64,000 bases of DNA from Tateyamaria omphalii (GTDB lineage Bacteria; Pseudomonadota; Alphaproteobacteria; Rhodobacterales; Rhodobacteraceae). Shown here one piece after another: positions 1 to 64,000 of this stretch (position 1 is the first letter of the stretch; each line of letters begins with the position of its first letter). A model generated the notes under the pieces. The model was not told the DNA's origin, ran no database searches, and saw only the letters and a list, made by a program, of their open reading frames with translations. The DNA lies in the NCBI RefSeq assembly GCF_014651375.1, contig NZ_BMWT01000003.1:496001-560000 (forward strand), given 5' to 3'. The position numbers were made by a program, and so were the translations under genes.

Positions 1-1
1 G

Positions 2-1249
2 GCGGAAGGGTTTACCTGTCTGAACCTGAAAAAACAGGGTGCGTTTGACGACATTGCGCGGCTGATTGTCAGCCCGGGCATTCCGCATCTTTACCCGACC
101 CCCAACCCGGTGATCGCTGCGGCATGGGCTGCCGGTGTGCCGGTGGACAATGACATCGGGCTGTTCTTCCAATCCTTTGCCACTTCCGATTGGAACCGCT
201 TTGACACCGTGCCGCGGGTCATTGCCGTGACCGGGTCTAATGGCAAATCGACGACCTGCGCCCTGATCCATCACATCATGGAGGTCGCGGGCCGCCCCAG
301 CCAGCTTGCGGGCAATATCGGGCGCGGTGTGTTGGACATCGACCCGCCCCATGATGGTGAGATCGTGGTGCTGGAACTGTCGAGCTACCAGACTGACCTC
401 GCGCGCAGCCTGACGCCGGATGTGGCCGTGTTCACCAACCTGTCGCCGGATCATCTGGATCGGCATGCGGGTATGGGTGGATATTTTGCCGCCAAGCGCA
501 GGCTTTTTGCCGAGGGTGGCCCGGACCGGGCTGTCATTGGCGTGGATGAAGACGAAGGGCGATCCCTTGCGGGGCAACTGAGCGAAGGCCCCAGCGATGA
601 CCGCGTGATCCGTGTGTCTGTGGCGGAAAAGCTGACCGGACCCGGCTGGCAGGTCTTTGCGAAAAAGGGCTTTTTGGCCGAGTACCGCAAGGGACGTCAG
701 GTTGCGTCCATTGATCTGCGCGAGGTTGCAGGCTTGCCCGGCGCGCACAATCACCAGAATGCCTGTGCCGCCTATGCTGCTGCGCGTGCGGTTGGTGTGG
801 CGCCTAAGGTGATCGAACAGGCCTTTCACAGTTTTGCGGGCTTGCCGCATCGCAGCCAGACCATCGCCGAGGCAGATGGTGTGCGCTATGTGAATGACAG
901 CAAGGCCACGAATGTGGACAGCGCGGCCAAGGCGCTGATGGCGTTCAAGAACATTCGTTGGATTTGTGGCGGGTTGCAGAAAGAGGGCGGGCTTGATCCG
1001 CTCAACGACGCCTCGTCCGGTGTGCGCAAAGCCTATGTCATCGGGCGAGAAGCGGCGCAGTTCGCGATGCAACTGAATGTCGAAGCGCAGGTGTGCGGCA
1101 CGATGTCGGCGGCAGTGGACGCTGCGATGCAAGAAGCTGAGGCCGGAGATGTGGTTCTGCTTGCGCCTGCTGCAGCCAGTTTCGATCAATATGACAGTTT
1201 TGAGCGGCGAGGCGATGACTTTGTCACTGAGGTCACGAAGCGGCTGTAA
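2..1249 (+). CDS. murD: UDP-N-acetylmuramoylalanine--D-glutamate ligase (5' partial)
   Basis: MurD adds D-glutamate to UDP-MurNAc-L-Ala in the cytoplasmic stage of peptidoglycan synthesis. The reading frame is open from the window edge, so the N-terminal nucleotide-binding part is missing; about 415 residues are visible, against roughly 450-470 for a full MurD. The Mur-ligase ATP loop reads VTGSNGKST, the central domain has the NDSKATN motif, and the C-terminus carries [19 protein letters not shown], close to the MurD signature. It is the first visible gene of the dcw cluster; ftsW, murG and murC follow after two inserted genes. The identification is firm; only the start is unknown because it lies outside the window. 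Confidence 0.95.
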
Positions 1250-1288
1250 TCCAAAGGCGCGCCTACGGCGCATTCCATTCTGATTTTG

Positions 1289-1312
1289 AAAAAGCCTTTT
1301 GGCTTTCCCAAA
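1289..1312. terminator. Bidirectional terminator-like hairpin between murD and the flavoprotein gene
   Basis: AAAGCC (1291-1296), a TTTT loop and GGCTTT (1301-1306) form a hairpin flanked by A/T runs on both sides. It lies between the convergent 3' ends of murD and the minus-strand flavoprotein gene, where a shared terminator is expected. The stem is short, so confidence is moderate. Confidence 0.5.
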
Positions 1313-1323
1313 AAGGGGTGTGA

Positions 1324-2490
1324 TCAGCTCTGAAGCGCCCGTGCAGCGGCCATGGCGGATGACCAGGCCCATTGGAAGTTATAGCCCCCCAACCAGCCGG
1401 TGACATCAAGGGCTTCGCCGATGAAGTACAGGCCCGGTGTGATCTGCGACTCCATTGTTTTTGAGCTGACCTGACCCGTTTCAATACCGCCACGGGTCAC
1501 TTCGGCGGTGCGGTAGCCTTCGGTGCCGCTTGGGGTCAGGGCCCAGTGGTGCAGGTCATGGGTCAGGGCTTCAATCCGCGCGTCGGACAGATCGCCAAGG
1601 CGGCCCGACATGTCCAGCTGCGTGGACAGATGATCGACAAGCCGGGCGGGCAGGTGGCGTGCCAGTTCGGTTGTCAGCGCTTTCTTTCCGTCGCTGCGCC
1701 GTTTGGCCCGCAGGATGCCGGCGAGGTCCGTTTCCGGGGCGAGGTGAACGGTGATGTCCTGGCCTGTGTTCCAATAGCTGGACGCCTGCAGGATGGCCGG
1801 ACCGGAGAGGCCGCGATGGGTGAACAGCATCGCTTCGTCAAAGCTGGTGCCGTTGGCCGTAACCCGGGCCGGGCAGGAGACGCCCGAGATGTCGGCAAAG
1901 CGGCGGTCTGTGAAGGTGAATGGGACAAGCGCCGGTTCGGTTGTCGTCACGCGGTGCCCAAACTGGCGTGCGGTATCGTAGGCGAACCCGGTTGCGCCCA
2001 TTTTCGGGATGGATTTGCCACCTGTGGCGATCACCAGGTTGCGGCATGTGATGCGACGGCTGTTGCTGAGAAGGGCGACAAAGCCATTGCCGTCCCTGGC
2101 GATATCGGTGACCGATGTTTGCAGGAGGAGGTCAGCGCCTGCCTGGTCCATGAGGCCCCGGAGCATTGCGATGATGTCCTTGGCCGAGTGGTCGCAAAAT
2201 AGCTGTCCCAGCGTCTTTTCGTGCCAAGCGATACCATGACGGTCCACCAGTTCGATGAAATCCCATTGCGTGTAGCGGGCGAGAGCCGATTTGGCGAAAT
2301 GAGGGTTCTGGCTGATGAAGGCGTGGGCGTCGCAGTGAAGGTTGGTGAAGTTGCAGCGTCCGCCGCCGGAAATGCGGATCTTTTCCCCCGGCGCCTTGGC
2401 GTGATCAATCAGCAGCACGCGCCCGCTTGCATGTGCTGCGCACATCATGCCTGCGGCTCCGGCCCCTATGACGAGCGTGTCGTATTCCAT
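1324..2490 (-). CDS. HI0933/BaiN-type NAD(P)/FAD-dependent oxidoreductase
   Basis: The protein is a flavoprotein of the HI0933 (YhiN/BaiN) family; the physiological substrate of most members is unknown, although BaiN acts on bile-acid intermediates. With the start at 2490 it has 388 residues. The N-terminus holds a dinucleotide-binding loop, VIGAGAAGMMCA, followed by the family motif ISGGGRCNFTN, and the C-terminus carries GEALDVTGWLGGYNFQWA, the second FAD contact. The frame extends further upstream (to 2553), but the flavin-binding strand normally sits at the very N-terminus, so the ATG at 2490 is preferred. It is convergent with murD and divergent from the peroxiredoxin gene, so it interrupts the dcw cluster on the opposite strand. 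Family assignment is secure, function is not. Confidence 0.85.
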   Translation of the reverse strand: MEYDTLVIGAGAAGMMCAAHASGRVLLIDHAKAPGEKIRISGGGRCNFTNLHCDAHAFISQNPHFAKSALARYTQWDFIELVDRHGIAWHEKTLGQLFCDHSAKDIIAMLRGLMDQAGADLLLQTSVTDIARDGNGFVALLSNSRRITCRNLVIATGGKSIPKMGATGFAYDTARQFGHRVTTTEPALVPFTFTDRRFADISGVSCPARVTANGTSFDEAMLFTHRGLSGPAILQASSYWNTGQDITVHLAPETDLAGILRAKRRSDGKKALTTELARHLPARLVDHLSTQLDMSGRLGDLSDARIEALTHDLHHWALTPSGTEGYRTAEVTRGGIETGQVSSKTMESQITPGLYFIGEALDVTGWLGGYNFQWAWSSAMAAARALQS

Positions 2491-2598
2491 GAGGTTCCCG
2501 TGCAGCATCGCACATAAAGGGTCAAGGTGTCGGGGTTGTGTGGGCCTTTGCATTTCCTAGGTCGGTGACAATGTCGCAAGCAAAGAAGGATCTGCAGA

Positions 2599-3126
2599 AT
2601 GACAGTTTTGGCCGCCGGGAGCGTTTTTCCGAAACTTGATGTTGCCAGATTGGGCGGCGGCACGCTGACCCTTGGTGCGCCGCGGGGCGGGCATGACTGG
2701 CAATTGGTTGTTGTCTATCGCGGCCTGCATTGCCCGTTGTGCAAAACCTACCTGTCGAAGCTGCAGGTGCTTGAGAGTGACTTCAACGCGCTGGGCGTTG
2801 ATGTTGTGGCTGTTTCCGGTGATCCGGAAGCCAAGGCGCAGGCCATGGTGGATGAGAAAGAGCTGAGCCTGGCCATGGGCTACGGCCTGAGTGTGGCGCA
2901 GATGGATGCGCTAGGTGTCTATATCTCGGACCCGCGCAGCCCGCAGGAAACCGATCAGCCATTCCCGGAGCCGGGCCTGTTTGTGGTGAACGGTGACGGC
3001 GCGATCCAGATGGTGGATGTGTCGAACGCGCCGTTCCTGCGCCCGGATCTTGAGAGCGTGGTCAAGGGTATCACCTTTGTCCGATCGAATGACTACCCGA
3101 TCCGGGGTATGCACAAGGCTGCCTGA
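2599..3126 (+). CDS. Peroxiredoxin-like AhpC/TSA family protein
   Basis: This 175-residue thioredoxin-fold protein of the AhpC/TSA (redoxin) class probably reduces peroxides or other thiol substrates in the cytoplasm. The active-site region reads VVYRGLHCPLCKTYL, placing a C-x-x-C pair about 45 residues in, as in the peroxiredoxin-like group rather than in typical 2-Cys peroxiredoxins. AAGGA lies about nine bases before the ATG and supports this start. It is divergent from the flavoprotein gene (gap about 108 bases) and is followed by a hairpin before ftsW, so it looks like its own transcription unit inside the dcw cluster. Enzymatic specificity cannot be read from the sequence. Confidence 0.8.
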   Translation: MTVLAAGSVFPKLDVARLGGGTLTLGAPRGGHDWQLVVVYRGLHCPLCKTYLSKLQVLESDFNALGVDVVAVSGDPEAKAQAMVDEKELSLAMGYGLSVAQMDALGVYISDPRSPQETDQPFPEPGLFVVNGDGAIQMVDVSNAPFLRPDLESVVKGITFVRSNDYPIRGMHKAA

Positions 3127-3147
3127 CCGGGCGGCGTAACCCCGCTT

Positions 3148-3175
3148 GCGGGCCAGTAAACTAAGGCTGGCCCGC
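3148..3175 (+). terminator. Hairpin between the peroxiredoxin gene and ftsW
   Basis: GCGGGCCAG (3148-3156) and CTGGCCCGC (3167-3175) are perfect complements around a ten-base loop, 22 bases after the peroxiredoxin stop. Only TTGATCATTTG follows, not a strong T run, so it may be a terminator or an mRNA-stabilising structure. Confidence 0.5.
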
Positions 3176-3258
3176 TTGATCATTTGTCGCTATGCTATCG
3201 CGCAGCACCTCGGATCAACCGGGGGCATGAGGCAGTACAGGCAGCAAGGCGGCAGATC

Positions 3259-4422
3259 ATGACTGAGATGGTCTATGGTGCGGTCCCGGTGCGGGACGGT
3301 GAACCGATTCTTCCAAAATGGTGGCGCACAGTCGACAAGTGGTCACTGAGTTGCGTTCTTTTCCTGTTCGCCATTGGCCTGTTGCTGGCGCTGGCGGCCT
3401 CGGTTCCACTGGCTGAGAAGAACGGCTTTCCCCCGTTTCACTATGTTGCGCGGCAGGCGTTCTTTGGATCGGTTGCGCTGATCGTGATGATCATCACGTC
3501 GATGATGTCCCCTGGGGTGGTGCGTCGGCTGGCTGTGCTGGGTTTCCTCGTGTCCTTTGTGGCGCTGGCACTATTGCCGTTCTTTGGAACCGATTTTGGT
3601 AAGGGGGCCGTGCGTTGGTATTCGATGGGCTTTGCCAGCATCCAGCCGTCTGAATTTTTGAAGCCCGGATTTGTCGTGGCAGCCGCATGGATGCTGGCGG
3701 CGAGTCAGGAGTTGAACGGCCCACCAGGCAGGACCTGGTCCTTTGCGCTGTGCGTTTCGATCGTTTTGATGCTGGCCTTGCAGCCGGACTTCGGGCAGGC
3801 CTGCCTTGTCCTATTTGGCTGGGGTGTGATGTATTTCGTGGCTGGTGCGCCCATGATCCTTCTGGTCGGCATGGCCGGGCTGGTCGTGTTCGGCGGTACC
3901 ATTGCCTATTCCAATTCCGAGCACTTCGCCCGGCGGATTGATGGCTTTCTGAGCCCGGATGTCGATCCGCGGACACAGCTGGGCTATGCCACCAACGCCA
4001 TTCAGGAAGGTGGTCTGTTCGGCGTGGGCGTGGGTGAGGGGCAGGTGAAGTGGTCGCTTCCCGATGCGCATACCGACTTCATCATTGCCGTGGCGGCCGA
4101 GGAATACGGTTTGATCCTCGTCCTGTGCATCATCGCGCTTTATACAGGGATCGTTGTGCGGTCGCTGATGCGCCTTCTGCGTGAGCGTGATCCGTTCATC
4201 CGCCTTGCGGGCACCGGGCTGGCCTGCATGTTCGGGGTTCAGGCGATGATCAACATGGGTGTTGCCGTGCGTCTGTTGCCTGCCAAGGGCATGACGTTGC
4301 CCTTTGTAAGCTATGGTGGCTCGTCCGTGATTGCGTCTGGTATTGCCGTGGGCATGTTGCTGGCTTTTACGCGGAGCCGCCCGCAGGGCGAGATATCTGA
4401 TCTTTTGGGGCGCCGCCGATGA
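3259..4422 (+). CDS. ftsW: SEDS peptidoglycan polymerase FtsW
   Basis: FtsW is the septal peptidoglycan glycosyltransferase of the SEDS family, working with the division transpeptidase in the inner membrane. The 387-residue protein has a short cytoplasmic N-terminus and about ten hydrophobic segments. The loop [17 protein letters not shown] carries the SEDS aspartate region, and the C-terminal signature [14 protein letters not shown] is intact. The frame is open further upstream, but the ATG at 3259 gives the usual FtsW length. The stop overlaps the murG start (ATGA), so ftsW and murG are translationally coupled. FtsW rather than RodA is favoured by its place between murD and murG. Confidence 0.95.
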
Positions 4423-5516
4423 CGCAACAGCCGCTCCTTCTCATCGCTGCCGGTGGCACCGGCGGGCACATGTTCCCCGCTCAGGCCTTGGCCGAGGCGA
4501 TGCTGGCACGTGGCTGGCGTGTGAAGCTGAGCACCGATGCACGCGGCGCGCGCTACACGGGTGGCTTCCCCCACACGACCAAGATCGAACAGGTGTCATC
4601 CGCCACCTTTGCGCGTGGTGGGGTTCTGGCCAAGGCAGCAGTGCCATTTCGCATTGCGGCGGGTATTGCCGCTGCAAAGATCAAGATGCTGCGGGATCGT
4701 CCCGCTGTCGTCGTGGGCTTTGGCGGCTATCCGACTATTCCGGCGCTTGCTGCTGCTACGATCCTGCGTGTCCCGCGCATGATCCATGAGCAGAATGGTG
4801 TGCTGGGCCGTGTGAACCAGCTTTTTGCCAAGCGCGTCGATGCGGTGGCTTGCGGGACATGGCCCACTGAACTGCCCGAGGGCGTCGAGGGCACCTTTGT
4901 CGGTAACCCGGTGCGCAATTCGGTGCTGGAGCGGGCCGGGGCGGGTTACATCGCGCCCGGTGACTACCCGATGGAGATTTTGGTGATTGGTGGCAGCCAG
5001 GGTGCGCGCATCTTGTCCGATGTGATCCCGCCGGCGATTGCCAGCCTGTCGATGGATCGTTTGCGCAACATCCGGGTCAGCCATCAGGCGCGGGGCGAGG
5101 ATGAGGAGCGTGTGCGCGCCTTCTATGCTGAAAACGGGATCAATGCCGATGTGCAGCCGTTCTTTCACGACGTGCCGCGCCGGATGACCGAGTCGCAGTT
5201 GATCATCTCGCGCTCGGGGGCATCGTCGGTTGCGGACATTTCGATTATTGGTCGTCCGTCGATCCTGGTGCCGCTTGCGTCTGCCATTCGGGATGAACAG
5301 ACAGCCAATGCGCGTGGTCTGGTGGATGCGGGGGCGGCCATCCTGATTCCCGAAAGCCAGTTGAGCGTCGAGGCTGTTGCCGAACAGATCAACACCGTGC
5401 TGGACAATCCCGATGGGGCGTTGCAGATGGCCAACGCCGCGCTGACCGTCGGCAAGCCGGATGCCACTGAACAGCTTGTCTACATGGTCGAAACCCTCAG
5501 CCAGAAAGGGGCCTGA
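4419..5516 (+). CDS. murG: UDP-GlcNAc--lipid I GlcNAc transferase MurG
   Basis: MurG transfers GlcNAc from UDP-GlcNAc to lipid I on the cytoplasmic face of the inner membrane, making lipid II. The 365-residue length is typical. The glycine-rich donor-side loop [12 protein letters not shown] is at the N-terminus, a second loop reads [13 protein letters not shown], and the C-terminal UDP-GlcNAc-binding part reads [11 protein letters not shown] followed by a conserved Q-T-A-N-A. It overlaps ftsW by four bases and is followed after two bases by murC, so the three genes are one operon. Confidence 0.97.
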
Positions 5517-5518
5517 CA

Positions 5519-6925
5519 ATGAATGCCGCAACCAAACTGCCCGGAGACGTTGGTGCCATCCACTTTGTGGGGATTGGCGGGATTGGCATGTCGGGCATTG
5601 CAGAGGTTCTGCTGAACCACGGCTATGTTGTGCAGGGCTCGGACCTAAAGCGAACACCGATCACGGATCGGTTGCAGGAACTGGGCGCGCGTGTGTTCGT
5701 GGGCCAGACTGCGAAGAATATCGAAGAGGCTGAGGTCGTTGTGATCTCGTCCGCCATCAAGCCGGGCAATGCTGAGCTGGACGCGGCGCGGGCGCGGGGC
5801 CTGCCCATTGTGCGGCGGGCCGAGATGCTGGCGGAGCTGATGCGCTTGCGGTCGAACATTGCGGTGGCTGGGACACACGGCAAGACGACGACCACGACGA
5901 TGGTTGCGGCCCTGCTAGATGAGGGCAAGTTTGACCCGACCGTTGTGAATGGCGGCATCATTCATGCCTATGGCTCGAACGCCCGCAAGGGTGATGGCGA
6001 GTGGATGGTGGTGGAGGCCGACGAGAGCGACGGCACTTTCAATCGGTTGCCTGCGACCATTGCCATCGTGACCAATATTGACCCCGAGCATATGGAGCAT
6101 TGGGGCACTGAAGAGGCTCTGCACAAGGGCTTTTACGACTTTGTGTCGAACATCCCGTTCTATGGTTTGGCCGTGTGCTGTACTGACGATCCGGATGTGC
6201 AAAGCCTTGTGGGCAAGATCACGGACCGTCGCGTGGTGACCTATGGCTTCAACGCGCAAGCGGATGTGCGGGCGATGAACCTGACCTACCAGAACGGCGT
6301 GGCGCATTTCGACATTGCCTTGCAGGCCGAGGATCAGGTGATCAAAGGATGCAGCCTGCCGATGCCCGGGGATCACAACGTGTCGAACGCGCTCAGCGCT
6401 GTCGCCGTTGCCCGCCATCTGGGTATGAAAGCGGATGAAATCCGCAATGCTCTGTCCAGTTTTGGCGGCGTTAACCGTCGGTTTACCCGTGTGGGCGAGG
6501 TTGAGGGCATCACGATCATCGACGATTACGGCCACCACCCAACCGAGATTGCTGCCGTTTTGAAAGCTGCGCGCCAAGCCACGTCAGGCCGCGTGATCGC
6601 GGTCCACCAGCCGCACCGCTACACGCGGCTGCATCATCATTTCGATGATTTCTGTTCCTGTTTCAATGACGCGGATGTCGTGGGGATCGCGGATATCTTT
6701 GCCGCAGGCGAGGACCCGATTGAGGGGGCCAGCCGAGACGATCTGGTGGCGGGGCTGATCCGTCACGGTCACCGCCATGCGCGGGCCGTTGTGGATGAGA
6801 ACGATCTGGAGCGCTTGGTGCGCGAACAGGCCCGCCCGGGTGACATGGTTGTCTGCCTTGGGGCAGGGTCGATCAGCGCCTGGGCCAATGGTTTGCCAGC
6901 GAGGCTGCACAAGGGGGCTGCGTGA
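5519..6925 (+). CDS. murC: UDP-N-acetylmuramate--L-alanine ligase
   Basis: MurC adds L-alanine to UDP-MurNAc, the first amino-acid step of the stem peptide. The 468-residue protein starts with the UDP-binding loop [12 protein letters not shown], has the Mur-ligase ATP loop [12 protein letters not shown], the motif EADESDGTF in the central domain and DDYGHHPTE in the C-terminal domain. All of these are diagnostic. Its TGA overlaps the GTG start of the next small membrane gene (GTGA at 6922-6925), so translation is probably coupled into the membrane-gene chain that separates it from murB. Confidence 0.97.
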
Positions 6926-7242
6926 GCATCGTTGAGTTCATCCTGCAGTTTGCGGTGCACGGCATTCCTTTGATCGCGTTCCCGGTGGCGCTGGTCTGGG
7001 GGCTGAAGCCTGTGGTGTACACCCTGGTGTTGCTTGCATGCGCGATGCTTGTGGGGCCGTACCTGTTTTTTGGTGCTTGGGCGCTGATTGAAGGTATCTC
7101 TCTTTCAGACACGATTGAGCAAGTGCGCCAGACCGGTATCGGTATGGTGCTGTTGGCTGGCTATATGATGGCTTCTTCGATGGTGTGTGCGCTTTTTGCT
7201 GCTGCGGTGCGTTTTGCCTGGACCAAGTGGAGGGCGGCGTGA
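6922..7242 (+). CDS. Small membrane protein, first of five coupled genes
   Basis: This 106-residue protein begins with GTG inside the murC stop (GTGA). It is strongly hydrophobic with about three predicted membrane segments: residues about 5-25, a second ending near the [14 protein letters not shown] stretch, and a third containing [16 protein letters not shown]. It ends in a basic tail. I do not recognise a family. Its position, sealed between murC and the next membrane gene with overlapping start and stop codons, makes it a genuine gene of the dcw operon and suggests an envelope role, but no activity can be deduced. Confidence 0.7.
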
Positions 7243-7469
7243 CGACACTCGCCATCGTATTCAGCCTGCTTTTGATGCCTCTGGGTGTAATCCTGCGCAT
7301 GCGCAACCTGCCCATGGTGTTGGGCGTGTTGATCGTGCTGTGTGTGATCTTGAGCCTGTACAATCTGTTTGCAGGGACACCCGGATCACCGTTGTTCTTT
7401 GCTGGCCCGGCGGCCCTTGCGCTTATGCTGGGCTGGACCTTGGGCAAACGGTTCGGGGGACGGGGCTGA
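7239..7469 (+). CDS. Small membrane protein, second of five coupled genes
   Basis: The preferred start is the GTG at 7239, which overlaps the preceding TGA in the same GTGA arrangement seen one gene earlier; an ATG at 7185 is possible but lies inside the preceding gene. The 76-residue product has three hydrophobic segments, starting with a leader-like [15 protein letters not shown], and a short basic C-terminus (LGKRFGGRG). No family recognised. The next gene starts within its stop codon (TGATG). Confidence 0.65.
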   Translation: MTTLAIVFSLLLMPLGVILRMRNLPMVLGVLIVLCVILSLYNLFAGTPGSPLFFAGPAALALMLGWTLGKRFGGRG

Positions 7470-7729
7470 TGTTGCTGTGGGCCTGCATAGGCTGGGTGTT
7501 TGCCGCGACGATTGTTGCGATGCTGCCTATGCGTCATCAATACATTCCTGGTATTGCCCTGCTGATCGCGGCGCCTGTACTGATTGCGTGGGTGGGCATC
7601 ACCGTGGCCTGGTGGGCCGGTTGTCTTGCGCTTGCGGCCTTTGTGTCGATGTTTCGCAATCCGCTGCGCTATTTCATGGCCAAGGCCCGTGGCCAGAACC
7701 CTCAACTTCCGCCGGAGTTCCGTTCATGA
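7469..7729 (+). CDS. DUF2484-like small membrane protein
   Basis: The ATG at 7469 shares its A with the previous TGA. The 86-residue product has three hydrophobic segments and contains VFAATIVAMLPMRHQ near the start and SMFRNPLRYF near the end. These resemble the pattern in the DUF2484 gene that follows (AANVLAMMPSR... and ILRWPVIYL), so the two probably arose by duplication. DUF2484 is, from memory, a Rhodobacterales family of unknown function often sitting beside mur genes and sometimes mislabelled as MurC. The stop overlaps the next ATG. Confidence 0.7.
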   Translation: MLLWACIGWVFAATIVAMLPMRHQYIPGIALLIAAPVLIAWVGITVAWWAGCLALAAFVSMFRNPLRYFMAKARGQNPQLPPEFRS

Positions 7730-7974
7730 GTCTATCCCTGATCCTTGCGTGCCTGTGGGGCGTCGCGGCGAACGTGCTTGCAATGATGCCCAGCCGGGAT
7801 AACCATTGGACAAATGCCTATGCGCTTATTGCGATTGGTATTCCCATTATTGGCTATGTCACGTGGCAGCATGGTCCGTGGTTGGGGCTTATCGTCATGG
7901 TTGCGGGGATGAGTATCTTGCGGTGGCCAGTCATTTACCTCAGCCGCTGGGTCAAAGGGAGGTTGATCCGATGA
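7726..7974 (+). CDS. DUF2484 family membrane protein
   Basis: The 82-residue product begins MSLSLILACLWGVAANVLAM and continues with PSRDNHW, then two more hydrophobic segments and a basic end ([10 protein letters not shown]). This matches what I know of the DUF2484 family, which has no assigned function. The ATG at 7726 overlaps the previous stop by four bases and its own stop overlaps the next ATG by four bases. Being embedded among murC, murB and ddl makes a role in cell-wall assembly likely but unproven. Confidence 0.75.
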   Translation: MSLSLILACLWGVAANVLAMMPSRDNHWTNAYALIAIGIPIIGYVTWQHGPWLGLIVMVAGMSILRWPVIYLSRWVKGRLIR

Positions 7975-8240
7975 TGTATGCAATTGCCTTGACGGCACTG
8001 GGTCTGGGGATCGTGGCGGGTTGGTCTCTGGCTGCCCGGTTCATGTTGCGCAGTTTGGTCGCTGTGATCATTGTTCTTGTATCGGCGGTGTTGTGGGTTT
8101 CTATGGCACCGAACACACTTCCCGGCGATGGGTTTGCGGCAGTCGTTGCCACCTTTCTTGTGGCAATGCCGATGGCGGCGGGACTGTTGGGGGGCGCTGT
8201 ATTTTGTGGGTTGATCCGGCGTCACAGCAAGGCGACTTGA
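7971..8240 (+). CDS. Small membrane protein, last of five coupled genes
   Basis: The 89-residue product starts at the ATG overlapping the DUF2484 stop. It has three hydrophobic segments (around residues 3-22, 28-45 and 55-82) and a short basic end, RRHSKAT. No family recognised. It is followed after about 31 bases by murB, so the five-gene chain from 6922 to 8240 is an uninterrupted translationally coupled block between murC and murB. Confidence 0.65.
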
Positions 8241-8271
8241 CCTCTTGCATCCATGGCGGCATTGCAGCGCC

Positions 8272-9195
8272 ATGACGTATGACCTGCCAGCCGTTCGCGG
8301 CACACTGACTCCGAACAAGGATCTGTCTGGCCTGACATGGTTGCGTGTCGGCGGCCCGGCGGATTGGTTTTTTCAGCCTGCCGACGTGGAGGACCTGAGC
8401 GCCTTTCTTGCGGCCCTTGATCCTGCCGTTCCGGTCTTTCCCATGGGGGTGGGCAGCAACCTGATCGTGCGGGATGGCGGCCTTCGGGCAGTGGTGATCC
8501 GTCTGGGTCGCGGGTTCAACGGCATCGAGGTAGAGGGCGACACGGTTACCGCGGGTGCGGCGGCTCTTGACGCCCATGTGGCGCGCAAGGCGGCTGATGC
8601 GGGCGTTGACCTGACATTTCTGCGCACCATCCCCGGTGCCATTGGTGGCGCGGTGCGTATGAATGCGGGCTGCTATGGCAGTTACATGGCGGATGTGTTT
8701 GTGCAGGCGCATGTCGTGCTGCGCGATGGCACGGTCACGACACTGGATGCTGGCGATCTGAACTTCCAGTACCGTCAAAGCGCGCTACCGGATGGCGCGG
8801 TCCTGACCCACGTGACGCTGCGCGGCCCCATGGCTGAGCCACAAGAGCTGCATACGCGCATGACCGATCAGCTGGCCAAGCGGGATGCGACCCAGCCCAC
8901 CAAGGACCGTAGCGCGGGGTCTACATTTCGAAATCCGGCCGGGTTCTCGTCCACCGGGAAAGACGATGATGTCCATGATCTGAAGGCGTGGAAGGTCATT
9001 GATGACGCGGGCCTGCGCGGTGCGCGGCGGGGTGGGGCACAGATGAGTGAAAAACACTCGAACTTCATGATCAACACTGGGCAGGCAACCGCCGCCGATC
9101 TCGAAGGTTTGGGCGAAGATGTGCGAAAAAAGGTTTACGATTCCAGTGGCATCACGCTAGAATGGGAAATCATGCGCGTCGGCGATCCGGCTTAG
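8272..9195 (+). CDS. murB: UDP-N-acetylenolpyruvoylglucosamine reductase
   Basis: MurB is the FAD enzyme that reduces UDP-GlcNAc-enolpyruvate to UDP-MurNAc with NADPH. With the start at 8272 it has 307 residues. Motifs in order: [26 protein letters not shown] (FAD site), [21 protein letters not shown] as a long FAD-binding loop, AGSTFRNP with the catalytic serine and KHSNFMIN near the end. The longer frame (from 8245) adds nine residues without family support. The gene follows the small membrane genes and precedes ddl. Confidence 0.95.
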
Positions 9196-9271
9196 GGTTT
9201 TCCGCGCAAGGCAGGCCGATTTTCGGCGTATAAATCGAGGGTTCGCAAAAGAACCCCGGGACTAGAGGCAC

Positions 9272-10192
9272 ATGGCGGGGCAGTCGAGCAGACGTTCCAA
9301 AGTGGCGGTGTTAAAGGGTGGCCCCTCGGCTGAGCGCGAGGTGTCGTTGTCAACGGGACAGGCCTGCGCAGCCGCGCTGAGGGACATGGGTTATGAAGTG
9401 GTCGAGGTCGATGCTGGCCGCGATCTTGCTTCTGTTTTGCAGGACATTGCACCGGATGCCGTTCTGAACTGCCTGCACGGCCGTTGGGGCGAAGATGGCT
9501 GCGTGCAGGGTGTCCTTGAATGGCTGGGCATTCCCTATTCGCATTCCGGCGTTTTGGCCTCGGCCCTGGCGATGGACAAGCAGCGCACGAAAGAGGTGTT
9601 TCGCGCGGCGGGCTTGCCGGTTGTCGACAGCGTTATCCGGTCGAAGGAAGACGTCATGGCCGACCATGTCATGCCGGTGCCCTATGTCGTGAAGCCCAAC
9701 AATGAGGGATCGAGCGTTGGCGTCTATCTTGTGCAGGAGGGGGCCAACAGCCCGCCACGCCTGAGTGACGACATGCCCGCCGAGGTTATGGTCGAAGCCT
9801 TTGCCCATGGCCGCGAATTGACCACCACGGTGATGGATGGTCGCGCGTTGGGTGTGACCGATATCATCACAGATGGGTGGTATGACTACGACGCCAAGTA
9901 CAAGCCCGGCGGATCGCGCCACGTGATCCCGGCGGATGTGCCGAACGAGATTGCCGAGCTGTGTCAGGATTATGCCCTGCGTGCGCACCAGGCACTTGGA
10001 TGCCGGGGCGTGACACGCACCGATTTCCGCTGGGATGAAAGCAAGCGCACCGCAGGTTTGATCCTGCTTGAAATTAACACGCAGCCCGGAATGACCCCAA
10101 CCTCGCTGACGCCCGAACAGGCACAGGCGGCTGGTATGTCCTTTGGCGAGTTTTGCGCCTGGATGGTGGAGGATGCGTCATGCAACCGGTAA
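9272..10192 (+). CDS. ddl: D-alanine--D-alanine ligase
   Basis: Ddl joins two D-alanines for the pentapeptide of peptidoglycan. The 306-residue ATP-grasp protein starts with [16 protein letters not shown], the family N-terminal signature, has the loop [13 protein letters not shown] in the central part and ends with the metal/substrate motif [13 protein letters not shown]. Its stop overlaps the start of ftsQ by 13 bases, as often seen in dcw clusters, so the genes are co-translated. Confidence 0.96.
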
Positions 10193-11046
10193 GGCGCGCT
10201 GATCCAGCCCCGTCGCGCTGGTCGTGGCGCATGCAACGCCTGATGCTGACGCCGGGCATCCGTTTGATGCTGCGGGCAGGTATCCCTTTCGCGCTGTCTT
10301 TTGGTGCCGCGACGTGGTGGCTTTCGAACCCGGACACGCAGGCGGCCATTCAGGCCACCGTGGCCGAAGCGCGTGCAAGCATTGAGCAGCGCCCGGAGTT
10401 CATGGTCAACCTGATGGCCATTGATGGCGCGGACACTGAACTGTCCGAAGCTATTCGCACGGCTGTCCCACTTGATTTCCCGATCTCATCCTTTGACCTC
10501 GATCCTGCGGCCATCCGGGCCACCGTGCGCCAGATGCCCCCGGTCAAGGAAGCGTCCGTGCGCATTCGTCCGGGCGGGGTTTTGCAGGTGGACATCACAC
10601 CGCGCGTCCCGGTGGCCATCTGGCGTCAGCCCGAGGGCCTGACCCTGATTGACGAGGCCGGCGCGCTTGTACGGCCCATTGCGCGCCGTGGGCTACGCCC
10701 TGATCTGCCCGTGATCGCGGGAGAGGGGGCGGCGCAACATGTGGATGAGGCGATGCAACTGGTTGCCGCCGGTGCGCCCCTTGGTGACCGTCTTCGCGGT
10801 CTGGTCCGCCTCGGTGACCGCCGTTGGGATGTTGTGCTGGATCGCAATCAACGCATCATGCTGCCGACTGACGGCGCGGTGCAGGCGCTTGAACGGGTGA
10901 TTGCCCTTGATGGTGTGGACGAGGTGCTGAAGCGCGATATCGCGCGCATCGATTTGCGTTTGGCCGACAGACCCACCGTGCGCATGACAGACAATTCTAC
11001 CGCCGAATGGCGGCGTATCAGACAGTTGACCCCGGGGACCGAGTAG
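10180..11046 (+). CDS. ftsQ: Cell division protein FtsQ
   Basis: FtsQ is a single-span division protein that links early and late divisome parts in the periplasm. The 288-residue product has a basic cytoplasmic N-terminus, one membrane segment (about residues 28-48), and a POTRA-like domain containing [25 protein letters not shown] and [11 protein letters not shown]. An upstream in-frame ATG (10153) lies deeper inside ddl; the ATG at 10180 gives the usual FtsQ arrangement. It is followed five bases later by ftsA. Confidence 0.93.
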
Positions 11047-11051
11047 TAGTG

Positions 11052-12386
11052 ATGACCGACCTTTATGCCAGCCAGCGCAGCATGCGGAACATGCGCAAGA
11101 TCGCGATGCAACGGGGTGTGGTGGCGATCCTTGATGTGGGCAGCTCGAAAATTGCCTGTCTGGTTTTACGTTTTGATGGAACAAACCAGCTGGGCGAAGA
11201 GGGCGAGATCGGGTCGCTTGCCGGGCAATCAGGGTTCCGGGTGATCGGCGCTGCCACTACCCGGTCGCGGGGTGTGCGCTTTGGCGAGATCTGCGCCATG
11301 CAGGAAACCGAGCGCGCCATTCGCACCGCGTTGCAGGCAGCACAGAAGATGGCTGGCATCCGGGTCGATCACGTGATTGCATGCTTTGCCGGGGCTGAGC
11401 CACGCAGCTATGGCCTTGATGCGCGGCTGGACCTCGAGGGCGGCGTCGTGTCCGAACAGGATGTGGCCCGCGTGCTGTCGCGCTGCGATGTGCCGGACTA
11501 CGGGGAAGGGCGCGAGGTGCTGCACGCGCAGCCCGTGAACTTTGCGCTTGATCACCGTTCGGGTCTGTCTGATCCGCGTGGCCAGCTGGGCAATGAACTG
11601 GCCGTTGATCTGCACATGCTGACCGTTGATGCATCGGCGGTGCAGCACTTGGCGCATTGCATCAAGCGCTGTGATCTGGAGCTGGCGGGCATTGCCTCCT
11701 CGTCCTATGCGTCGGGGATTGCTGCGCTTGTCGAGGATGAGCAAGAGCTGGGTTCGGCTTGCATTGATCTGGGTGGCGGATCGACTGGCGTATCGATCTT
11801 TATCAAGAAGCACATGATCTATGGCGATGCGGTACGCATGGGCGGCGATCATGTGACCAGCGACATTTCGATGGGTTTGCAGGTGCCGATGGCGAATGCC
11901 GAACGGATCAAGACATTCTATGGTGGGGTGCATGCCACCGGTATGGATGATCGCGAGATGATCGAAATTGGCGGTGACACAGGCGACTATGAACATGATC
12001 GTCGCACGGCATCGCGGGCGGAACTGATCGGGATCATGCGCCCCCGTGTGGAAGAGATTCTGGAGGAGGTACGCGCCCGTTTGGACGCCGCCGGGTTCGA
12101 TCATCTTCCTAGCCAGCAGATCGTGTTGACGGGCGGCGGTAGCCAAATCCCGGGTCTGGATGGTCTGGCCTCGAAAATCCTTGGCCAACAGGTGCGTCTG
12201 GGTCGACCTTTGCGCGTGCACGGCTTGCCTCAGGCGGCAACAGGACCCGGCTTTGCGTCGGCGGTCGGCCTTGCGCTCTTTGCCGCGCATCCGCAGGACG
12301 AGTGGTGGGACTTCGACATTCCCGCGGACAGGTATCCGGCGCGCAGTCTGCGCCGCGCGGTCAAGTGGTTCCGCGACAATTGGTAG
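11052..12386 (+). CDS. ftsA: Cell division protein FtsA
   Basis: FtsA is the actin-like ATPase that tethers FtsZ to the inner membrane. The 444-residue protein carries the phosphate-1 loop VAILDVGSSKIACLVL, the phosphate-2 region CIDLGGGSTGVSIF, the adenosine motif VLTGGGSQIPGLD and a C-terminal amphipathic tail, SLRRAVKWFRDNW, which matches a membrane-targeting helix. The ATG at 11052 follows ftsQ closely; an upstream start at 11007 would overlap ftsQ and is less likely. Confidence 0.96.
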   Translation: MTDLYASQRSMRNMRKIAMQRGVVAILDVGSSKIACLVLRFDGTNQLGEEGEIGSLAGQSGFRVIGAATTRSRGVRFGEICAMQETERAIRTALQAAQKMAGIRVDHVIACFAGAEPRSYGLDARLDLEGGVVSEQDVARVLSRCDVPDYGEGREVLHAQPVNFALDHRSGLSDPRGQLGNELAVDLHMLTVDASAVQHLAHCIKRCDLELAGIASSSYASGIAALVEDEQELGSACIDLGGGSTGVSIFIKKHMIYGDAVRMGGDHVTSDISMGLQVPMANAERIKTFYGGVHATGMDDREMIEIGGDTGDYEHDRRTASRAELIGIMRPRVEEILEEVRARLDAAGFDHLPSQQIVLTGGGSQIPGLDGLASKILGQQVRLGRPLRVHGLPQAATGPGFASAVGLALFAAHPQDEWWDFDIPADRYPARSLRRAVKWFRDNW

Positions 12387-12790
12387 GCCGTTGGCTGGTT
12401 GCGTCTGTGCTTGTGGCGCTGTTTGCGCTGCCGGGCATGGCACAACAGCGGATTGCGCCGGAAGAGTTTATGGCGCGGGTCACGGGCGAAACGGTTTCTT
12501 TCTTTGACCGCAAGTTTGGCAATCTGGTTGGTGTCGAACAGTTTCTGTCCCCGCGACTGTCGGTCTGGCGGGGGTCTGAAAACAAATGCGTTTACGGCGA
12601 GATAACGACGCCTAACGGTCAAATATGTTTTTTGTATCGCGATCTCGACCCAGTCGGGCCGGTGTGCTGGGTTCCTTACGATAAGGACGGAAACCTGATG
12701 GTCTTGGGCGTCGGGAGAGCATTTGGCGAAAGCCAGCTCGCGCGGTTCAACGATAGGGATCTGGGATGCCCAGAGGTGCCGCTGAGCTAG
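12380..12790 (+). CDS. Small secreted protein between ftsA and ftsZ
   Basis: The frame is open from an ATG at 12302 inside ftsA, but a TTG at 12380, overlapping the end of ftsA, gives a 136-residue product with a clean signal peptide: basic start, hydrophobic core and an LPGMAQQ cleavage region. The mature part has four cysteines (in NKCVYG, GQICFL, GPVCWV and LGCPEV), suggesting one or two disulfides in the periplasm. I recognise no family. Its position between two cytoskeletal division genes is unusual. Start choice is an inference and the TTG has no strong ribosome-binding site. Confidence 0.6.
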   Translation: MVGRWLVASVLVALFALPGMAQQRIAPEEFMARVTGETVSFFDRKFGNLVGVEQFLSPRLSVWRGSENKCVYGEITTPNGQICFLYRDLDPVGPVCWVPYDKDGNLMVLGVGRAFGESQLARFNDRDLGCPEVPLS

Positions 12791-13141
12791 GGAATCGCTT
12801 GATTCTCAGGACGTTATGGATCACCCTATGACCAACGCCCGAAAGAGGCGCGCGGCACAAGGCAGGCCGCACTATATGGCAGACCGAGCAGTTTGCACAA
12901 AAACCCGTATTTCGCACGCCCTCGTGGCGCGCGCTGTAGTTCTGCTTGTGCCATTCCCATGTTCAACCGCAAGATATCCACGCCTCGGCGAAATTTTGCA
13001 GATCGGTGTTCAAATGTGCCTATATTTTGCGGCAAGTTTGCGATTTGAGGGTGACGTTCTGACCCTAAAACGCTAGAGTCGATGCAATTTAGGCACAAAA
13101 ACACCCGCAAATGCGGCAAATCAGACAGGCGGACCTGACTT
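12791..13141 (+). promoter_or_regulatory. ftsZ upstream region with three GANTC sites
   Basis: No convincing gene lies in these 351 bases; a possible 86-codon frame (12816-13076) has no recognisable content. GANTC, the CcrM methylation site of alphaproteobacteria, occurs at 12792-12796 (GAATC), 12801-12805 (GATTC) and 13076-13080 (GAGTC). A small inverted repeat, GGGT..ACCC, lies near 13050-13064. In Caulobacter the ftsZ promoter is controlled through GANTC methylation, so this interval is the likely ftsZ promoter. No -35/-10 pair is assigned. Confidence 0.45.
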
Positions 13142-14782
13142 ATGACCCTCAACCTTTCCATGCCCGGACATGACGAGCTGAAACCCCGCATCACCGTCTT
13201 TGGTGTTGGTGGTGCAGGTGGCAACGCCGTCAATAACATGATTGAAAAACAACTGGATGGCGTCGATTTCGTTGTCGCCAACACCGACGCGCAGGCGCTG
13301 CAGCAATCTGCGGCGACCAACCGGGTCCAGTTGGGCATTAAGGTTACCGAAGGTCTTGGGGCAGGAGCGCGCGCATCCGTAGGGGCAGCGGCTGCCGAAG
13401 AATCAATTGAACAGATCGTGGATCACCTGGCCGGTGCCCACATGTGTTTCATCACTGCCGGTATGGGCGGCGGTACCGGAACGGGCGCTGCGCCGATCAT
13501 CGCACAGGCGGCCCGCGAACTGGGCGTTCTGACCGTTGGCGTTGTCACCAAACCCTTCCAGTTCGAAGGCGCCAAGCGGATGCGGCAGGCCGAGGACGGC
13601 GTTGAATCGCTGCAGAAGATGGTCGATACATTGATCATCATTCCAAACCAGAATCTGTTCCGTCTGGCGAATGAAAAGACCACGTTCACAGAAGCCTTCA
13701 GCATGGCGGATGACGTGCTGTATCAAGGTGTTAAGGGCGTGACGGACCTGATGGTGCGTCCGGGCCTGATCAACCTCGACTTCGCAGACGTGCGCGCCGT
13801 GATGGACGAGATGGGCAAAGCCATGATGGGCACGGGCGAGGCCGACGGCGAAGATCGCGCCATCCAGGCCGCCGAAAAGGCCATTGCCAACCCGCTGCTC
13901 GACGAAATCTCGCTGCGTGGTGCGAAAGGTGTTCTGATCAACATCACCGGCGCCCACGACCTGACCCTGTTCGAACTGGACGAAGCGGCCAACCGCATCC
14001 GCGAAGAGGTGGATCCGGACGCCAACATCATCGTTGGTTCGACGCTCGATACGGCGATGGAGGGCAACATGCGCGTCAGCGTGGTTGCGACAGGTATTGA
14101 CGCGTCCGACGTCCAAAGCGAAATCCCGGTCCCGCGCCGGTCGATGGCAGCACCGCTCAGCCAGACCGTGACCGCAGAAGAGCCTGCGCCTGCTCCGGCG
14201 GCAGAGCCCATGCCTGAGCCTGCACCGGCTCCAGTGGCCGCTGCTGCAGAAGAACCTTCACTGTTCCAGGAGATGGATGTTCAACAGGTCGCCGCGCAGG
14301 ACATGGCCGAAGACATTTTTGCAGATGAAACTCCGGCCGCTGCAGAGGATGATCTACCTCCGCCTGCCTACCAACCGCAGGTGGCTGCGTTCGAACCAAA
14401 GCCGGATCCGGCAATCACGCCTGCGGAAGAGTTCGTTGCCCCACGTGCGCCAGCGCCCGGCACCCCATCACCCGAAGCATTGGCGCGTTTGCGCGCGGCT
14501 ACGCAAAAAGCGGCACCCGCCGCAGCACCTGCGCCTCAGCCTGCCCAGCCGGCGGCTGCCGCAGAGAAGCCGCGTTTTGGTATCAATTCCTTGATCAATC
14601 GCATGACAGGTACAGCGGAAGGTGCGCCAGCAGGGCAGGAGCGCCCCGCACGCCAGCAGCCTCCGGTCCAAGGGAATGGTGCGGCCCCGGCGCCTGCACC
14701 TGCACCTCGCCCGGCCGAAGCCGTCGATCCAGATCAGGAGCGGATTGAAATTCCGGCCTTCCTGCGGCGTCAAGCGAACTAA
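13142..14782 (+). CDS. ftsZ: Cell division GTPase FtsZ
   Basis: FtsZ is the tubulin homologue that forms the division ring. The 546-residue protein starts its GTPase domain with [16 protein letters not shown], has NTDAQAL and the tubulin signature [15 protein letters not shown]. After the globular domain (about residue 320) comes a long Ala/Pro/Glu-rich linker of roughly 200 residues, ending in a conserved-type tail, [10 protein letters not shown], which is the site that binds FtsA and other partners. The linker makes it longer than E. coli FtsZ (383), as usual in alphaproteobacteria. A strong terminator follows, so ftsZ can be the end of a transcript. Confidence 0.97.
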
Positions 14783-14804
14783 AATCCGGTCACAAACCGG
14801 CATG

Positions 14805-14836
14805 AGGGCTGCCATTTGGCGGCCCTTTTAATTTTA
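14805..14836 (+). terminator. Intrinsic terminator after ftsZ
   Basis: AGGGCTGCC (14805-14813), loop ATTT and GGCGGCCCT (14818-14826) form a nine-pair stem with one G-T pair, followed by a T-rich run. It lies 23 bases after the ftsZ stop. This is a classic Rho-independent terminator separating ftsZ from lpxC. Confidence 0.85.
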
Positions 14837-14970
14837 TATTTTCAATAGGTTAGTGAGTGATGCGCGCATTGCTGCGCAGCTGTTACATACATGTTTCATA
14901 CCGTTGCAAAGAGTGAGTTGTGTGTTTGACCACTCCACCTTAGCTCTGGCGGTGTCAGAAACTGTAATGG

Positions 14971-15903
14971 GTGGGCCCCGTGCAAACGACCGTCAAAGGA
15001 CCAGTTGTTTTTACCGGATGCGGATTGCATTCTGGGAAACCTGCGCGTTTGACTGTGCGCCCTGCCATGGCGGAACATGGCATCTGGTTCCGACGCACTG
15101 ACGTCACCGATCGCGATGCGCTGATCCCGGCGCGCTACGATGTGGTGCGCCAATCGCCGTTGTGTACCACCCTTGTGAACGATGCTGGCGTGTCGGTCGG
15201 CACAGTGGAACATATTATGGCGGCCATCGCCGGCTGTGGCGTTCACAATGCCCTGATTGAAATTGACGGCCCTGAAGTGCCGATCGTCGACGGCTCGGCC
15301 CTGCCGTTTGTGCGCGGTATCATGCGGCGCGGTTTGCGCAGACTTCCGGCGCGCGTACGTGCGTTCGAAGTGTTGAAATCGGTTACCGTGACACAAGGCG
15401 ATGCAACAGCAACCATTGCGCCGTCGGATGTTGTAAGGATCGACTTCCACATTGATTTCGTGGATCCGGCTATCGGGCGCCAGTCGAAGTCGCTGAATAT
15501 GTCCAACGGCAGCTTTGCGCGCGAACTAAGCGACAGCCGCACCTTTTGCCGTCAGGATGACGTAAAGCAGATGCAGGCCAATGGTTTGGCTTTGGGCGGT
15601 GCGCCCGGTGTCAATGCCGTTGTCTTTGATGGTGACCGCGTGTCAAGCCCGGGCGGTTTGCGCCACTCGGACGAGCCTGTGCGCCACAAGATGCTGGATG
15701 CACTGGGTGATCTTGCCTTGGCCGGTGCGCCGATTGTTGGCCACTATACAGGCACGCGGGCAGGGCACACGTTGACTAACCAATTGTTGCGCGAACTCTT
15801 TGCAACGCAGGGTGCCGTACGCATGATCACATGTGACGAAGAGATGACGGCACGCCTACCTGGATCGGGCCTTGTATGGGACGAAATCCCCGAAGTTGCC
15901 TGA
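14971..15903 (+). CDS. lpxC: UDP-3-O-acyl-N-acetylglucosamine deacetylase
   Basis: LpxC is the zinc-dependent deacetylase that commits UDP-GlcNAc derivatives to lipid A. The protein has 310 residues from the GTG at 14971; a second GTG at 14980 (starting V-Q-T-T-V-K) fits the usual LpxC N-terminus better and may be the true start. It carries FTGCGLHSG, the zinc histidine in VEHIMAAIAG, the HKMLDALGDLALAG motif with further metal ligands and the catalytic-histidine region RAGHTLTNQLL. It follows the ftsZ terminator, so it should have its own promoter, and is followed by bamD. Confidence 0.95.
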   Translation: MGPVQTTVKGPVVFTGCGLHSGKPARLTVRPAMAEHGIWFRRTDVTDRDALIPARYDVVRQSPLCTTLVNDAGVSVGTVEHIMAAIAGCGVHNALIEIDGPEVPIVDGSALPFVRGIMRRGLRRLPARVRAFEVLKSVTVTQGDATATIAPSDVVRIDFHIDFVDPAIGRQSKSLNMSNGSFARELSDSRTFCRQDDVKQMQANGLALGGAPGVNAVVFDGDRVSSPGGLRHSDEPVRHKMLDALGDLALAGAPIVGHYTGTRAGHTLTNQLLRELFATQGAVRMITCDEEMTARLPGSGLVWDEIPEVA

Positions 15904-16010
15904 TCCGCGTCATCCGGGCAAATCGTCATTTCATCCTTCCGAAACTTTGTGCTAGAGACGGGCAAACAGCCTGAAATGGGCGGTGCTGAGCATCTTGGGG
16001 GTGGCAAGGA

Positions 16011-16880
16011 ATGACCCGCGGAAAATCCATTACGCGCCTGGCGGCTGTCGTCACAATAGCGACGTTGGTTGCGGCATGCGGCAACAGCAATGGGCGACCG
16101 ACTACGGGCGGGTTCTTCAATCGTCAGGAAGTGCCGCTCGAGAACTTTACCGCAGAGCAAATCTTTGAACGTGGTGAATTCGAGCTGGAAGGGGGGCAGT
16201 TGACTGAGGCTGCTTTCTACTTTTCTGAAATCGAACGTCTCTACCCTTATTCGGATTGGGCCCGTCGCGCCCTGATCATGCAGGCTTTTGCCCATCACAG
16301 GGACAAGGACTACCCGAACAGCCGGTCTGCTGCGCAGCGTTTCATCGACTTTTATCCGGATGATGATGACGCAGCGTATGCCCAGTACCTGTTGGCCCTT
16401 AGCTATTATGACCAGATCGACGAAGTTGGGCGCGATCAGGGGCTGACTTTTCAGGCACTGCAATCGCTGCGCGAGGTTATTGAGCGGTATCCGGACAGTG
16501 AATACGCAAGATCGTCGATCCTGAAATTCGACCTCGCCTTTGATCATTTGGCAGGTAAGGAAATGGAGATCGGACGCTACTACCTGCGTCGCGATAACTT
16601 CTCGGCCGCGATCAACCGTTTCCGTGTTGTGGTTGAGGATTTCCAGACGACCAGCCACACACCCGAGGCGTTGCACCGCCTGGTTGAGGCCTATCTGTCG
16701 CTTGGCCTGACGGATGAAGCGCAGACTGCAGGGGCGATCTTGGGGTACAACTTCCAGTCCACAGAATGGTATCAGGACAGTTTCAACCTTCTGACCGGGC
16801 AGGGGCTTGAACCAAACGCGCGTGGAAACAACTGGCTGTCACAGATTTACCGTCAGATGATCAAAGGACGGTGGCTCTGA
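16011..16880 (+). CDS. bamD: Outer membrane assembly lipoprotein BamD
   Basis: BamD is a periplasm-facing lipoprotein of the beta-barrel assembly machine. The 289-residue precursor has a signal peptide ending at a lipobox (LVAAC), so Cys 23 would be lipidated. The mature part holds TPR-like repeats: EIFERGEFELEGGQ-type starts, ERLYPYSDWARRA, and the BamD-typical FIDFYPDDDDAAYAQYLLAL segment. Sequence after the fifth repeat ends at GRWL. The gene is between lpxC and recN, its usual place in alphaproteobacteria. Confidence 0.93.
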   Translation: MTRGKSITRLAAVVTIATLVAACGNSNGRPTTGGFFNRQEVPLENFTAEQIFERGEFELEGGQLTEAAFYFSEIERLYPYSDWARRALIMQAFAHHRDKDYPNSRSAAQRFIDFYPDDDDAAYAQYLLALSYYDQIDEVGRDQGLTFQALQSLREVIERYPDSEYARSSILKFDLAFDHLAGKEMEIGRYYLRRDNFSAAINRFRVVVEDFQTTSHTPEALHRLVEAYLSLGLTDEAQTAGAILGYNFQSTEWYQDSFNLLTGQGLEPNARGNNWLSQIYRQMIKGRWL

Positions 16881-16920
16881 TCTCAGGGCGGGGCGTGCCG
16901 GACTTAGTGAGGGTCTGTTG

Positions 16921-18570
16921 ATGCTGCGCGGGTTGGATATCTCCGACATGCTGATTATCGACCGGTTGGAATTGCAGTTCCAGCCGGGTCTCAACGTTCT
17001 GACCGGCGAAACCGGCGCGGGTAAATCCATCCTGCTGGACAGTCTAGGCTTTGTACTGGGGTGGCGCGGTCGTGCGGATCTGGTGCGTCAGGGGGCTGCG
17101 CAGGGCGAGGTGACGGCGTGGTTTGACCTGCCTGATGATCACCCCGCGCGGGCCGTGTTGGATGAGGCGGGGCTGCCAGCCGAAGACGAATTGATCCTGC
17201 GACGCGTCAACACGGCGGATGGGCGCAAGACGGCATGGGTGAACGACCGCCGCTGTTCCGGGGAAGTGCTTCGGGCGTTGTCAGACACTTTGATCGAACT
17301 GCATGGTCAACATGATGACCGCGGTTTGCTGAACCCGCGCGGTCACCGGGCAATTCTGGATGAATTTGCCAATCTCGACGCCGCACGGGGCAAGACGCGC
17401 AAGGCGTGGCGCACCATGGGGCAAGCCCGCAAAGCCATGGCGGAAGCCGAAGCAGCGATGGTCGCCATACGCGATGAAGAGGATTTCCTGCGCCATGCTG
17501 TCGCCGAGCTGGATGCGCTTGATCCCAAACCGGGGGAAGAGGCCGAGCTCGACACCCGCCGCAGGTTGATGCAAGGGGCCGAGCGCATTCGCGGAGATGT
17601 GCAGCGCGCGCACCAAATCCTTGGCCACGAAGGGGCGGAAGGGGCCATGAGTGACGCCATTCGCTGGCTCGATGGTGTGGCAGACAAGGCCGAGGGTCAT
17701 CTGGATATTCCGCTTGCCGCGCTGGCCCGTGCGATGGTCGAACTGGATGAGGCAACAGACGGTATCGTCTCCGCGCTGGATCACCTGACATTCGACCCAA
17801 CCGAGTTGGAAGATACTGAGGAACGGCTATTTGCCATTCGCGGGCTGGCCCGCAAACACGATGTCGTGCCCGATGAACTGGCCATTTTTGCAGATGGGCT
17901 GCGCGCAAAACTGTCGGCTCTGGACACCGGGGATGCCGATCTGGGCCGTCTGCAATCTGCTGTGGCAGAGGCCGAGGCGGCCTATGACACGGCAGCGGAA
18001 AAACTGGGCGCTGCACGTCGGAAGTCAGCCAAGGCATTGGACAAGGCCGTGATGGCGGAACTGGCCCCGCTCAAGATGGAGCGGGCTGTTTTCGAAACCC
18101 AGATCACCGAGGAGGAGCCGGGGCCTGATGGCCGCGATGCCGTGGCGTTTACCGTTGCCACGAACCCAGGCGCCCCATCTGGACCTTTGAACAAGATTGC
18201 ATCCGGCGGTGAGCTTAGCCGCTTCCTGCTGGCGCTCAAGGTCTGTCTGACACGCGAGCAGTCCGGGCTGACCATGATCTTTGACGAGATTGACCGGGGT
18301 GTTGGTGGTGCTACTGCCGATGCAGTGGGCCGCAGGTTGAGCCAGATTGCCCAAACGGGTCAGGTGCTCGTGGTCACTCATTCACCGCAGGTGGCAGCGC
18401 TGGGTGCGCATCACTGGCGCGTGGAAAAGCAAGTGTCGAAAGGCATGACCACCTCACAAGTTGTGCCGCTTGCTGCTCCTGAGCGGGTGGATGAGATCGC
18501 GCGCATGCTGGCCGGAGACACCATCACTGATGAAGCGCGTGGCGCGGCGCGCGCTTTGCTGAGCGGTTAA
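16921..18570 (+). CDS. recN: DNA repair protein RecN
   Basis: RecN is an SMC-like ATPase in double-strand break repair. With the ATG at 16921 (a TTG immediately before it is possible) it has 549 residues. The N-terminal Walker A reads TGETGAGKS, the middle is a long coiled-coil region rich in Ala/Glu, and the C-terminal half has the ABC signature SGGELSRFLLALK and Walker B FDEIDRGVGGATADAVG. It follows bamD by 40 bases. An SOS promoter was not identified. Confidence 0.95.
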   Translation: MLRGLDISDMLIIDRLELQFQPGLNVLTGETGAGKSILLDSLGFVLGWRGRADLVRQGAAQGEVTAWFDLPDDHPARAVLDEAGLPAEDELILRRVNTADGRKTAWVNDRRCSGEVLRALSDTLIELHGQHDDRGLLNPRGHRAILDEFANLDAARGKTRKAWRTMGQARKAMAEAEAAMVAIRDEEDFLRHAVAELDALDPKPGEEAELDTRRRLMQGAERIRGDVQRAHQILGHEGAEGAMSDAIRWLDGVADKAEGHLDIPLAALARAMVELDEATDGIVSALDHLTFDPTELEDTEERLFAIRGLARKHDVVPDELAIFADGLRAKLSALDTGDADLGRLQSAVAEAEAAYDTAAEKLGAARRKSAKALDKAVMAELAPLKMERAVFETQITEEEPGPDGRDAVAFTVATNPGAPSGPLNKIASGGELSRFLLALKVCLTREQSGLTMIFDEIDRGVGGATADAVGRRLSQIAQTGQVLVVTHSPQVAALGAHHWRVEKQVSKGMTTSQVVPLAAPERVDEIARMLAGDTITDEARGAARALLSG

Positions 18571-18666
18571 GGCCACAGTCGCCGTACTGTGATGCTGCGG
18601 GGGCTTTCGCAGGCGCAGCAAAGGGCGTAACGCTGAAATAGCCACGTATCTTTGTAGCCCGGCCCC

Positions 18667-20355
18667 ATGTCCGCCTCCGACCGATCCATCTTGTCCCAGC
18701 AACTCGACCTCGCGGTCACCGCGTGCAAGGACGGTTGGCATGTTTTGCGGCACCGTGGGCCGAGCCAAATCCAGTTCTGGTTCATCGCCCTTGCCATCGG
18801 GATTGCCGCCGGATTTGCGGCGCTGTTTTTCCGTAAAGGGATCGAGGCGCTGCAGGCATTTCTGTATGGCACCGAGGATGTCCAATACCTGCACACATTC
18901 GCGTCCTCACTGCCGTGGTACTGGATTCTGATCATTCCAATAGTGGGTGGTCTGATCACCGGCCTGATCCTGCATAACTTCACCAAGGATGCCGTTGCCC
19001 GCAGCGTTGCGGATGTGATCGAGGGCGCTGCCCTGCGCGACGGGCGGGTGAGCACACGCGCCGGGGTCGCCTCTGCCTTTGCCAGCTTCATCACGCTCTC
19101 TACTGGCGGCTCGACAGGCCGCGAGGGGCCGGTGGTGCATATCGCCGCCGTGATCTCGACCAAGGTGTGTCGCTGGATCAAGGCCGATGGTGTCACCGGG
19201 CGCGACCTGCTGGGCTGCGCCGTCGCGGCTGCCGTCTCTGCCAGCTTCAACGCGCCCATCGCTGGTGCGCTTTTTGCGCTGGAAGTGGTGTTGCGCCATT
19301 TTGCCGTTCACGCCTTTGCCCCCATCGTCATTGCGTCGGTGGCGGGCACCGTCATCAACCGGCTCGAATTTGGCGACGTGACTGAGTTCATGCTGCCCGA
19401 CACCAACGAGTTGGTGTTCTATCAGGAATTGCCCGCGTTCCTGTTGCTTGGCCTGACATGCGGCCTCGTTTCGGTAGTCCTGATGCGCTCGATCTTCTGG
19501 ACAGATGACGTGGCCTCGCGGTTTCAGCATCGTACAGGTATGCCGCGCTGGTTGCGTCCTGCGGTTGCTGGCGCATTGCTGGGCGGCATGGCAATCTTTT
19601 ATCCGCACATCATCGGGGTCGGTTACGAAACCACATCCTTGGCTCTGACCGGGAAACTGGCCTTGAACGAGGTGATGGTGTTCATTGTGCTGAAGACAGC
19701 AGCGGTGGCCGTTACCATGGCAGGGCGCATGGGCGGCGGCGTCTTTTCCCCGTCGCTGATGATCGGGGCGTTGACGGGGCTCAGCTTCGGCCTTGTGGCA
19801 ACCGGGGTTTTTCCGGATGTCTCGGGGTCTGTAACACTATACGCGCTTGCCGGCATGGGCGCCGTGGCCGCCGCTGTCTTGGGTGCACCGATTTCCACGA
19901 CACTGATTGTGTTCGAGCTGACGGGCGACTGGCAAACGGGTCTGGCTGTGATGGTGGCCGTATCTATGTCGACGGCGCTGTCATCACGGCTGGTGGATCG
20001 GTCATTCTTCCTCACCCAGCTGGAACGGCGAGGTGTGCACCTTGCTGCTGGTCCGCAGGCCTACCTGCTGGCCATGTTCCGGGTGGGATCGGTCATGCGC
20101 AAGCCGGGGGACGCCCGCATGGCGGACGAAACGCGCTGTTGGGAGATGATCACCGACGGCATCTATGTCGATGAAAGCGCAACGCTTGAAGCGGCCCTGC
20201 CGATTTTTGACACCACAATGGTGCCCTTTATTCCGGTGGTCACGCTGACAGGTGAAAACGCCGCCCCCGAGCTACAGGGGGCTTTGTTCCACGTCGATGC
20301 GCTCAAAGCCTATAACCGTGCCCTTGCCGCCACGGCAGCAGAAGAACACAGTTAG
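18667..20355 (+). CDS. ClC-family chloride channel/antiporter
   Basis: ClC proteins are dimeric anion channels or chloride/proton antiporters of the inner membrane. The 562-residue protein has about ten or more hydrophobic helices, the GREGPVVH motif at residues 151-158 including the gating glutamate, and MGGGVFSPSLMIGA, the third anion-site motif. The helix-D anion motif, usually GSGIP, appears as ARSVA (residues 111-115), a notable change. The C-terminal 100 residues are soluble and could be a reduced CBS-like domain. The gene is plus strand, after recN, and convergent with the DUF427 gene. Confidence 0.88.
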   Translation: MSASDRSILSQQLDLAVTACKDGWHVLRHRGPSQIQFWFIALAIGIAAGFAALFFRKGIEALQAFLYGTEDVQYLHTFASSLPWYWILIIPIVGGLITGLILHNFTKDAVARSVADVIEGAALRDGRVSTRAGVASAFASFITLSTGGSTGREGPVVHIAAVISTKVCRWIKADGVTGRDLLGCAVAAAVSASFNAPIAGALFALEVVLRHFAVHAFAPIVIASVAGTVINRLEFGDVTEFMLPDTNELVFYQELPAFLLLGLTCGLVSVVLMRSIFWTDDVASRFQHRTGMPRWLRPAVAGALLGGMAIFYPHIIGVGYETTSLALTGKLALNEVMVFIVLKTAAVAVTMAGRMGGGVFSPSLMIGALTGLSFGLVATGVFPDVSGSVTLYALAGMGAVAAAVLGAPISTTLIVFELTGDWQTGLAVMVAVSMSTALSSRLVDRSFFLTQLERRGVHLAAGPQAYLLAMFRVGSVMRKPGDARMADETRCWEMITDGIYVDESATLEAALPIFDTTMVPFIPVVTLTGENAAPELQGALFHVDALKAYNRALAATAAEEHS

Positions 20356-20356
20356 A

Positions 20357-20701
20357 TCAGATCTGTTCGACAGTGACGCCGTCCTTGCCGTAGAACGCAA
20401 GGTGATCCTTGATCCTGGCGACGCCATCAATGGGGTCCTCGTAGGTCCAGACGGCGTTGGCCAGTGTTTGTGATTTCGTGACAACGGAAAAGTAGTTGGC
20501 ATCGCCCTTGTGCGGACAGCGCGTTGTTTTGTCCGTGCGATCAAGAAACGCCATCGCGATGTCATCGCGCGGGAAATAGATGACGGCGGGGTAGTCCCCT
20601 TCGCTCAGCTCAAGCGCATTGCTGCTTTCCCCCAGAACGGCGCCTCCTGCACGTACTGTCCATGTGCCGGGTGCCTTGCGGATCTTGATGTGATCAGCCA
20701 T
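20357..20701 (-). CDS. DUF427 family protein
   Basis: The 114-residue protein belongs to the DUF427 family of small beta-rich proteins of unknown function. Typical family features are IYFPRDDIAMAFLDRTDK, followed by TRCPHKGDANYFSV with the conserved C-P-x-K-G-x-A-x-Y and the end VWTYEDP. The longest frame runs upstream to 20926, but the ATG at 20701 begins the conserved domain. It is convergent with the ClC gene, leaving one base between stops, and lies downstream of the Xaa-Pro aminopeptidase gene on the same strand. Confidence 0.85.
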   Translation of the reverse strand: MADHIKIRKAPGTWTVRAGGAVLGESSNALELSEGDYPAVIYFPRDDIAMAFLDRTDKTTRCPHKGDANYFSVVTKSQTLANAVWTYEDPIDGVARIKDHLAFYGKDGVTVEQI

Positions 20702-20777
20702 GCCTGCGCCTCCTGTCGTCAGTGGTCCTACCGTGATGAAGGGCAGGTGTAACAGATCAATGAAAGTGCTGCCAGAC

Positions 20778-22568
20778 TTACAAAGGTGCACAGGCCTGTA
20801 CGAGCCATTCCCGGGTTTCATCCGAGACGCGCGGGCCGATTTTTTCAAGCGTTTCAGCGTGGTAGGCGTTGAGCCACGCCCGTGACGTTGCGTCCAGCAT
20901 GTCCGGTACAATAAGGCGCCGATCAATGGGGGCGAAGGTCAGCGTGCGCCAGCTCAGCATCTCGCGATGGGCGTCGCCGCCGGGCGGGCAGTCCGCCTTT
21001 TCAACTACGATCAGGTTCTCGATCCGAATGCCAAACCCGCCTTCCCGGTAGTACCCCGGCTCGTTCGACAGGATCATGCCAGGCTTAAACGGCACGGTGC
21101 TGACGCGGCTCAGGCGCTGCGGCCCCTCGTGCACGGAAAGATAAGCACCGACACCATGGCCCAGCCCGTGATCGAAATCCTGATGCGCATACCACAAGGG
21201 TGCGCGGCCAATCGCCTCGATATCCCGTCCGGCCAGCCCGACCGGCCAGATCAGGCGCGACATCCCGATCATGCCCAGCAATACACGCGTAAAGGCGGCA
21301 CGCGCCTCGTCAGGAGGCGTGCCAATCGCGATTGTACGCGTGATGTCCGTGGTACCGTCCAGATATTGGCCGCCGCTGTCCAGAACGATCAGGTGACCTT
21401 CTTCAAGGGTGCTGTCCGTCTCTTCCGTCACGCGGTAATGCATGATCGCACCGTTGGGGCCTGTGCCCGCAATAGTCTCGAAACTGATGTCCTGCAGGGC
21501 GTTGTCACGGCGGCGGTATTGTTCAAGTTGCGTGACGACTTGGGTCTCGCGCAGGCTGCCGAGGGCCTGCCGGTCCAGCCACGCCAGCAGCTCGACGACC
21601 GCGGCACCGTCGCGCAAATGGGCTTCGGCACTGCCCGCGATCTCGGCAGCATTCTTGCACGCCTTGGGCAGCGCACAAGGGTCGTCGCCCCATTGCACCC
21701 GATCCCCGATGGCATCGGCCACAATAACGGGAACCGAAGACTTCTCCAACCGCACCGGACCTTCCAGACCGGTGAGCGCATCCAGGAAAGTATCAGGCGC
21801 ATGGCAGGTCACGTCATCCCCAAGATGATCGTGTACCTCGATCAGTTTGGCGGGATCCATAAACAGATCGACCGCACCCGTGACGTGCAGGATGGCAAAG
21901 CCTTGAGCAATCGGGTTCCGGGGAATGTCAGAGCCACGGATGTTCAACAGCCAGCACAGGCTGTCGGGCAGGGTAATGATCGCTGACTTCGCACCTGCAT
22001 CCGACAATGCCTGGGCCAACCGGACCCGTTTGTCGTCATGAGACTCGCCCGCAAAATCCAGCGGATGAACCTTCGCCGGTTCTGCTGCAGGGGCAGGTTG
22101 GTCATTCCAGATGCGGTCCACAAGGTTGTCGCATTGTACAAGCTCAATGCCTGTGCCTTTCAGCCCATCCTCTGCCTGTACAATCTGTCCGGGTGTGTGC
22201 AACCACGGGTCAAAACCGACCTTGCAGCCGTCGGGCAATTGATCTTTCAGCCAGTTCGCCAAGGACACGTCGGGCCATGGCACAGGGGTGTAGTCCGAAG
22301 CGACCTGCGCCTTCACCTGCGTCCGATACCGCCCGTCAATGAATACACCTGCGACATCGCGTAGAGCGGCACAAAACCCGGCTGACCCGGTAAACCCGGT
22401 CAACCACGCCAACCGCTCGTCCCGGGCCGAGACATACTCGCCCTGATGGGCGTCGGCGCGAGGGATCAGAAAACCGTCCAGACCGTCCCTGTCCAGTTCA
22501 GCGCGCAGTGCAGCCAGCCGAGGCGGCCCTTGTTCCGGACGTGCAGTGACCTCAAAGCTCTGGAACAT
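20778..22568 (-). CDS. Xaa-Pro aminopeptidase (M24 family, long form)
   Basis: M24B metallopeptidases cleave the N-terminal residue preceding proline. The 596-residue length fits the eukaryote-like APP group, with two creatinase-type N-terminal domains before the catalytic pita-bread domain. Metal ligands are visible in LDSGGQYLDGTTDITRTI (two aspartates), GLGHGVGAYLSVHEGP (histidine) and SNEPGYYREGGFGIRIEN (two glutamates). It starts 48 bases after the end of cobT on the same strand, so it may share that transcript. Confidence 0.92.
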   Translation of the reverse strand: MFQSFEVTARPEQGPPRLAALRAELDRDGLDGFLIPRADAHQGEYVSARDERLAWLTGFTGSAGFCAALRDVAGVFIDGRYRTQVKAQVASDYTPVPWPDVSLANWLKDQLPDGCKVGFDPWLHTPGQIVQAEDGLKGTGIELVQCDNLVDRIWNDQPAPAAEPAKVHPLDFAGESHDDKRVRLAQALSDAGAKSAIITLPDSLCWLLNIRGSDIPRNPIAQGFAILHVTGAVDLFMDPAKLIEVHDHLGDDVTCHAPDTFLDALTGLEGPVRLEKSSVPVIVADAIGDRVQWGDDPCALPKACKNAAEIAGSAEAHLRDGAAVVELLAWLDRQALGSLRETQVVTQLEQYRRRDNALQDISFETIAGTGPNGAIMHYRVTEETDSTLEEGHLIVLDSGGQYLDGTTDITRTIAIGTPPDEARAAFTRVLLGMIGMSRLIWPVGLAGRDIEAIGRAPLWYAHQDFDHGLGHGVGAYLSVHEGPQRLSRVSTVPFKPGMILSNEPGYYREGGFGIRIENLIVVEKADCPPGGDAHREMLSWRTLTFAPIDRRLIVPDMLDATSRAWLNAYHAETLEKIGPRVSDETREWLVQACAPL

Positions 22569-22616
22569 CGCTCAGCCTTTTCCCTGTTTCAAAAAATCCT
22601 CCACGAAGGGCCGATC

Positions 22617-24494
22617 TCAACTCGCCTTCCGCATGCCCATGATGCGTGCCCGTGCCCTTGGGTCGCTGTCAAACAGCGCGGCAAGCTGTTCGGTCATTGC
22701 ACCGGCCAGTTGCTCAACATCGGTGATGGTCACCGCGCGGTCGTAATAGCGCGTCACGTCGTGCCCGATGCCGATGGCCAGCAGTTCCACGGCGCGCTTG
22801 CGCTCGACCATCGCGATCACGTCGCGCAGGTGTTTTTCAAGGTAGTTGGCCGGGTTGACGGACAAGGTGCTGTCATCGACCGGCGCACCATCGGAAATGA
22901 CCATCAGGATCTTGCGCGCCTCGGGGCGTCCCACCATCCGGCGATGCGCCCATTCCAGCGCCTCACCGTCGATGTTTTCCTTCAGCAAACCTTCTTTCAT
23001 CATCAGGCCCAGATTGGGCCGGGTCCGGCGCCACGGCGCGTCGGCGGATTTGTAGATGATGTGACGCAGATCGTTCAGACGCCCCGGTTGGCTTGGACGT
23101 CCATCATTCAGCCACGCCTCGCGGGCAAGACCGCCTTTCCAAGCGCGGGTCGTGAAGCCGAGGATTTCGACCTTCACATTGCACCGCTCCAGCGTGCGCG
23201 CCAGAACGTCGGCGCAGATAGCCGCAATGGAAATTGGACGCCCACGCATGGACCCGGAATTATCGAGCAGCAAAGTGACAATCGTATCGCGGAACTCGGT
23301 ATCCTTTTCGACCTTGAACGACAGTGGCGTTGTTGGGTTCGCCACCACACGCGCCAAACGGCCCGCATCCAGCATCCCTTCCTCGCGGTCGAACTCCCAG
23401 CTGCGGTTCTGTTGTGCCTGCAACCGGCGCTGCAACTTGTTGGCCAGACGGGACACGGCGCCTTTCAATGGCTCCAGCTGCTGATCCAGATAGGCGCGCA
23501 ACCGTTCCAACTCGACCGGTTCGGCCAGATCCTCGGCCCCGATCTCCTCGTCATGAGTATCGAGATAGATTTGGTAGTCCGGATCAGCCTCGGAAACTGG
23601 CTGAGGGGCAGGGGGTTCCAGCGGCGCCTCGCCCTCGGGCATCTCCGCCTCTTCGCCCAGTTCCTGATCGGCCATGTCATCCATGGACACCTGGGCCTCG
23701 GACGCATCCTGCGTCTCGTCCTGCGAGCTTTCGGGCGTGCCTTCGGCGTTTTCCTCGTCCTGGTCGTCCTGGCCGGTGCTGTCGGGTTCCTGTTCTTCTT
23801 CCTGACCTTCTTCGGCCTGATCTTCCTGATCCTCGTCCAGCTGATCAGGATCATCCCCCAGCTGATCGCCATAGCCGAGATCCGTGATCACCTGCCGTGC
23901 GAATTTCGCAAAGGCGGCCTGATCGTCCAGAATGTCGCCAAGATTTTCGAGCGTACCGCCCGCCTGATCCTCGATAAACCCGCGCCACAATTCCATCGCG
24001 TTCTCGGCCCCTGCGGGCAGAGGGCGACCGGTTGCCAAATGGCGCACCAGATAACCTGCCGCAGCCGCCAACGGCACATCCGATGCTTGCTTGCACTGAT
24101 CATAGCCCTTGCGCAGAGCCTCATTGGCAATCTTGGCATCAATGTTACCAGCCGTGCCCGGCATGTCCCGCGCACCCATCGCCTCGCAGCGGGCCGTCTC
24201 CATGGCTTCGTAAAGGTCCCGCGCCATCTCGCCCTGAGGAGAGTAGCGCGCATGGGTCTGCCCGTTGTGATAGCGGCGGTGCAAGGCCAATGCGTCGGCG
24301 GTCCCGCGGGCCAAAAGCACCTCTTCCCGCGTCATGCGGCGCGACACCTGCGGCAACCGCATGGAATCGCCGGACACACCCGCCGGATCGACGGAGTAAG
24401 AGACGTTCAACTCGGGATCATTCGCCATGACCTTCGTGGCTTCGGCGAGGGCCTTTTTGAACGGATCGGCGGGGTTGTCGTTTTGGGTGCTCAT
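22617..24494 (-). CDS. cobT: Cobaltochelatase subunit CobT
   Basis: CobT works with CobS (AAA+) and CobN to insert cobalt into hydrogenobyrinate diamide in aerobic cobalamin synthesis. The 625-residue protein has an N-terminal helical part, a long acidic stretch rich in Asp, Glu and Gln in the middle, and a C-terminal VWA domain with the MIDAS motif [15 protein letters not shown] and a later [12 protein letters not shown]. Length and layout match CobT. Its start overlaps the end of the racemase-like gene by four bases, so the two are coupled. CobN is not in the window. Confidence 0.94.
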
Positions 24495-25192
24495 GCAGAA
24501 CCGCCTACGGAATGATCAGACAGGGTGGCGCGCCCGGTTGCGAGGGCAACCAGCACATCCACATGGATATCAAGCGCATCGATGACTTCATAGCCCACGT
24601 CGCGCCCGTCAAAAGCCAGATTCAGATCGGTCCCCGCCAGAACAACGGCCTGTGCGCCTGCGTCAACCAGCTTGCGGCCCTCTTCGATGAAAAAAGCGCG
24701 CTGGGCGTCTGTGCAGCGTCCAGCAAGGGCCATGTCGGTATAGGCCGTTCCAACACCATCGATATCTTGAGGCGCAACAGCCTTGGTCTGCTCAAGTTGA
24801 CCATATAGTTGCGTCCGCATCACGACACCCGTTCCGAGTAAACCGACGGTTTCAAAGCCTTGTGCAACGAAAAAGGCGTCAAGCGGGTTGACCGCGCTGA
24901 TCAGTGGCAACGCAGACAGTGCAACGGTTTCCCCAAAGCAGAAGTGTCCGCCGAGCGAGGTGATCGCAGCACAGTCCGCACCCGCCGCCTTCAACCGTTC
25001 AATGAGCACGGCGTAAATTTCCGCCTGCGCCGCCCTATTTCCGGCCAGATTGTTTTCCAGCAGCGTTGACGCCTCGGTGTTTACAATCGTCAGGTCCAAA
25101 GGTGCATTCAGCGCCCGCATGGCGTCGGTCAGGCGTTGGTAATATACAACGGTTGCCGCGGGACCAATGCCGCCAATCAGGCCGATATGCAT
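24491..25192 (-). CDS. Aspartate/glutamate racemase-family protein lacking the catalytic cysteines
   Basis: The 233-residue protein has the fold of PLP-independent Asp/Glu racemases: [19 protein letters not shown] at the start, [10 protein letters not shown] in the middle and [12 protein letters not shown] near the end. The first catalytic site, normally C-N-T-A-H or C-T-N-T-M-H, reads T-S-L-G-G-H (residues 78-83), and the second, normally G-C-T-E, reads A-G-T-D (186-189). So neither active-site cysteine is present, and simple two-base racemisation is doubtful. It lies between the DUF4240-like gene and cobT in the cobS-cobT operon and overlaps cobT. Function unknown. Confidence 0.75.
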
Positions 25193-25213
25193 TTCTCCGA
25201 CTCCCGTCTTATC

Positions 25214-25672
25214 TTACTGTTTCCTGTTTCGGTTGGACCAACCGTCTAAGTTGGAAAAACTTTCCTTTGGAAGCGTCGGGGAAAAATCCATTTCTGTTCC
25301 GTGCTTGCCTTCGTAGGCGTCACTTGCAACGTAGAGTAGTCCTTCAAGCCAATCTGTTGGCCAACGGCGCGTCCAAAAGGGACGTGCGGCAAACCTTTCA
25401 TAAAAAGCTTGCCCTTGGGCGACGATAGCCAGTCTTTTGTAAAGAAAAGGGTCTGCAGAACCGGGCTGCCAGATCAGTTTTCGGTAATGAGCATATGTGT
25501 CGATGGCATACAGTTTGGCAGTTAGCGCCTCTTCAAATCCAAAGATTGTGTTGTCGTCGCAGCTTTGCAAGCGGTTGATCAGCGGCGAAAGGTCTGTTGA
25601 CCTGTCGTTCCACCCTGAGCCTTCAATCGAATTGATCAATGACCAGAATTTAGGAGCGGGCAGGTTACGCAT
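25214..25672 (-). CDS. DUF4240-like protein in the cobS-cobT operon
   Basis: The 152-residue protein starts with KFWSLINSIEGS and has a helical repeat-like pattern, INRLQSCDDNTIFGFEEAL, then DPFLYKRLAIVAQGQAFYERF. That resembles the DUF4240 pattern (F-W-x-L-I near the start, a central acidic/aromatic helix, G-x-x-x-Y/F-x-x-A). Family assignment is tentative. Its ATG lies one base after the cobS stop (TGATATG), so it is translationally tied to cobS, and 21 bases separate it from the racemase-like gene. The base composition looks lower in GC than neighbours by eye. Confidence 0.55.
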   Translation of the reverse strand: MRNLPAPKFWSLINSIEGSGWNDRSTDLSPLINRLQSCDDNTIFGFEEALTAKLYAIDTYAHYRKLIWQPGSADPFLYKRLAIVAQGQAFYERFAARPFWTRRWPTDWLEGLLYVASDAYEGKHGTEMDFSPTLPKESFSNLDGWSNRNRKQ

Positions 25673-25673
25673 A

Positions 25674-26660
25674 TCATCCCAAGCTCACACTCGCCGCGCT
25701 TTCCGGCAGTTCCTCGTCAAACAAACGCTGGTAGAATTCCGCCACTGTCTGCCGCTCCAGCTCATCACACTTGTTCAGGAAGGACAGGCGGAAGGCGTAG
25801 CCGACATTGCGGAAAATCTCGGCGTTTTGTGCCCATGCGATCACGGTCCGGGGCGACATCACGGTCGACAGATCGCCGTTCATAAACGCAGTCCGCGTCA
25901 GGTCAGCCACTGTCACCATCTGCTTGATGGTTTTGCGCCCCTCGGCCGTGTTGTAATGCGGGTTTTTGGCCAGCACGATTGCCGTTTCAGCGTCGATCGA
26001 AAGGTAGTTCAGTGTCGCCACCAGCGACCAGCGGTCCATCTGGCCTTGGTTGATCTGCTGCGTCCCGTGGTAGAGGCCCGTGGTGTCGCCCAAGCCCACT
26101 GTGTTGGCGGTCGCAAAGATGCGGAAATAGGGGTGCGGGTTGATCACCTGGTTCTGGTCGAGAAGAGTCAGCTTGCCGTCCACTTCCAGAACGCGCTGGA
26201 TCACGAACATCACGTCGGCTCGGCCGGCATCGTACTCATCGAACACGATGGCGGTGGGGTTGCGCAAGGCCCAGGGCAGGATACCCTCTTGGAAATCAGT
26301 GACTTGCTTGCCGTCTTTCAACTTGATGGCATCCTTGCCGATCAGGTCGATCCGGGAGATATGGCTGTCGAGGTTCACACGCACGGCGGGCCAGTTCAGG
26401 CGCGACGCAACCTGTTCGATGTGCGTCGACTTACCCGTCCCGTGATAGCCCTGGATCATCACACGGCGGTTGTGGGAAAACCCTGCAAGGATTGCCAGTG
26501 TGGTGTCGGGATCAAACTTGTAGGTGCTGTCCAGTTCCGGCACGCGGTCGCTGCGGTCGGCAAAGCCCTTGACCACCATGTCCGTATCAATGCCAAACAC
26601 TTCACGGACCGAGATTTCCTCGGTTGGTTTTGCATTGATGTCCATTCCACCGTCCGCCAT
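25674..26660 (-). CDS. cobS: Cobaltochelatase AAA+ subunit CobS
   Basis: CobS is the MoxR-like AAA+ ATPase that energises cobalt insertion together with CobT. The 328-residue protein starts [20 protein letters not shown], has Walker [14 protein letters not shown], Walker [16 protein letters not shown], and sensor and arginine-finger motifs typical of MoxR-like proteins. The open frame extends upstream to 27029, but the extra residues do not resemble CobS. It heads a minus-strand operon with the DUF4240-like gene, the racemase-like gene and cobT. Confidence 0.94.
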
Positions 26661-26873
26661 CTCAAATTGTCCTTCAGCATAGAAAACGCGCCCCGGATGG
26701 GCGCGCTGTCGGTGGTGCAACATATGGCGGGAAAGGGCAAGGGGAAGGGCGTATGCCTGAACAGAAAATGGCAGCGCTGTGTTTACCTGCTGACGACCGT
26801 CCGCAATAACTTGATTGATACGGTTCAGACGCACCAATGATCGCCCGCGATTTTTGACATTGAGGAACAAATA

Positions 26874-27308
26874 TTGGCGCAGAAAAGACAGTTCCTGATG
26901 GGTGGTGTTTCGTTGACAAAAGGCCGGGTGGTCTCTTTTGGCCCAGTGATGCGCGAGATATGCGATCAACTGGAAAGCGACATTGCCAATTGGTTTGCGG
27001 CATCTGACTTGCCATTTGGCTGCATCCATCTAGTCATTAGACTTGGCGCGACTGCAGAAAAGTTGCCTCAATATCAGGCGGTTGACGCTCTACACAACGA
27101 GTTGCCAGTTTCGTTTGTTGCGTCGATGGATGACTTGCAGTCATTGGATCGTGCGGCTTTGAAGGTAGCTTTGCTCGAAGTTTGTGCCAGAACGCTGGAA
27201 GATATCGGGCGGCGCTATTCGGCCCCGCTGCCCGAACACTTGCACCACAATCATTTGGTTAAAGGGTCGTATCAGATCAAATCGCGTGGAGGGAGCGATT
27301 TGGAGTAA
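26874..27308 (+). CDS. Hypothetical protein between cobS and the J-domain gene
   Basis: The 144-residue frame starts with TTG at 26874; a GAGG-type ribosome site about eight bases upstream supports it, and the first ATG is at 26898. The protein is soluble, alpha/beta in character, with segments such as [19 protein letters not shown] and [21 protein letters not shown] do not recognise a family; its small size and isolated setting would also fit an orphan immunity or antitoxin-like gene, which is speculation. It runs opposite to both neighbours, and by eye its GC content is lower than in cobS. Confidence 0.55.
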
Positions 27309-27356
27309 GCCGCGCTTGATCGCCTAGCACCCTTGAATTTGACGCAAGGCGATCCA

Positions 27357-27983
27357 TCACTTGAAATTCCTGCTATCTTTGATCTGATCCCAAGCCCAGA
27401 CGACCTCTTGCAACTGCTCTTCTTGGCTGCGATCCCCGCCGTTCATATCGGGGTGCAGCACCTTGATCAGCTTCTTGTAAGCCTTGCGTACCTCGGCTTT
27501 TGTTGCGTCGGCTTTTGCTTCCAGAATTTCGATGGCCCGCTTTTCGGTCGGGGGCAGACGGCGCGAGGCTGCTGAGCCGCCACGGCCGGGGTTCTGGGTC
27601 GCGTTCTTGCCCAAGACCTGATGCGGGTCCTCGATGCCCAGACGTGCCCATGCGCGTGCCTCAGGGTCGCCCATCGGCTTGGTCTGGCGTTCCCATACCT
27701 TGTCCTTGGATTGTTGGGCGTTGATCTCGGCCTCGGTCGTGCCGTCAAAGAAGTTCCACTTGTTGTTGTACTCGCGCACGTGCTGCTGGCAGAACCAGTA
27801 GAAATCATCCAGAACGTCCGGCGCTTTGGGCGCGCGAAACTTGCCCGGCTCGTTGCAGCCTTCGTGATCGCAGATGCGCGTTGATGTCTCTGACGCGCCG
27901 GACATACCCCTCCGTCCGCGCGGATTTTTCTTCTTTGCAGAAGACACGGACATATCAAAACCAAAAGGATCAGGTTTAGGCAT
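27357..27983 (-). CDS. DnaJ-domain protein with C-terminal J domain
   Basis: The 208-residue protein has a low-complexity N-terminus, a CDHEGCNEPGKFRAPKAP segment that looks like a metal-binding or structured loop, FYWFCQQHVREYN, and a C-terminal J domain (about residues 150-205) with KVLHPDMNGGDR, the HPD motif needed to stimulate Hsp70. It is not full DnaJ (no Gly/Phe-rich or zinc domains). In related bacteria this gene lies beside bolA and cobS, as here. It starts opposite bolA with about 65 bases between starts. Client unknown. Confidence 0.85.
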   Translation of the reverse strand: MPKPDPFGFDMSVSSAKKKNPRGRRGMSGASETSTRICDHEGCNEPGKFRAPKAPDVLDDFYWFCQQHVREYNNKWNFFDGTTEAEINAQQSKDKVWERQTKPMGDPEARAWARLGIEDPHQVLGKNATQNPGRGGSAASRRLPPTEKRAIEILEAKADATKAEVRKAYKKLIKVLHPDMNGGDRSQEEQLQEVVWAWDQIKDSRNFK

Positions 27984-28048
27984 GGAGGGGTCCTTTCCGA
28001 CTCAGGCCCACAAGTTTAGAGTCTGAGTGCAGAGATTGAAGGGGGTGC

Positions 28049-28327
28049 ATGAAAAAAATGTCAGTTGAAATGACTGTTCGGCAAGAAATTGAAGACAAGC
28101 TGCGCGCTGCCTTCAACCTACGTGATATCACCGTGGTCGATGACAGTGCAAGCCATGCGGGCCATTCAGGGGCCCCGGCGGCCGGCCAAAGTCACTTCAA
28201 TGTCATGCTGCGAGCTTCTGAGTTTAAAGGGAAAAATCGTATCGCGCGACATCGCGCTGTTCACGCGGCCCTGGGTCCCGAATTGATCGGGCGCATTCAC
28301 GCATTGGCGCTGGATCTGGATGTCTGA
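28049..28327 (+). CDS. bolA: BolA family protein
   Basis: BolA proteins pair with monothiol glutaredoxins in iron-sulfur handling and regulation. The 92-residue product has the BolA/KH-like core: SHFNVMLRASEFKGKNRI, followed by ARHRAVHAALGPEL. The conserved H in the SHAGH stretch is a potential metal ligand. Starts at 28058 and 28070 are also possible; the GGGGG run lies closest to 28049. It is divergent from the J-domain gene and convergent with the DUF4177-like gene, leaving six bases between stops. Confidence 0.88.
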   Translation: MKKMSVEMTVRQEIEDKLRAAFNLRDITVVDDSASHAGHSGAPAAGQSHFNVMLRASEFKGKNRIARHRAVHAALGPELIGRIHALALDLDV

Positions 28328-28333
28328 GAGACC

Positions 28334-28828
28334 CTAATCCTTTGTTTCTGCACCGCTGCGCTGGCTGGCCAGATTCTTGAGGGACGTGGTCATTCCAGAC
28401 ACAGGGCTGGTTTCTTCGACGCCGTTATCAGATGCCATCTGTGTGGCGCCCTCACCGGGCGAAAATGTCGCATCCTCTTCGCCGTCTTCCGCTTCGCCTT
28501 CGGGGGTTTCGTTGTCGGTCTCAGGGGTGTCAGCAGGCGGCGGAAGCAGCTCGGGTTCAAACTCGTCAATTGGGTCGCTGACCGGACGGCGAAAGACCAG
28601 GAGGTTGCGCCATTCCGTTGTGCTGCCCGTCAAGCCAGATCGTTCGATCGAAGGCAGCGTTTCCGCGCGCTGAAACTCCCAACCATCACGGCCCATATCG
28701 TTCATCATCGATTCCAGCGCATGTGCAAACCGCGCTTCCGGACCTTTGACGCCCTTGCTTTTCACGCCCTTGGTGGGGGCGGGTACAACCTTGTATTCCC
28801 AACCTGACACGACTTGTTCCCTTATCAT
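28334..28828 (-). CDS. DUF4177-like protein with acidic tail
   Basis: With the ATG at 28828 the product has 164 residues. The N-terminal 60 residues contain GWEYKVVPAPTKG and GRDGWEFQRAETLP, the pattern of DUF4177 domains (W-E-Y-K-V then a G-W-E repeat). The C-terminal half is acidic, Pro/Glu/Asp-rich and likely disordered. It is a cytoplasmic protein of unknown function. It lies downstream of the thioesterase gene on the same strand (about 48 bases), so they may be co-transcribed. Confidence 0.7.
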   Translation of the reverse strand: MIREQVVSGWEYKVVPAPTKGVKSKGVKGPEARFAHALESMMNDMGRDGWEFQRAETLPSIERSGLTGSTTEWRNLLVFRRPVSDPIDEFEPELLPPPADTPETDNETPEGEAEDGEEDATFSPGEGATQMASDNGVEETSPVSGMTTSLKNLASQRSGAETKD

Positions 28829-28876
28829 GTTTCGCGCGGATATAGCCGGGCGGGTCACGGGTGAAAAGCCCGTCAG

Positions 28877-29350
28877 TCAGGTGCGGCGAATACCGATGCT
28901 GGCATGCACACCCTCTGGTTTGTTCAATGACGCATGTGCTTCGGCCACATCCTTCACCCGCGCCAGCACGCCACCGGGCATCGGGGCAACGCGTGGTCCT
29001 GATTGGTCCACATGCAATGTCATCGTCTCGCCTGTCGCTGCAAGCCAACCATCGGCGTGGCGCAACTCCTGAAAGGAGTGCAGCCGCTTTTCGTCAAAAT
29101 CCACAAGGTGATAGCTGACAATCACCGGATCATTCACGTGCAATTCGCGGATATATCGGACGTGGAACTCGGCCGCATAGGTCGTGTTGCCGGTGCGCGA
29201 CTGGTAGTCGGGCCCGAACCCGAAATGCTCAAACATCTGGTCTGCACCCATGTCGAACAGCACGCCATAGTAGGCCATGTTCAGGTGTCCGTTAAAGTCG
29301 ATCCACTCGGGTTTGACGGTCATCACGGTCGATTGAAACGGGGCTTGCAT
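28877..29350 (-). CDS. Hotdog-fold acyl-CoA thioesterase family protein
   Basis: The 157-residue protein has the hotdog thioesterase signature: EWIDFNGHLNMAYYGVLFD, with the D-x-x-x-H-x-N/D active-site pattern, then EFHVRYIRELHVNDPVIV. The ATG at 29350 is preceded by AGGAG, so this start is preferred over the longer frame reaching 29437. Members of this group hydrolyse acyl-CoA or hydroxybenzoyl-CoA-like thioesters; substrate cannot be set here. It is divergent from the methyltransferase gene. Confidence 0.85.
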   Translation of the reverse strand: MQAPFQSTVMTVKPEWIDFNGHLNMAYYGVLFDMGADQMFEHFGFGPDYQSRTGNTTYAAEFHVRYIRELHVNDPVIVSYHLVDFDEKRLHSFQELRHADGWLAATGETMTLHVDQSGPRVAPMPGGVLARVKDVAEAHASLNKPEGVHASIGIRRT

Positions 29351-29435
29351 GTGATCTCCTGCTGGCGCGTCCCTTCGGATTGCATGCGCGGGCAGGGGTG
29401 GTAAAGCTGAAAACCATTGTTTGAATGGATAGGCC

Positions 29436-30623
29436 ATGACCGAAACCGTGCGCGCCCAGTACGAGGCGTTCCCTTACCCCGAACGTAAACCAACGGACGA
29501 ACGCAAACGGCTGATCACAGGCTCGCCGTCCTTGCCGGTCGAAATGGACCATTGGCTGTGGGGCGGGGCGCGGGACTGGTCGCAGCCGCTCAAGGCTCTG
29601 GTCGCGGGTGGCGGGACAGGCGACGCCCTGATCCAGCTTGCGCAAAAGCTGACCGATGCCGGGCGATCCTATGACATCACCTATCTCGACCTGTCCCAAG
29701 CCTCGCGCCGGATTGCCGAGAAGCGGGCCGAGGTGCGCAAACTCAGTGGTATCACCTTTGTCACCGGGTCTTTGCTGGATGCGGGTGACTATGGCCCCTT
29801 CGATTATATCGACTGCTGCGGGGTGCTGCACCACCTGCCGGACCCGCAGGCCGGGTTCAACGCACTGGCCGGGGCCCTCAAACCGGACGGAGGGATCGGC
29901 CTGATGGTCTATGCCCCGCATGGGCGATCAGGTGTTTACCCGCTGCAAGACGCCTTCAACGTGCTTCTGCAAGACCTGCCGCCCGAAAAACAACTCAAAG
30001 CGGCCAAACGCATCTTTGACCGTCTGCCCGATGCGCACCCGTTCAAGCGCAACCAGCGCCTGGTGGATCACAAGAACGGGGACGCAGGGTTCTACGACTT
30101 GTTGCTGCACAGCCAAGATCGCCCGTACAGCATTACCGAACTATGGGCTGCGCTGAGCGCTGCAGGCTTGGACTATGCAGGCGCACCTGAGCCACAGCTT
30201 TATGATCCTGCACCCCTGCTTGACGATGTCCCCGACATGGAGCGCTGCGCGCGCATGCAACTGGCCGAGGACTTGCGTGGGACATTCAAGACGCATGTGG
30301 CCTATGCACGCCACAAAGGTCAGGTGATTGCGCCACCGATGTGGCAGGCGGATGCGATCCCCCACCTGCGCGACCTCGATGCCAAGGCGCTTGCGACGCA
30401 TTTGACCAAAGGCAAAGGGCTGACCATCGATACCTCTGGCGAGGCGTTCCACTTCGAAATCCCGGCACAGGCAGCCGCGCTGGTGGAAAGGGTCGACGGG
30501 ACGCGAAAGGTGGCAGAGATTGCGCCCTCATTGGAGGAGCGTGATGTTTGGAATATGGTTGAGGCTGCGCTGTGCAGCTCTGGAATGATGCACTATTCGG
30601 GAATTTTGGCGAAGGGTGAGTGA
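29436..30623 (+). CDS. Class I SAM-dependent methyltransferase with C-terminal extension
   Basis: The 395-residue protein has a Rossmann methyltransferase domain in its first half: motif I is VAGGGTGDALIQLAQ, and the post-motif acidic/aromatic segment FDYIDCCGVLHHLPDP fits a small-molecule or protein methylase. The C-terminal 150 residues, after about residue 240, form a separate domain that includes HKGQVIAPPMWQADAIP. The substrate is unknown. The gene overlaps the following small gene by four bases (GTGATG at 30620-30625). Confidence 0.85.
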   Translation: MTETVRAQYEAFPYPERKPTDERKRLITGSPSLPVEMDHWLWGGARDWSQPLKALVAGGGTGDALIQLAQKLTDAGRSYDITYLDLSQASRRIAEKRAEVRKLSGITFVTGSLLDAGDYGPFDYIDCCGVLHHLPDPQAGFNALAGALKPDGGIGLMVYAPHGRSGVYPLQDAFNVLLQDLPPEKQLKAAKRIFDRLPDAHPFKRNQRLVDHKNGDAGFYDLLLHSQDRPYSITELWAALSAAGLDYAGAPEPQLYDPAPLLDDVPDMERCARMQLAEDLRGTFKTHVAYARHKGQVIAPPMWQADAIPHLRDLDAKALATHLTKGKGLTIDTSGEAFHFEIPAQAAALVERVDGTRKVAEIAPSLEERDVWNMVEAALCSSGMMHYSGILAKGE

Positions 30624-30958
30624 TGAAAAAGCTGGTTGCAAGACTGTCATTTTTAGTCCCGACTTCGTGGCTTTCCACCGCATATCTCTTTGAAAGAATA
30701 GATATTTTGTCCGCTGATGCGGCAACATGCGACCATGAGTGGCACGTCGTTGCATCGATTCTAAGTAGCGTTGAATTGCAGGTGCATTGCTACAAATGCA
30801 ATACCTACAGTGAGGTCCCGGACCCATCTAAAAAGGAATGGGACGAAAGCTACAATGCTATGGAAAACCCATATCCTTGGCGTGATCACTCGCGCATTAG
30901 ATATTATCAAAACGAACGCGCAGATCAGAATTTTCAACCGCTCTCCAGATTGAACTAG
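30623..30958 (+). CDS. Small cysteine-containing hypothetical protein
   Basis: The 111-residue product starts at the ATG at 30623 (a GTG codon precedes it). After a short hydrophobic stretch near the N-terminus it has CDHEWHVV and HCYKCNTY, two Cys/His pairs that could bind one zinc ion. The rest is charged and polar with several aromatics. I know no matching family. It overlaps the methyltransferase stop, so translation is coupled, and it is convergent with gatB. Base composition looks AT-richer than its neighbours, hinting at recent acquisition. Confidence 0.5.
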   Translation: MKKLVARLSFLVPTSWLSTAYLFERIDILSADAATCDHEWHVVASILSSVELQVHCYKCNTYSEVPDPSKKEWDESYNAMENPYPWRDHSRIRYYQNERADQNFQPLSRLN

Positions 30959-30962
30959 CCTT

Positions 30963-32477
30963 TCAACCGTTCAGCTTCTTGGCGACGATCTCGTTCACAG
31001 CCTTGGGGTTCGCCTTACCACCTGTCGCCTTCATCACCTGACCCACGAACCAGCCAGCAAGCTTCGGGTTTTCCTTGGCTTTTTCAACTTGCGCAGGGTT
31101 GGCCGCAATCACTTCATCCACGGCGGCTTCGATGGCACCCGTGTCCGTCACCTGTTTCATACCACGGGCTTCGACGACCTCGGCCGGGTCGCCGCCTTCG
31201 GTGTAGATGATCTCGAACAGGTCCTTGCCAATCTTGCCCGAGATGTCGCCCTTGCCGATCAGGTCGATGATGCCGCCCAGCTGCGCGGGCGAAACGGGGC
31301 TTTCGGTGATGCCCTTGTCATCGTCGCGCTTCAAACGGCCAAACAGCTCGTTGATGGTCCAGTTCGCGGCCTGCTTTCCATCGCGGCCCTCGGCCACAGC
31401 TTCGAAGTAGGCGGCGGTGTCCACGTCTGCGGTCAGTACGGACGCGTCATAATCAGTTAGCCCAAAATCACCAATAAACCGGCTCTTCTTGGCATCCGGC
31501 AACTCGGGCAGGGAGGCTGCGATGTCATCCACCCATGCCTGTTCGATCTCAAGCGGCAGCAGGTCGGGATCAGGGAAATAACGATAGTCATGCGCTTCTT
31601 CCTTCGAGCGCATCGACCGGGTTTCACCCTTTTCCGGGTCATAAAGACGCGTTTCCTGATCGACCGTACCACCGGCTTCAACAATAGCAATCTGTCGCCG
31701 TGCCTCGACATCAATGGCCTGCTGGATAAAGCGCATCGAGTTCATGTTCTTGATCTCGCAGCGCGTGCCCAGATGGGAAAAATCCTGCGTTTCCTGATAC
31801 TTCTCATAATCGCCGGGACGGCAGATCGACACGTTCACATCCGCGCGCAGGTTGCCGTTCTGCATGTTGCCATCGCAGGTGCCCAGATAGCGCATGATCT
31901 GACGCAGTTTGGCGATGTAGGCGGCGGCTTCCTCTGGGCCACGAATATCGGGACGGCTGACGATTTCCATCAGGCACACGCCGGTGCGGTTCAGGTCCAC
32001 GAACGACATGTTCGGGTCCATGTCGTGGATCGATTTACCGGCGTCCTGCTCCATGTGAATACGCTCGATGCGCACCAGACGGGCGGTTCCATCGCCAAGC
32101 TCAACCAGCACTTCTCCTTCACCCACGATGGGGTGGTACAGCTGCGAAATCTGGTAGCCCTGTGGCAGGTCGGGGTAGAAATAGTTCTTCCGGTCAAAGG
32201 CCGAATTCAGGTTGATCTCGGCCTTCAGGCCCAGCCCGGTGCGCACGGCCTGTTCCACGCAGTATTCGTTGATGACAGGCAACATGCCGGGCATGGCCGC
32301 ATCCACGAAGGCGACGTTGGAATTGGGTTCGGCACCGAACTTGGTCGAGGCACCCGAAAACAGCTTGGCGTTGGATGACACCTGCGCGTGCACCTCCATC
32401 CCGATCACCAGTTCCCAATCGTGCTTGGCACCGGCAATGGTCTTGGGTTTGGGAAGGTCGTACGTCAGGTCAAGCAT
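30963..32477 (-). CDS. gatB: Aspartyl/glutamyl-tRNA(Asn/Gln) amidotransferase subunit B
   Basis: GatB converts misacylated Glu-tRNA(Gln) or Asp-tRNA(Asn) to the amidated form together with GatA and GatC. The 504-residue protein opens with [13 protein letters not shown], has the conserved block [31 protein letters not shown], and the C-terminal YqeY-like tail with [16 protein letters not shown]. The frame extends upstream to 32540, but the ATG at 32477 ([10 protein letters not shown]) fits the family. gatA and gatC are not in the window. Confidence 0.96.
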
Positions 32478-32596
32478 GGTCTCACCGATCTCCATCAAGG
32501 GGCTATCGCGCGGTGTAATGCGCCGCCGCACGGCTCGCAAGAGGGCGCGACGATCCGGCGTCTTTGCACATGTGGTACGCTATGCAAGTTGGAACC

Positions 32597-33085
32597 ATGA
32601 AGATTGATGAAATTCCGGTGCCCCAAGGCACACTGATCGCACCCTATGCTGACAAAGAGGCGCACTACACGGATTGTTTTGAAACGGTAGTTTCTGGCCC
32701 GGTGTCGCTGGCCGCCTTTATCAAAGCATTCTACATCCAGCCACTGTTCAAGGCGGAACGTATCGTTCTGCGTGTGCTGGCGCGCCAGGCATCGACGGAT
32801 GCCGAAGTGCTGGCACTTGCCAGTGGTTCGATAGACCGTTTCGCGGTTTGGGAGGTGGAGGAACGCACAGCGGAAGAACTTCTGATGGTTGATAAATCAG
32901 GGCGCACGATGTCCTGGCTCATGGCGACCGAAGATCGCTTGCGGTTCGGAACCATTGTGGTCCCTCAACGCAACAAGTTGGGGAAGCTGACACTCGGTCC
33001 GGTGTTCCACAGCCTGACCGGTGCGCACAAAGTCTACTCTCGTGCGCTTCTGTCCGGGGCAGCACGCCGTGTTCAGAAAGACTGA
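32597..33085 (+). CDS. Hypothetical protein, conserved in Rhodobacteraceae
   Basis: The 162-residue product, from the ATG at 32597, reads like a one-domain alpha/beta protein. It has YADKEAHYTDCFETVV near the start, then AAFIKAFYIQPLFKAERI, WEVEERTAEELLM, and a C-terminal PVFHSLTGAHKVYSRALL. I recall similar hypothetical proteins in Roseobacter-group genomes but no function; assignment to a DUF is not made. The open frame extends to 32564, without support. It ends in a 13-base convergent overlap with the following minus-strand gene. Confidence 0.65.
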   Translation: MKIDEIPVPQGTLIAPYADKEAHYTDCFETVVSGPVSLAAFIKAFYIQPLFKAERIVLRVLARQASTDAEVLALASGSIDRFAVWEVEERTAEELLMVDKSGRTMSWLMATEDRLRFGTIVVPQRNKLGKLTLGPVFHSLTGAHKVYSRALLSGAARRVQKD

Positions 33086-34380
33086 AGCTCTGGCCCATCC
33101 ATCGTGAAGACCACGTTGTTTCCCGCCGCCAGTTCGCGGCGAAAGAGTTGGTTCAAATAGCGCAACGCGTCTGCCCGTCCTGATGCGGCAAATCTGTCTG
33201 CGCACCGGACGCGCAATCCATTGTCGAATCCACGCGCGGCATGGGCCCAGACCATCGGGTGCAACTCGGTCAGATGTTCGCGCGTTACCTCATCGGCAGC
33301 GGCCGCAATCTGCAGTCTGACGTAGTCGGTTTCATCATCCCCGGTTGGCGAAGCGCCCATCGTGCTGGCGCAATATGCGGCAATCAGGTTTGTTGTGTAC
33401 TGGTCGGGGCTTCGATTGAGGATGTCTTTCAGGCCATCCAAAAAGAAATCGAGATCCAGACGGGCGCAGGCTTTGCTGTCTTGTGCAATCGCGTCGAACA
33501 TCACCCACGCATAGGCGCCGGTCCCCCACAGATCGGCCGTGTTGCCAGCGGCGCGGCGGGCCTCCATTTCGAGACTCGCATATGTGCCACGCCAGCGCGG
33601 CAACAAATGCGTGCCCATCGCGCGAAAGGCGCGCGGATTTTTGGGGTCCAGCTGAATCCATGTCTCGTAGTGGGACACCACGCGCGCTGTTGCGCCGCCC
33701 TGACCTGTGATCAAGGCACAATGGGCAGCGGCTAGAAACGGTGATGCGTGTTCCTTTGGATCGAATTCCAGAAGGATGTCCGCCGCCCTGTCGAAATGGG
33801 CGGCAAACGCCTCGCGATTGCGAACGGGTACTTCCACGTCCCAACCGGTGCCGCGCCATGCCCAGCCCAAATCCATATGCGTGTGCGCAACGATCGTGGC
33901 GATAACCGGGTTGCACGGATGATCCGCCAAAACTCTCTCGAGGGCTTCGATGCCTGCCAAAAGCGGAGCTTCCGGGTCGGGACGCCCCGAGATCAAGGCG
34001 TGTTCAGCTGCACTCACCACATCGGCGCGCGCGCCAAAGGCCAATAGTTCTGCAACGGGCGTGCCGCCCAGGGTCTTGTCTCTGGCTGCGTCAGCTTGAT
34101 TGATCTCGGCCGTCAGCCGGGACCATTCGTCCAGACGCGCCAGTTTCAACCCACGGGCCTGATGCGTGTCACGCGCGCGTTCTTCTGCCGTAGGATTGGG
34201 GCAGGGGATCGAAAGGTGTCCCAGAGGTTTTGCCGAACGCGTGGGGGCGTGGCATTTGGTCTCGTCGGGCGCGTTTTGTCCCACCTGCAGAACGCCATCC
34301 GGGGCCATGGTCAAATGTGGCGTCGCAAGCAAGTTGCGAATATGCGACCACGGAACCCTGAGGCGTTCTGCAAAAGCCAT
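33073..34380 (-). CDS. Unknown 435-residue protein with helical-repeat features
   Basis: With the ATG at 34380 the product has 435 residues, soluble, no signal peptide. A middle section holds patterns like TPR or tetratricopeptide-like pairs, for example HYETWIQLDPKNPRAFRAMG and repeated A-rich helices, and CPNPTAEERARDTHQARG precedes them. The frame is open to 34488, but the extra residues look unlikely. No family recognised. It is divergent from the lytic transglycosylase gene and convergent with the 162-residue gene. Confidence 0.65.
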   Translation of the reverse strand: MAFAERLRVPWSHIRNLLATPHLTMAPDGVLQVGQNAPDETKCHAPTRSAKPLGHLSIPCPNPTAEERARDTHQARGLKLARLDEWSRLTAEINQADAARDKTLGGTPVAELLAFGARADVVSAAEHALISGRPDPEAPLLAGIEALERVLADHPCNPVIATIVAHTHMDLGWAWRGTGWDVEVPVRNREAFAAHFDRAADILLEFDPKEHASPFLAAAHCALITGQGGATARVVSHYETWIQLDPKNPRAFRAMGTHLLPRWRGTYASLEMEARRAAGNTADLWGTGAYAWVMFDAIAQDSKACARLDLDFFLDGLKDILNRSPDQYTTNLIAAYCASTMGASPTGDDETDYVRLQIAAAADEVTREHLTELHPMVWAHAARGFDNGLRVRCADRFAASGRADALRYLNQLFRRELAAGNNVVFTMDGPELQSF

Positions 34381-34614
34381 CGTTACTTGTCCACTACTCG
34401 TTACATTCTCAAATTTGCCGTCTAAATGGGTCACAAAAGGGGCGAAGCCGGGACAAGTTCGCGCCTTGTATGTAGTCATTTTTGGCAAACTCTCGCGCTG
34501 GTTCTGCTAATGTACGACATCCGTGCAGATTGTTGCCAATGCGGCCACAGAACGCCAAATCTGGTTCCTGTAGCGACTGGACAGAGTCGTCAGGAAACGC
34601 GCATATTTGGTATC

Positions 34615-35283
34615 ATGTTTGGTCTGCGCATCCTGCTGGTTCTTATCGCTTCACTTTCGATGCCGAATCTCTCGAAGGGCCAAGACAGCGGTCCCTATGA
34701 TGGTCTGCGCCCGCCCGTCCGAACCAGCGACGTGCCACGGACCCGATGGTCGCATCAACCGGGCCATGTTCTCTGGAATCGCGCCGCTCTGTCTGCGCTT
34801 AAAGGGCATGGCAAACCACTGGTTGATCTGGTGCCAGCGGACATCTCGGACTGGTGTCCGCGCTATCCGGACGCGAATGATGATGACCGCCGGGCGTTTT
34901 GGCTTGGGTTCATGTCAGCCCTCGCCAAGTATGAAAGCACGTACAAACCGCGTGCCGTCGGAGGCGGCGGCAAGTGGTATGGCCTTTTGCAGATACTGCC
35001 GGCAACCGCGCGCGGTTATGGCTGCACTGTGGGGACGGGTGAGGCACTGAAAGACGGGGCCGCGAACCTCAGTTGCGCTGTGCGCATCATGGCCACGACG
35101 GTCCCTCGGGACGGCGTGATCTATGGCCGTGGCGGTAAAGGTGTCGCAGCCGACTGGGGACCGCTGCGATCTTCGTCCAAGCGCGCCGATATGGCCGGGT
35201 GGCTCAAACGCCAACGCTACTGCGCGCCTCTGGATTCGGTGCGCCCTGTGCCCCGACCCGCGCGCAAGGTGGCGCTCGACTGA
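34615..35283 (+). CDS. Lytic transglycosylase-like protein (SLT domain)
   Basis: Lytic transglycosylases cleave the glycan strands of peptidoglycan. The 222-residue precursor has a signal peptide (MFGLRILLVLIASLSM, cleavage around the SLSKG region) and an SLT-like domain with the catalytic glutamate in LAKYESTYKPRAVG, followed by YGLLQILPATARGYGC. The frame is open upstream to 34426, but the signal peptide marks the start at 34615. Two cysteines (in DWCPRY and YGCTV) may form a disulfide. It is divergent from the unknown 435-residue gene. Confidence 0.85.
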   Translation: MFGLRILLVLIASLSMPNLSKGQDSGPYDGLRPPVRTSDVPRTRWSHQPGHVLWNRAALSALKGHGKPLVDLVPADISDWCPRYPDANDDDRRAFWLGFMSALAKYESTYKPRAVGGGGKWYGLLQILPATARGYGCTVGTGEALKDGAANLSCAVRIMATTVPRDGVIYGRGGKGVAADWGPLRSSSKRADMAGWLKRQRYCAPLDSVRPVPRPARKVALD

Positions 35284-35288
35284 GCGGA

Positions 35289-35339
35289 GCGCCCTGACGG
35301 GCGCACATGATGTTTTGCAGCCCCCTCCGGTGGCTGCGT
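35289..35339 (+). repeat. Two hairpins after the lytic transglycosylase gene
   Basis: GCGCCC TGAC GGGCGC (35289-35304) and GCAGCC, nine-base loop, GGCTGC (35318-35338) form consecutive six-pair hairpins, followed by the larger dispersed element. No gene fits in this interval. The first hairpin may end transcription of the transglycosylase gene. Confidence 0.4.
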
Positions 35340-35343
35340 TTGT

Positions 35344-35387
35344 GCGAGGCTCTGCCTCGCGCTCCGTGGTATTTTCAGTCAGAAGAA
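35344..35387 (+). repeat. Dispersed hairpin-plus-tail element, copy 1
   Basis: A perfect hairpin, GCGAGGC TCT GCCTCGC (35344-35360), is followed by the tail CTCCGTGGTATTTTCAGTCA (35362-35381) and then GAAGAA. The tail recurs nearly unchanged at 47.1 and 55.4 kb. The tail's TCA (35375-35377) is the stop codon of the minus-strand hydrolase, and GAAGAA encodes its last serines, so the element forms the end of that gene. Confidence 0.7.
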
Positions 35388-36274
35388 GATTGGATCAGGG
35401 TTTTTTCGATGCGATCCCAGACATGTGGATAGGTCAGCAGGATCAGGTGGCCGTGCCCCTTGATGAAAGCCACCCGCGCATCGGGAAGCGTGTCGACAAA
35501 GCGTTGTGTTGGCCGCGGAGGAAAGACCGGGTCGACCGCCCCGTGATAGAAGACAATGTTCGTCCCTGCCAATGCCTCTGGGTCCGGGTTTGTCCAACGC
35601 CGCAGGTCACGGGTGTGGCGCCGGTAGAGCCCGTTTTCCGGCAATTCGATGCGGCTGTCATTGGCGGCGACCAGTGCGTCTGCAGCCGCCACCGTTTCCG
35701 GGCGCGTTTCGACATCGGGACCGTAGGCGAGGCGGCGATAGTATTCGAGCCACACCTTGCGCGGGTTCAGGCTGCGGGCACGGGCCGCTGCGGCGGCCGT
35801 TCCTGCGGCACCACGCAGGCCTGCCAGAACGGGCTGGGGCGCGGGTAGGGCGGTTGAAATGCCGGTCACATGTACGTCCACGTCGGGAGAGGTTGCGCGA
35901 ATGTCCTTGGCCGCTTCCAGTGCAATCACGGCGCCGGTGGAGTGGCCGATCAGATCGATGCGTTTCAGATCGTGGGTTTCGACAAGGCGCGCGATGCGTG
36001 CTGCCGCGCGGTCCAGCACGATGCTTTCTTCTGCTGGTCGTCCGTCAAAGCCCGGTAGGCGAAAATAGGCGACGGCCCGGTCTCTGGTTTCCAGATCGTC
36101 TATGGGGCGCAACACACGGATCGACGTCATTGCACCTGGGATGCCGATCACGATGCTGTCGGCGCGTTCCAAGGCCTTTGGGTCGAATAGAAGCGGGTCG
36201 GAGGGCGGGGCGGCCTCCTGAACGGCACAGGCGGTCAGCCAGAGGCTTGCTGCGAGGGCGCCGAGCCACCTCAT
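35375..36274 (-). CDS. Alpha/beta-hydrolase lipoprotein
   Basis: The 299-residue precursor starts MRWLGALAASLWLTACAVQ, a signal peptide with lipobox (L-T-A-C), so it should be an outer- or inner-membrane lipoprotein. The hydrolase core shows LIGHSTGAVIALEA with the nucleophile serine, FYHGAVDPVFPP with the acid residue and GHGHLILL with the histidine. The longest open frame (to 36460) adds an unlikely N-terminus. The last four residues (SSSD) and stop are made by dispersed element copy 1. It overlaps the upstream membrane-protein gene by four bases. The substrate is unknown. Confidence 0.8.
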   Translation of the reverse strand: MRWLGALAASLWLTACAVQEAAPPSDPLLFDPKALERADSIVIGIPGAMTSIRVLRPIDDLETRDRAVAYFRLPGFDGRPAEESIVLDRAAARIARLVETHDLKRIDLIGHSTGAVIALEAAKDIRATSPDVDVHVTGISTALPAPQPVLAGLRGAAGTAAAAARARSLNPRKVWLEYYRRLAYGPDVETRPETVAAADALVAANDSRIELPENGLYRRHTRDLRRWTNPDPEALAGTNIVFYHGAVDPVFPPRPTQRFVDTLPDARVAFIKGHGHLILLTYPHVWDRIEKTLIQSSSD

Positions 36275-36702
36275 CCCAGCAACGAGAAATGGTGCCGCTT
36301 CACGGTGATCCCCCGATCTGTCAGCACAGTTTCGAATGTGTCTGCGGGTGGCGTCGCTTCGAGTGGGACACGCACTTTGCGACCCGATGTCAGCACTGCG
36401 CTGGCTCGCACGGAAAAGTCGAGACGGGTATCGAGGCGGATATGGTCGATCTTGTCCCACGCGATGTCTCCGGCGCGGCGGCCCGCAAACCAGCTGAGCC
36501 CGTCCGATGCCAAGGCAAGGCCCGCGCTGCGCCCGGAGATCAGGTCATAGAGCGCGGGTGCCGTGCACAGTGCGATCAGCGCCATGAGGATCAGGGATGC
36601 GTCAAGCAGCGCGATGGCCGCAAGGATCAAGGTCCACACAACCACTAGCGCAACCAGCGTCCGCCGGTTGCGCCCGGTTGCTTCGTACCGGTAAGGCGTC
36701 AT
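36271..36702 (-). CDS. Two-segment membrane protein with PH-like C-terminal part
   Basis: The 143-residue protein starts with a charged stretch (MTPYRYEATGRNRRT), then two hydrophobic segments (about residues 17-35 and 38-55) and a C-terminal domain of beta character: GLSWFAGRRAGDIAWDKIDHIRLDT. This resembles PH-like or bPH domains of small membrane proteins. Function unknown. Its stop overlaps the lipoprotein-hydrolase start (four bases) and its start overlaps the SDR stop by four bases, so it belongs to the SDR-membrane-hydrolase operon. Confidence 0.7.
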   Translation of the reverse strand: MTPYRYEATGRNRRTLVALVVVWTLILAAIALLDASLILMALIALCTAPALYDLISGRSAGLALASDGLSWFAGRRAGDIAWDKIDHIRLDTRLDFSVRASAVLTSGRKVRVPLEATPPADTFETVLTDRGITVKRHHFSLLG

Positions 36703-37442
36703 CGTCCGCCGGTGACGTCAAGGGTCGAGCCTGTGACATAGCTCGCCCCGTCTGACGCGAGCCAGAGGATTGCCTTGGCCACTTCCTCGGCCGACCCTTC
36801 GCGGCGCATGGGTACCATATGGGCCAGCTTCTGCGCGCGCCCGGGCTCGCCCCCTTTGGCATGCAGCTCGGTGTCGATCAGGCCCGGGCGGACCGACATG
36901 ACGCGAATGCCATCGGGTGCCACCTCGTCCGATAGGCCCTTGGTAAATGTGTCGATCGCGGCCTTGGACGCGGCATAGTCAATATATTGATTGCCAGACC
37001 CCAGACGCGCTGCAGCAGAGGAGATGTTGATGATCACACCGCCCGTCCCCTGCGCCTGCATCCGGGTGACCGCTTCCTTGGCGACGAGCATCGCACCGAT
37101 CACGTTGACATTCATCATGCGTGTCAGACGTGCATGGTCGATGTCGGTCAGCTTGGCGGTCTGATCCACGATACCGGCATTGTTGATCAGCACGTCGACA
37201 CGGCCAAAGGCGTCGTCTGCGGCCTGGTAGATGCGGGCGATGTCTTCGGGATCGGCTACGTCCCCTTGCACGGTGATGGCGGTGCCGCCAGCCGCTTCGA
37301 CCGCAGACTTTGCCGCGTTTGCGCCGCCCAGATCAGACCGGTAGGCCAGCACGAAATCATAGTCAGCGGCACCAAGCCGGACACATGCGGCACCAATACC
37401 GGCGGACGCGCCAGTGATCAGGCAGACAGGGCGTTTGGACAT
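36699..37442 (-). CDS. SDR family oxidoreductase
   Basis: The 247-residue protein is a classical short-chain dehydrogenase/reductase: LITGASAGIGAACV (nucleotide loop), NNAGIV, serine in INISSAAARLGS, and Y-A-A-S-K in IDYAASKAAIDTFTK. The C-terminal VRPGLIDTELH and LDVTGGR complete the fold. Members reduce sugars, ketoacyl groups or steroids; the substrate cannot be assigned. The ATG at 37442 is preferred over a frame extending to 37463. It heads a minus-strand operon with the membrane protein and the lipoprotein hydrolase. Confidence 0.9.
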   Translation of the reverse strand: MSKRPVCLITGASAGIGAACVRLGAADYDFVLAYRSDLGGANAAKSAVEAAGGTAITVQGDVADPEDIARIYQAADDAFGRVDVLINNAGIVDQTAKLTDIDHARLTRMMNVNVIGAMLVAKEAVTRMQAQGTGGVIINISSAAARLGSGNQYIDYAASKAAIDTFTKGLSDEVAPDGIRVMSVRPGLIDTELHAKGGEPGRAQKLAHMVPMRREGSAEEVAKAILWLASDGASYVTGSTLDVTGGR

Positions 37443-37463
37443 GGAATAACCTCTCAAATTCAA

Positions 37464-37979
37464 TCAGTTCAGGGGGGTGTCAGACACGAAGCTCGTGCCG
37501 GGACTGTAGATGTGGAACCCATCCAGATCACCCTTGCCGACCTTTGCGCCAGCCATCCGTGCGGTGGCATAGGCGAGGGTCAAGTGAAACTGGGCGTTGG
37601 GCAAGGCATAGAGCAGGGCGTAGTCGCGGCCCGACTGAGTCAGCTCTGCCTCGCCCGCAACATGGGTGATCTCGCGCGCGTCAGCATCGTCAAAGGCAGA
37701 ACGATCCAACTGATCCAGCAAGAACCGCATGTCATGGGCCAACGCAAGAATTGCGCCCGGATCGGTGTCCATCGGCATCTCGGGCACCTCGTCGCCCATC
37801 AAGGGCATGACCGTGCGTGCGACATAGCCCAAGGCCACGCAGAAATGCTCGGCCGCGGAAAAGCTGTCGGAGGCCAGCCGCGCCTCAAGCTGAGCGGGGT
37901 CGTCAAGGCAGGCCAGAAGGCGCTGCACCGCATCGGTGAGCCGCTTCAAGGGCGGGATCGTTGCGTCGTAAAGGTCCAT
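37464..37979 (-). CDS. DUF1993 family protein
   Basis: The 171-residue protein fits the DUF1993 family, a helical bundle related to the DinB-like superfamily: MDLYDATIPPLKRLTDAV at the start, LEARLASDSFSAAEHFCVA, and NAQFHLTLAYATARMAGAKVGKGD near the end. No metal-ligand triad is claimed. The frame is open to 38045, but that part lies inside the dispersed hairpin element. It starts after pepN on the same strand and is 22 bases before the SDR gene. Confidence 0.8.
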   Translation of the reverse strand: MDLYDATIPPLKRLTDAVQRLLACLDDPAQLEARLASDSFSAAEHFCVALGYVARTVMPLMGDEVPEMPMDTDPGAILALAHDMRFLLDQLDRSAFDDADAREITHVAGEAELTQSGRDYALLYALPNAQFHLTLAYATARMAGAKVGKGDLDGFHIYSPGTSFVSDTPLN

Positions 37980-38004
37980 GGTCGGCTCGGTTGTAGGGTA
38001 AGAC

Positions 38005-38052
38005 CCGGGGGCTCTGCCCCCGGACCCCCGGAGTTTATTTGGCAAGATGAAG
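38005..38052 (+). repeat. Diverged relative of the dispersed hairpin element
   Basis: CCGGGGGC TCT GCCCCCGG (38005-38023) forms an eight-pair hairpin, followed by ACCCCCGGAGTTTATTTGGC and AAGATGAAG. It has the same layout (GC hairpin, CCGG/AG linker, T-rich tail, purine run) as copies 1-3 but a different tail. It lies just after the pepN stop (minus strand), so it is a probable terminator or 3' stabiliser there. Confidence 0.55.
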
Positions 38053-38057
38053 GCGGA

Positions 38058-40601
38058 TCAGTCTTCACGAATACGGGTTATCATCTCGGTTGTGTCGCGG
38101 CTCAGGTTCGGGGTCGAGGCGATGCGCTCCAACTCCTTGCCGATCATCGACTGGCGGATCGCATCATAGCGGCGCCATGTCTGGAAGGCGGAGCACATGC
38201 GCGCAGTGGTCTGCGGGTTCACCGGATCGAGGTTGATCAGCCAGTCGGCCAGCAAGGTGTAGCCCGAGCCGTCCTTGGCATGGAAACCAGCGTGATGGGC
38301 AGCAAACGCCCCAAGGGTCGCACGGAAGCGGTTGGGGTTCTTCCAGTTGAAATCGGCGTGTTTCGTCAGTGCCTTGGCCGTGTCGGCGGCATCATCCGGC
38401 TTGGCCTCCATCACCTGCAATCCGAACCATTTGTCCATCACCAGTCGGTCCTGTTTCCACTGCGCCTCGAACTGGGCCAGGCCCGCATCGCCGCGGCCCG
38501 CACGGATCAGGTAGGCAAGGGCCGCCAATTGCTGGGTCATATTGGTGGCGCCGTCGAACTGTGCCTGTGCCATGTCCCCGCCATCAAGCCGCGTCAGCAG
38601 CGACAGCGCCGCGTTCCCGAGGGCCCGTTGCCCTGATTGCTCTGCCTCAGGGGCATAGGTAGCGTTCACCTGATGACGCTTGTACAAGTCGGGCAGGGCA
38701 TCTGCCAAACGGTCTGCCAAAGCTTGTCTGTGGCGTTCGCTGGACTCCCAGATTGCATCAGGGTCTGGCGTTGTGCCATTGGCGTGCAGGTCTGCGGCCA
38801 GCTGCGACTGACCGGGCAGGGCAAGGCAATAGGCGCGGTAGGCCGGGTCGAGCGTGTCGTCGATCAGCAGGCCTGCTGCCCCGTCAAGCCACGCGGCGTC
38901 GGGCGCGCTGCCCTTTGTGACCGCGCTGATCAGGGACGCTTTGCCAAGGTTGCGCGCGGCTTCCCAGCGGTTGAACGGGTCGGTGTCGTGGGCCAGCAGG
39001 AACGCGTGGTCGGGCGTATGATCCAATTCGATGGGCGCCGAAAAGCCACGCAAGATCGACGGAACAGGCTTGGCGCCCAAGCCCGGAAAGCTGAAGCTCT
39101 GGCTGTCCTTGGTCAGCTCCAGCACCTGCGTTGTTAAAACCTCGTCTCCGTTTAGACCCAACAGGCCGACGGCAATCGGGATCACTTGGGCTTGCGGGGC
39201 AGGTGTCGCGGAAGACGGTGGCGTATGCTGTTTAAAGGTTAGCGTGTAGGTGCCGTTTTCAAAGCTGTCCGTGACAGCAACCCGTGGCGTGCCGGCTTGT
39301 GAATACCAGCGCTTGAATTGGGTCAGGTCACGACCCGTGGCGTCCTCGAACACCTTCAGCCAGTCTTCGATCGTTGCGGCATCGCCATCGTGGCGGTCGA
39401 AATAACGATCGAGGGCCTTCTTGTATCCCTCATCGCCCACCAGAGTCTTGAGCATGCGGATCACTTCCGCCCCTTTCTCATAGACAGTGGCGGTGTAGAA
39501 GTTGTTGATTTCTTGAAAGCTTTCGGGCCGCACCGGGTGCGCAAGCGGGCCTTGGTCCTCGGGAAATTGGCGTGCGCGCAGATCGATCACATCGCTGATC
39601 CGTTTGACCGGTTCCGACCGCATATCGGCGGTGAACTGGCTATCGCGGAAAACGGTAAGTCCTTCTTTCAGACACAGCTGGAACCAGTCGCGGCAAGTGA
39701 TCCGGTTGCCCGTCCAGTTGTGGAAGTATTCGTGGGCGATGATCGCTTCGATCCGTTCGAAATTACCGTCCGTGGATGTCTCGGGCGACGCCAGCACAGC
39801 CGAGGCGTTGAAGATGTTCAGCCCCTTGTTTTCCATCGCGCCCATATTGAAATCGTCCACGGCCACGATGTTGAAAACATCAAGGTCATAGGCACGGCCA
39901 TAGACATCCTCGTCCCATTTCATCGAATCCTTCAGCGCCTGCATGCCAAAGGCGCATTTGCCTTCATCCCCGGGCCGGACATACAGGGCGAGGTCCACCT
40001 TGCGCCCCTCCATGGTCGTAAAGCTGTCGCGATGGGCGACCAACTCTCCGGCCACCAGTGCAAAAAGGTATGCGGGCTTGGGCCACGGGTCGTGCCATTC
40101 GGCCCAACCCTCGCCAGACGCAACCGGATTGCCGTTGGACAGCAGCACCGGGTGCGGTCCGTTGATCCGGACCGAGAAGGTCGACATCACGTCTGGCCGG
40201 TCGGGGTAGTAGGTGATCTTGCGGAACCCTTCGGCTTCGCACTGGGTGCAATACATGCCGTTCGACAGGTACAGCCCTTCAAGCGCCGTGTTGGCAGCCG
40301 GATCGATCTGCACCTCGGCTTCCCATGTGAAAGGCACGTTGGGCACGTCGCAGGTCAGCCCGTCATCCGTGAGGGCTGGTTTGACCGTTTCGCCGTCGAT
40401 CTTGGCCGAGACCAGTGACAGGTTTTCGCCGTGCAGGAAAAACGTCTTGTCGGTGGCTTCGGGGTTTGGCGAGAACTTGATGCGCGATGTGACCCGTGTG
40501 GCCGACGGGGCCAGATCGAAGGTCAGATGCACCTCATCCACAATATAGCCGAAGGGGGTGTAGTCCTTGAGGTAGATCGTCTGTGGGGATGCGTCGCGCA
40601 T
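38058..40601 (-). CDS. pepN: Aminopeptidase N
   Basis: PepN is a zinc M1 aminopeptidase that removes N-terminal residues in the cytosol. With the start at 40601 it has 847 residues, close to the E. coli enzyme (870). GAMENKGLNIFN supplies the substrate-binding G-x-M-E-N motif; HEYFHNWTGNRITCRDWFQL gives the zinc H-E-x-x-H, and LKEGLTVFRD adds the third ligand glutamate. The frame is open to 40760, but the additional 53 residues read as non-homologous. It is divergent from the photolyase gene with about 110 bases between starts. Confidence 0.95.
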   Translation of the reverse strand: MRDASPQTIYLKDYTPFGYIVDEVHLTFDLAPSATRVTSRIKFSPNPEATDKTFFLHGENLSLVSAKIDGETVKPALTDDGLTCDVPNVPFTWEAEVQIDPAANTALEGLYLSNGMYCTQCEAEGFRKITYYPDRPDVMSTFSVRINGPHPVLLSNGNPVASGEGWAEWHDPWPKPAYLFALVAGELVAHRDSFTTMEGRKVDLALYVRPGDEGKCAFGMQALKDSMKWDEDVYGRAYDLDVFNIVAVDDFNMGAMENKGLNIFNASAVLASPETSTDGNFERIEAIIAHEYFHNWTGNRITCRDWFQLCLKEGLTVFRDSQFTADMRSEPVKRISDVIDLRARQFPEDQGPLAHPVRPESFQEINNFYTATVYEKGAEVIRMLKTLVGDEGYKKALDRYFDRHDGDAATIEDWLKVFEDATGRDLTQFKRWYSQAGTPRVAVTDSFENGTYTLTFKQHTPPSSATPAPQAQVIPIAVGLLGLNGDEVLTTQVLELTKDSQSFSFPGLGAKPVPSILRGFSAPIELDHTPDHAFLLAHDTDPFNRWEAARNLGKASLISAVTKGSAPDAAWLDGAAGLLIDDTLDPAYRAYCLALPGQSQLAADLHANGTTPDPDAIWESSERHRQALADRLADALPDLYKRHQVNATYAPEAEQSGQRALGNAALSLLTRLDGGDMAQAQFDGATNMTQQLAALAYLIRAGRGDAGLAQFEAQWKQDRLVMDKWFGLQVMEAKPDDAADTAKALTKHADFNWKNPNRFRATLGAFAAHHAGFHAKDGSGYTLLADWLINLDPVNPQTTARMCSAFQTWRRYDAIRQSMIGKELERIASTPNLSRDTTEMITRIRED

Positions 40602-40712
40602 GGGGTCGCCTTTGTGGTCCAGGGTTGCGCGGACGGTAGGCCGATGGCGCGGCAGCGGCAAGAGTGTCGCGGGCGGGTTGGCAAGGATGTGTTCACTGCT
40701 AGCTTTGGGCGC

Positions 40713-42239
40713 ATGATGACTGTGGTTTGGTTCAAACGGGATTTGCGGGTGGCAGATCACCCAGCGCTTGCACGGGCAGCGGTGCAGGGGGATGTGATTC
40801 CACTTTATGTGTTTGAGCCGGAGTATTGGGCGGAACCTGATGTGTCGGGCCGCCAGTTCGCGTTTGTGCGTGAGAGTGTTGATGACCTGACGAGCGATCT
40901 GGCGGGGCTTGGTGCGCCTTTGGTGGTGCGGGTCGGGCGCGTCGTGGATGTGCTGGCCGATCTACATGCGCGTGTTGGATTTGATGGGGTGATCAGTCAC
41001 GAGGAAACGGGCAATGCTTGGACCTTTGCCCGGGATCGCGAGGTGGCTGCCTGGTGTCGCGTCAACGGTGTGGCGTGGGAAGAGCTGGCGCAGTCCGGCG
41101 TGGTCCGCCGCCTGAATGGTCGCGATGGGTGGGCCAAGCAGCGCAACGCTTTTTTGCGCCTGCCGCAGGTGGATGTCCCCGCGGGGATCACGGGCCCTGT
41201 GGTGCCGTCGGATGATGTGCCGACCTTGGTGGCAAGTGATCATTGTCCGGAGCGGCAGTTGGGTGGGCGTCAGATGGCGTTGTCCCTGTTGGGGTCATTC
41301 CTGACAGAGCGGGGGCAACGCTATCGCAAGGACATGTCGTCACCTGTGACGGGCGAGTGGTCCTGTTCCCGGTTGTCTCCGTACCTGGCCTTCGGGTGTT
41401 TGTCGGGGCGCGAAGCGTCTCAGGCTGCTGCCGCGCGCCAGCGTGAGGTGAAGGGAACGCGCGAAGGGTGGGGTGGGTCTCTGAAGTCCTTTCAGGCAAG
41501 GCTCGCCTGGCGGGATCACTTCATGCAGAAGCTCGAGGACGAACCGGCGCTTGAGCACCGATGCCTCCATTCGGCCTATGAGGATATGCGCCCAAAGGTG
41601 CCGGATGCGGAACGGCTCGCGGCTTGGGAGAAGGGAGAGACCGGTCTCCCATTTGTCGATGCTTGCATGAGGTATCTGGCGGCGACGGGATGGATGAACT
41701 TCCGGATGCGGTCGATGTTGATGGCCGTTGCGTCCTATCACCTGTGGCTGGACTGGCGGTTGACGGGCCTGCATCTGGCGCGGCAGTTTACCGATTTTGA
41801 GCCGGGCATTCACTGGCCGCAAAGCCAGATGCAATCGGGGACCACGGGCATGAACACCATCCGTATCTACAACCCCGTCAAGCAGGGGAAAGATCAGGAC
41901 CCGACCGGTGTGTTCACGCGAAAATGGTGCCCTGAACTGGCGCGCGTGCCGGATGCGTTCTTGCAGGAACCATGGACATGGGACGGGGCAGGGACGTTGC
42001 TGGGCAAGACCTATCCTGCGCCTGTCGTTGACGTTTTGGAGGCGGCCCGCGAAGCGCGGGACAAGGTCTGGGCCGTGCGGCGCGGCGGGGCGTTTCGGGA
42101 TGAGGCGCAGCGTGTTGTGCACAAGCACGCCAGCCGCAAGGACCCGCAGGGACACTTTGTTGATGACCGCGCCCCAAGACGGCGCAAGGCATCGGTGTCG
42201 CCAGCCAAGGATGGCCGGCAGATGGGGTTCGATTTCTGA
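40713..42239 (+). CDS. Cryptochrome/deoxyribodipyrimidine photolyase family protein
   Basis: The 508-residue protein (start at 40713, or 40716 without the first Met) belongs to the photolyase/cryptochrome family, which uses FAD and blue light to repair pyrimidine dimers or to signal. The N-terminal antenna-fold domain begins TVVWFKRDLRVADHPAL; the C-terminal FAD domain has GWMNFRMRSMLMAVASYHLW and IHWPQSQMQSGTTGMNTIR, then NPVKQGKDQDPTG. Whether it repairs DNA or only senses light is not decidable. A DUF2256 gene overlaps its stop. Confidence 0.9.
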   Translation: MMTVVWFKRDLRVADHPALARAAVQGDVIPLYVFEPEYWAEPDVSGRQFAFVRESVDDLTSDLAGLGAPLVVRVGRVVDVLADLHARVGFDGVISHEETGNAWTFARDREVAAWCRVNGVAWEELAQSGVVRRLNGRDGWAKQRNAFLRLPQVDVPAGITGPVVPSDDVPTLVASDHCPERQLGGRQMALSLLGSFLTERGQRYRKDMSSPVTGEWSCSRLSPYLAFGCLSGREASQAAAARQREVKGTREGWGGSLKSFQARLAWRDHFMQKLEDEPALEHRCLHSAYEDMRPKVPDAERLAAWEKGETGLPFVDACMRYLAATGWMNFRMRSMLMAVASYHLWLDWRLTGLHLARQFTDFEPGIHWPQSQMQSGTTGMNTIRIYNPVKQGKDQDPTGVFTRKWCPELARVPDAFLQEPWTWDGAGTLLGKTYPAPVVDVLEAAREARDKVWAVRRGGAFRDEAQRVVHKHASRKDPQGHFVDDRAPRRRKASVSPAKDGRQMGFDF

Positions 42240-42403
42240 TGGGCCGGATGCGCAAGAAGGCGGACTTGCCTGAAAAAACCTGCCCGGTTTGCGATCGTCC
42301 TTTCACGTGGCGAAAGAAGTGGGAAAAGGTCTGGGACGAAGTCAAATATTGCTCGGATCGGTGCCGTCGCGAGGCGCGCACAAAGGCGTTGAGACGGCCT
42401 TGA
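42239..42403 (+). CDS. DUF2256 zinc-ribbon protein
   Basis: A 54-residue gene starts in the photolyase stop (TGATG) and ends at TGA 42401-42403. The product has two C-x-x-C / C-x-x-x-C pairs: KTCPVCDRPF and YCSDRCRRE, with an aromatic stretch FTWRKKWEKVW between them. This is the DUF2256 pattern. From memory, DUF2256 genes are recurrent neighbours of cryptochrome/photolyase genes, which fits this overlap. Its role is unknown; a small zinc-dependent partner of the photolyase is possible. Confidence 0.85.
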   Translation: MGRMRKKADLPEKTCPVCDRPFTWRKKWEKVWDEVKYCSDRCRREARTKALRRP

Positions 42404-42750
42404 GCCGATTTGTCCCCGCGGGGACACGCTTTTCGGTCAGCTCATTGAATTTTCATGGTTTTGTGAAAGTGCCGATGGATCAACGGGTTGACCCATCGCA
42501 CGGCGTGTTTTGCAGATTTTAACCACCGGGAACGCACACTGCACCCCGAGAGGGGGCGGCACTTTGTTTGGTCGAGACAGCGGCCGCTCATCCATCAGCG
42601 ATGATCGCCTTGTAAGACGCCGCCCGGCGTTGATCCGAGCGACGTACGGTTCGAGCCAAGACGACATTGCAGGGTAGGGCCTATCACTGCGGTCTTGGAC
42701 CTGTGCCTTAATATATGTCCGACAAACGCAGCCGCCTTCCGCCATACGGC
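42404..42750. other. Gene-poor interval after the DUF2256 gene
   Basis: TGTCCCCG CGGGGACA (42411-42426) is a perfect 16-base palindrome right after the DUF2256 stop and may act as terminator or protein site. The remaining 320 bases hold a possible 102-codon minus-strand frame (42437-42745) with no recognisable motif. I see no convincing gene. Confidence 0.4.
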
Positions 42751-43614
42751 CTAGGCAAAAATCTCCTTGAACCTGTCGACACAGAGCCGAAACCCGTCTT
42801 CGAAGTAGCCATTGCCGGGATGGTACACGCTTTCAAAGGAAATCACGCCGTCATAGCCATCGTCTCGCAGGGCGTTTGCCATCGGCTCAAACTGGTCGGC
42901 GAGCTGGCCTTCACCCATGCGGCGCACTTCAAGGGTGGCGCGCGGTGTGTCGACCATGACATCCTTGATATGAACATGGCCCAGATAGCCCCCGCGCATT
43001 TCTTCATAGCCATCGGGGTAGGCGCGTTCATGACACCAGCAATTGTTGCCCGGGTCCCAAAGCACTTTCAGCGTGTCCTTGGCATCCAGATCGTCAATGA
43101 GTTTCCGCGCCGTGTAGCAGGAGTTCACAAGCGTGCCGTTGCCCGTCTCTACAACCAGAACCACCCCTTCGGATTTTGCCAGTTCAACGGCTGGTGCGAT
43201 CAGAGGCGGCATCGTGTCCCAGACCCCGTGGGCGACATTCCATTTTTCGGCGCCATGGCTGCCCCAAAGGATCTGTTCCTTGCGTTGGGTCATGATGCGG
43301 ACCAGCGGCGCGCCAACGACATGTGCCATGTCGATGACCCGTTTGAGCGCATCCATATGTTGGGTGTGCAGCGCGTCACCCGGTCGGTTGGCCGCTGTCA
43401 TTCCCGCAAATATGTGACGCGAGAGACAGGATACAGGCTTGCCCCGGTCACGCAGAAGGCTGTCTATCTCGGCGACCTCCGCCTTTGAGTGATCGCCCAC
43501 CTCGGTGTCGCCGACGAATTGCAGCTCGGCATATTCGAGGTCAAATTCATCCATCACGTCGATGGCGTGCCCAAGATCACGGCTGATGCCGTCGCAAATT
43601 ACACCCAGTTTCAT
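42751..43614 (-). CDS. Sugar phosphate isomerase/epimerase-like TIM-barrel protein
   Basis: The 287-residue protein has the AP-endonuclease-2/xylose-isomerase-like TIM barrel: MKLGVICDGISRD at the start, VVLVVETGNGTLVN, VLWDPGNNCWCHE with metal ligands, YLGHVHIKDV and VISFESVYHPG near the end. Family members isomerise hydroxypyruvate, tagatose/psicose or inosose. Its start overlaps the stop of the HIBADH-type gene by four bases. That pairing recalls 2-oxo-tetronate isomerase next to L-threonate dehydrogenase, but the matching kinase and aldolase are not seen here. Confidence 0.78.
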   Translation of the reverse strand: MKLGVICDGISRDLGHAIDVMDEFDLEYAELQFVGDTEVGDHSKAEVAEIDSLLRDRGKPVSCLSRHIFAGMTAANRPGDALHTQHMDALKRVIDMAHVVGAPLVRIMTQRKEQILWGSHGAEKWNVAHGVWDTMPPLIAPAVELAKSEGVVLVVETGNGTLVNSCYTARKLIDDLDAKDTLKVLWDPGNNCWCHERAYPDGYEEMRGGYLGHVHIKDVMVDTPRATLEVRRMGEGQLADQFEPMANALRDDGYDGVISFESVYHPGNGYFEDGFRLCVDRFKEIFA

Positions 43615-44519
43615 GTCGACCCCTCCGGAGTGCGGTGCAACTCGGCGCCGACGATGTCTTCGATGACGCGGGTGCATACCCAATTGTCACCGTCCGGATA
43701 CTTCGATTTGCCCGCCTGAAAAATCTGCATGGCGGCCGAGGCGGTGTGCATGGGCACGCCAAGATCGGAGGCCAGTTCAAGCGATATGGTGAGGTCCTTG
43801 TGCATGGTCGAGATATGACTGCCCGTGCCTTCGAATTGCCGGTCGATGATGTGTTCCAATGCCGTGTTTGCCACGCCACAGCCTGCGCCAGAGGTGGAGA
43901 AGACGCGCAACAGGGCATCGCCGGGTACGCCCGCTTTTGCGGCAAGGGCGCTGGCTTCGAACGTGGCGGAGAAGATCGACCCGATCAGTGTTTGTAGGCA
44001 GGCCTTCATGGTTTGCCCATCGCCTGCCTTGGTGCCGACATGATGGATGGTTGCCGAGACCGCCTTCATGACCGAGACATTGGCCTCAATCACCGCGGCA
44101 TCGGCTGCGGCCATCATGGTGAGCGTTCCGTTCTGTGCGCCTGCGAAGCCGCCGGATACTGGGCTGTCAATCAGATGCACGCCTGACCCGTCCATGGCAT
44201 GACCGATCGCCTGCGCCTCGGCTGGTTTTATCGTCGCCGTCAGGATGACTGATCCGCCGGGGGACATGTTGGCGACCAGCCCGTCGGGCCCGAGAATGAC
44301 CGATTTGGCCTGATCGCCGTTCATCACCATCACGAAGGCACAGTCAGACTGTGCCCCGATCTCTGCCGGGCTGTGTGCCGGGGTGCCTCCCATCTGTTCA
44401 AACTGGGTCATGCGATCCTTGCTCAGATCGAGACCCCAGGTTTGAAATCCATTTCCAATGAGGTTCTTGGCTAGGCCACTGCCCATATCGCCAAGTCCCA
44501 CTACGCCTACGGTTTTCAT
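43611..44519 (-). CDS. 3-Hydroxyisobutyrate-dehydrogenase-family oxidoreductase
   Basis: The 302-residue protein belongs to the beta-hydroxyacid dehydrogenase family: VGVVGLGDMGSGLAKNLI (NAD(P) loop), IDSPVSGGFAGAQNGTLT (substrate motif), and the catalytic lysine in GDGQTMKACLQTLIG. The residue after K-A-C is not the usual Asn; K-x-x-x-Q is closer to the L-threonate dehydrogenase group. Substrate therefore tentative: a C4 sugar acid or related hydroxyacid. The next gene, a TIM-barrel isomerase, overlaps by four bases. Confidence 0.82.
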   Translation of the reverse strand: MKTVGVVGLGDMGSGLAKNLIGNGFQTWGLDLSKDRMTQFEQMGGTPAHSPAEIGAQSDCAFVMVMNGDQAKSVILGPDGLVANMSPGGSVILTATIKPAEAQAIGHAMDGSGVHLIDSPVSGGFAGAQNGTLTMMAAADAAVIEANVSVMKAVSATIHHVGTKAGDGQTMKACLQTLIGSIFSATFEASALAAKAGVPGDALLRVFSTSGAGCGVANTALEHIIDRQFEGTGSHISTMHKDLTISLELASDLGVPMHTASAAMQIFQAGKSKYPDGDNWVCTRVIEDIVGAELHRTPEGST

Positions 44520-44930
44520 AAAAAACCTCCCGCTGTTTTAGGCAGCCGCATGCGAATGCGAGCTGACATTTCGAAAAGACGCCAAGGGGCATCCAATTTC
44601 GCGGGGATTTCACACGCCGATGTGCGGCGTTGGGCGAGTCCGGAAGACACCCCGCTGCCCAGTTAGGTGGGGTGAGGGAAGCCTGAATCGTGGATTTCTG
44701 CAAGGAAAATTGGGGGTGAAACCGAGGCTGGCATTCTGAACGCGAACCGCGTTTCCGCTGCAATGGACTCTGCCGCCGGCGTTTCTGGGGTGTGTCGCAC
44801 CTGTGTTTGAGGGCGCGGGGCGAGGTGTTTGCGATTATTGGTAAAAATTTTTGACCAATGATGTTTACGATAGGAAACTAATTCTCTAAGCCTTCCTGTG
44901 AATCGAATTCCAAGGCCAGAGGGGCATTCA
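44520..44930. other. Intergenic region before glcB, mostly featureless
   Basis: The 411 bases between the divergent dehydrogenase operon and glcB hold no credible gene. The only feature with clear structure is the ATTGGT..ACCAAT palindrome near 44.85 kb, described separately. Promoters for both sides must lie here. Confidence 0.4.
44837..44859 (+). promoter_or_regulatory. Palindrome ATTGGT-N11-ACCAAT upstream of glcB
   Basis: ATTGGT (44837-44842), AAAAATTTTTG and ACCAAT (44854-44859) form a symmetric site of 23 bases, 71 bases before the glcB start. A TTGACC (-35-like) is part of the right half. Half-sites TTGGT/ACCAA are used by GntR-type regulators of glycolate, lactate and pyruvate genes, but with shorter spacers. 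A role as operator is inference. Confidence 0.45.
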
Positions 44931-47072
44931 ATGACAGCTTATGTGGACCGCAGTGATTTGAAGGTGGCGGACAGCCTCGCGCATTTCATCGAAACGCATG
45001 CCCTGCCGGGTACGGGGGTTGCGTCGGCCGATTTCTGGGCTGGCTTTTCGGCACTGGTGCATGATCTGGGGCTAAAGAACCGGGATCTGTTGGCCGAACG
45101 GGAGAGCATGCAGGCCAAGATCGATGACTGGCATGTGGCGCATCGCAGTGCGGACCATGACCCGGCGGCCTATCGCGCGTTTCTGGAAGAGATTGGATAT
45201 CTTGTTCCGGAAGGGCCTGATTTCGAGATTGAGACCCAGAGTGTCGACCCCGAGATTGCATCGACACCGGGTGCGCAGTTGGTGGTACCGATCATGAATG
45301 CCCGCTTTGCCTTGAACGCCGCAAATGCGCGTTGGGGCAACCTCTATGACGCGCTCTATGGCACAGATGCGCTGGGCGATTTGCCGGCGGGCAAGGGCTA
45401 TGATCCCGCCCGTGGCGCGCGTGTGATTGCTTGGGCCAAGGCGTTTCTGGACGAGGCTGTGCCGTTGACCGGTGGGTCATGGGCTGATGTCGCGTCTTTG
45501 GGCGTGTCTGGCGGGGCGTTGGATCTTGGGGCGTTTTCCTTGTCCGACCCGGCACAGTTTTTGGGCCATGGCGGGGACGAGGAGGCGCAGACCTTCTTGT
45601 TCGGTAACAACCATCTGGCCATCGAGATCGTGGTGGACCGCAATGATGTGATCGGTGCCTCTGATCCTGCAGGCATTTCTGCGGTGAACCTTGAATCCGC
45701 CCTGTCCACCATCATGGATTGCGAGGACAGCGTGGCTGCCGTGGATGCCGAGGACAAGGTTCTGGCCTATGGCAACTGGCTGGGCCTGATGAAGGGCGAT
45801 CTGGAAGAAAGCTTTGAGAAGGGTGGAAAGGTCATCACCCGCCGGATGGCCGGTGATCGTGCTTATACCGCGCCTGACGGGTCGGCCCTGAGCATGAAGG
45901 GCCGCAGCCTGATGCTGGTGCGCAATGTGGGTCACCTGATGACCAACCCGGCCATTCATGACCGCGATGGTAACGAGGTGGGTGAGGGGCTGATGGATGC
46001 CATGATCACCACCCTGATCGCCATGCACGACCTGCAGAAGACCGAAGGGCTGCGCAATTCGGTGTGCGGGTCGGTCTATGTGGTGAAGCCCAAGATGCAT
46101 GGGCCGGTCGAAGTGGCATTTGCTGACGAGATTTTCACCCGCGTTGAGAAGGTGCTGGGCCTGCCCGCCAACACCGTGAAACTGGGGATCATGGATGAGG
46201 AGCGGCGCACGTCCGCCAACCTCAAGGAATGTATCCGGGCGGCGAAGGCGCGTGTGGCCTTTATCAACACCGGTTTCCTCGATCGGACGGGGGACGAGAT
46301 CCATACCTCGATGGAAGCGGGGCCGATGATCCCGAAGGGCGAGATGAAGGGGGCGGCCTGGATCGCCTCTTATGAGGATCGCAATGTGGATATCGGTCTG
46401 GCCTGCGGGTTGAAGGGCAAGGCACAGATCGGCAAGGGCATGTGGGCCATGCCGGATCGCATGGCGGAGATGCTGGAACAGAAGATCGGGCATCCGCAGT
46501 CGGGCGCGACCTGTGCCTGGGTGCCGTCGCCAACGGCTGCGACTTTGCATGCCACGCATTATCACAAGGTGGATGTGATGGCCCGTCAGGACGTGCTGAA
46601 AGCGGGTGGCGCGCGTGGCACGCTTGAGGATTTGCTGACTATTCCTGTCGCTGTGGGCCGCAATTTCTCCTCCGAAGAAATTGCGCGCGAGATGGAGAAC
46701 AATGCCCAAGGCATCCTTGGATATGTTGTGCGCTGGGTGGATCAGGGCGTTGGCTGCTCCAAAGTGCCGGACATCAATGATGTGGGTCTGATGGAGGACC
46801 GCGCGACATGTCGGATCAGCGCACAGGCCATGGCGAACTGGCTGCATCATGGCGTGGTGAGCGAGGATCAGGTGATGGCGTCCCTCAAGAAGATGGCCGA
46901 GGTTGTCGATCGCCAGAATGCGGGCGATCCCGCGTATTTGCCGATGGCCCCGGGATTTGATGGCGTGGCCTTTCATGCCGCCTGCGATCTGGTGTTGAAG
47001 GGCCGGGTGCAGCCGTCGGGCTATACTGAGCCTGTGCTGCATGCACGCCGGTTGGAGTTCAAGGCGGCCTGA
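44931..47072 (+). CDS. glcB: Malate synthase G
   Basis: Malate synthase G condenses glyoxylate and acetyl-CoA to malate, completing glyoxylate use. The 713-residue protein (start at 44931) has the single-chain G-form size. Motifs: [56 protein letters not shown] with the catalytic region, and [18 protein letters not shown]. The frame is open from 44898 but the first residues are unlikely. A glcG-like gene follows, so this is a remnant or minimal glc locus. Confidence 0.96.
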
Positions 47073-47095
47073 GCCGCGTTTTGAACGGGCGGGAC

Positions 47096-47145
47096 CGAGG
47101 GGCGCTGCCCCTCGTGCTCCCCGTGGTATTTTCAGTCAGAAGAAA
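47096..47145 (+). repeat. Dispersed hairpin-plus-tail element, copy 2
   Basis: CGAGGGGC GCT GCCCCTCG (47096-47114) is a perfect eight-pair hairpin, followed by CTCC, then CCGTGGTATTTTCAGTCAGA (47121-47140) and AGAAAC. It sits 23 bases after the glcB stop and before the glcG-like gene, between two plus-strand genes. The tail matches copy 1 over more than 20 bases. Confidence 0.7.
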
Positions 47146-47177
47146 CTGGGGCGAGGGCCCCGATCAGGAGACAAGAC

Positions 47178-47603
47178 ATGGCGATTTCGTTGCGCAAGGC
47201 GCGGACCATCATTCGCAAGGCATTGGAGAAGGGGCGGGAGATGGAGTTGAAGCCATTGTCCGTCGTGGTGCTGGATGCCGGTGGGCATGTGCAGGCCTTT
47301 GAGCGCGAGGATGGGGCGGCACCCGGTCGGTTCGCGATTGCGCAGGGCAAAGCCTATGGCGCGGTCATGTTAGGTATGGCGGGCACGGCGCAGATGGCGC
47401 GGGCCGAGCAGCAGGCCTATTTCATGGCGGCGGTGAACGGCGTTTATGGCGGGCAGGTTGTGCCCGTGCCCGGCGGTGTGCTGGTCCGTGACAAGAAAGG
47501 CGCCGTCATTGGTGCTGTGGGTGTAACCGGCGACACATCTGACAACGATGCCGTTGCAGCCGTTGCGGGCATCGAAGCGGCGGCTTTGGTGGCTGAAATT
47601 TAG
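47178..47603 (+). CDS. GlcG/HbpS family protein
   Basis: The 141-residue protein is of the GlcG/HbpS family, which binds heme or small molecules and often accompanies glycolate genes. Features: ISLRKARTIIRKALEKG helix, KPLSVVVLDAGGHVQAF, DGAAPGRFAIAQGKAYGAV, VPVPGGVLVRD and GAVGVTGDTSDNDA. It is next to glcB, supporting a link with glyoxylate metabolism. The exact function is unknown. The dispersed element copy 2 lies between it and glcB. Confidence 0.87.
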   Translation: MAISLRKARTIIRKALEKGREMELKPLSVVVLDAGGHVQAFEREDGAAPGRFAIAQGKAYGAVMLGMAGTAQMARAEQQAYFMAAVNGVYGGQVVPVPGGVLVRDKKGAVIGAVGVTGDTSDNDAVAAVAGIEAAALVAEI

Positions 47604-47714
47604 GCACTGCCCACATCTGCGGCTTTTTGCACATGTCCTTGCGCGCCCGTCTCTCTGTTCAGGAGGCGGGCGTCTGCGTATATCGGGTGAAATGCAACCA
47701 CTGCAGAGGACCCT

Positions 47715-48494
47715 ATGGCGCGGCCCATTATCGGCATCATTTCGAACCACCACGTGATCAATGACGAGTACGAGGTACAGGCGGCTGGCCTGATCAACGT
47801 ATCGGCTGTTGCGGATGTGTCCGAAGGTTTGCCCATGCTGATCCCGGCAGAGCCTGCGAAGGTGCGGATTTCCGATCTGTTGGAACATTGTGCGGGTTTC
47901 GTGTTCACCGGCGGGCGCGCCAATGTGCATCCGGAGGAGTACGGGGAAGAGCCGACCGAGGCCCATGGGGCGTTTGACCGTAACCGGGACAGTGTGACTT
48001 TGCCGCTGATCCGCGCCTGTGTGGAGCGGGGGCAGCCATTTCTGGGCATTTGCCGGGGCTTTCAGGAGGTGAACGTGGCTATGGGCGGGTCGCTTTATCC
48101 TGAGATCCGTGATCTGCCGGGCCGCGACAATCACCGCATGCCACCCGATGGGACGCTGGAAGAGAAGTTTGCCCTGCGCCACGACGTGACTTTTTCCGAG
48201 GGCGGTGTTTTTCACCGTCTGATGGGGCGCCAGTCGGTGCCCACCAACACGTTGCACGGGCAGGGGATCAAAACCGCCGGTCCGCGTGTTGTGGTCGACG
48301 GGCATGCGCCTGATGGGACTGCAGAAGCCATCTATATCGACGGCGCACCCGGTTTTACCCTGTCGGTACAGTGGCACCCGGAGTGGAACGCAAAATGCGA
48401 TCCTGTCTCGCGCCCATTGTTCGAAGCTTTTGGCGAGGCGTGCCGCGATTGGGCGGATGGTGGGCGCGCGCGTTCGGTTTTGCGCTCGGCTTAA
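47715..48494 (+). CDS. Gamma-glutamyl-gamma-aminobutyrate hydrolase-like (peptidase C26) protein
   Basis: This 259-residue class I glutamine amidotransferase-like enzyme has the nucleophile elbow FLGICRGFQEVNVAMGG with catalytic Cys, VQWHPEWN with His and downstream acid residue. Length and motifs match the PuuD-type hydrolases that cleave gamma-glutamyl-GABA in putrescine catabolism. No other put genes are nearby, so the substrate is inferred from family. It starts about 110 bases after the glcG-like gene and is followed by the RAYT gene. Confidence 0.85.
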   Translation: MARPIIGIISNHHVINDEYEVQAAGLINVSAVADVSEGLPMLIPAEPAKVRISDLLEHCAGFVFTGGRANVHPEEYGEEPTEAHGAFDRNRDSVTLPLIRACVERGQPFLGICRGFQEVNVAMGGSLYPEIRDLPGRDNHRMPPDGTLEEKFALRHDVTFSEGGVFHRLMGRQSVPTNTLHGQGIKTAGPRVVVDGHAPDGTAEAIYIDGAPGFTLSVQWHPEWNAKCDPVSRPLFEAFGEACRDWADGGRARSVLRSA

Positions 48495-48529
48495 ACGCCT
48501 GTTAACCACGGTGCTGGCAGGGTGGCGGC

Positions 48530-49108
48530 ATGCCACGTTATGTCCGCTCTGATCGCCCCGGTTCCACCTATTTCTTCACAGCCCGTGCTGCGCGCCGCGG
48601 CACTGATCTGTTCTTGCGCGAGATTGACCCGCTGCGTGCGGCCATGCGCAAGACGCGGGAGAGGTATCCGTTTTCCATAGAAGAGATCGTTGTGTTGGGG
48701 GATGTCATACACACCCTTTGGCAGCTGCCCGAGGAGGATGCAGATTTCTCAACTCGGTGGCGGATGCTAAAAAGCCTGTTCTCCCGATCTGTGGAGGCGC
48801 CGCAGGATGTTGGTGCGCTGCGGTTGCGTGCGGGCGAGAAAGGTCTGTGGCAGCGGCGGTTCTGGGAGCACGCCATCCGGGATGCGGATGATCTGGCGGC
48901 CCATCGGCATATGATTTTCTCTGCCCCTGTACAGGCCGGATTGGTGAACCGTCCGGAAGATTGGCCGCATTCATCAATACACCGGGCGATTGGGCAAGGA
49001 CGCTATCCGGCGTGTGGTCCTGTTGGCCGGGCATATCGTCCATACCCAACTCCGGTGGCAGGGCGCACGACACGTGCGCCTTACGATACCGGAACCGTCG
49101 CCACGTAA
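48530..49108 (+). CDS. REP-associated tyrosine transposase (RAYT)-like, catalytic residues replaced
   Basis: RAYTs are single-copy relatives of IS200/IS605 transposases that process REP sequences. This 192-residue protein aligns in memory with E. coli RAYT: VVLGDVIHTLWQLPEEDADFSTRW, RFWEHAIRDADDLAAHRH and DWPHSSIHRAIGQGRYP. The HUH motif, normally H-x-H, is V59-I60-H61, so the first histidine is absent. The catalytic tyrosine of the D-Y-I-Y-I-N-P block is Met128. The gene is intact, yet cleavage chemistry should be lost. Its last residues and stop codon TAA (49106-49108) lie in the REP array. Confidence 0.75.
   Translation: MPRYVRSDRPGSTYFFTARAARRGTDLFLREIDPLRAAMRKTRERYPFSIEEIVVLGDVIHTLWQLPEEDADFSTRWRMLKSLFSRSVEAPQDVGALRLRAGEKGLWQRRFWEHAIRDADDLAAHRHMIFSAPVQAGLVNRPEDWPHSSIHRAIGQGRYPACGPVGRAYRPYPTPVAGRTTRAPYDTGTVAT
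49062..49084 (-). repeat. REP element 1 (inverted), inside the RAYT 3' end
   Basis: GGCGCAC GACAC GTGCGCC (49062-49080) followed by TTAC gives a hairpin with the head GTAA on the minus strand. It overlaps the coding 3' end of the RAYT gene. Paired with element 2 in opposite orientation. Confidence 0.7.
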
Positions 49109-49127
49109 GGCGGGGCTGTGTCCCGCC
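49105..49127 (+). repeat. REP element 2 (forward)
   Basis: GTAA (49105-49108) heads a hairpin GGCGGG, seven-base loop, CCCGCC (49109-49127). The TAA inside GTAA is the RAYT stop codon. Confidence 0.75.
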
Positions 49128-49160
49128 CACGGGCATTTGAATGGTGCGATGACGTGATCT

Positions 49161-49183
49161 GTAAGGCGGAGGTGTCCTCCGCC
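49161..49183 (+). repeat. REP element 3 (forward)
   Basis: GTAA (49161-49164) precedes the eight-pair hairpin GGCGGAGG TGT CCTCCGCC (49165-49183). With element 4 it forms an inverted pair, like a BIME. Confidence 0.75.
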
Positions 49184-49186
49184 ATC

Positions 49187-49208
49187 GGCGGATCAGGATC
49201 CGCCTTAC
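49187..49208 (-). repeat. REP element 4 (inverted), overlapping the SDR stop
   Basis: GGCGGAT CAGG ATCCGCC (49187-49204) followed by TTAC (49205-49208) reads GTAA plus hairpin on the minus strand. The TTA at 49205-49207 is the TAA stop of the minus-strand SDR gene. Confidence 0.75.
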
Positions 49209-49972
49209 GCCGTCTGCCCGCCAGAGATCTGGATGCATTGACCGTTAATGCTTTGCGATCCGGGGCTAACGAGCCAAAGCGCCGCAGCAGCCACTTCATC
49301 GGCATCGATCAGCCGTTTGTGTCGGTTCGCGTCGATCATCACTTGCCGTGCGTCTTCAGTACTCATTCCCGTCCGTTCCGCAATGGCGACCTGATTGCGG
49401 TCGACGATCGGCGTGTCGACATATCCGGGGCAGAGCGCGTTGAAGGTATAGGGCTGGCCCATGTAGTCTTCGCTGAGGCTTCGGACCAGACCGATCAACC
49501 CGTGCTTGGATGCTGAATATGCGGCACCACCCGGCAAACCTCGTAGCCCGGCTATCGACGACACAGCAATCACGCGGCCCCAATCCGTTTCGCGCATGCC
49601 GGGCAAACAGGCACGGATGGTCAGAAAGGCACCATCCAGATTCGTGGCCATCATGTTCCGCCAAAAATCCAGTTTGGTTTTGTGCAGGGCGCGCCCCTCG
49701 GCGATGCCGGCATTGGGAACGCAAATCTGGACGGGCCCGCGTTTTGCGACAGCATCGTTGACTACAGCATTGACCGAGGCTTCGTCCCTGACATCCATGG
49801 CAGCACCCCAGATCCCGTCACCCGCGACTTGGTCCAGAACCTCTTGCCTTCGTCCGGTGATCGTGACCTGTGCTCCACGCTCCTGCAGCGCATGTGCGAT
49901 CGCAAGACCAATGCCGGTGCCGCCGCCAGTGACCAGGGCATGTTTGCCGGTGAGAAATGTGTCGGATGTCAT
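49205..49972 (-). CDS. SDR family NAD(P)-dependent oxidoreductase
   Basis: The 255-residue protein is a classical SDR: ALVTGGGTGIGLAIAHAL (nucleotide loop), VPNAGIAEG, serine in VIAVSSIAGLRG, Y-x-x-x-K in AYSASKHGLIGLV, and C-terminal CIQISGGQTA. It resembles the 3-hydroxyacyl or 3-hydroxybutyrate dehydrogenase-like group, but the substrate is not assigned. The ATG at 49972 is preferred over the longer frame (to 50038). Its stop codon lies in REP element 4, and it is convergent with the RAYT gene. Confidence 0.88.
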   Translation of the reverse strand: MTSDTFLTGKHALVTGGGTGIGLAIAHALQERGAQVTITGRRQEVLDQVAGDGIWGAAMDVRDEASVNAVVNDAVAKRGPVQICVPNAGIAEGRALHKTKLDFWRNMMATNLDGAFLTIRACLPGMRETDWGRVIAVSSIAGLRGLPGGAAYSASKHGLIGLVRSLSEDYMGQPYTFNALCPGYVDTPIVDRNQVAIAERTGMSTEDARQVMIDANRHKRLIDADEVAAAALWLVSPGSQSINGQCIQISGGQTA

Positions 49973-50139
49973 GAGGCTGTTCCCTTTGCGCCAAGGAGTG
50001 GGCCAACACTGCGTGGTCCGTGCCGAAGGATCAATCACAATTCATCGGATGCCTGCGCCATTCGTCGCGGTCTTTCTGCAACGCATTGACAGGCCTCCGT
50101 CTTTTCTTTTCAGGTGCGATCAAAGTTAACGTGTGTCAA

Positions 50140-50592
50140 ATGATTAGCCTGCTCCATATTCCCCCAGTCTGGCTTGTGTTCTGCGTCTTTCTGGCGTGGT
50201 GCCAAGGGCGCTATCTGCCGCTTGGGATGAGCGTTGATCACCCGGTTACGCATATGATGGCGGGCCTTTTGATCGGCGCGGGTGTGCTGTTGATGATCGC
50301 TGCCCTGCGCGCGTTTTGGCGGCACAAGACAACGGTGATTCCGCACCAGGAACCGCAACGGCTGATCACCGATGGTGTGTTTGCCCGCACCCGGAACCCC
50401 ATTTATCTCGGCGACACACTTCTTCTGGCCGGTCTGATCCTGCGCTTTGATGCGGTGCCGTCATTGGTGCTGGTCCCGGCCTTCGTTTGGTGGATCGAGC
50501 ACCAGTTCATCATCCCGGAAGAGGACCGGATGCGGCGCATCTTTCGGATGGAGTTTGCGCGCTACGAACAAAAAGTGCGCAGGTGGGTCTGA
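50140..50592 (+). CDS. Isoprenylcysteine carboxyl methyltransferase-like membrane protein
   Basis: The 150-residue protein has about four hydrophobic segments and the ICMT/PEMT-type block LITDGVFARTRNPIYLGDTL, followed by EEDRMRRIFRMEFARYEQ, where E-x-x-x-x-x-F-G/R and Y-x-x-Y patterns are conserved. Family members methylate cysteine or lipids in membranes, but in bacteria most have unknown function. The ATG at 50140 fits the usual small size. It lies between the SDR and pntA, each on its own transcription direction. Confidence 0.8.
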   Translation: MISLLHIPPVWLVFCVFLAWCQGRYLPLGMSVDHPVTHMMAGLLIGAGVLLMIAALRAFWRHKTTVIPHQEPQRLITDGVFARTRNPIYLGDTLLLAGLILRFDAVPSLVLVPAFVWWIEHQFIIPEEDRMRRIFRMEFARYEQKVRRWV

Positions 50593-50738
50593 AAATTTTC
50601 GAATATTACTTTTATGACGCAGGGGCGCTGCTTGTATCTCGGAGATGGGTTGGGTAGGGGACAGCTTACGGCGCTGCGCCACATCGCCTTTGGGTTAAGC
50701 GTGAAATTGACTGCCACGAACGGATGGGGGTTCTTCGA

Positions 50739-52313
50739 ATGAAGATCGGAACACCAAAAGAGATATTTGAGGGAGAGCGCCGCGTCGCCATGACGCCAGA
50801 GAGCGCCGCAGCCCTGCAAAAACTGGGCCACGACTGTGTGGTCGAGACGGGCGCGGGGGCCGAGGCCGGTTTTTCCGATGCCGACTACAAGGCTGCTGGC
50901 GTTGAAGTGGTCAAGACCGCTGCTGCCCTCTGGAAGGCCGCTGACATCGTTGCCAAGGTACGCGCGCCCGACGCGACCGAGATGAAGCGCCTGCGCGAAG
51001 ATCAGACCCTGATTTCGTTCTTCAGCCCCGTTGCGGACGAAGCCAAGATGCAGTCGGCTGCCAAGAAGGGCGCCACCGTCGTTGCGATGGAGATGATCCC
51101 CCGCATCAGCCGTGCCCAGAAGATGGACGCGCTGTCGTCCATGGCGAACATCGCGGGTTACCGCGCGGTCATCGAGGCCGGCAACAATTTCGGCCGCTTC
51201 TTTACCGGTCAGATCACGGCGGCGGGCAAGGTGCCCCCGGCCAAGGTTCTGGTGGTTGGCGCAGGCGTGGCCGGTCTGGCGGCCATCGGGACATCGACCA
51301 GCCTCGGTGCCATCACCTATGCCTTTGACGTGCGTCCCGAAGTGGCTGAACAAGTCGAGTCCATGGGCGCCGAATTCGTCTATCTAGACTTTGAAGAAGA
51401 ACAGCAGGACGGATCCTCGTCCGGCGGCTATGCCTCTGTTTCTTCGCCTGAATTCCGTGAGGCGCAGCTGGCCAAGTTTCGGGAACTGGCGCCCGAGATG
51501 GACATCGTCATCACCACGGCCCTGATCCCCAACCGCGAAGCGCCGGAACTGTGGACCGAGGACATGGTGAAGTCCATGAAACCCGGTTCTGTCATCGTGG
51601 ACCTTGCGGCAGAGAAGGGCGGCAACTGCAAGCTGACCGTCGCGGATGAAAAGATCGTAACCGAAAATGGTGTGACGATCATCGGCTACACTGACTTCCC
51701 AAGCCGCATGGCAACACAGTCGTCGAGCCTGTATGCCACGAACATCCGTCACCTGATGACGGACCTGACGCCGGAAAAAGACGGTGTCATCAACCATGAC
51801 ATGGAAGATGACGTGATCCGCGGCGCGACCATCGCTCATGCGAAGGAGGTCACCTTCCCACCACCGCCGCCCAAAGTGGCTGCGATCGCCGCAGCTCCGA
51901 AAAAGGAAGCGGCAAAAGAACTGACGCCTGAAGAGAAACGTGCCGAGGAAGTGGCTGCGTTCAAGGCGCAGACGAAGAACCAGGTCACTTTGCTGGCCAT
52001 TGGCGGGGCGCTGGTACTGCTCGCTGGGCTTTATACCCCGGCCAGCTTCATGCAGCACTTCATCGTCTTCGTGCTGAGCGTGTTTATCGGTTTCCAGGTG
52101 ATCTGGGGCGTGGCGCACAGCCTGCACACGCCGCTGATGGCGGTGACGAACGCCATTTCTTCCATCGTGATCCTTGGCGCTCTCATACAGATCGGATCGA
52201 GTTCAGGGGTCATCACGTTCCTGGCGATCTTCGGGATATTCATGGCGGCCATCAACATATTTGGTGGCTTCCTCGTGACACGGCGCATGCTCGCCATGTT
52301 CCAGAAATCGTAA
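50739..52313 (+). CDS. pntA: NAD(P) transhydrogenase subunit alpha
   Basis: PntA carries the NAD(H)-binding domain and part of the membrane domain of the proton-translocating transhydrogenase, which makes NADPH from NADH. The 524-residue protein starts MKIGTPKEIFEGERRVAMTP, holds the Rossmann motif VGAGVAGLAAIGTSTSLGA and DVRPEVAEQVESMGAEF, then a Lys/Glu-rich linker near residue 395 and four C-terminal membrane segments. The single-chain alpha form matches E. coli PntA. pntB follows after 15 bases. Confidence 0.95.
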   Translation: MKIGTPKEIFEGERRVAMTPESAAALQKLGHDCVVETGAGAEAGFSDADYKAAGVEVVKTAAALWKAADIVAKVRAPDATEMKRLREDQTLISFFSPVADEAKMQSAAKKGATVVAMEMIPRISRAQKMDALSSMANIAGYRAVIEAGNNFGRFFTGQITAAGKVPPAKVLVVGAGVAGLAAIGTSTSLGAITYAFDVRPEVAEQVESMGAEFVYLDFEEEQQDGSSSGGYASVSSPEFREAQLAKFRELAPEMDIVITTALIPNREAPELWTEDMVKSMKPGSVIVDLAAEKGGNCKLTVADEKIVTENGVTIIGYTDFPSRMATQSSSLYATNIRHLMTDLTPEKDGVINHDMEDDVIRGATIAHAKEVTFPPPPPKVAAIAAAPKKEAAKELTPEEKRAEEVAAFKAQTKNQVTLLAIGGALVLLAGLYTPASFMQHFIVFVLSVFIGFQVIWGVAHSLHTPLMAVTNAISSIVILGALIQIGSSSGVITFLAIFGIFMAAINIFGGFLVTRRMLAMFQKS

Positions 52314-52328
52314 GTAGGGGCGGGAACT

Positions 52329-53825
52329 ATGGAACTCGGATTTACTACCGCCGCGTACGCTGTTGCGGCCGTTCTTTTCATCCTGTCCCTGGGCGGTCTG
52401 TCCGGTCAGGAAAGCGCCAAGCGGGCCGTCTGGTACGGCATCGTGGGCATGTTCATCGCCGTTGTGGCGACGTTGATCGGACCGGGATCGGGCCTGTGGC
52501 TGTTGTCGCTGGTGCTGATCGCAGGTGGGGCCGTTGTGGGTTATCAACTCGCCACCAAGGTCGAGATGACGCAGATGCCCGAGCTTGTGGCCGGTATGCA
52601 CGCCCTTGTGGGGCTGGCGGCCGTCTTCATCGGCTTCAACGCCCATATCATGATCGGTTACGTGGACAACCACCTGGCCGAGAATGGGGCACAACTGGGC
52701 GGTGCGCTGGCAAATGGTACGTGGATTCAGTCGGTCGAAAAGGCTGTGCTTGAGCCGCTGTCGGCCTTTGGTCAGCTGATCGCCAAGAAGACGACCGTTG
52801 AGATCACCATTCTGAAAATCGAACTGGTGCTGGGTGTCTGGATCGGTGCGGTCACGTTCACCGGGTCTTATGTGGCCTGGGGCAAGCTGTCCGGCAAGGT
52901 GGACAGCGCGGCGACCAAGCTGCCTGGTGGGCACATGCTGAACGCCGCTGCTGCCGGTGCATCGCTGATCCTTGCCATCATCTACTTCAGCACTGGCGCG
53001 CTGTTGCCGCTGGTTCTGCTGACGTTGCTGGCCCTGTTCATTGGCTGGCATTTGATCATGGGCATTGGTGGGGCGGATATGCCTGTCGTGGTGTCGATGC
53101 TGAACAGCTATTCCGGCTGGGCGGCGGCGGCCATCGGTTTCAGCCTTGGCAATGACCTGCTGATTGTTGTGGGCGCGCTTGTGGGCTCCTCCGGTGCGAT
53201 CCTGTCCTACATCATGTGTAAGGCGATGAACCGGTCGTTTGTCTCTGTCATTCTGGGCGGCTTTGGTGGCCCGGCAGGAGAGCAGATGGCCGTTGAAGGT
53301 GAGCAGATTGCCATAGAAGCTGACGGTGTGGCCACGGCCCTGAATGAGGCCGATAGCGTCATCATCATCCCGGGCTACGGCATGGCTGTGGCGCAGGCGC
53401 AGCAAGGCGTGGCCGAGCTGACGCGCAAGCTGCGCGCCGCTGGGAAAGAGGTGCGCTTTGCGATCCACCCCGTTGCGGGTCGTTTGCCCGGGCACATGAA
53501 CGTGCTCTTGGCCGAAGCCAAGGTGCCTTACGACATCGTGCTGGAGATGGACGAGATCAATGATGACTTCCCGGACACGGATGTTGCTATCGTCATCGGG
53601 TCGAACGACATCGTGAACCCGGCTGCGCAAGACGACCCGAACAGCCCCATCGCGGGTATGCCGGTGCTGGAATGCTGGAAGGCCAAGCAGGTGTTCGTGT
53701 CGAAGCGCGGGCAGGGCACCGGTTATTCCGGGATCGAGAACCCGCTGTTCTTCAAGGAGAATACGCGCATGTTCTACGGTGATGCCAAGCAGTCCATCGA
53801 CAAGCTGTTGCCGATGATCGACTGA
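52329..53825 (+). CDS. pntB: NAD(P) transhydrogenase subunit beta
   Basis: PntB supplies the remaining membrane helices and the NADP(H)-binding domain. The 498-residue protein starts [19 protein letters not shown], has about nine membrane segments through residue 280, then the NADP domain with [14 protein letters not shown], the segment [32 protein letters not shown] and [20 protein letters not shown]. It is in operon with pntA and is followed by a strong terminator with a UUCG tetraloop. Confidence 0.96.
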
Positions 53826-53850
53826 CGCGGCAGGTGTCATACCAGTTTTG

Positions 53851-53881
53851 AAAAGGCGGGCCTTCGGGACCGCCTTTTTTT
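53851..53881 (+). terminator. Intrinsic terminator after pntB
   Basis: AAAAGGCGG (53851-53859) and CCGCCTTTT (53870-53878) enclose an inner CC-TTCG-GG tetraloop stem, followed by more T. A textbook terminator 26 bases after the pntB stop. Confidence 0.93.
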
Positions 53882-54019
53882 GGTTTTGTATGGATTGGGC
53901 CGATGTTGGTAGTCTCGGTATACAATTGCATCCTATTAAGCTGTTGATAAGATGTGATAATCTGCGTTGACTTTGTTCGATTTGTGCTTATTTGGGCATA
54001 ACAGATCATCGGAGCAGTC

Positions 54020-55303
54020 ATGGCCCCCATCGAAGACCACCCGTTGCGATACCAGCTTGCAAACGAGCTGCACGCCCGCCCATTTCCATCCATGCGCGCA
54101 CCATGTGCTGCGGCCTATGTCGCGTTCAAGCAGCCGGAGATGGCGGTCAACCGTGACCGTGCCAAGGACGTGGCGCACTTGCAGGCATTGCTGGATCGCT
54201 ACGGTGCGCCACATCCGCAGCCGGGGGCCACGCATTACTATGGGCAGATCGGGCGGCATTGGCTGAAATGGGAACAACATACCGAGTTTGTGACCTACAC
54301 CATCTTTTCGGATGGGGTGGAGGATCGCCCTTTCGATACGCGCGCATTTGAGCCCTTTCCGCCAATGTGGTTGGAGCAAGCGCCCGGGCAGAGGTTTACG
54401 TCGGTCCTCATTCGGATCGAACCGCGACCTGAAGAGGCGGGTATTCGCGATCGATTGATGGACTGGTTTGTGCCTGAGAGTCTGGCCGTAAGCTCTGTTC
54501 TGGACGACGCTGCGGTCATCGCGGGAGACTTCCGGATCGATCAGAATGGCCATATGCGCTTTGCGGCGTTTATCTCGCAGGAGACGGGCGAGCGTCGCGT
54601 TGGGCGCATCGTTCAGCGGTTGTGCGAGATCGAGACATATAAATCCATGTCCATGCTTGGTTTTGCGCGGGCGCGATCGTTGGGGCCGGACTTGAATGCG
54701 CTGGACGCACGCCTGACCGAGTTGATTGAGCGCATGTCGGGCGAGGATGCAGAAGCGGAAGAGACCTTGCAGGCACTGCTTTCGATTTCGGCTTCGCTCG
54801 AGACCATGTCGGCGCAGTCTTCGTTTCGGATCGGGGCAACACATGCCTACGAGGCGATTGTGGATGAGCGGATCGGAGCGTTGCGCGAGGGCCGCTATCA
54901 GGGGCGGCAGACATTCGCAGAATTCATGATGCGCCGATACCAGCCCGCAATGCGGACGGTCCAGTCGGCTGAGAATCGGCTGGCCGCTATGTCGGCTCGG
55001 AGCGTGCGCGCGGCAGAGTTGCTGCGGACGCAAGTGGACGTTGAGCGATCGGCGCAGAACCAAGCGCTGCTTGAGAGTATGGACAAGCGTTCTGATCTTC
55101 AGATGCGGTTGCAAAGAACCGTCGAAGGGTTTTCGGCTGTGGCGATCAGTTACTACTCAGTGTCGCTGTTGTCGTATCTGTTTTATTCGCTGGAAGCGTC
55201 GACAGGCATTTCCAAGAACCTTCTGACCGCTGTGATCACTGTGCCCGTCGTGGTCTTGGTCTGGACAGCAATCAAGCGTTTGAAGAGCAAGGTGGAGCGG
55301 TAG
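54020..55303 (+). CDS. DUF3422 family membrane protein
   Basis: The 427-residue protein matches the DUF3422 family: an opening HPLRYQLANELHARPFPS, an acid- and Arg-rich helical body including ALLSISASLETMSAQS and a C-terminal pair of hydrophobic segments, AISYYSVSLLSYLFYSL and LLTAVITVPVVVLVW. Such proteins are inner-membrane anchored with a large cytoplasmic domain; function is unknown. It stands alone after the pnt terminator and is convergent with the permease gene, with dispersed element copy 3 between the stops. Confidence 0.85.
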   Translation: MAPIEDHPLRYQLANELHARPFPSMRAPCAAAYVAFKQPEMAVNRDRAKDVAHLQALLDRYGAPHPQPGATHYYGQIGRHWLKWEQHTEFVTYTIFSDGVEDRPFDTRAFEPFPPMWLEQAPGQRFTSVLIRIEPRPEEAGIRDRLMDWFVPESLAVSSVLDDAAVIAGDFRIDQNGHMRFAAFISQETGERRVGRIVQRLCEIETYKSMSMLGFARARSLGPDLNALDARLTELIERMSGEDAEAEETLQALLSISASLETMSAQSSFRIGATHAYEAIVDERIGALREGRYQGRQTFAEFMMRRYQPAMRTVQSAENRLAAMSARSVRAAELLRTQVDVERSAQNQALLESMDKRSDLQMRLQRTVEGFSAVAISYYSVSLLSYLFYSLEASTGISKNLLTAVITVPVVVLVWTAIKRLKSKVER

Positions 55304-55392
55304 GGACGGGGTCGGACGCTCTTTGCCTTTGGCAAATGCGCCCCGCCCGCCGTCCCTCAGCCTGCGTGCCACAGTGTCTGAAACCGCGGAGA

Positions 55393-55447
55393 GGGGGCGC
55401 TGCCCCCGCGGCTTTGCCGCCCCCCGTGGTATTTCCAGTCAGAAGAT
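55393..55447 (+). repeat. Dispersed hairpin-plus-tail element, copy 3
   Basis: GGGGGC GCT GCCCCC (55393-55407) is the hairpin; GCGGCTTTGCCGC (55408-55420) forms a second small one; then CCCCCGTGGTATTTCCAGTC (55421-55440) and AGAAGATG. One base in the tail differs from copies 1 and 2 (TTCC against TTTC). It ends two bases before the stop of the minus-strand permease gene. Confidence 0.7.
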
Positions 55448-55448
55448 G

Positions 55449-56444
55449 TCAGCGGCCGCGAATGCGTGGATCGAGTGCATCGCGCAGGCCGTCGCCAAGA
55501 TAGTTCACACCAAGCACGGTGAGCGAGATCAGGATGCCCGGCAGGACCACGCGTTCCGGGTATTGCTCCATCCGTTGCACTGCGTCGGCCAACAGTTTGC
55601 CCCATGTGGGGAAGTCGGACGGGAAGCCGACGCCGAGGAAGCTGAGTGCGCTTTCAGTGATGATCGCCGTGGCGAGGCCCAAAGTGGCCGAGACCATAAT
55701 GGGTGAGATCACGTTGGGCAGCAGGTGCCGCCGGATGATCTTGCCTGAGGTGGTGCCGATGGAACGTGCTGCGAGGATGAACTCGCGTTCTTTGAGCGCC
55801 AGGATATCGCCGCGCACGATGCGCGCTGTTTGCATCCATGACGTTAGACCCACGACCCCCACGATCAGGATGAACATGCCACCCTCGGGGCCGAAATTGG
55901 CCCTGAGCGGTTCGCGGAACAGGGTTACGGCCACCAGCAAAAGGGGCAGGATGGGGAGGGACAGAACGAGGTCCGTGAAACGCATCAGCCAGAAGTCGGC
56001 CTTTTTGAAGTACCCGGCGACGACGCCAATGGACGTCCCGATCAGCAGCGCCAGCACCATTGCGGCCCAGCCGACGGCCATGGAGGCGCGTCCACCGGCA
56101 ATCAGGTTGGCCAGAATATCTCGGCCCAGGTTGTCGGTGCCAAGGGGCCGGAACCACCCGACCTTGGCGTCACCATTCCACAAAGCCACGTAGATCGGCC
56201 GCATATCCTTGTTCCGGATATCCAGCTTTTGCGGATCGACCTGCCAAACATACGGCCCAAGGATCACGGCCAGCGTGATGAACACCAGGAACCCGCCGCC
56301 AAAGAGCGCGCCCTTGTGCCGCTTGAATTGGTCCCAGACGTCCTTCCATTGGCTACGGGGCGCTTTTGGCGGCTCCTTGTCCTGGAGCGCGGCATAGGGG
56401 TCTGTCGCGCCAGAGGCGGGCATATCTTGCGTCTGATCAGTCAT
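55449..56444 (-). CDS. Peptide ABC transporter permease (DppC/OppC type)
   Basis: The 331-residue protein is the second permease of a di/oligopeptide ABC importer. It has a cytoplasmic N-terminus with AALQDKEPPKAPR and DQFKRHKGALFGG, a periplasmic insert before the core, and the EAA-like coupling loop AARSIGTTSGKIIRRHLLPN. Then FLGVGFPSDFPTWGKLL completes the signature of the OppC/DppC group. Start at 56444 is preferred over 56486. It overlaps the end of the DppB-type gene by eight bases. Confidence 0.92.
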   Translation of the reverse strand: MTDQTQDMPASGATDPYAALQDKEPPKAPRSQWKDVWDQFKRHKGALFGGGFLVFITLAVILGPYVWQVDPQKLDIRNKDMRPIYVALWNGDAKVGWFRPLGTDNLGRDILANLIAGGRASMAVGWAAMVLALLIGTSIGVVAGYFKKADFWLMRFTDLVLSLPILPLLLVAVTLFREPLRANFGPEGGMFILIVGVVGLTSWMQTARIVRGDILALKEREFILAARSIGTTSGKIIRRHLLPNVISPIMVSATLGLATAIITESALSFLGVGFPSDFPTWGKLLADAVQRMEQYPERVVLPGILISLTVLGVNYLGDGLRDALDPRIRGR

Positions 56445-57444
56445 AGCGGATCCTCGGGTCGAGCACGCCGTAGAGCACGTCGGCAATCAGGTTGAAGAGC
56501 ACGATCAGGATCGCGAAGATGAAGGTCAGGGTCATGACCATCGGGATGTCGTTGGCGAAAAGGGCTGTCAGCAGCAATTGCCCGATCCCGTTCACCTTGA
56601 AGACGTTCTCGGTGATGATGGCGCCGCCAAAGATCGAAGGCACACCAAGCGCAATAACGGTGATAACCGGGATCATCGAGTTCCTCAAAACGTGCTGCAT
56701 CACGACGACACCTTCGCGCAGGCCCTTGGCCCGCGCCGTGCGCACATAGTCCTGACCGAGATTGTCGAGCATGGACGACCGCATGTAGCGGCTGATCTGG
56801 GCCGTGGTCTGCAGTGCCAGAACCATCACCGGCATGACCATTTGCATGAACTGCACTTTGAAACTGGCCCAGTCGGTCACAACGTGCGTTGTGTCATAGA
56901 TCGAGGGCAGCCAGCCGAGTTGGACCGAAAAGACCACGATCAACAGGGGGCCGGTAAAGAAGGGCGGGATCGAAAAGCCGATCATTGTGATGAACGTGCC
57001 GGACTGATCGAAGACGGAGTATTGCTTGTAGGCGGAGTAGATGCCGATCGGTAGGGCAATCAGGATGCCAACGATGTAGGACAGGCCCACCACCCAAAGT
57101 GTTTGCGGGATACGCTGCACCACGATGTCCATGACTGGGCTACGGGTCTGCCAGGAAATCACGCGTTGCTTGCCTTCGGCGAAGGTTGTGCCGAACCAAT
57201 GATCCATGAGGACCTGGGGTTCGATCCAGAAGAATTGCACCATCCATTTCCAGTACTGGACATGTAGTGGTGCACCGAGGCCGAGCGCTTCGCGCATCTT
57301 TTCTTTGACTTCGGGGGGGACGGTCAGTGGCACTTGCGCCATAGGGTCGCCCGGGGCGAGCTGCAGAAGCAGGAAAATAACAAGGCTGATGAACAAAAGC
57401 GTCGGGACCGACAGGATCAACCGGCGGATTGTGAAGGTCAGCAT
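56437..57444 (-). CDS. Peptide ABC transporter permease (DppB/OppB type)
   Basis: The 335-residue protein starts MLTFTIRRLILSVPTLLFIS, the DppB leader, and has six membrane segments, with the coupling loop ARAKGLREGVVVMQHVLRNS near residue 240 and VFKVNGIGQLLLTAL after it. It lies between the binding-protein gene (82 bases with a hairpin) and the second permease on the minus strand. Confidence 0.92.
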   Translation of the reverse strand: MLTFTIRRLILSVPTLLFISLVIFLLLQLAPGDPMAQVPLTVPPEVKEKMREALGLGAPLHVQYWKWMVQFFWIEPQVLMDHWFGTTFAEGKQRVISWQTRSPVMDIVVQRIPQTLWVVGLSYIVGILIALPIGIYSAYKQYSVFDQSGTFITMIGFSIPPFFTGPLLIVVFSVQLGWLPSIYDTTHVVTDWASFKVQFMQMVMPVMVLALQTTAQISRYMRSSMLDNLGQDYVRTARAKGLREGVVVMQHVLRNSMIPVITVIALGVPSIFGGAIITENVFKVNGIGQLLLTALFANDIPMVMTLTFIFAILIVLFNLIADVLYGVLDPRIRYD

Positions 57445-57493
57445 ATGAGGCCAATCCTTTTGCGGAGGTCTTTTTGTTTTTGGTCAGAAAAGA

Positions 57494-57515
57494 GGGTGGG
57501 CGATGCCGCCCACCC
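57494..57515 (-). terminator. Hairpin between the binding-protein gene and the first permease gene
   Basis: GGGTGGGCG (57494-57502), loop ATGC and CGCCCACCC (57507-57515) form a perfect nine-pair stem just after the binding-protein stop on the minus strand, followed by TCTTTTCTGACC. Such hairpins commonly let the binding protein be made in excess over the permeases, by partial termination or mRNA protection. Confidence 0.7.
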
Positions 57516-57526
57516 CGAGAATCTGA

Positions 57527-59230
57527 TCACTTGATACGGTACCAGTCCGCAGTGTTCCAGATTTCGCTGTCCCAAACGTTCAGCTTTACGCCGCCCAGTG
57601 TGTTCGAGTGGGCGGACACGCGGCCACGGTGCACAAGCGGCACAATGGTGAAGGTGTCTTTGGTCAGCATGTTGTTCATCTTGATCGCGATTTCGGCGCG
57701 CTCTTCGATGTCGCCTGTGCGGGCAAGTTCATCGATCAGCTCGTCATATGCGGGATCACAGAAGCGGTTGATGTTCTCACCCTGCCATTGGCTTGCCGGG
57801 CGAGGCTCGTTGCCGCACCGGTACTGGGCCAAGTATTGCTGAGGGTCAGTGCCGTTGAACGTGTTGGCGTACATTTCAACATCGGCATAGAACTTCTGGA
57901 ACGTGTCGGGCGAACCCGGGTCACCGCCGAAGAACACGGAGGCGTCGAGGTTGCGCAGTTCCGTTTCCACGCCAATCTCTTCCCACCATGCCTTGATCAG
58001 CGCCTGGAAGTCCTGACGCACAGCGTTGGTCGACGTCTGGTACAGGATCGACAGCTCGACGCCGTCCTTGTCGCGGATGCCGTTGCCATTGCTGTCCACC
58101 CAGCCTGCTTCATCCAGCAGCGCCTTGGCGCCTTCAATGTCCTGTGTGGCACAATGCATGTCACCCGAGGCGAACATGTCCGGTGCTGGAACAAGGTCAC
58201 AGGTCACTTTGCCTGCTTTGCCATAACCGACCTCAACCAGAAGCGGACGGTCGATGGCCATGGACAGGGCCTGACGCACCGCCATATCGCTCAGGAAGGG
58301 GTGCGGTTCGGCAACTGTAGCACGTGTTTCTGGTGGCAAATCCGGTGAGGGGTTCGTCAGGTTCATTTCCAGACGTTCCACCAGCGGGCCGAAGCCTGCG
58401 ATGGCTTTGCCTTTGCCGCCTTCTTCCATCTTGGCGATGACGTCGGGGGCCAGTTGCAGGTTCCAGGCGTAGTCAAACTCGCCCGTTTCCAGGACGGCGC
58501 GGCCAGCAGCGGTTGCGTCACCGCCACCTTTAAACGTTACGCGCGCAAAGGCGGGTTTCGCCGGATCGCGGTAGTTGTCATTCGCGACCATCGTGATCAC
58601 GTCATTGGGGCGGAATTCTTCGACTTTGAAGCCGCCGGTGCCAATGGGGTTAAAGTTCGCTTCGGTGCATTCGGGGGCCTTGGCGCCCAGGCAGTCTGCA
58701 AATTGCGCGGCCTGAATGATCGGCGACTGGCCACCCACGAATGGGCCATACGGATTCGGTTTGGGTTGGTTGAACGTGACCTTCACGGTCAGATCGTCCA
58801 GCGCCTCGACATTCTCGACGCCATCGAAGAACGCAAGCTGCGCGCAGCCGCCTTCGGGGTGCATGCAGTAATCTGCGGTGAACTTCACATCCGCCGAGGT
58901 GAATGGGGTGCCGTCAGACCAGGTGATACCTTCCTTGATCTTCCAGGTGATGGTGGTGAGGTCTTCGCTCACGCCGCCGTTGCCGACGGTTGGAATTTCT
59001 GCCGCCAGCCACGGTGTCAGGGCGCCGGTTTCGTCGTAGCGGGCGAGGGGTTCGATGATCATCGACGAGGATTCGATGTCCTTGGTGCCGCCCGAAAGAT
59101 AGGGGTTCAGAATCGATGGCGCCTGCCAATAGATGATCTTGAGTTCGCCATCCGAGCCACGCTCGGCAAAGGCTGCCGGGGCAAGTGCCACCGATGCCAC
59201 AGCACCCATAAGAAGGGTTTTGAGGGTCAT
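57527..59230 (-). CDS. Peptide ABC transporter substrate-binding protein
   Basis: The 567-residue precursor belongs to the SBP family 5 of periplasmic peptide-binding proteins. The signal peptide is MTLKTLLMGAVASVALAPAA ending before FAERG; the mature part holds IIYWQAPSILNPYLSGG, PWLAAEIPTV, ITWSDGTPFTSADVKFT and LDEAGWVDSNGNGIR, all typical of family 5. The ligand (di- or oligopeptide, or another cation-rich solute) cannot be fixed. It leads the minus-strand part of the transporter; its start faces the ATPase gene on the plus strand. Confidence 0.93.
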   Translation of the reverse strand: MTLKTLLMGAVASVALAPAAFAERGSDGELKIIYWQAPSILNPYLSGGTKDIESSSMIIEPLARYDETGALTPWLAAEIPTVGNGGVSEDLTTITWKIKEGITWSDGTPFTSADVKFTADYCMHPEGGCAQLAFFDGVENVEALDDLTVKVTFNQPKPNPYGPFVGGQSPIIQAAQFADCLGAKAPECTEANFNPIGTGGFKVEEFRPNDVITMVANDNYRDPAKPAFARVTFKGGGDATAAGRAVLETGEFDYAWNLQLAPDVIAKMEEGGKGKAIAGFGPLVERLEMNLTNPSPDLPPETRATVAEPHPFLSDMAVRQALSMAIDRPLLVEVGYGKAGKVTCDLVPAPDMFASGDMHCATQDIEGAKALLDEAGWVDSNGNGIRDKDGVELSILYQTSTNAVRQDFQALIKAWWEEIGVETELRNLDASVFFGGDPGSPDTFQKFYADVEMYANTFNGTDPQQYLAQYRCGNEPRPASQWQGENINRFCDPAYDELIDELARTGDIEERAEIAIKMNNMLTKDTFTIVPLVHRGRVSAHSNTLGGVKLNVWDSEIWNTADWYRIK

Positions 59231-59523
59231 ATCATACTCCTTGTTGGACGGCAGGTTTGGCCTGCTCGTCTAATGCACGCCACACTGAGTGTGACGCAAG
59301 TCTGGCCTGAGGGGAGGATACGTGTACGCGATAACCTACGGTTTCCCCGTAGTTTTTACTCTTGGCCCCCAAGCGCACGGCGATATCGAAACAGCTTTTG
59401 GGGAAAATGCAAGCGTTGCATGCGTTCAACGATAAATTTCGTAGGTCAATGTTTGACAGTGCCTGTGCCTTCGCCCACTCTTTGGAAAACCTGAGCCAAA
59501 AAGGCTCGATTGCGGGGATACGA
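59231..59523. promoter_or_regulatory. Divergent regulatory region of the peptide transporter
   Basis: Between the binding-protein and ATPase starts there is no clear gene. CTACGG (59336-59341) and CCGTAG (59347-59352) form a hairpin followed by TTTTT (59353-59357), terminator-like in the plus direction, and CACACTGAGTGTG (59281-59293) is a small palindrome. The hairpin lies upstream of the ATPase start and could be an attenuator, or end a leader RNA. Confidence 0.45.
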
Positions 59524-61356
59524 ATGCTCGACCAAACAGATACGTCGCCGATTGCCAACATTCAGAATCTGCGGGTGCAGTTTCAAACCAAGGACGGGCC
59601 GGTGCTTGGTGTCGAGGATGTTTCCTTCCAGGTGCATGCGGGCGAAACCGTGTGCATTGTGGGCGAATCCGGATCGGGCAAGTCGGTGTCGTCGCTGTCC
59701 CTGATGCGCCTTGTGGAATTCGGCGGAGGCGAGATTGCTGGCGGCCGTCTGCTGTTTGACCGCAAGACATCCGATGCCGTTGACTTGGCTGACACGGATC
59801 AAAACCTGATGCGGACCATTCGCGGCAACGAAATCGGCATGATCTTTCAAGAGCCGATGACAGCTTTGAACCCGGTCTTTACCGTGGGCCGCCAGTTGAC
59901 CGAAGGACTGCGTCTGCACAAGGGGCTGAGCAAAGCACAGGCCGAAGAACGGGCGTTATCTCTTTTGCAACAGGTGCGCATTCCCGAACCGGCCCGCAGG
60001 ATGAAGCAATACCCGCACGAGTTGTCAGGTGGCATGCGGCAGCGTGTGGTGATTGCCATGGCCCTGGCCTGTGAGCCCCGTTTGCTGATCGCAGACGAGC
60101 CGACAACCGCGCTCGACGTGACCATTCAGGCTGAAATCCTGGCGCTTATGGACCGGTTGAAGCGTGAAACCGGTACAGCCGTGATGTTCATCACCCATGA
60201 CATGGCAGTTGTTGCGCAGATGGCAGATCGCGTTGTTGTCATGTTCCGTGGCAACAAGGTCGAGGAAGGCCCGGTTGCCGAGATTTTCGAAAGCCCGCAG
60301 CACCCCTATACCAAGGCACTGCTGGCCGCGGTGCCCAAATTGGGCGAGATGCGTGGCAAAACCTATCCCGAACCGATGAAGCTTTTGGGCCGGTCGCAGG
60401 GTGAGATTGCCCCGATCCCTGGCACCGAGGAAAAGCTTTTGGAAGTGCGAAACCTGACGACGCGTTTCTCGGTCAAGGGTGGCTTTTTCCGGCGCACAGT
60501 CGCCAATGTGCATGCGGTCGAGGATGTGTCCTTTACCATCAACAAGGGTCAGACTCTGAGCTTGGTTGGTGAATCGGGATGCGGCAAGTCTTCGGCCGGT
60601 CGGTCGATCCTGCGTCTTGTCGAGCCTCAATCGGGGCATATCGTGTTGGATGGCACCGACATCATGGCGCTGAATGATCGTGATTTGCGCGATGCGCGGC
60701 GTGACATGCAGATGATCTTTCAAGATCCGTTTGCCTCTCTGAACCCACAGATGCAACTGGCCGACCAGGTGGCCGAGCCCATGCAGAACTTTGGGATGTT
60801 CAAGGGCGAGGAAGGCACCAAGCGGGTCGAGATGCTGTTTGATCGGGTCGAGTTGCCCCGCAGCTTTATGCGTCGTTACCCGCACGAGCTATCGGGTGGA
60901 CAGCGCCAACGTGTTGCGATTGCACGCGCGCTGGCATTGAACCCCAAGCTGATCATCGCGGACGAAGCTGTGTCGGCTCTGGATGTGTCCGTTCAGGCGC
61001 AGGTTTTGAACCTGATGATGGAATTGCAGGCCGAGATGGGCCTGTCCTTCCTCTTTATCAGTCACGATATGGCCGTTGTTGAACGGGTAAGCCACCAGGT
61101 TGGTGTAATGTATCTGGGCCGTATCGTTGAAATGGGTCCGAGGGCGCGTGTGTTCGAAAACCCGCAGCACCCCTATACGCAAGCCCTGATGAAGGCGGTA
61201 CCGATTGCCGATCCGCGCCAGCGAAAGGCAGAGAAAGACCTGAACTTCAAACCGATTCCGTCGCCCATTCACCCGGTTGACTACGTCCCGGCCCCGTCTG
61301 AGTACAACGAGGTCGAACCGGGCCACTTTGTCCTGACGACCGACAGTGGTTACTGA
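59524..61356 (+). CDS. Fused dipeptide/oligopeptide ABC transporter ATPase (DppD-DppF type)
   Basis: The 610-residue protein joins two ABC ATPase domains. Domain 1 has Walker A GESGSGKSVSSL, the signature LSGGMRQRV and Walker B LLIADEPTTALD. Domain 2 begins around residue 310 with GESGCGKSSAGRS, LSGGQRQRVAIA and IIADEAVSALD. Both carry the peptide-importer C-terminal extension, here ENPQHPYTQALMKAVP. The open frame extends upstream to 59362; the ATG at 59524 is preferred. It is on the opposite strand to the binding protein and permeases, its presumed partners. Confidence 0.9.
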   Translation: MLDQTDTSPIANIQNLRVQFQTKDGPVLGVEDVSFQVHAGETVCIVGESGSGKSVSSLSLMRLVEFGGGEIAGGRLLFDRKTSDAVDLADTDQNLMRTIRGNEIGMIFQEPMTALNPVFTVGRQLTEGLRLHKGLSKAQAEERALSLLQQVRIPEPARRMKQYPHELSGGMRQRVVIAMALACEPRLLIADEPTTALDVTIQAEILALMDRLKRETGTAVMFITHDMAVVAQMADRVVVMFRGNKVEEGPVAEIFESPQHPYTKALLAAVPKLGEMRGKTYPEPMKLLGRSQGEIAPIPGTEEKLLEVRNLTTRFSVKGGFFRRTVANVHAVEDVSFTINKGQTLSLVGESGCGKSSAGRSILRLVEPQSGHIVLDGTDIMALNDRDLRDARRDMQMIFQDPFASLNPQMQLADQVAEPMQNFGMFKGEEGTKRVEMLFDRVELPRSFMRRYPHELSGGQRQRVAIARALALNPKLIIADEAVSALDVSVQAQVLNLMMELQAEMGLSFLFISHDMAVVERVSHQVGVMYLGRIVEMGPRARVFENPQHPYTQALMKAVPIADPRQRKAEKDLNFKPIPSPIHPVDYVPAPSEYNEVEPGHFVLTTDSGY

Positions 61357-61503
61357 TTTCGCCTGCCCACAGCACTGACACTTTTTTTGTTTGATTCGCC
61401 GGCTTTGCGCGGCGCAATCCCGTTGATGTGATTGCGTCGATCAGCAGCACTGGAAGTCGGTCAGTACTGCGCCTAGGTTGGCCCGGTATCGAAAGAGATC
61501 CAC

Positions 61504-62664
61504 ATGACACCCAGACTGACCCCGCTTGAACTGATGACCAAGCTCATCAGTTTCCCGACCGTAAGTCGTGACACCAACTTGCCCCTGGTCGATTGGGTCG
61601 AGGGGTATCTGAACGATCACGGCATTTCCGCACATCGGTACCATCACCCGGACGCGCCCAAGGCAGCGTTGTTTGCCCATGTCGGCCCTGAGATCGAAGG
61701 CGCAGTCGTGCTGTCCGGGCACACGGACGTCGTTCCGGTTGACGGACAACCATGGGACACGGATCCCTTTACCGTCACCAAACGGGACGGCAAGTATTTC
61801 GGGCGGGGCACGTGCGACATGAAAGGGTTTGATGCGCTCGCCCTTTGGGCGTTGGTGGAGGCGCATTATGCCGGTGTGAAAACGCCCCTGCAGCTGGCCC
61901 TGAGCTTTGATGAGGAGATCGGCTGTTTGGGGGCTCCGCCCATGATCGAAGCCATGCAAGGTGTCGTGCCCAAAGGGGGCCCGGTCATCGTTGGTGAACC
62001 TTCCATGATGAAAGCTGTGACGGGCCACAAGGGCGGGCAGGGGTTTGACACGCATGTGATTGGCTTCGAAGTGCATTCCTCCCTTCTGCCCCAAGGGGTG
62101 AGCGCGATCCTTGAAGGGGCAAAGATCATCGACTTTGCCAATCATCGGAACGCGGAGAATATGGTGGCTGAACCCTCAACGCTGGCCGCCATGTTCGATC
62201 CGCCATTTACAACCTGGCATGTCGGGCAGGTGAGCGGCGGAACAGCGCACAACATCACCGCCAAGGACTGCTTTTTCGCCATGGATTTTCGTGCAGTGCC
62301 CGGTGACGATGTCGTTGCTTTGAAAGAGGCGTATCTGGCCCATGTTGCCGAGGTCGAAAAGGGGATGAAGGCCATACATCCCGAGACGCGCGTCGATATC
62401 GAGACACGCTTTGACGTGCCACCGCTCACACCCGAGGAAGACGGGGCTGCCGAAGGCCTAGTGCGGGCCATCACGGGCGACAATGGGACCCATGTGGTGA
62501 GCTATGGGACCGAGGCCGGGCAGTTTCAGGCCGCCGGTTATTCCGCAGTGGTCTGTGGACCCGGCGATATTGCGCAAGCGCATCAACCCAACGAGTTCAT
62601 CACGGTCGCCCAGTTCGAGGCGGGACACGCATTCATGCGTGATCTTGTGGCCCGCCTTGCTTAA
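61504..62664 (+). CDS. argE: M20-family deacylase, acetylornithine deacetylase-like
   Basis: The 386-residue metallohydrolase fits ArgE of the M20 family: LSGHTDVVPVDGQPW with the metal histidine, FGRGTCDMKGFDALAL, ELSFDEEIGCLGAPPM-like block with the catalytic glutamates, and VGEPSMMKAVTGHKGG. ArgE cleaves N-acetylornithine to ornithine, but M20 enzymes also cleave other N-acyl amino acids. Its place downstream of a peptide transporter ATPase and next to an FAD oxidoreductase suggests use in amino-acid catabolism; the symbol is given on similarity only. Confidence 0.78.
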   Translation: MTPRLTPLELMTKLISFPTVSRDTNLPLVDWVEGYLNDHGISAHRYHHPDAPKAALFAHVGPEIEGAVVLSGHTDVVPVDGQPWDTDPFTVTKRDGKYFGRGTCDMKGFDALALWALVEAHYAGVKTPLQLALSFDEEIGCLGAPPMIEAMQGVVPKGGPVIVGEPSMMKAVTGHKGGQGFDTHVIGFEVHSSLLPQGVSAILEGAKIIDFANHRNAENMVAEPSTLAAMFDPPFTTWHVGQVSGGTAHNITAKDCFFAMDFRAVPGDDVVALKEAYLAHVAEVEKGMKAIHPETRVDIETRFDVPPLTPEEDGAAEGLVRAITGDNGTHVVSYGTEAGQFQAAGYSAVVCGPGDIAQAHQPNEFITVAQFEAGHAFMRDLVARLA

Positions 62665-62754
62665 GGCGCCGGGGCACGCGGTCAAAAGTGGGCCGACGCC
62701 AGTGCGGGGGCGCCTTTTGCACACGAAGTCCGCGGTAACTCCGATTGGCATGAT

Positions 62755-64000
62755 GTGACCGGTTTTCCGTTCCATGATGCAACGCCGGTGACTTGGTCCG
62801 GCCCGCCGCCGGAACAGGCAGATGTGGTTGTGATTGGCGGCGGTGTGATTGGTGTCTGCACTGCCCTCTATTTGGCTGAGGGTGGGCAGCGCGTTGTTCT
62901 ATTGGAAAAGGGACGCATTGCCGGGGAACAGTCCAGCCGCAACTGGGGATGGATTCGTCAACAGGGGCGGGACCCAGACGAATTACCCATCATGGTCGAG
63001 GCCAACCGTTTGTGGCGCGATCTGGCGCAACGCACAAACGTTGATATTGGCCTGACGCAGGGCGGCGTGACCTATCTGGCAAAAACGGATGCCGAAATGG
63101 CGCGCTATGCCGATTGGCTACCGCATGCTGCGGCCAATGATGTTGATAGTCGTCTGCTGAGTGCCGGCGAAGTTGCTGACCTGATCCCGGGGATGTCGCG
63201 GAGCTATGCCGGTGCGCTTCATACCGCATCCGACATGCGGGCCGAGCCGTGGGTGGCCGTGCCAGCGCTGGCGGGCGTTGCGGTGCGTGCAGGTGCGACC
63301 ATTGTTGAGAACTGCGCGGTTCGGGCACTCGATGTGCAGGCGGGTCGCGTCGCGGGGGTTGTCACGGAACAGGGCCGGATCGCTGCGCCTGAGGTTGTTC
63401 TTGCGGGGGGCGCGTGGTCTTCGTTGCTGCTGCGCCGACATGGTATTTCGTTACCGCAATTGTCGGTGCGTGCGACGGTTGCCGCAACCGAGCCGTTGCC
63501 GATGGTGTTTCCCGGCGGTGCTGCCGATGATGAGGTCGCGTTTCGACCGCGTCAGGATGGGGGCTATTCACTTGCTGCCGGAGGGTTCCACGAACTGTTC
63601 ATTGGCCCGGATGCGTTCCGGGCGCTGCCGAAATACCTGCCGCAACTGCGCGCTGATCCTTTTGGAACGCGTTTCCTTCCGGCCGAACCGCGGGGTTATC
63701 CCGATGCGTGGTCAACGCCGCGCCGTTGGGATGCCGATGGGCCAAGCCCGTTCGAAGAGATGCGCATTCTCAATCCCGCTCCCAATCGCCGCAAGGTGGC
63801 GCAATTGACCAGCAGATTTCAGGCGTTGTTCCCGCATATTGGCCCTGTGCGGATCAAGACCGCATGGGCGGGTATGATTGACACCATGCCCGATGTGGTT
63901 CCGGTGGTGGATCGCGTGGAAGCATTGCCCGGACTGACCATCGGCACAGGAATGAGCGGTCACGGGTTTGGCATTGGTCCGGGCATGGGAAAGGTGCTGG
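62755..64000 (+). CDS. FAD-dependent oxidoreductase (3' partial, DAO type)
   Basis: The frame runs open to the window edge. Its first likely start is GTG at 62755, giving T-G-F-P-F-H-D-A-T-P then VVVIGGGVIGVCTALYLAEG, the FAD-binding loop, and QSSRNWGWIRQQGRDPDELP, typical of glycine/D-amino-acid oxidase-like proteins. Later, GMSGHGFGIGPGMGKVL is the C-terminal FAD motif near the edge, so little is missing. It is 90 bases after argE in the same direction. Substrate likely an amine or amino acid. Confidence 0.85.
   Translation, partial: MTGFPFHDATPVTWSGPPPEQADVVVIGGGVIGVCTALYLAEGGQRVVLLEKGRIAGEQSSRNWGWIRQQGRDPDELPIMVEANRLWRDLAQRTNVDIGLTQGGVTYLAKTDAEMARYADWLPHAAANDVDSRLLSAGEVADLIPGMSRSYAGALHTASDMRAEPWVAVPALAGVAVRAGATIVENCAVRALDVQAGRVAGVVTEQGRIAAPEVVLAGGAWSSLLLRRHGISLPQLSVRATVAATEPLPMVFPGGAADDEVAFRPRQDGGYSLAAGGFHELFIGPDAFRALPKYLPQLRADPFGTRFLPAEPRGYPDAWSTPRRWDADGPSPFEEMRILNPAPNRRKVAQLTSRFQALFPHIGPVRIKTAWAGMIDTMPDVVPVVDRVEALPGLTIGTGMSGHGFGIGPGMGKVL

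Follow-up and report, generated by a model that had tools for sequence, protein, structure and literature searches.

In the genome of Tateyamaria omphalii (G000; G and L numbers denote genomes and loci, respectively), the gene of a REP-associated tyrosine transposase (RAYT) that adjoins an array of GTAA-headed hairpins has, with a probability that we put at roughly two in three from comparative sequence evidence, been domesticated into a non-cutting REP-binding protein, which reads REPs at the 3' ends of genes. The window, namely, the whole stretch of DNA analysed here, is 64,000 nucleotides long. In this proposal, the transposase has lost the residues of its active site and kept its guide-contact region, and purifying selection maintains its gene, which in one half of the clade occupies a single chromosomal place. 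The sites that it would recognise are about 100 GTAA-headed hairpins with no clear sign of having moved recently between two sister species. Most are inherited in place, conservation being higher in head and stem than in loop and flanks, and nearly all lie at the 3' ends of genes, where they often supply the stop codon. The most likely action would be that the protein binds the hairpin, extruded or transcribed, in a sequence-specific manner where genes end, which may affect transcript ends, read-through or convergent transcription. The residue losses, the kept contact region, the selection, synteny and co-occurrence, the conservation of sites and their 3'-end position can be read from the sequences, whereas we infer the absence of catalysis, the binding of REPs by the protein and the effect of that binding alike.

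Four hairpin units with GTAA heads were found at exactly the coordinates claimed in an earlier sequence-only reading of the window: element 1 (49062..49084, minus strand), element 2 (49105..49127, plus), element 3 (49161..49183, plus) and element 4 (49187..49208, minus). As described there, they form two inverted pairs, elements 1 and 2 being head to head and elements 3 and 4 tail to tail, in the order - + + -. The same reading placed the array between the RAYT gene and a gene for a short-chain-type (SDR-family) oxidoreductase; this needs correction, as element 1 is contained entirely in the 3' coding end of the RAYT ORF (48530-49108), where it encodes part of ...GRTTRAPYD..., and the RAYT and SDR genes take their stop codons from REP heads, the former from the TAA of element 2 (49106-49108) and the latter from that of element 4 (49207-49205, minus strand). 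Element 3 has the stem variant GGCGGAGGTGTCCTCCGCC, which recurs at many sites and has the same sequence at the corresponding locus of another genome of the genus, G304. The SDR gene (49205..50038, minus strand, start codon provisional; Pfam adh_short, 8.8e-49) is the convergent neighbour. Upstream, a peptidase C26 gene (class-I glutamine amidotransferase-like; 47715..48494, plus strand; Pfam, 9.8e-60) is conserved by synteny, and the conserved outer neighbour at 50724..52313 (plus strand; synteny by tblastn) is one that we take, by recognition, to be PntA-like. The pattern GTAAGGCGN{4,14}CGCC occurs five times in the window, the fifth occurrence (36691-36710) having no proper hairpin, whereas dinucleotide shuffles of the window gave a mean of 0.07 matches and a maximum of 1 in 100 shuffles. 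An Rfam search of 48400-49800 returned no family, and one chance miRNA match (E 0.23).

The RAYT-derived gene (48530..49108, plus strand) encodes 192 amino acids. It had been called RAYT-like, and indeed it matches the RAYT family profile NF047646 with 150.8 bits (cut-off 80); a Pfam search of the protein gave no family at E 0.001. The nearest named RAYT records are from Tateyamaria (L032, 92%; L033, 64%; L034, 62%), and a profile of nine relatives has a sole solved-structure match, 4er8, that is, TnpA_REP bound to a REP (E 1.6e-46). An AlphaFold2 model of the protein (pLDDT 85.6, pTM 0.78) also has 4er8 as its top Foldseek match (E 2.2e-16; TM 0.72 by query and 0.84 by target length), and the model is thus predicted to have the TnpA_REP fold. 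The catalytic residues are lost, the listed positions reading V59, H61, M128, A132 and A136. In the degenerate HUH motif (48704..48712, plus strand), V59-I60-H61 stands against H-u-H in live relatives, V59 taking the place of the first histidine, and in the degenerate Y motif (48911..48925, plus strand), M128...A132 stands against the Y...N of Y---NP (nucleophile and third metal ligand), the role of this asparagine (N119) being that given in the available part of PMC6006769. From its sequence, the RAYT of the window is an apparent pseudoenzyme, and from these residues and the stability of the sites described below, we infer that it would neither cleave nor move REPs. The pairing of REPs with a RAYT, proposed for this locus by analogy with enterobacteria and pseudomonads, survives in that a RAYT-family gene lies beside REPs, but it is not an ordinary REP/RAYT pair, because the residues by which an active REP transposase is defined are gone from this RAYT.

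Among 179 distinct RAYT-like ORFs that were read, 118 have all four residues (live), 35 are of the dead-clade type by rule and 26 are other. Fifty-one positions are at least 90% conserved in the 118 live homologues, and five of them are lost in the dead clade: H59, Y128 and N132, which helped to define "live", and K135 and H136, which did not. The others are kept in at least 80% of 38 dead-clade members (36 positions) or partly kept (10 positions), L255 and L164 having been dropped from this count as long-branch degenerate copies. N132 and H136 are absent in all 38 members; position 132 is A in 37 and S in one, and position 136 is A in all. The second histidine is also lost in two members of the genus (VIY in L151 and L153). 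In E. coli TnpA_REP, the guide-contact region comprises W94, Q95, E100, H101 and R104, the role of W94 being called unclear (PMC6006769, in the part available). These residues align with W107, Q108, E113, H114 and R117 here, which are kept in 38, 37, 37, 37 and 35 of the 38 dead-clade members, respectively, and judged by these aligned residues the region that contacts the guide tetranucleotide is retained. The C-terminal tail, which in E. coli contacts the last two guide bases (PMC8266576, available in part), is variable here, which tells against the proposal. The same portion of that paper reports GTAG to be essential for E. coli TnpA_REP, and head changes to be largely tolerated by a Stenotrophomonas enzyme for binding and by a Marinomonas enzyme for cleavage; a changed fourth base is thus compatible with binding by a relative.

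The dead clade is present in 13 of 294 genera. Its 35 tips are monophyletic (ultrafast bootstrap 99, SH-aLRT 94; 104 rows, motif columns removed), and a larger quick tree gave an SH-aLRT of 90 for 40 dead-clade tips; the tree of 104 rows was made without L145, L154, L155, L164 and L255. On the reduced tree, dead-clade membership changes once, head state three times and tyrosine state eight times. Members with both histidines are nested inside the clade (L118, HHLA; L120 and L121, HHFA; L042, HHYA), so the histidine, and probably the tyrosine too, was lost more than once where the third ligand was already gone. L042, from a Flavimaricola MAG, has GTAA REPs and keeps both histidines and the tyrosine, with N changed to A and H136 to A; it may be an intermediate or a reversion, and because of it not every member of the clade is provably dead. 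GlcG and peptidase C26 lie upstream of the RAYT at all 18 loci examined in the genus (17 genomes), and the SDR lies downstream at 16 of the 18 (L149 and L112 are without it). The same neighbours, turned round, are found in L036-L038 (Roseobacter), G187, G251 and G055; fewer of them are in reach in G188 and G134, L117 has PntA alone, and none of the neighbourhood is seen at L115, L118, L120, L121, L042, L035, L039, L040, L044, L064, L116 and L247. Half of the clade is thus fixed at one place, and half is elsewhere.

With a single RAYT found in G000, the suggested look at copies near other RAYT genes applies only between genomes; there, the GTAA head accompanies the dead RAYT clade, and live RAYTs have the canonical GTAG head. 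Of the 35 dead genes, 17 have GTAA hairpins beside them and 2 have GTAG hairpins; of the 118 live genes, 2 have GTAA hairpins and 54 GTAG hairpins. For live members of this family alone, the counts are 37/51 for GTAG and 2/51 for GTAA. A looser scan found GTAA at three of the 118 live genes, each with GTAG too, and the exceptions within the dead clade are GTAG at L064 and L259 and both heads at L114. A survey of 295 genomes of 294 genera with a general GTAA-hairpin pattern gave ten genomes with at least 12 hairpins, a cut-off set after the counts were seen, and nine of them carry a dead-clade RAYT (G000, G240, G049, G081, G163, G187, G188, G284 and G294). Such populations therefore occur in 9 of 14 dead-clade carriers as against 1 of 281 other genomes (Fisher p 4.8e-13, kinship ignored); from the 96 RAYT-positive genomes, 69 loci besides the window's own were fetched, so that not every RAYT was read. 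The five remaining carriers (G159, G251, G257, G055 and G134) have 0-5 general-pattern hairpins; G239 has 11. Since the head change and the catalytic loss are both on one clade, their association is essentially one event. Within the genus (20 genomes), REP counts are 5-108 in the 15 genomes whose dead copy is intact and 0-3 in the five others; two of these five have shortened and diverged copies (G301 and G302), one a remnant (G306), and in two none was found (G308 and G299). G310, with an intact dead RAYT and just five REPs, is the weak point of this correlation. Outside it, G053 has 15 GTAA hairpins, those listed being of the GTAAGGTGGGTTTTCAACCCACC type, and no RAYT match, and possibly holds a population that outlived its RAYT.

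The sequence-only reading had made its identification of REPs depend on further copies in the genome, and these are abundant. A loose pattern matches G000 134 times (71 + 63) as against 23 times (8 + 15) in the reversed control, and a strict pattern 108 times (53 + 55) as against 0. The same strict pattern with GTAG has one match in G000, so the head is GTAA, as had been noted, and not the 5' tetranucleotide GT[AG]G of known REPs. High copy number, GC hairpins, adjacency to a RAYT and intergenic position (52 of 78) bear out the units as REPs, and their alternating orientation, - + + - at the window locus and mixed at many other sites, bears out the BIME-like inverted pairs. When 78 REPs were classed by position, 26 were co-directional, 25 convergent, 1 divergent, 12 inside an ORF and 14 unclassified; the 52 intergenic ones are those with both flanks assigned, and, because the acceptance of ORFs relied on third-position substitutions, some of the REPs called "inside" may lie in shadow ORFs. 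The distance from a sense REP to the gene end is exactly -4 in 11 of 42 cases, where the TAA of the head is the stop codon, and in a separate test 13 of the 78 REPs supply an in-frame stop to a coding gene. The donation of TAG stops by GTAG REPs was already known (PMC3733652, in the part available), and the supply of TAA by GTAA heads is another instance of it.

We compared the sites with those of G304, the nearest same-genus genome by RAYT protein. From 43 G000 hairpin sites chosen regardless of G304, one unrelated hairpin was removed; of the 42 left, 30 have a GTAA hairpin in the orthologous G304 interval, three have both flanks there and no such hairpin, and at nine both flanks were not found within the G304 sequence compared, so that the shared sites number at least 30 of 42. 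One of the 30, C3:400415, was counted by a neighbouring hairpin, the head of the direct counterpart having decayed. Most shared arrays keep the order, orientation and individual stem variants of their REPs, with flanks 79-92% identical, although several sites show the loss or alteration of one REP; length is kept within 6 bp at 29 of 34 compared sites. Over 65 REPs, identity is 235/260 (90%) in the head, 453/509 and 462/509 (89-91%) in the arms, 167/211 in the loop and 558/780 and 590/780 (72-76%) in the adjoining 12 bp, figures that are biased toward conserved sites, as most G304 stretches were fetched for holding a REP. A single stretch was taken regardless of REPs, with 318 kb of G000 and 400 kb of G304; of its four sites, both genomes have GTAA hairpins at one, the RAYT locus, and of the other three, one has a hairpin with a decayed head and two are without a hairpin in G304. 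Stem pairs are identical in 401 of 415 orthologue comparisons, from which we claim no covariation, as greedy pairing mis-paired some neighbours. Judged from these alignments, the REP population seems to be mostly inherited in place between G000 and G304. No convincing clean new REP insertion was seen among the sites whose alignments were inspected; C3:404321 (REP in G000) and C2:699879 (REP in G304) were considered as insertions and read instead as in-place decay or replacement. The former (C3:404321-404343, inside L201) is a perfect REP within an ORF, presumably that of RsmE, and its G304 counterpart is of equal length and diverged.

The hairpins could be ordinary bidirectional terminators or other 3'-end hairpins kept for RNA reasons, the dead RAYT doing something unrelated. 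The positions agree with this: the 52 classified REPs are nearly all convergent (25) or co-directional (26), and the co-directional ones are split evenly between sense (13) and antisense (13), a balance by which a role of REPs solely as sense RNA 3' hairpins is unsupported. However, a plain terminator has no need of a head, and the GTAA head is conserved like the stem; moreover, REPs are nearly missing in the five members of the genus in which the dead RAYT is eroded or absent, and the guide-contact residues are conserved. We thus regard this explanation as unlikely.

A decaying leftover, with the RAYT as a transposase gene on its way out and the REPs as relics of an earlier burst that now do nothing, is a quite improbable reading. 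The loss of catalytic residues fits it, as do the sites decayed in one sister species (the head lost at 400415, stem and head changed at 404321), the REP numbers that differ at several sites between the sister species, and the eroded or remnant copies in three members of the genus (G301, G302 and G306). Against it, dN/dS of the dead-clade RAYT is 0.04-0.10 in 11 genus pairs, not above the 0.17 of one live pair; four of five pairs from other genera gave 0.07-0.12 and one with few changes 0.18, and pairs with the eroded copies L154 and L155 gave 0.09-0.21, all of these figures being rough because many synonymous distances are near saturation. The ORFs are intact in 15 members of the genus and in other genera, the losses are concentrated on the active site, and heads (90%) and arms (89-91%) are better conserved than the adjoining 12 bp (72-76%), though in a sample that favours conserved sites. 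These comparisons indicate that the gene is under purifying selection.

It is very unlikely that the RAYT is still an active REP transposase, whether through other residues or with a second RAYT supplying the active site in trans, for although its predicted fold is intact and several other members of the genus carry an additional live HHYN RAYT, no second RAYT was found in G000 and G303 with their 108 and 98 REPs, 29 of 34 sites keep their length without a clean insertion being seen, and the Y115F change alone abolishes the product of E. coli TnpA_REP (PMC8266576, in the part available, where Y130F and Y125F are the catalytic mutants of two other enzymes), whereas here two metal ligands are changed too. 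The searches concerned were with the NF047646 profile, which showed no RAYT besides the window copy in G000 and the dead copy alone in G303, and with PF01797 (Y1 transposase), which had no match in G000 and matched 5 of 14 control genomes. Additional live-type RAYTs are present in G305, G301 and G300 (L161, L159 and L158), the L159 copy having an internal stop. The GTAG REPs by L161 and L159 have a different stem type, so there are two REP systems in one genus.

RAYTs without the catalytic tyrosine also occur outside the dead clade (L128, L134, L254, L257 and L260). Four of the five adjoin GTAG REPs, L134 having GTAA as well, and none was found by L260. That catalytic loss forces the head change as a general rule was rejected, because the tyrosine-less L128, L254 and L257 keep GTAG.

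E. coli TnpA_REP (4er8; RAYT class 2) is like the window RAYT in fold (TM 0.84 by target length for the predicted model), NF047646 membership, guide-contact region, single copy and place beside inverted REPs, whereas the latter is without the first HUH histidine, the tyrosine and the metal-ligand asparagine, and its head is GTAA, not GT[AG]G. The REP, BIME and REPIN populations of E. coli, Pseudomonas and Stenotrophomonas resemble the present one in about 100 copies, GC hairpins of 20-25 nt with a 5' tetranucleotide, inverted pairs, location at gene 3' ends and stop codon donation (as far as the available part of PMC3733652 describes them). Here, however, the head donates TAA, a catalytically complete RAYT was not found in G000, and many sites are common to sister species, which may be a further difference. 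The IS200/IS605 Y1 transposases (IS608 and ISDra2) appear from the model to be distant fold relatives, but PF01797 has no match in G000. Domesticated, catalytically dead transposases act as DNA-binding proteins in eukaryotic examples; the RAYT shares with them the loss of catalysis together with a retained DNA-binding fold and selection, and differs in being a bacterial HUH protein and a putative binder of single-strand hairpins.

The available part of PMC8049555 portrays RAYTs as domesticated genes, present in single copy and passed on vertically, by which REPINs are still copied, though at a very low rate, and their benefit to the host as modelled but not known. An earlier census of the superfamily kept sequences with complete core, HUH and Y motifs (722 of 924) and took the absence of motifs to suggest non-functional proteins (PMC6006769, in part); RAYTs without motifs may thus have been overlooked. 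In a literature search covering titles and the starts of abstracts, with subscription papers mostly outside its reach, we found no earlier report of catalytically dead RAYT clades or GTAA-headed REPs, and no REP work on Rhodobacteraceae. A clade without catalytic residues but with the fold, the contact region and, mostly, a REP population separates binding from transposition, and through it the question of how RAYTs and REPs benefit their hosts becomes testable. A regulon of the Roseobacter group, in which about 100 gene ends carry GTAA hairpins as marks and a pseudotransposase present in single copy reads them, is possible, albeit somewhat doubtful. On that reading, nature would have provided in this clade a separation-of-function mutant of the REP/RAYT system, in which the host benefit of REPs comes from binding at the ends of transcripts or genes and not from transposition, and the switch of the head from GTAG to GTAA would be a conversion from cutting guide to address label.

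The distance from an antisense REP to the gene end is exactly +7 in 9 of 41 cases. Six of these nine belong to a REP subfamily with the tail CCGCACGTCA, the TCA of which is a TGA stop on the other strand. With three mismatches or fewer, this tail is found in 12 of 78 REPs of G000 (0.5 expected from nearby offsets) and in 16 of 104 REPs of G304 (0.33 expected), for example at L341:1517, L001:1500 and L020:1500 in the former and at L275, L311 and L313 in the latter; at L341, one such unit separates a convergent gene pair, with a stop codon at either end. At L014:1592-1618, L030:2135-2161 and L002:1590-1617, a GTAA head is present at both ends, giving a REP on both strands (GTAAGGCGGAGTTAACTCCGCCTTAC type).
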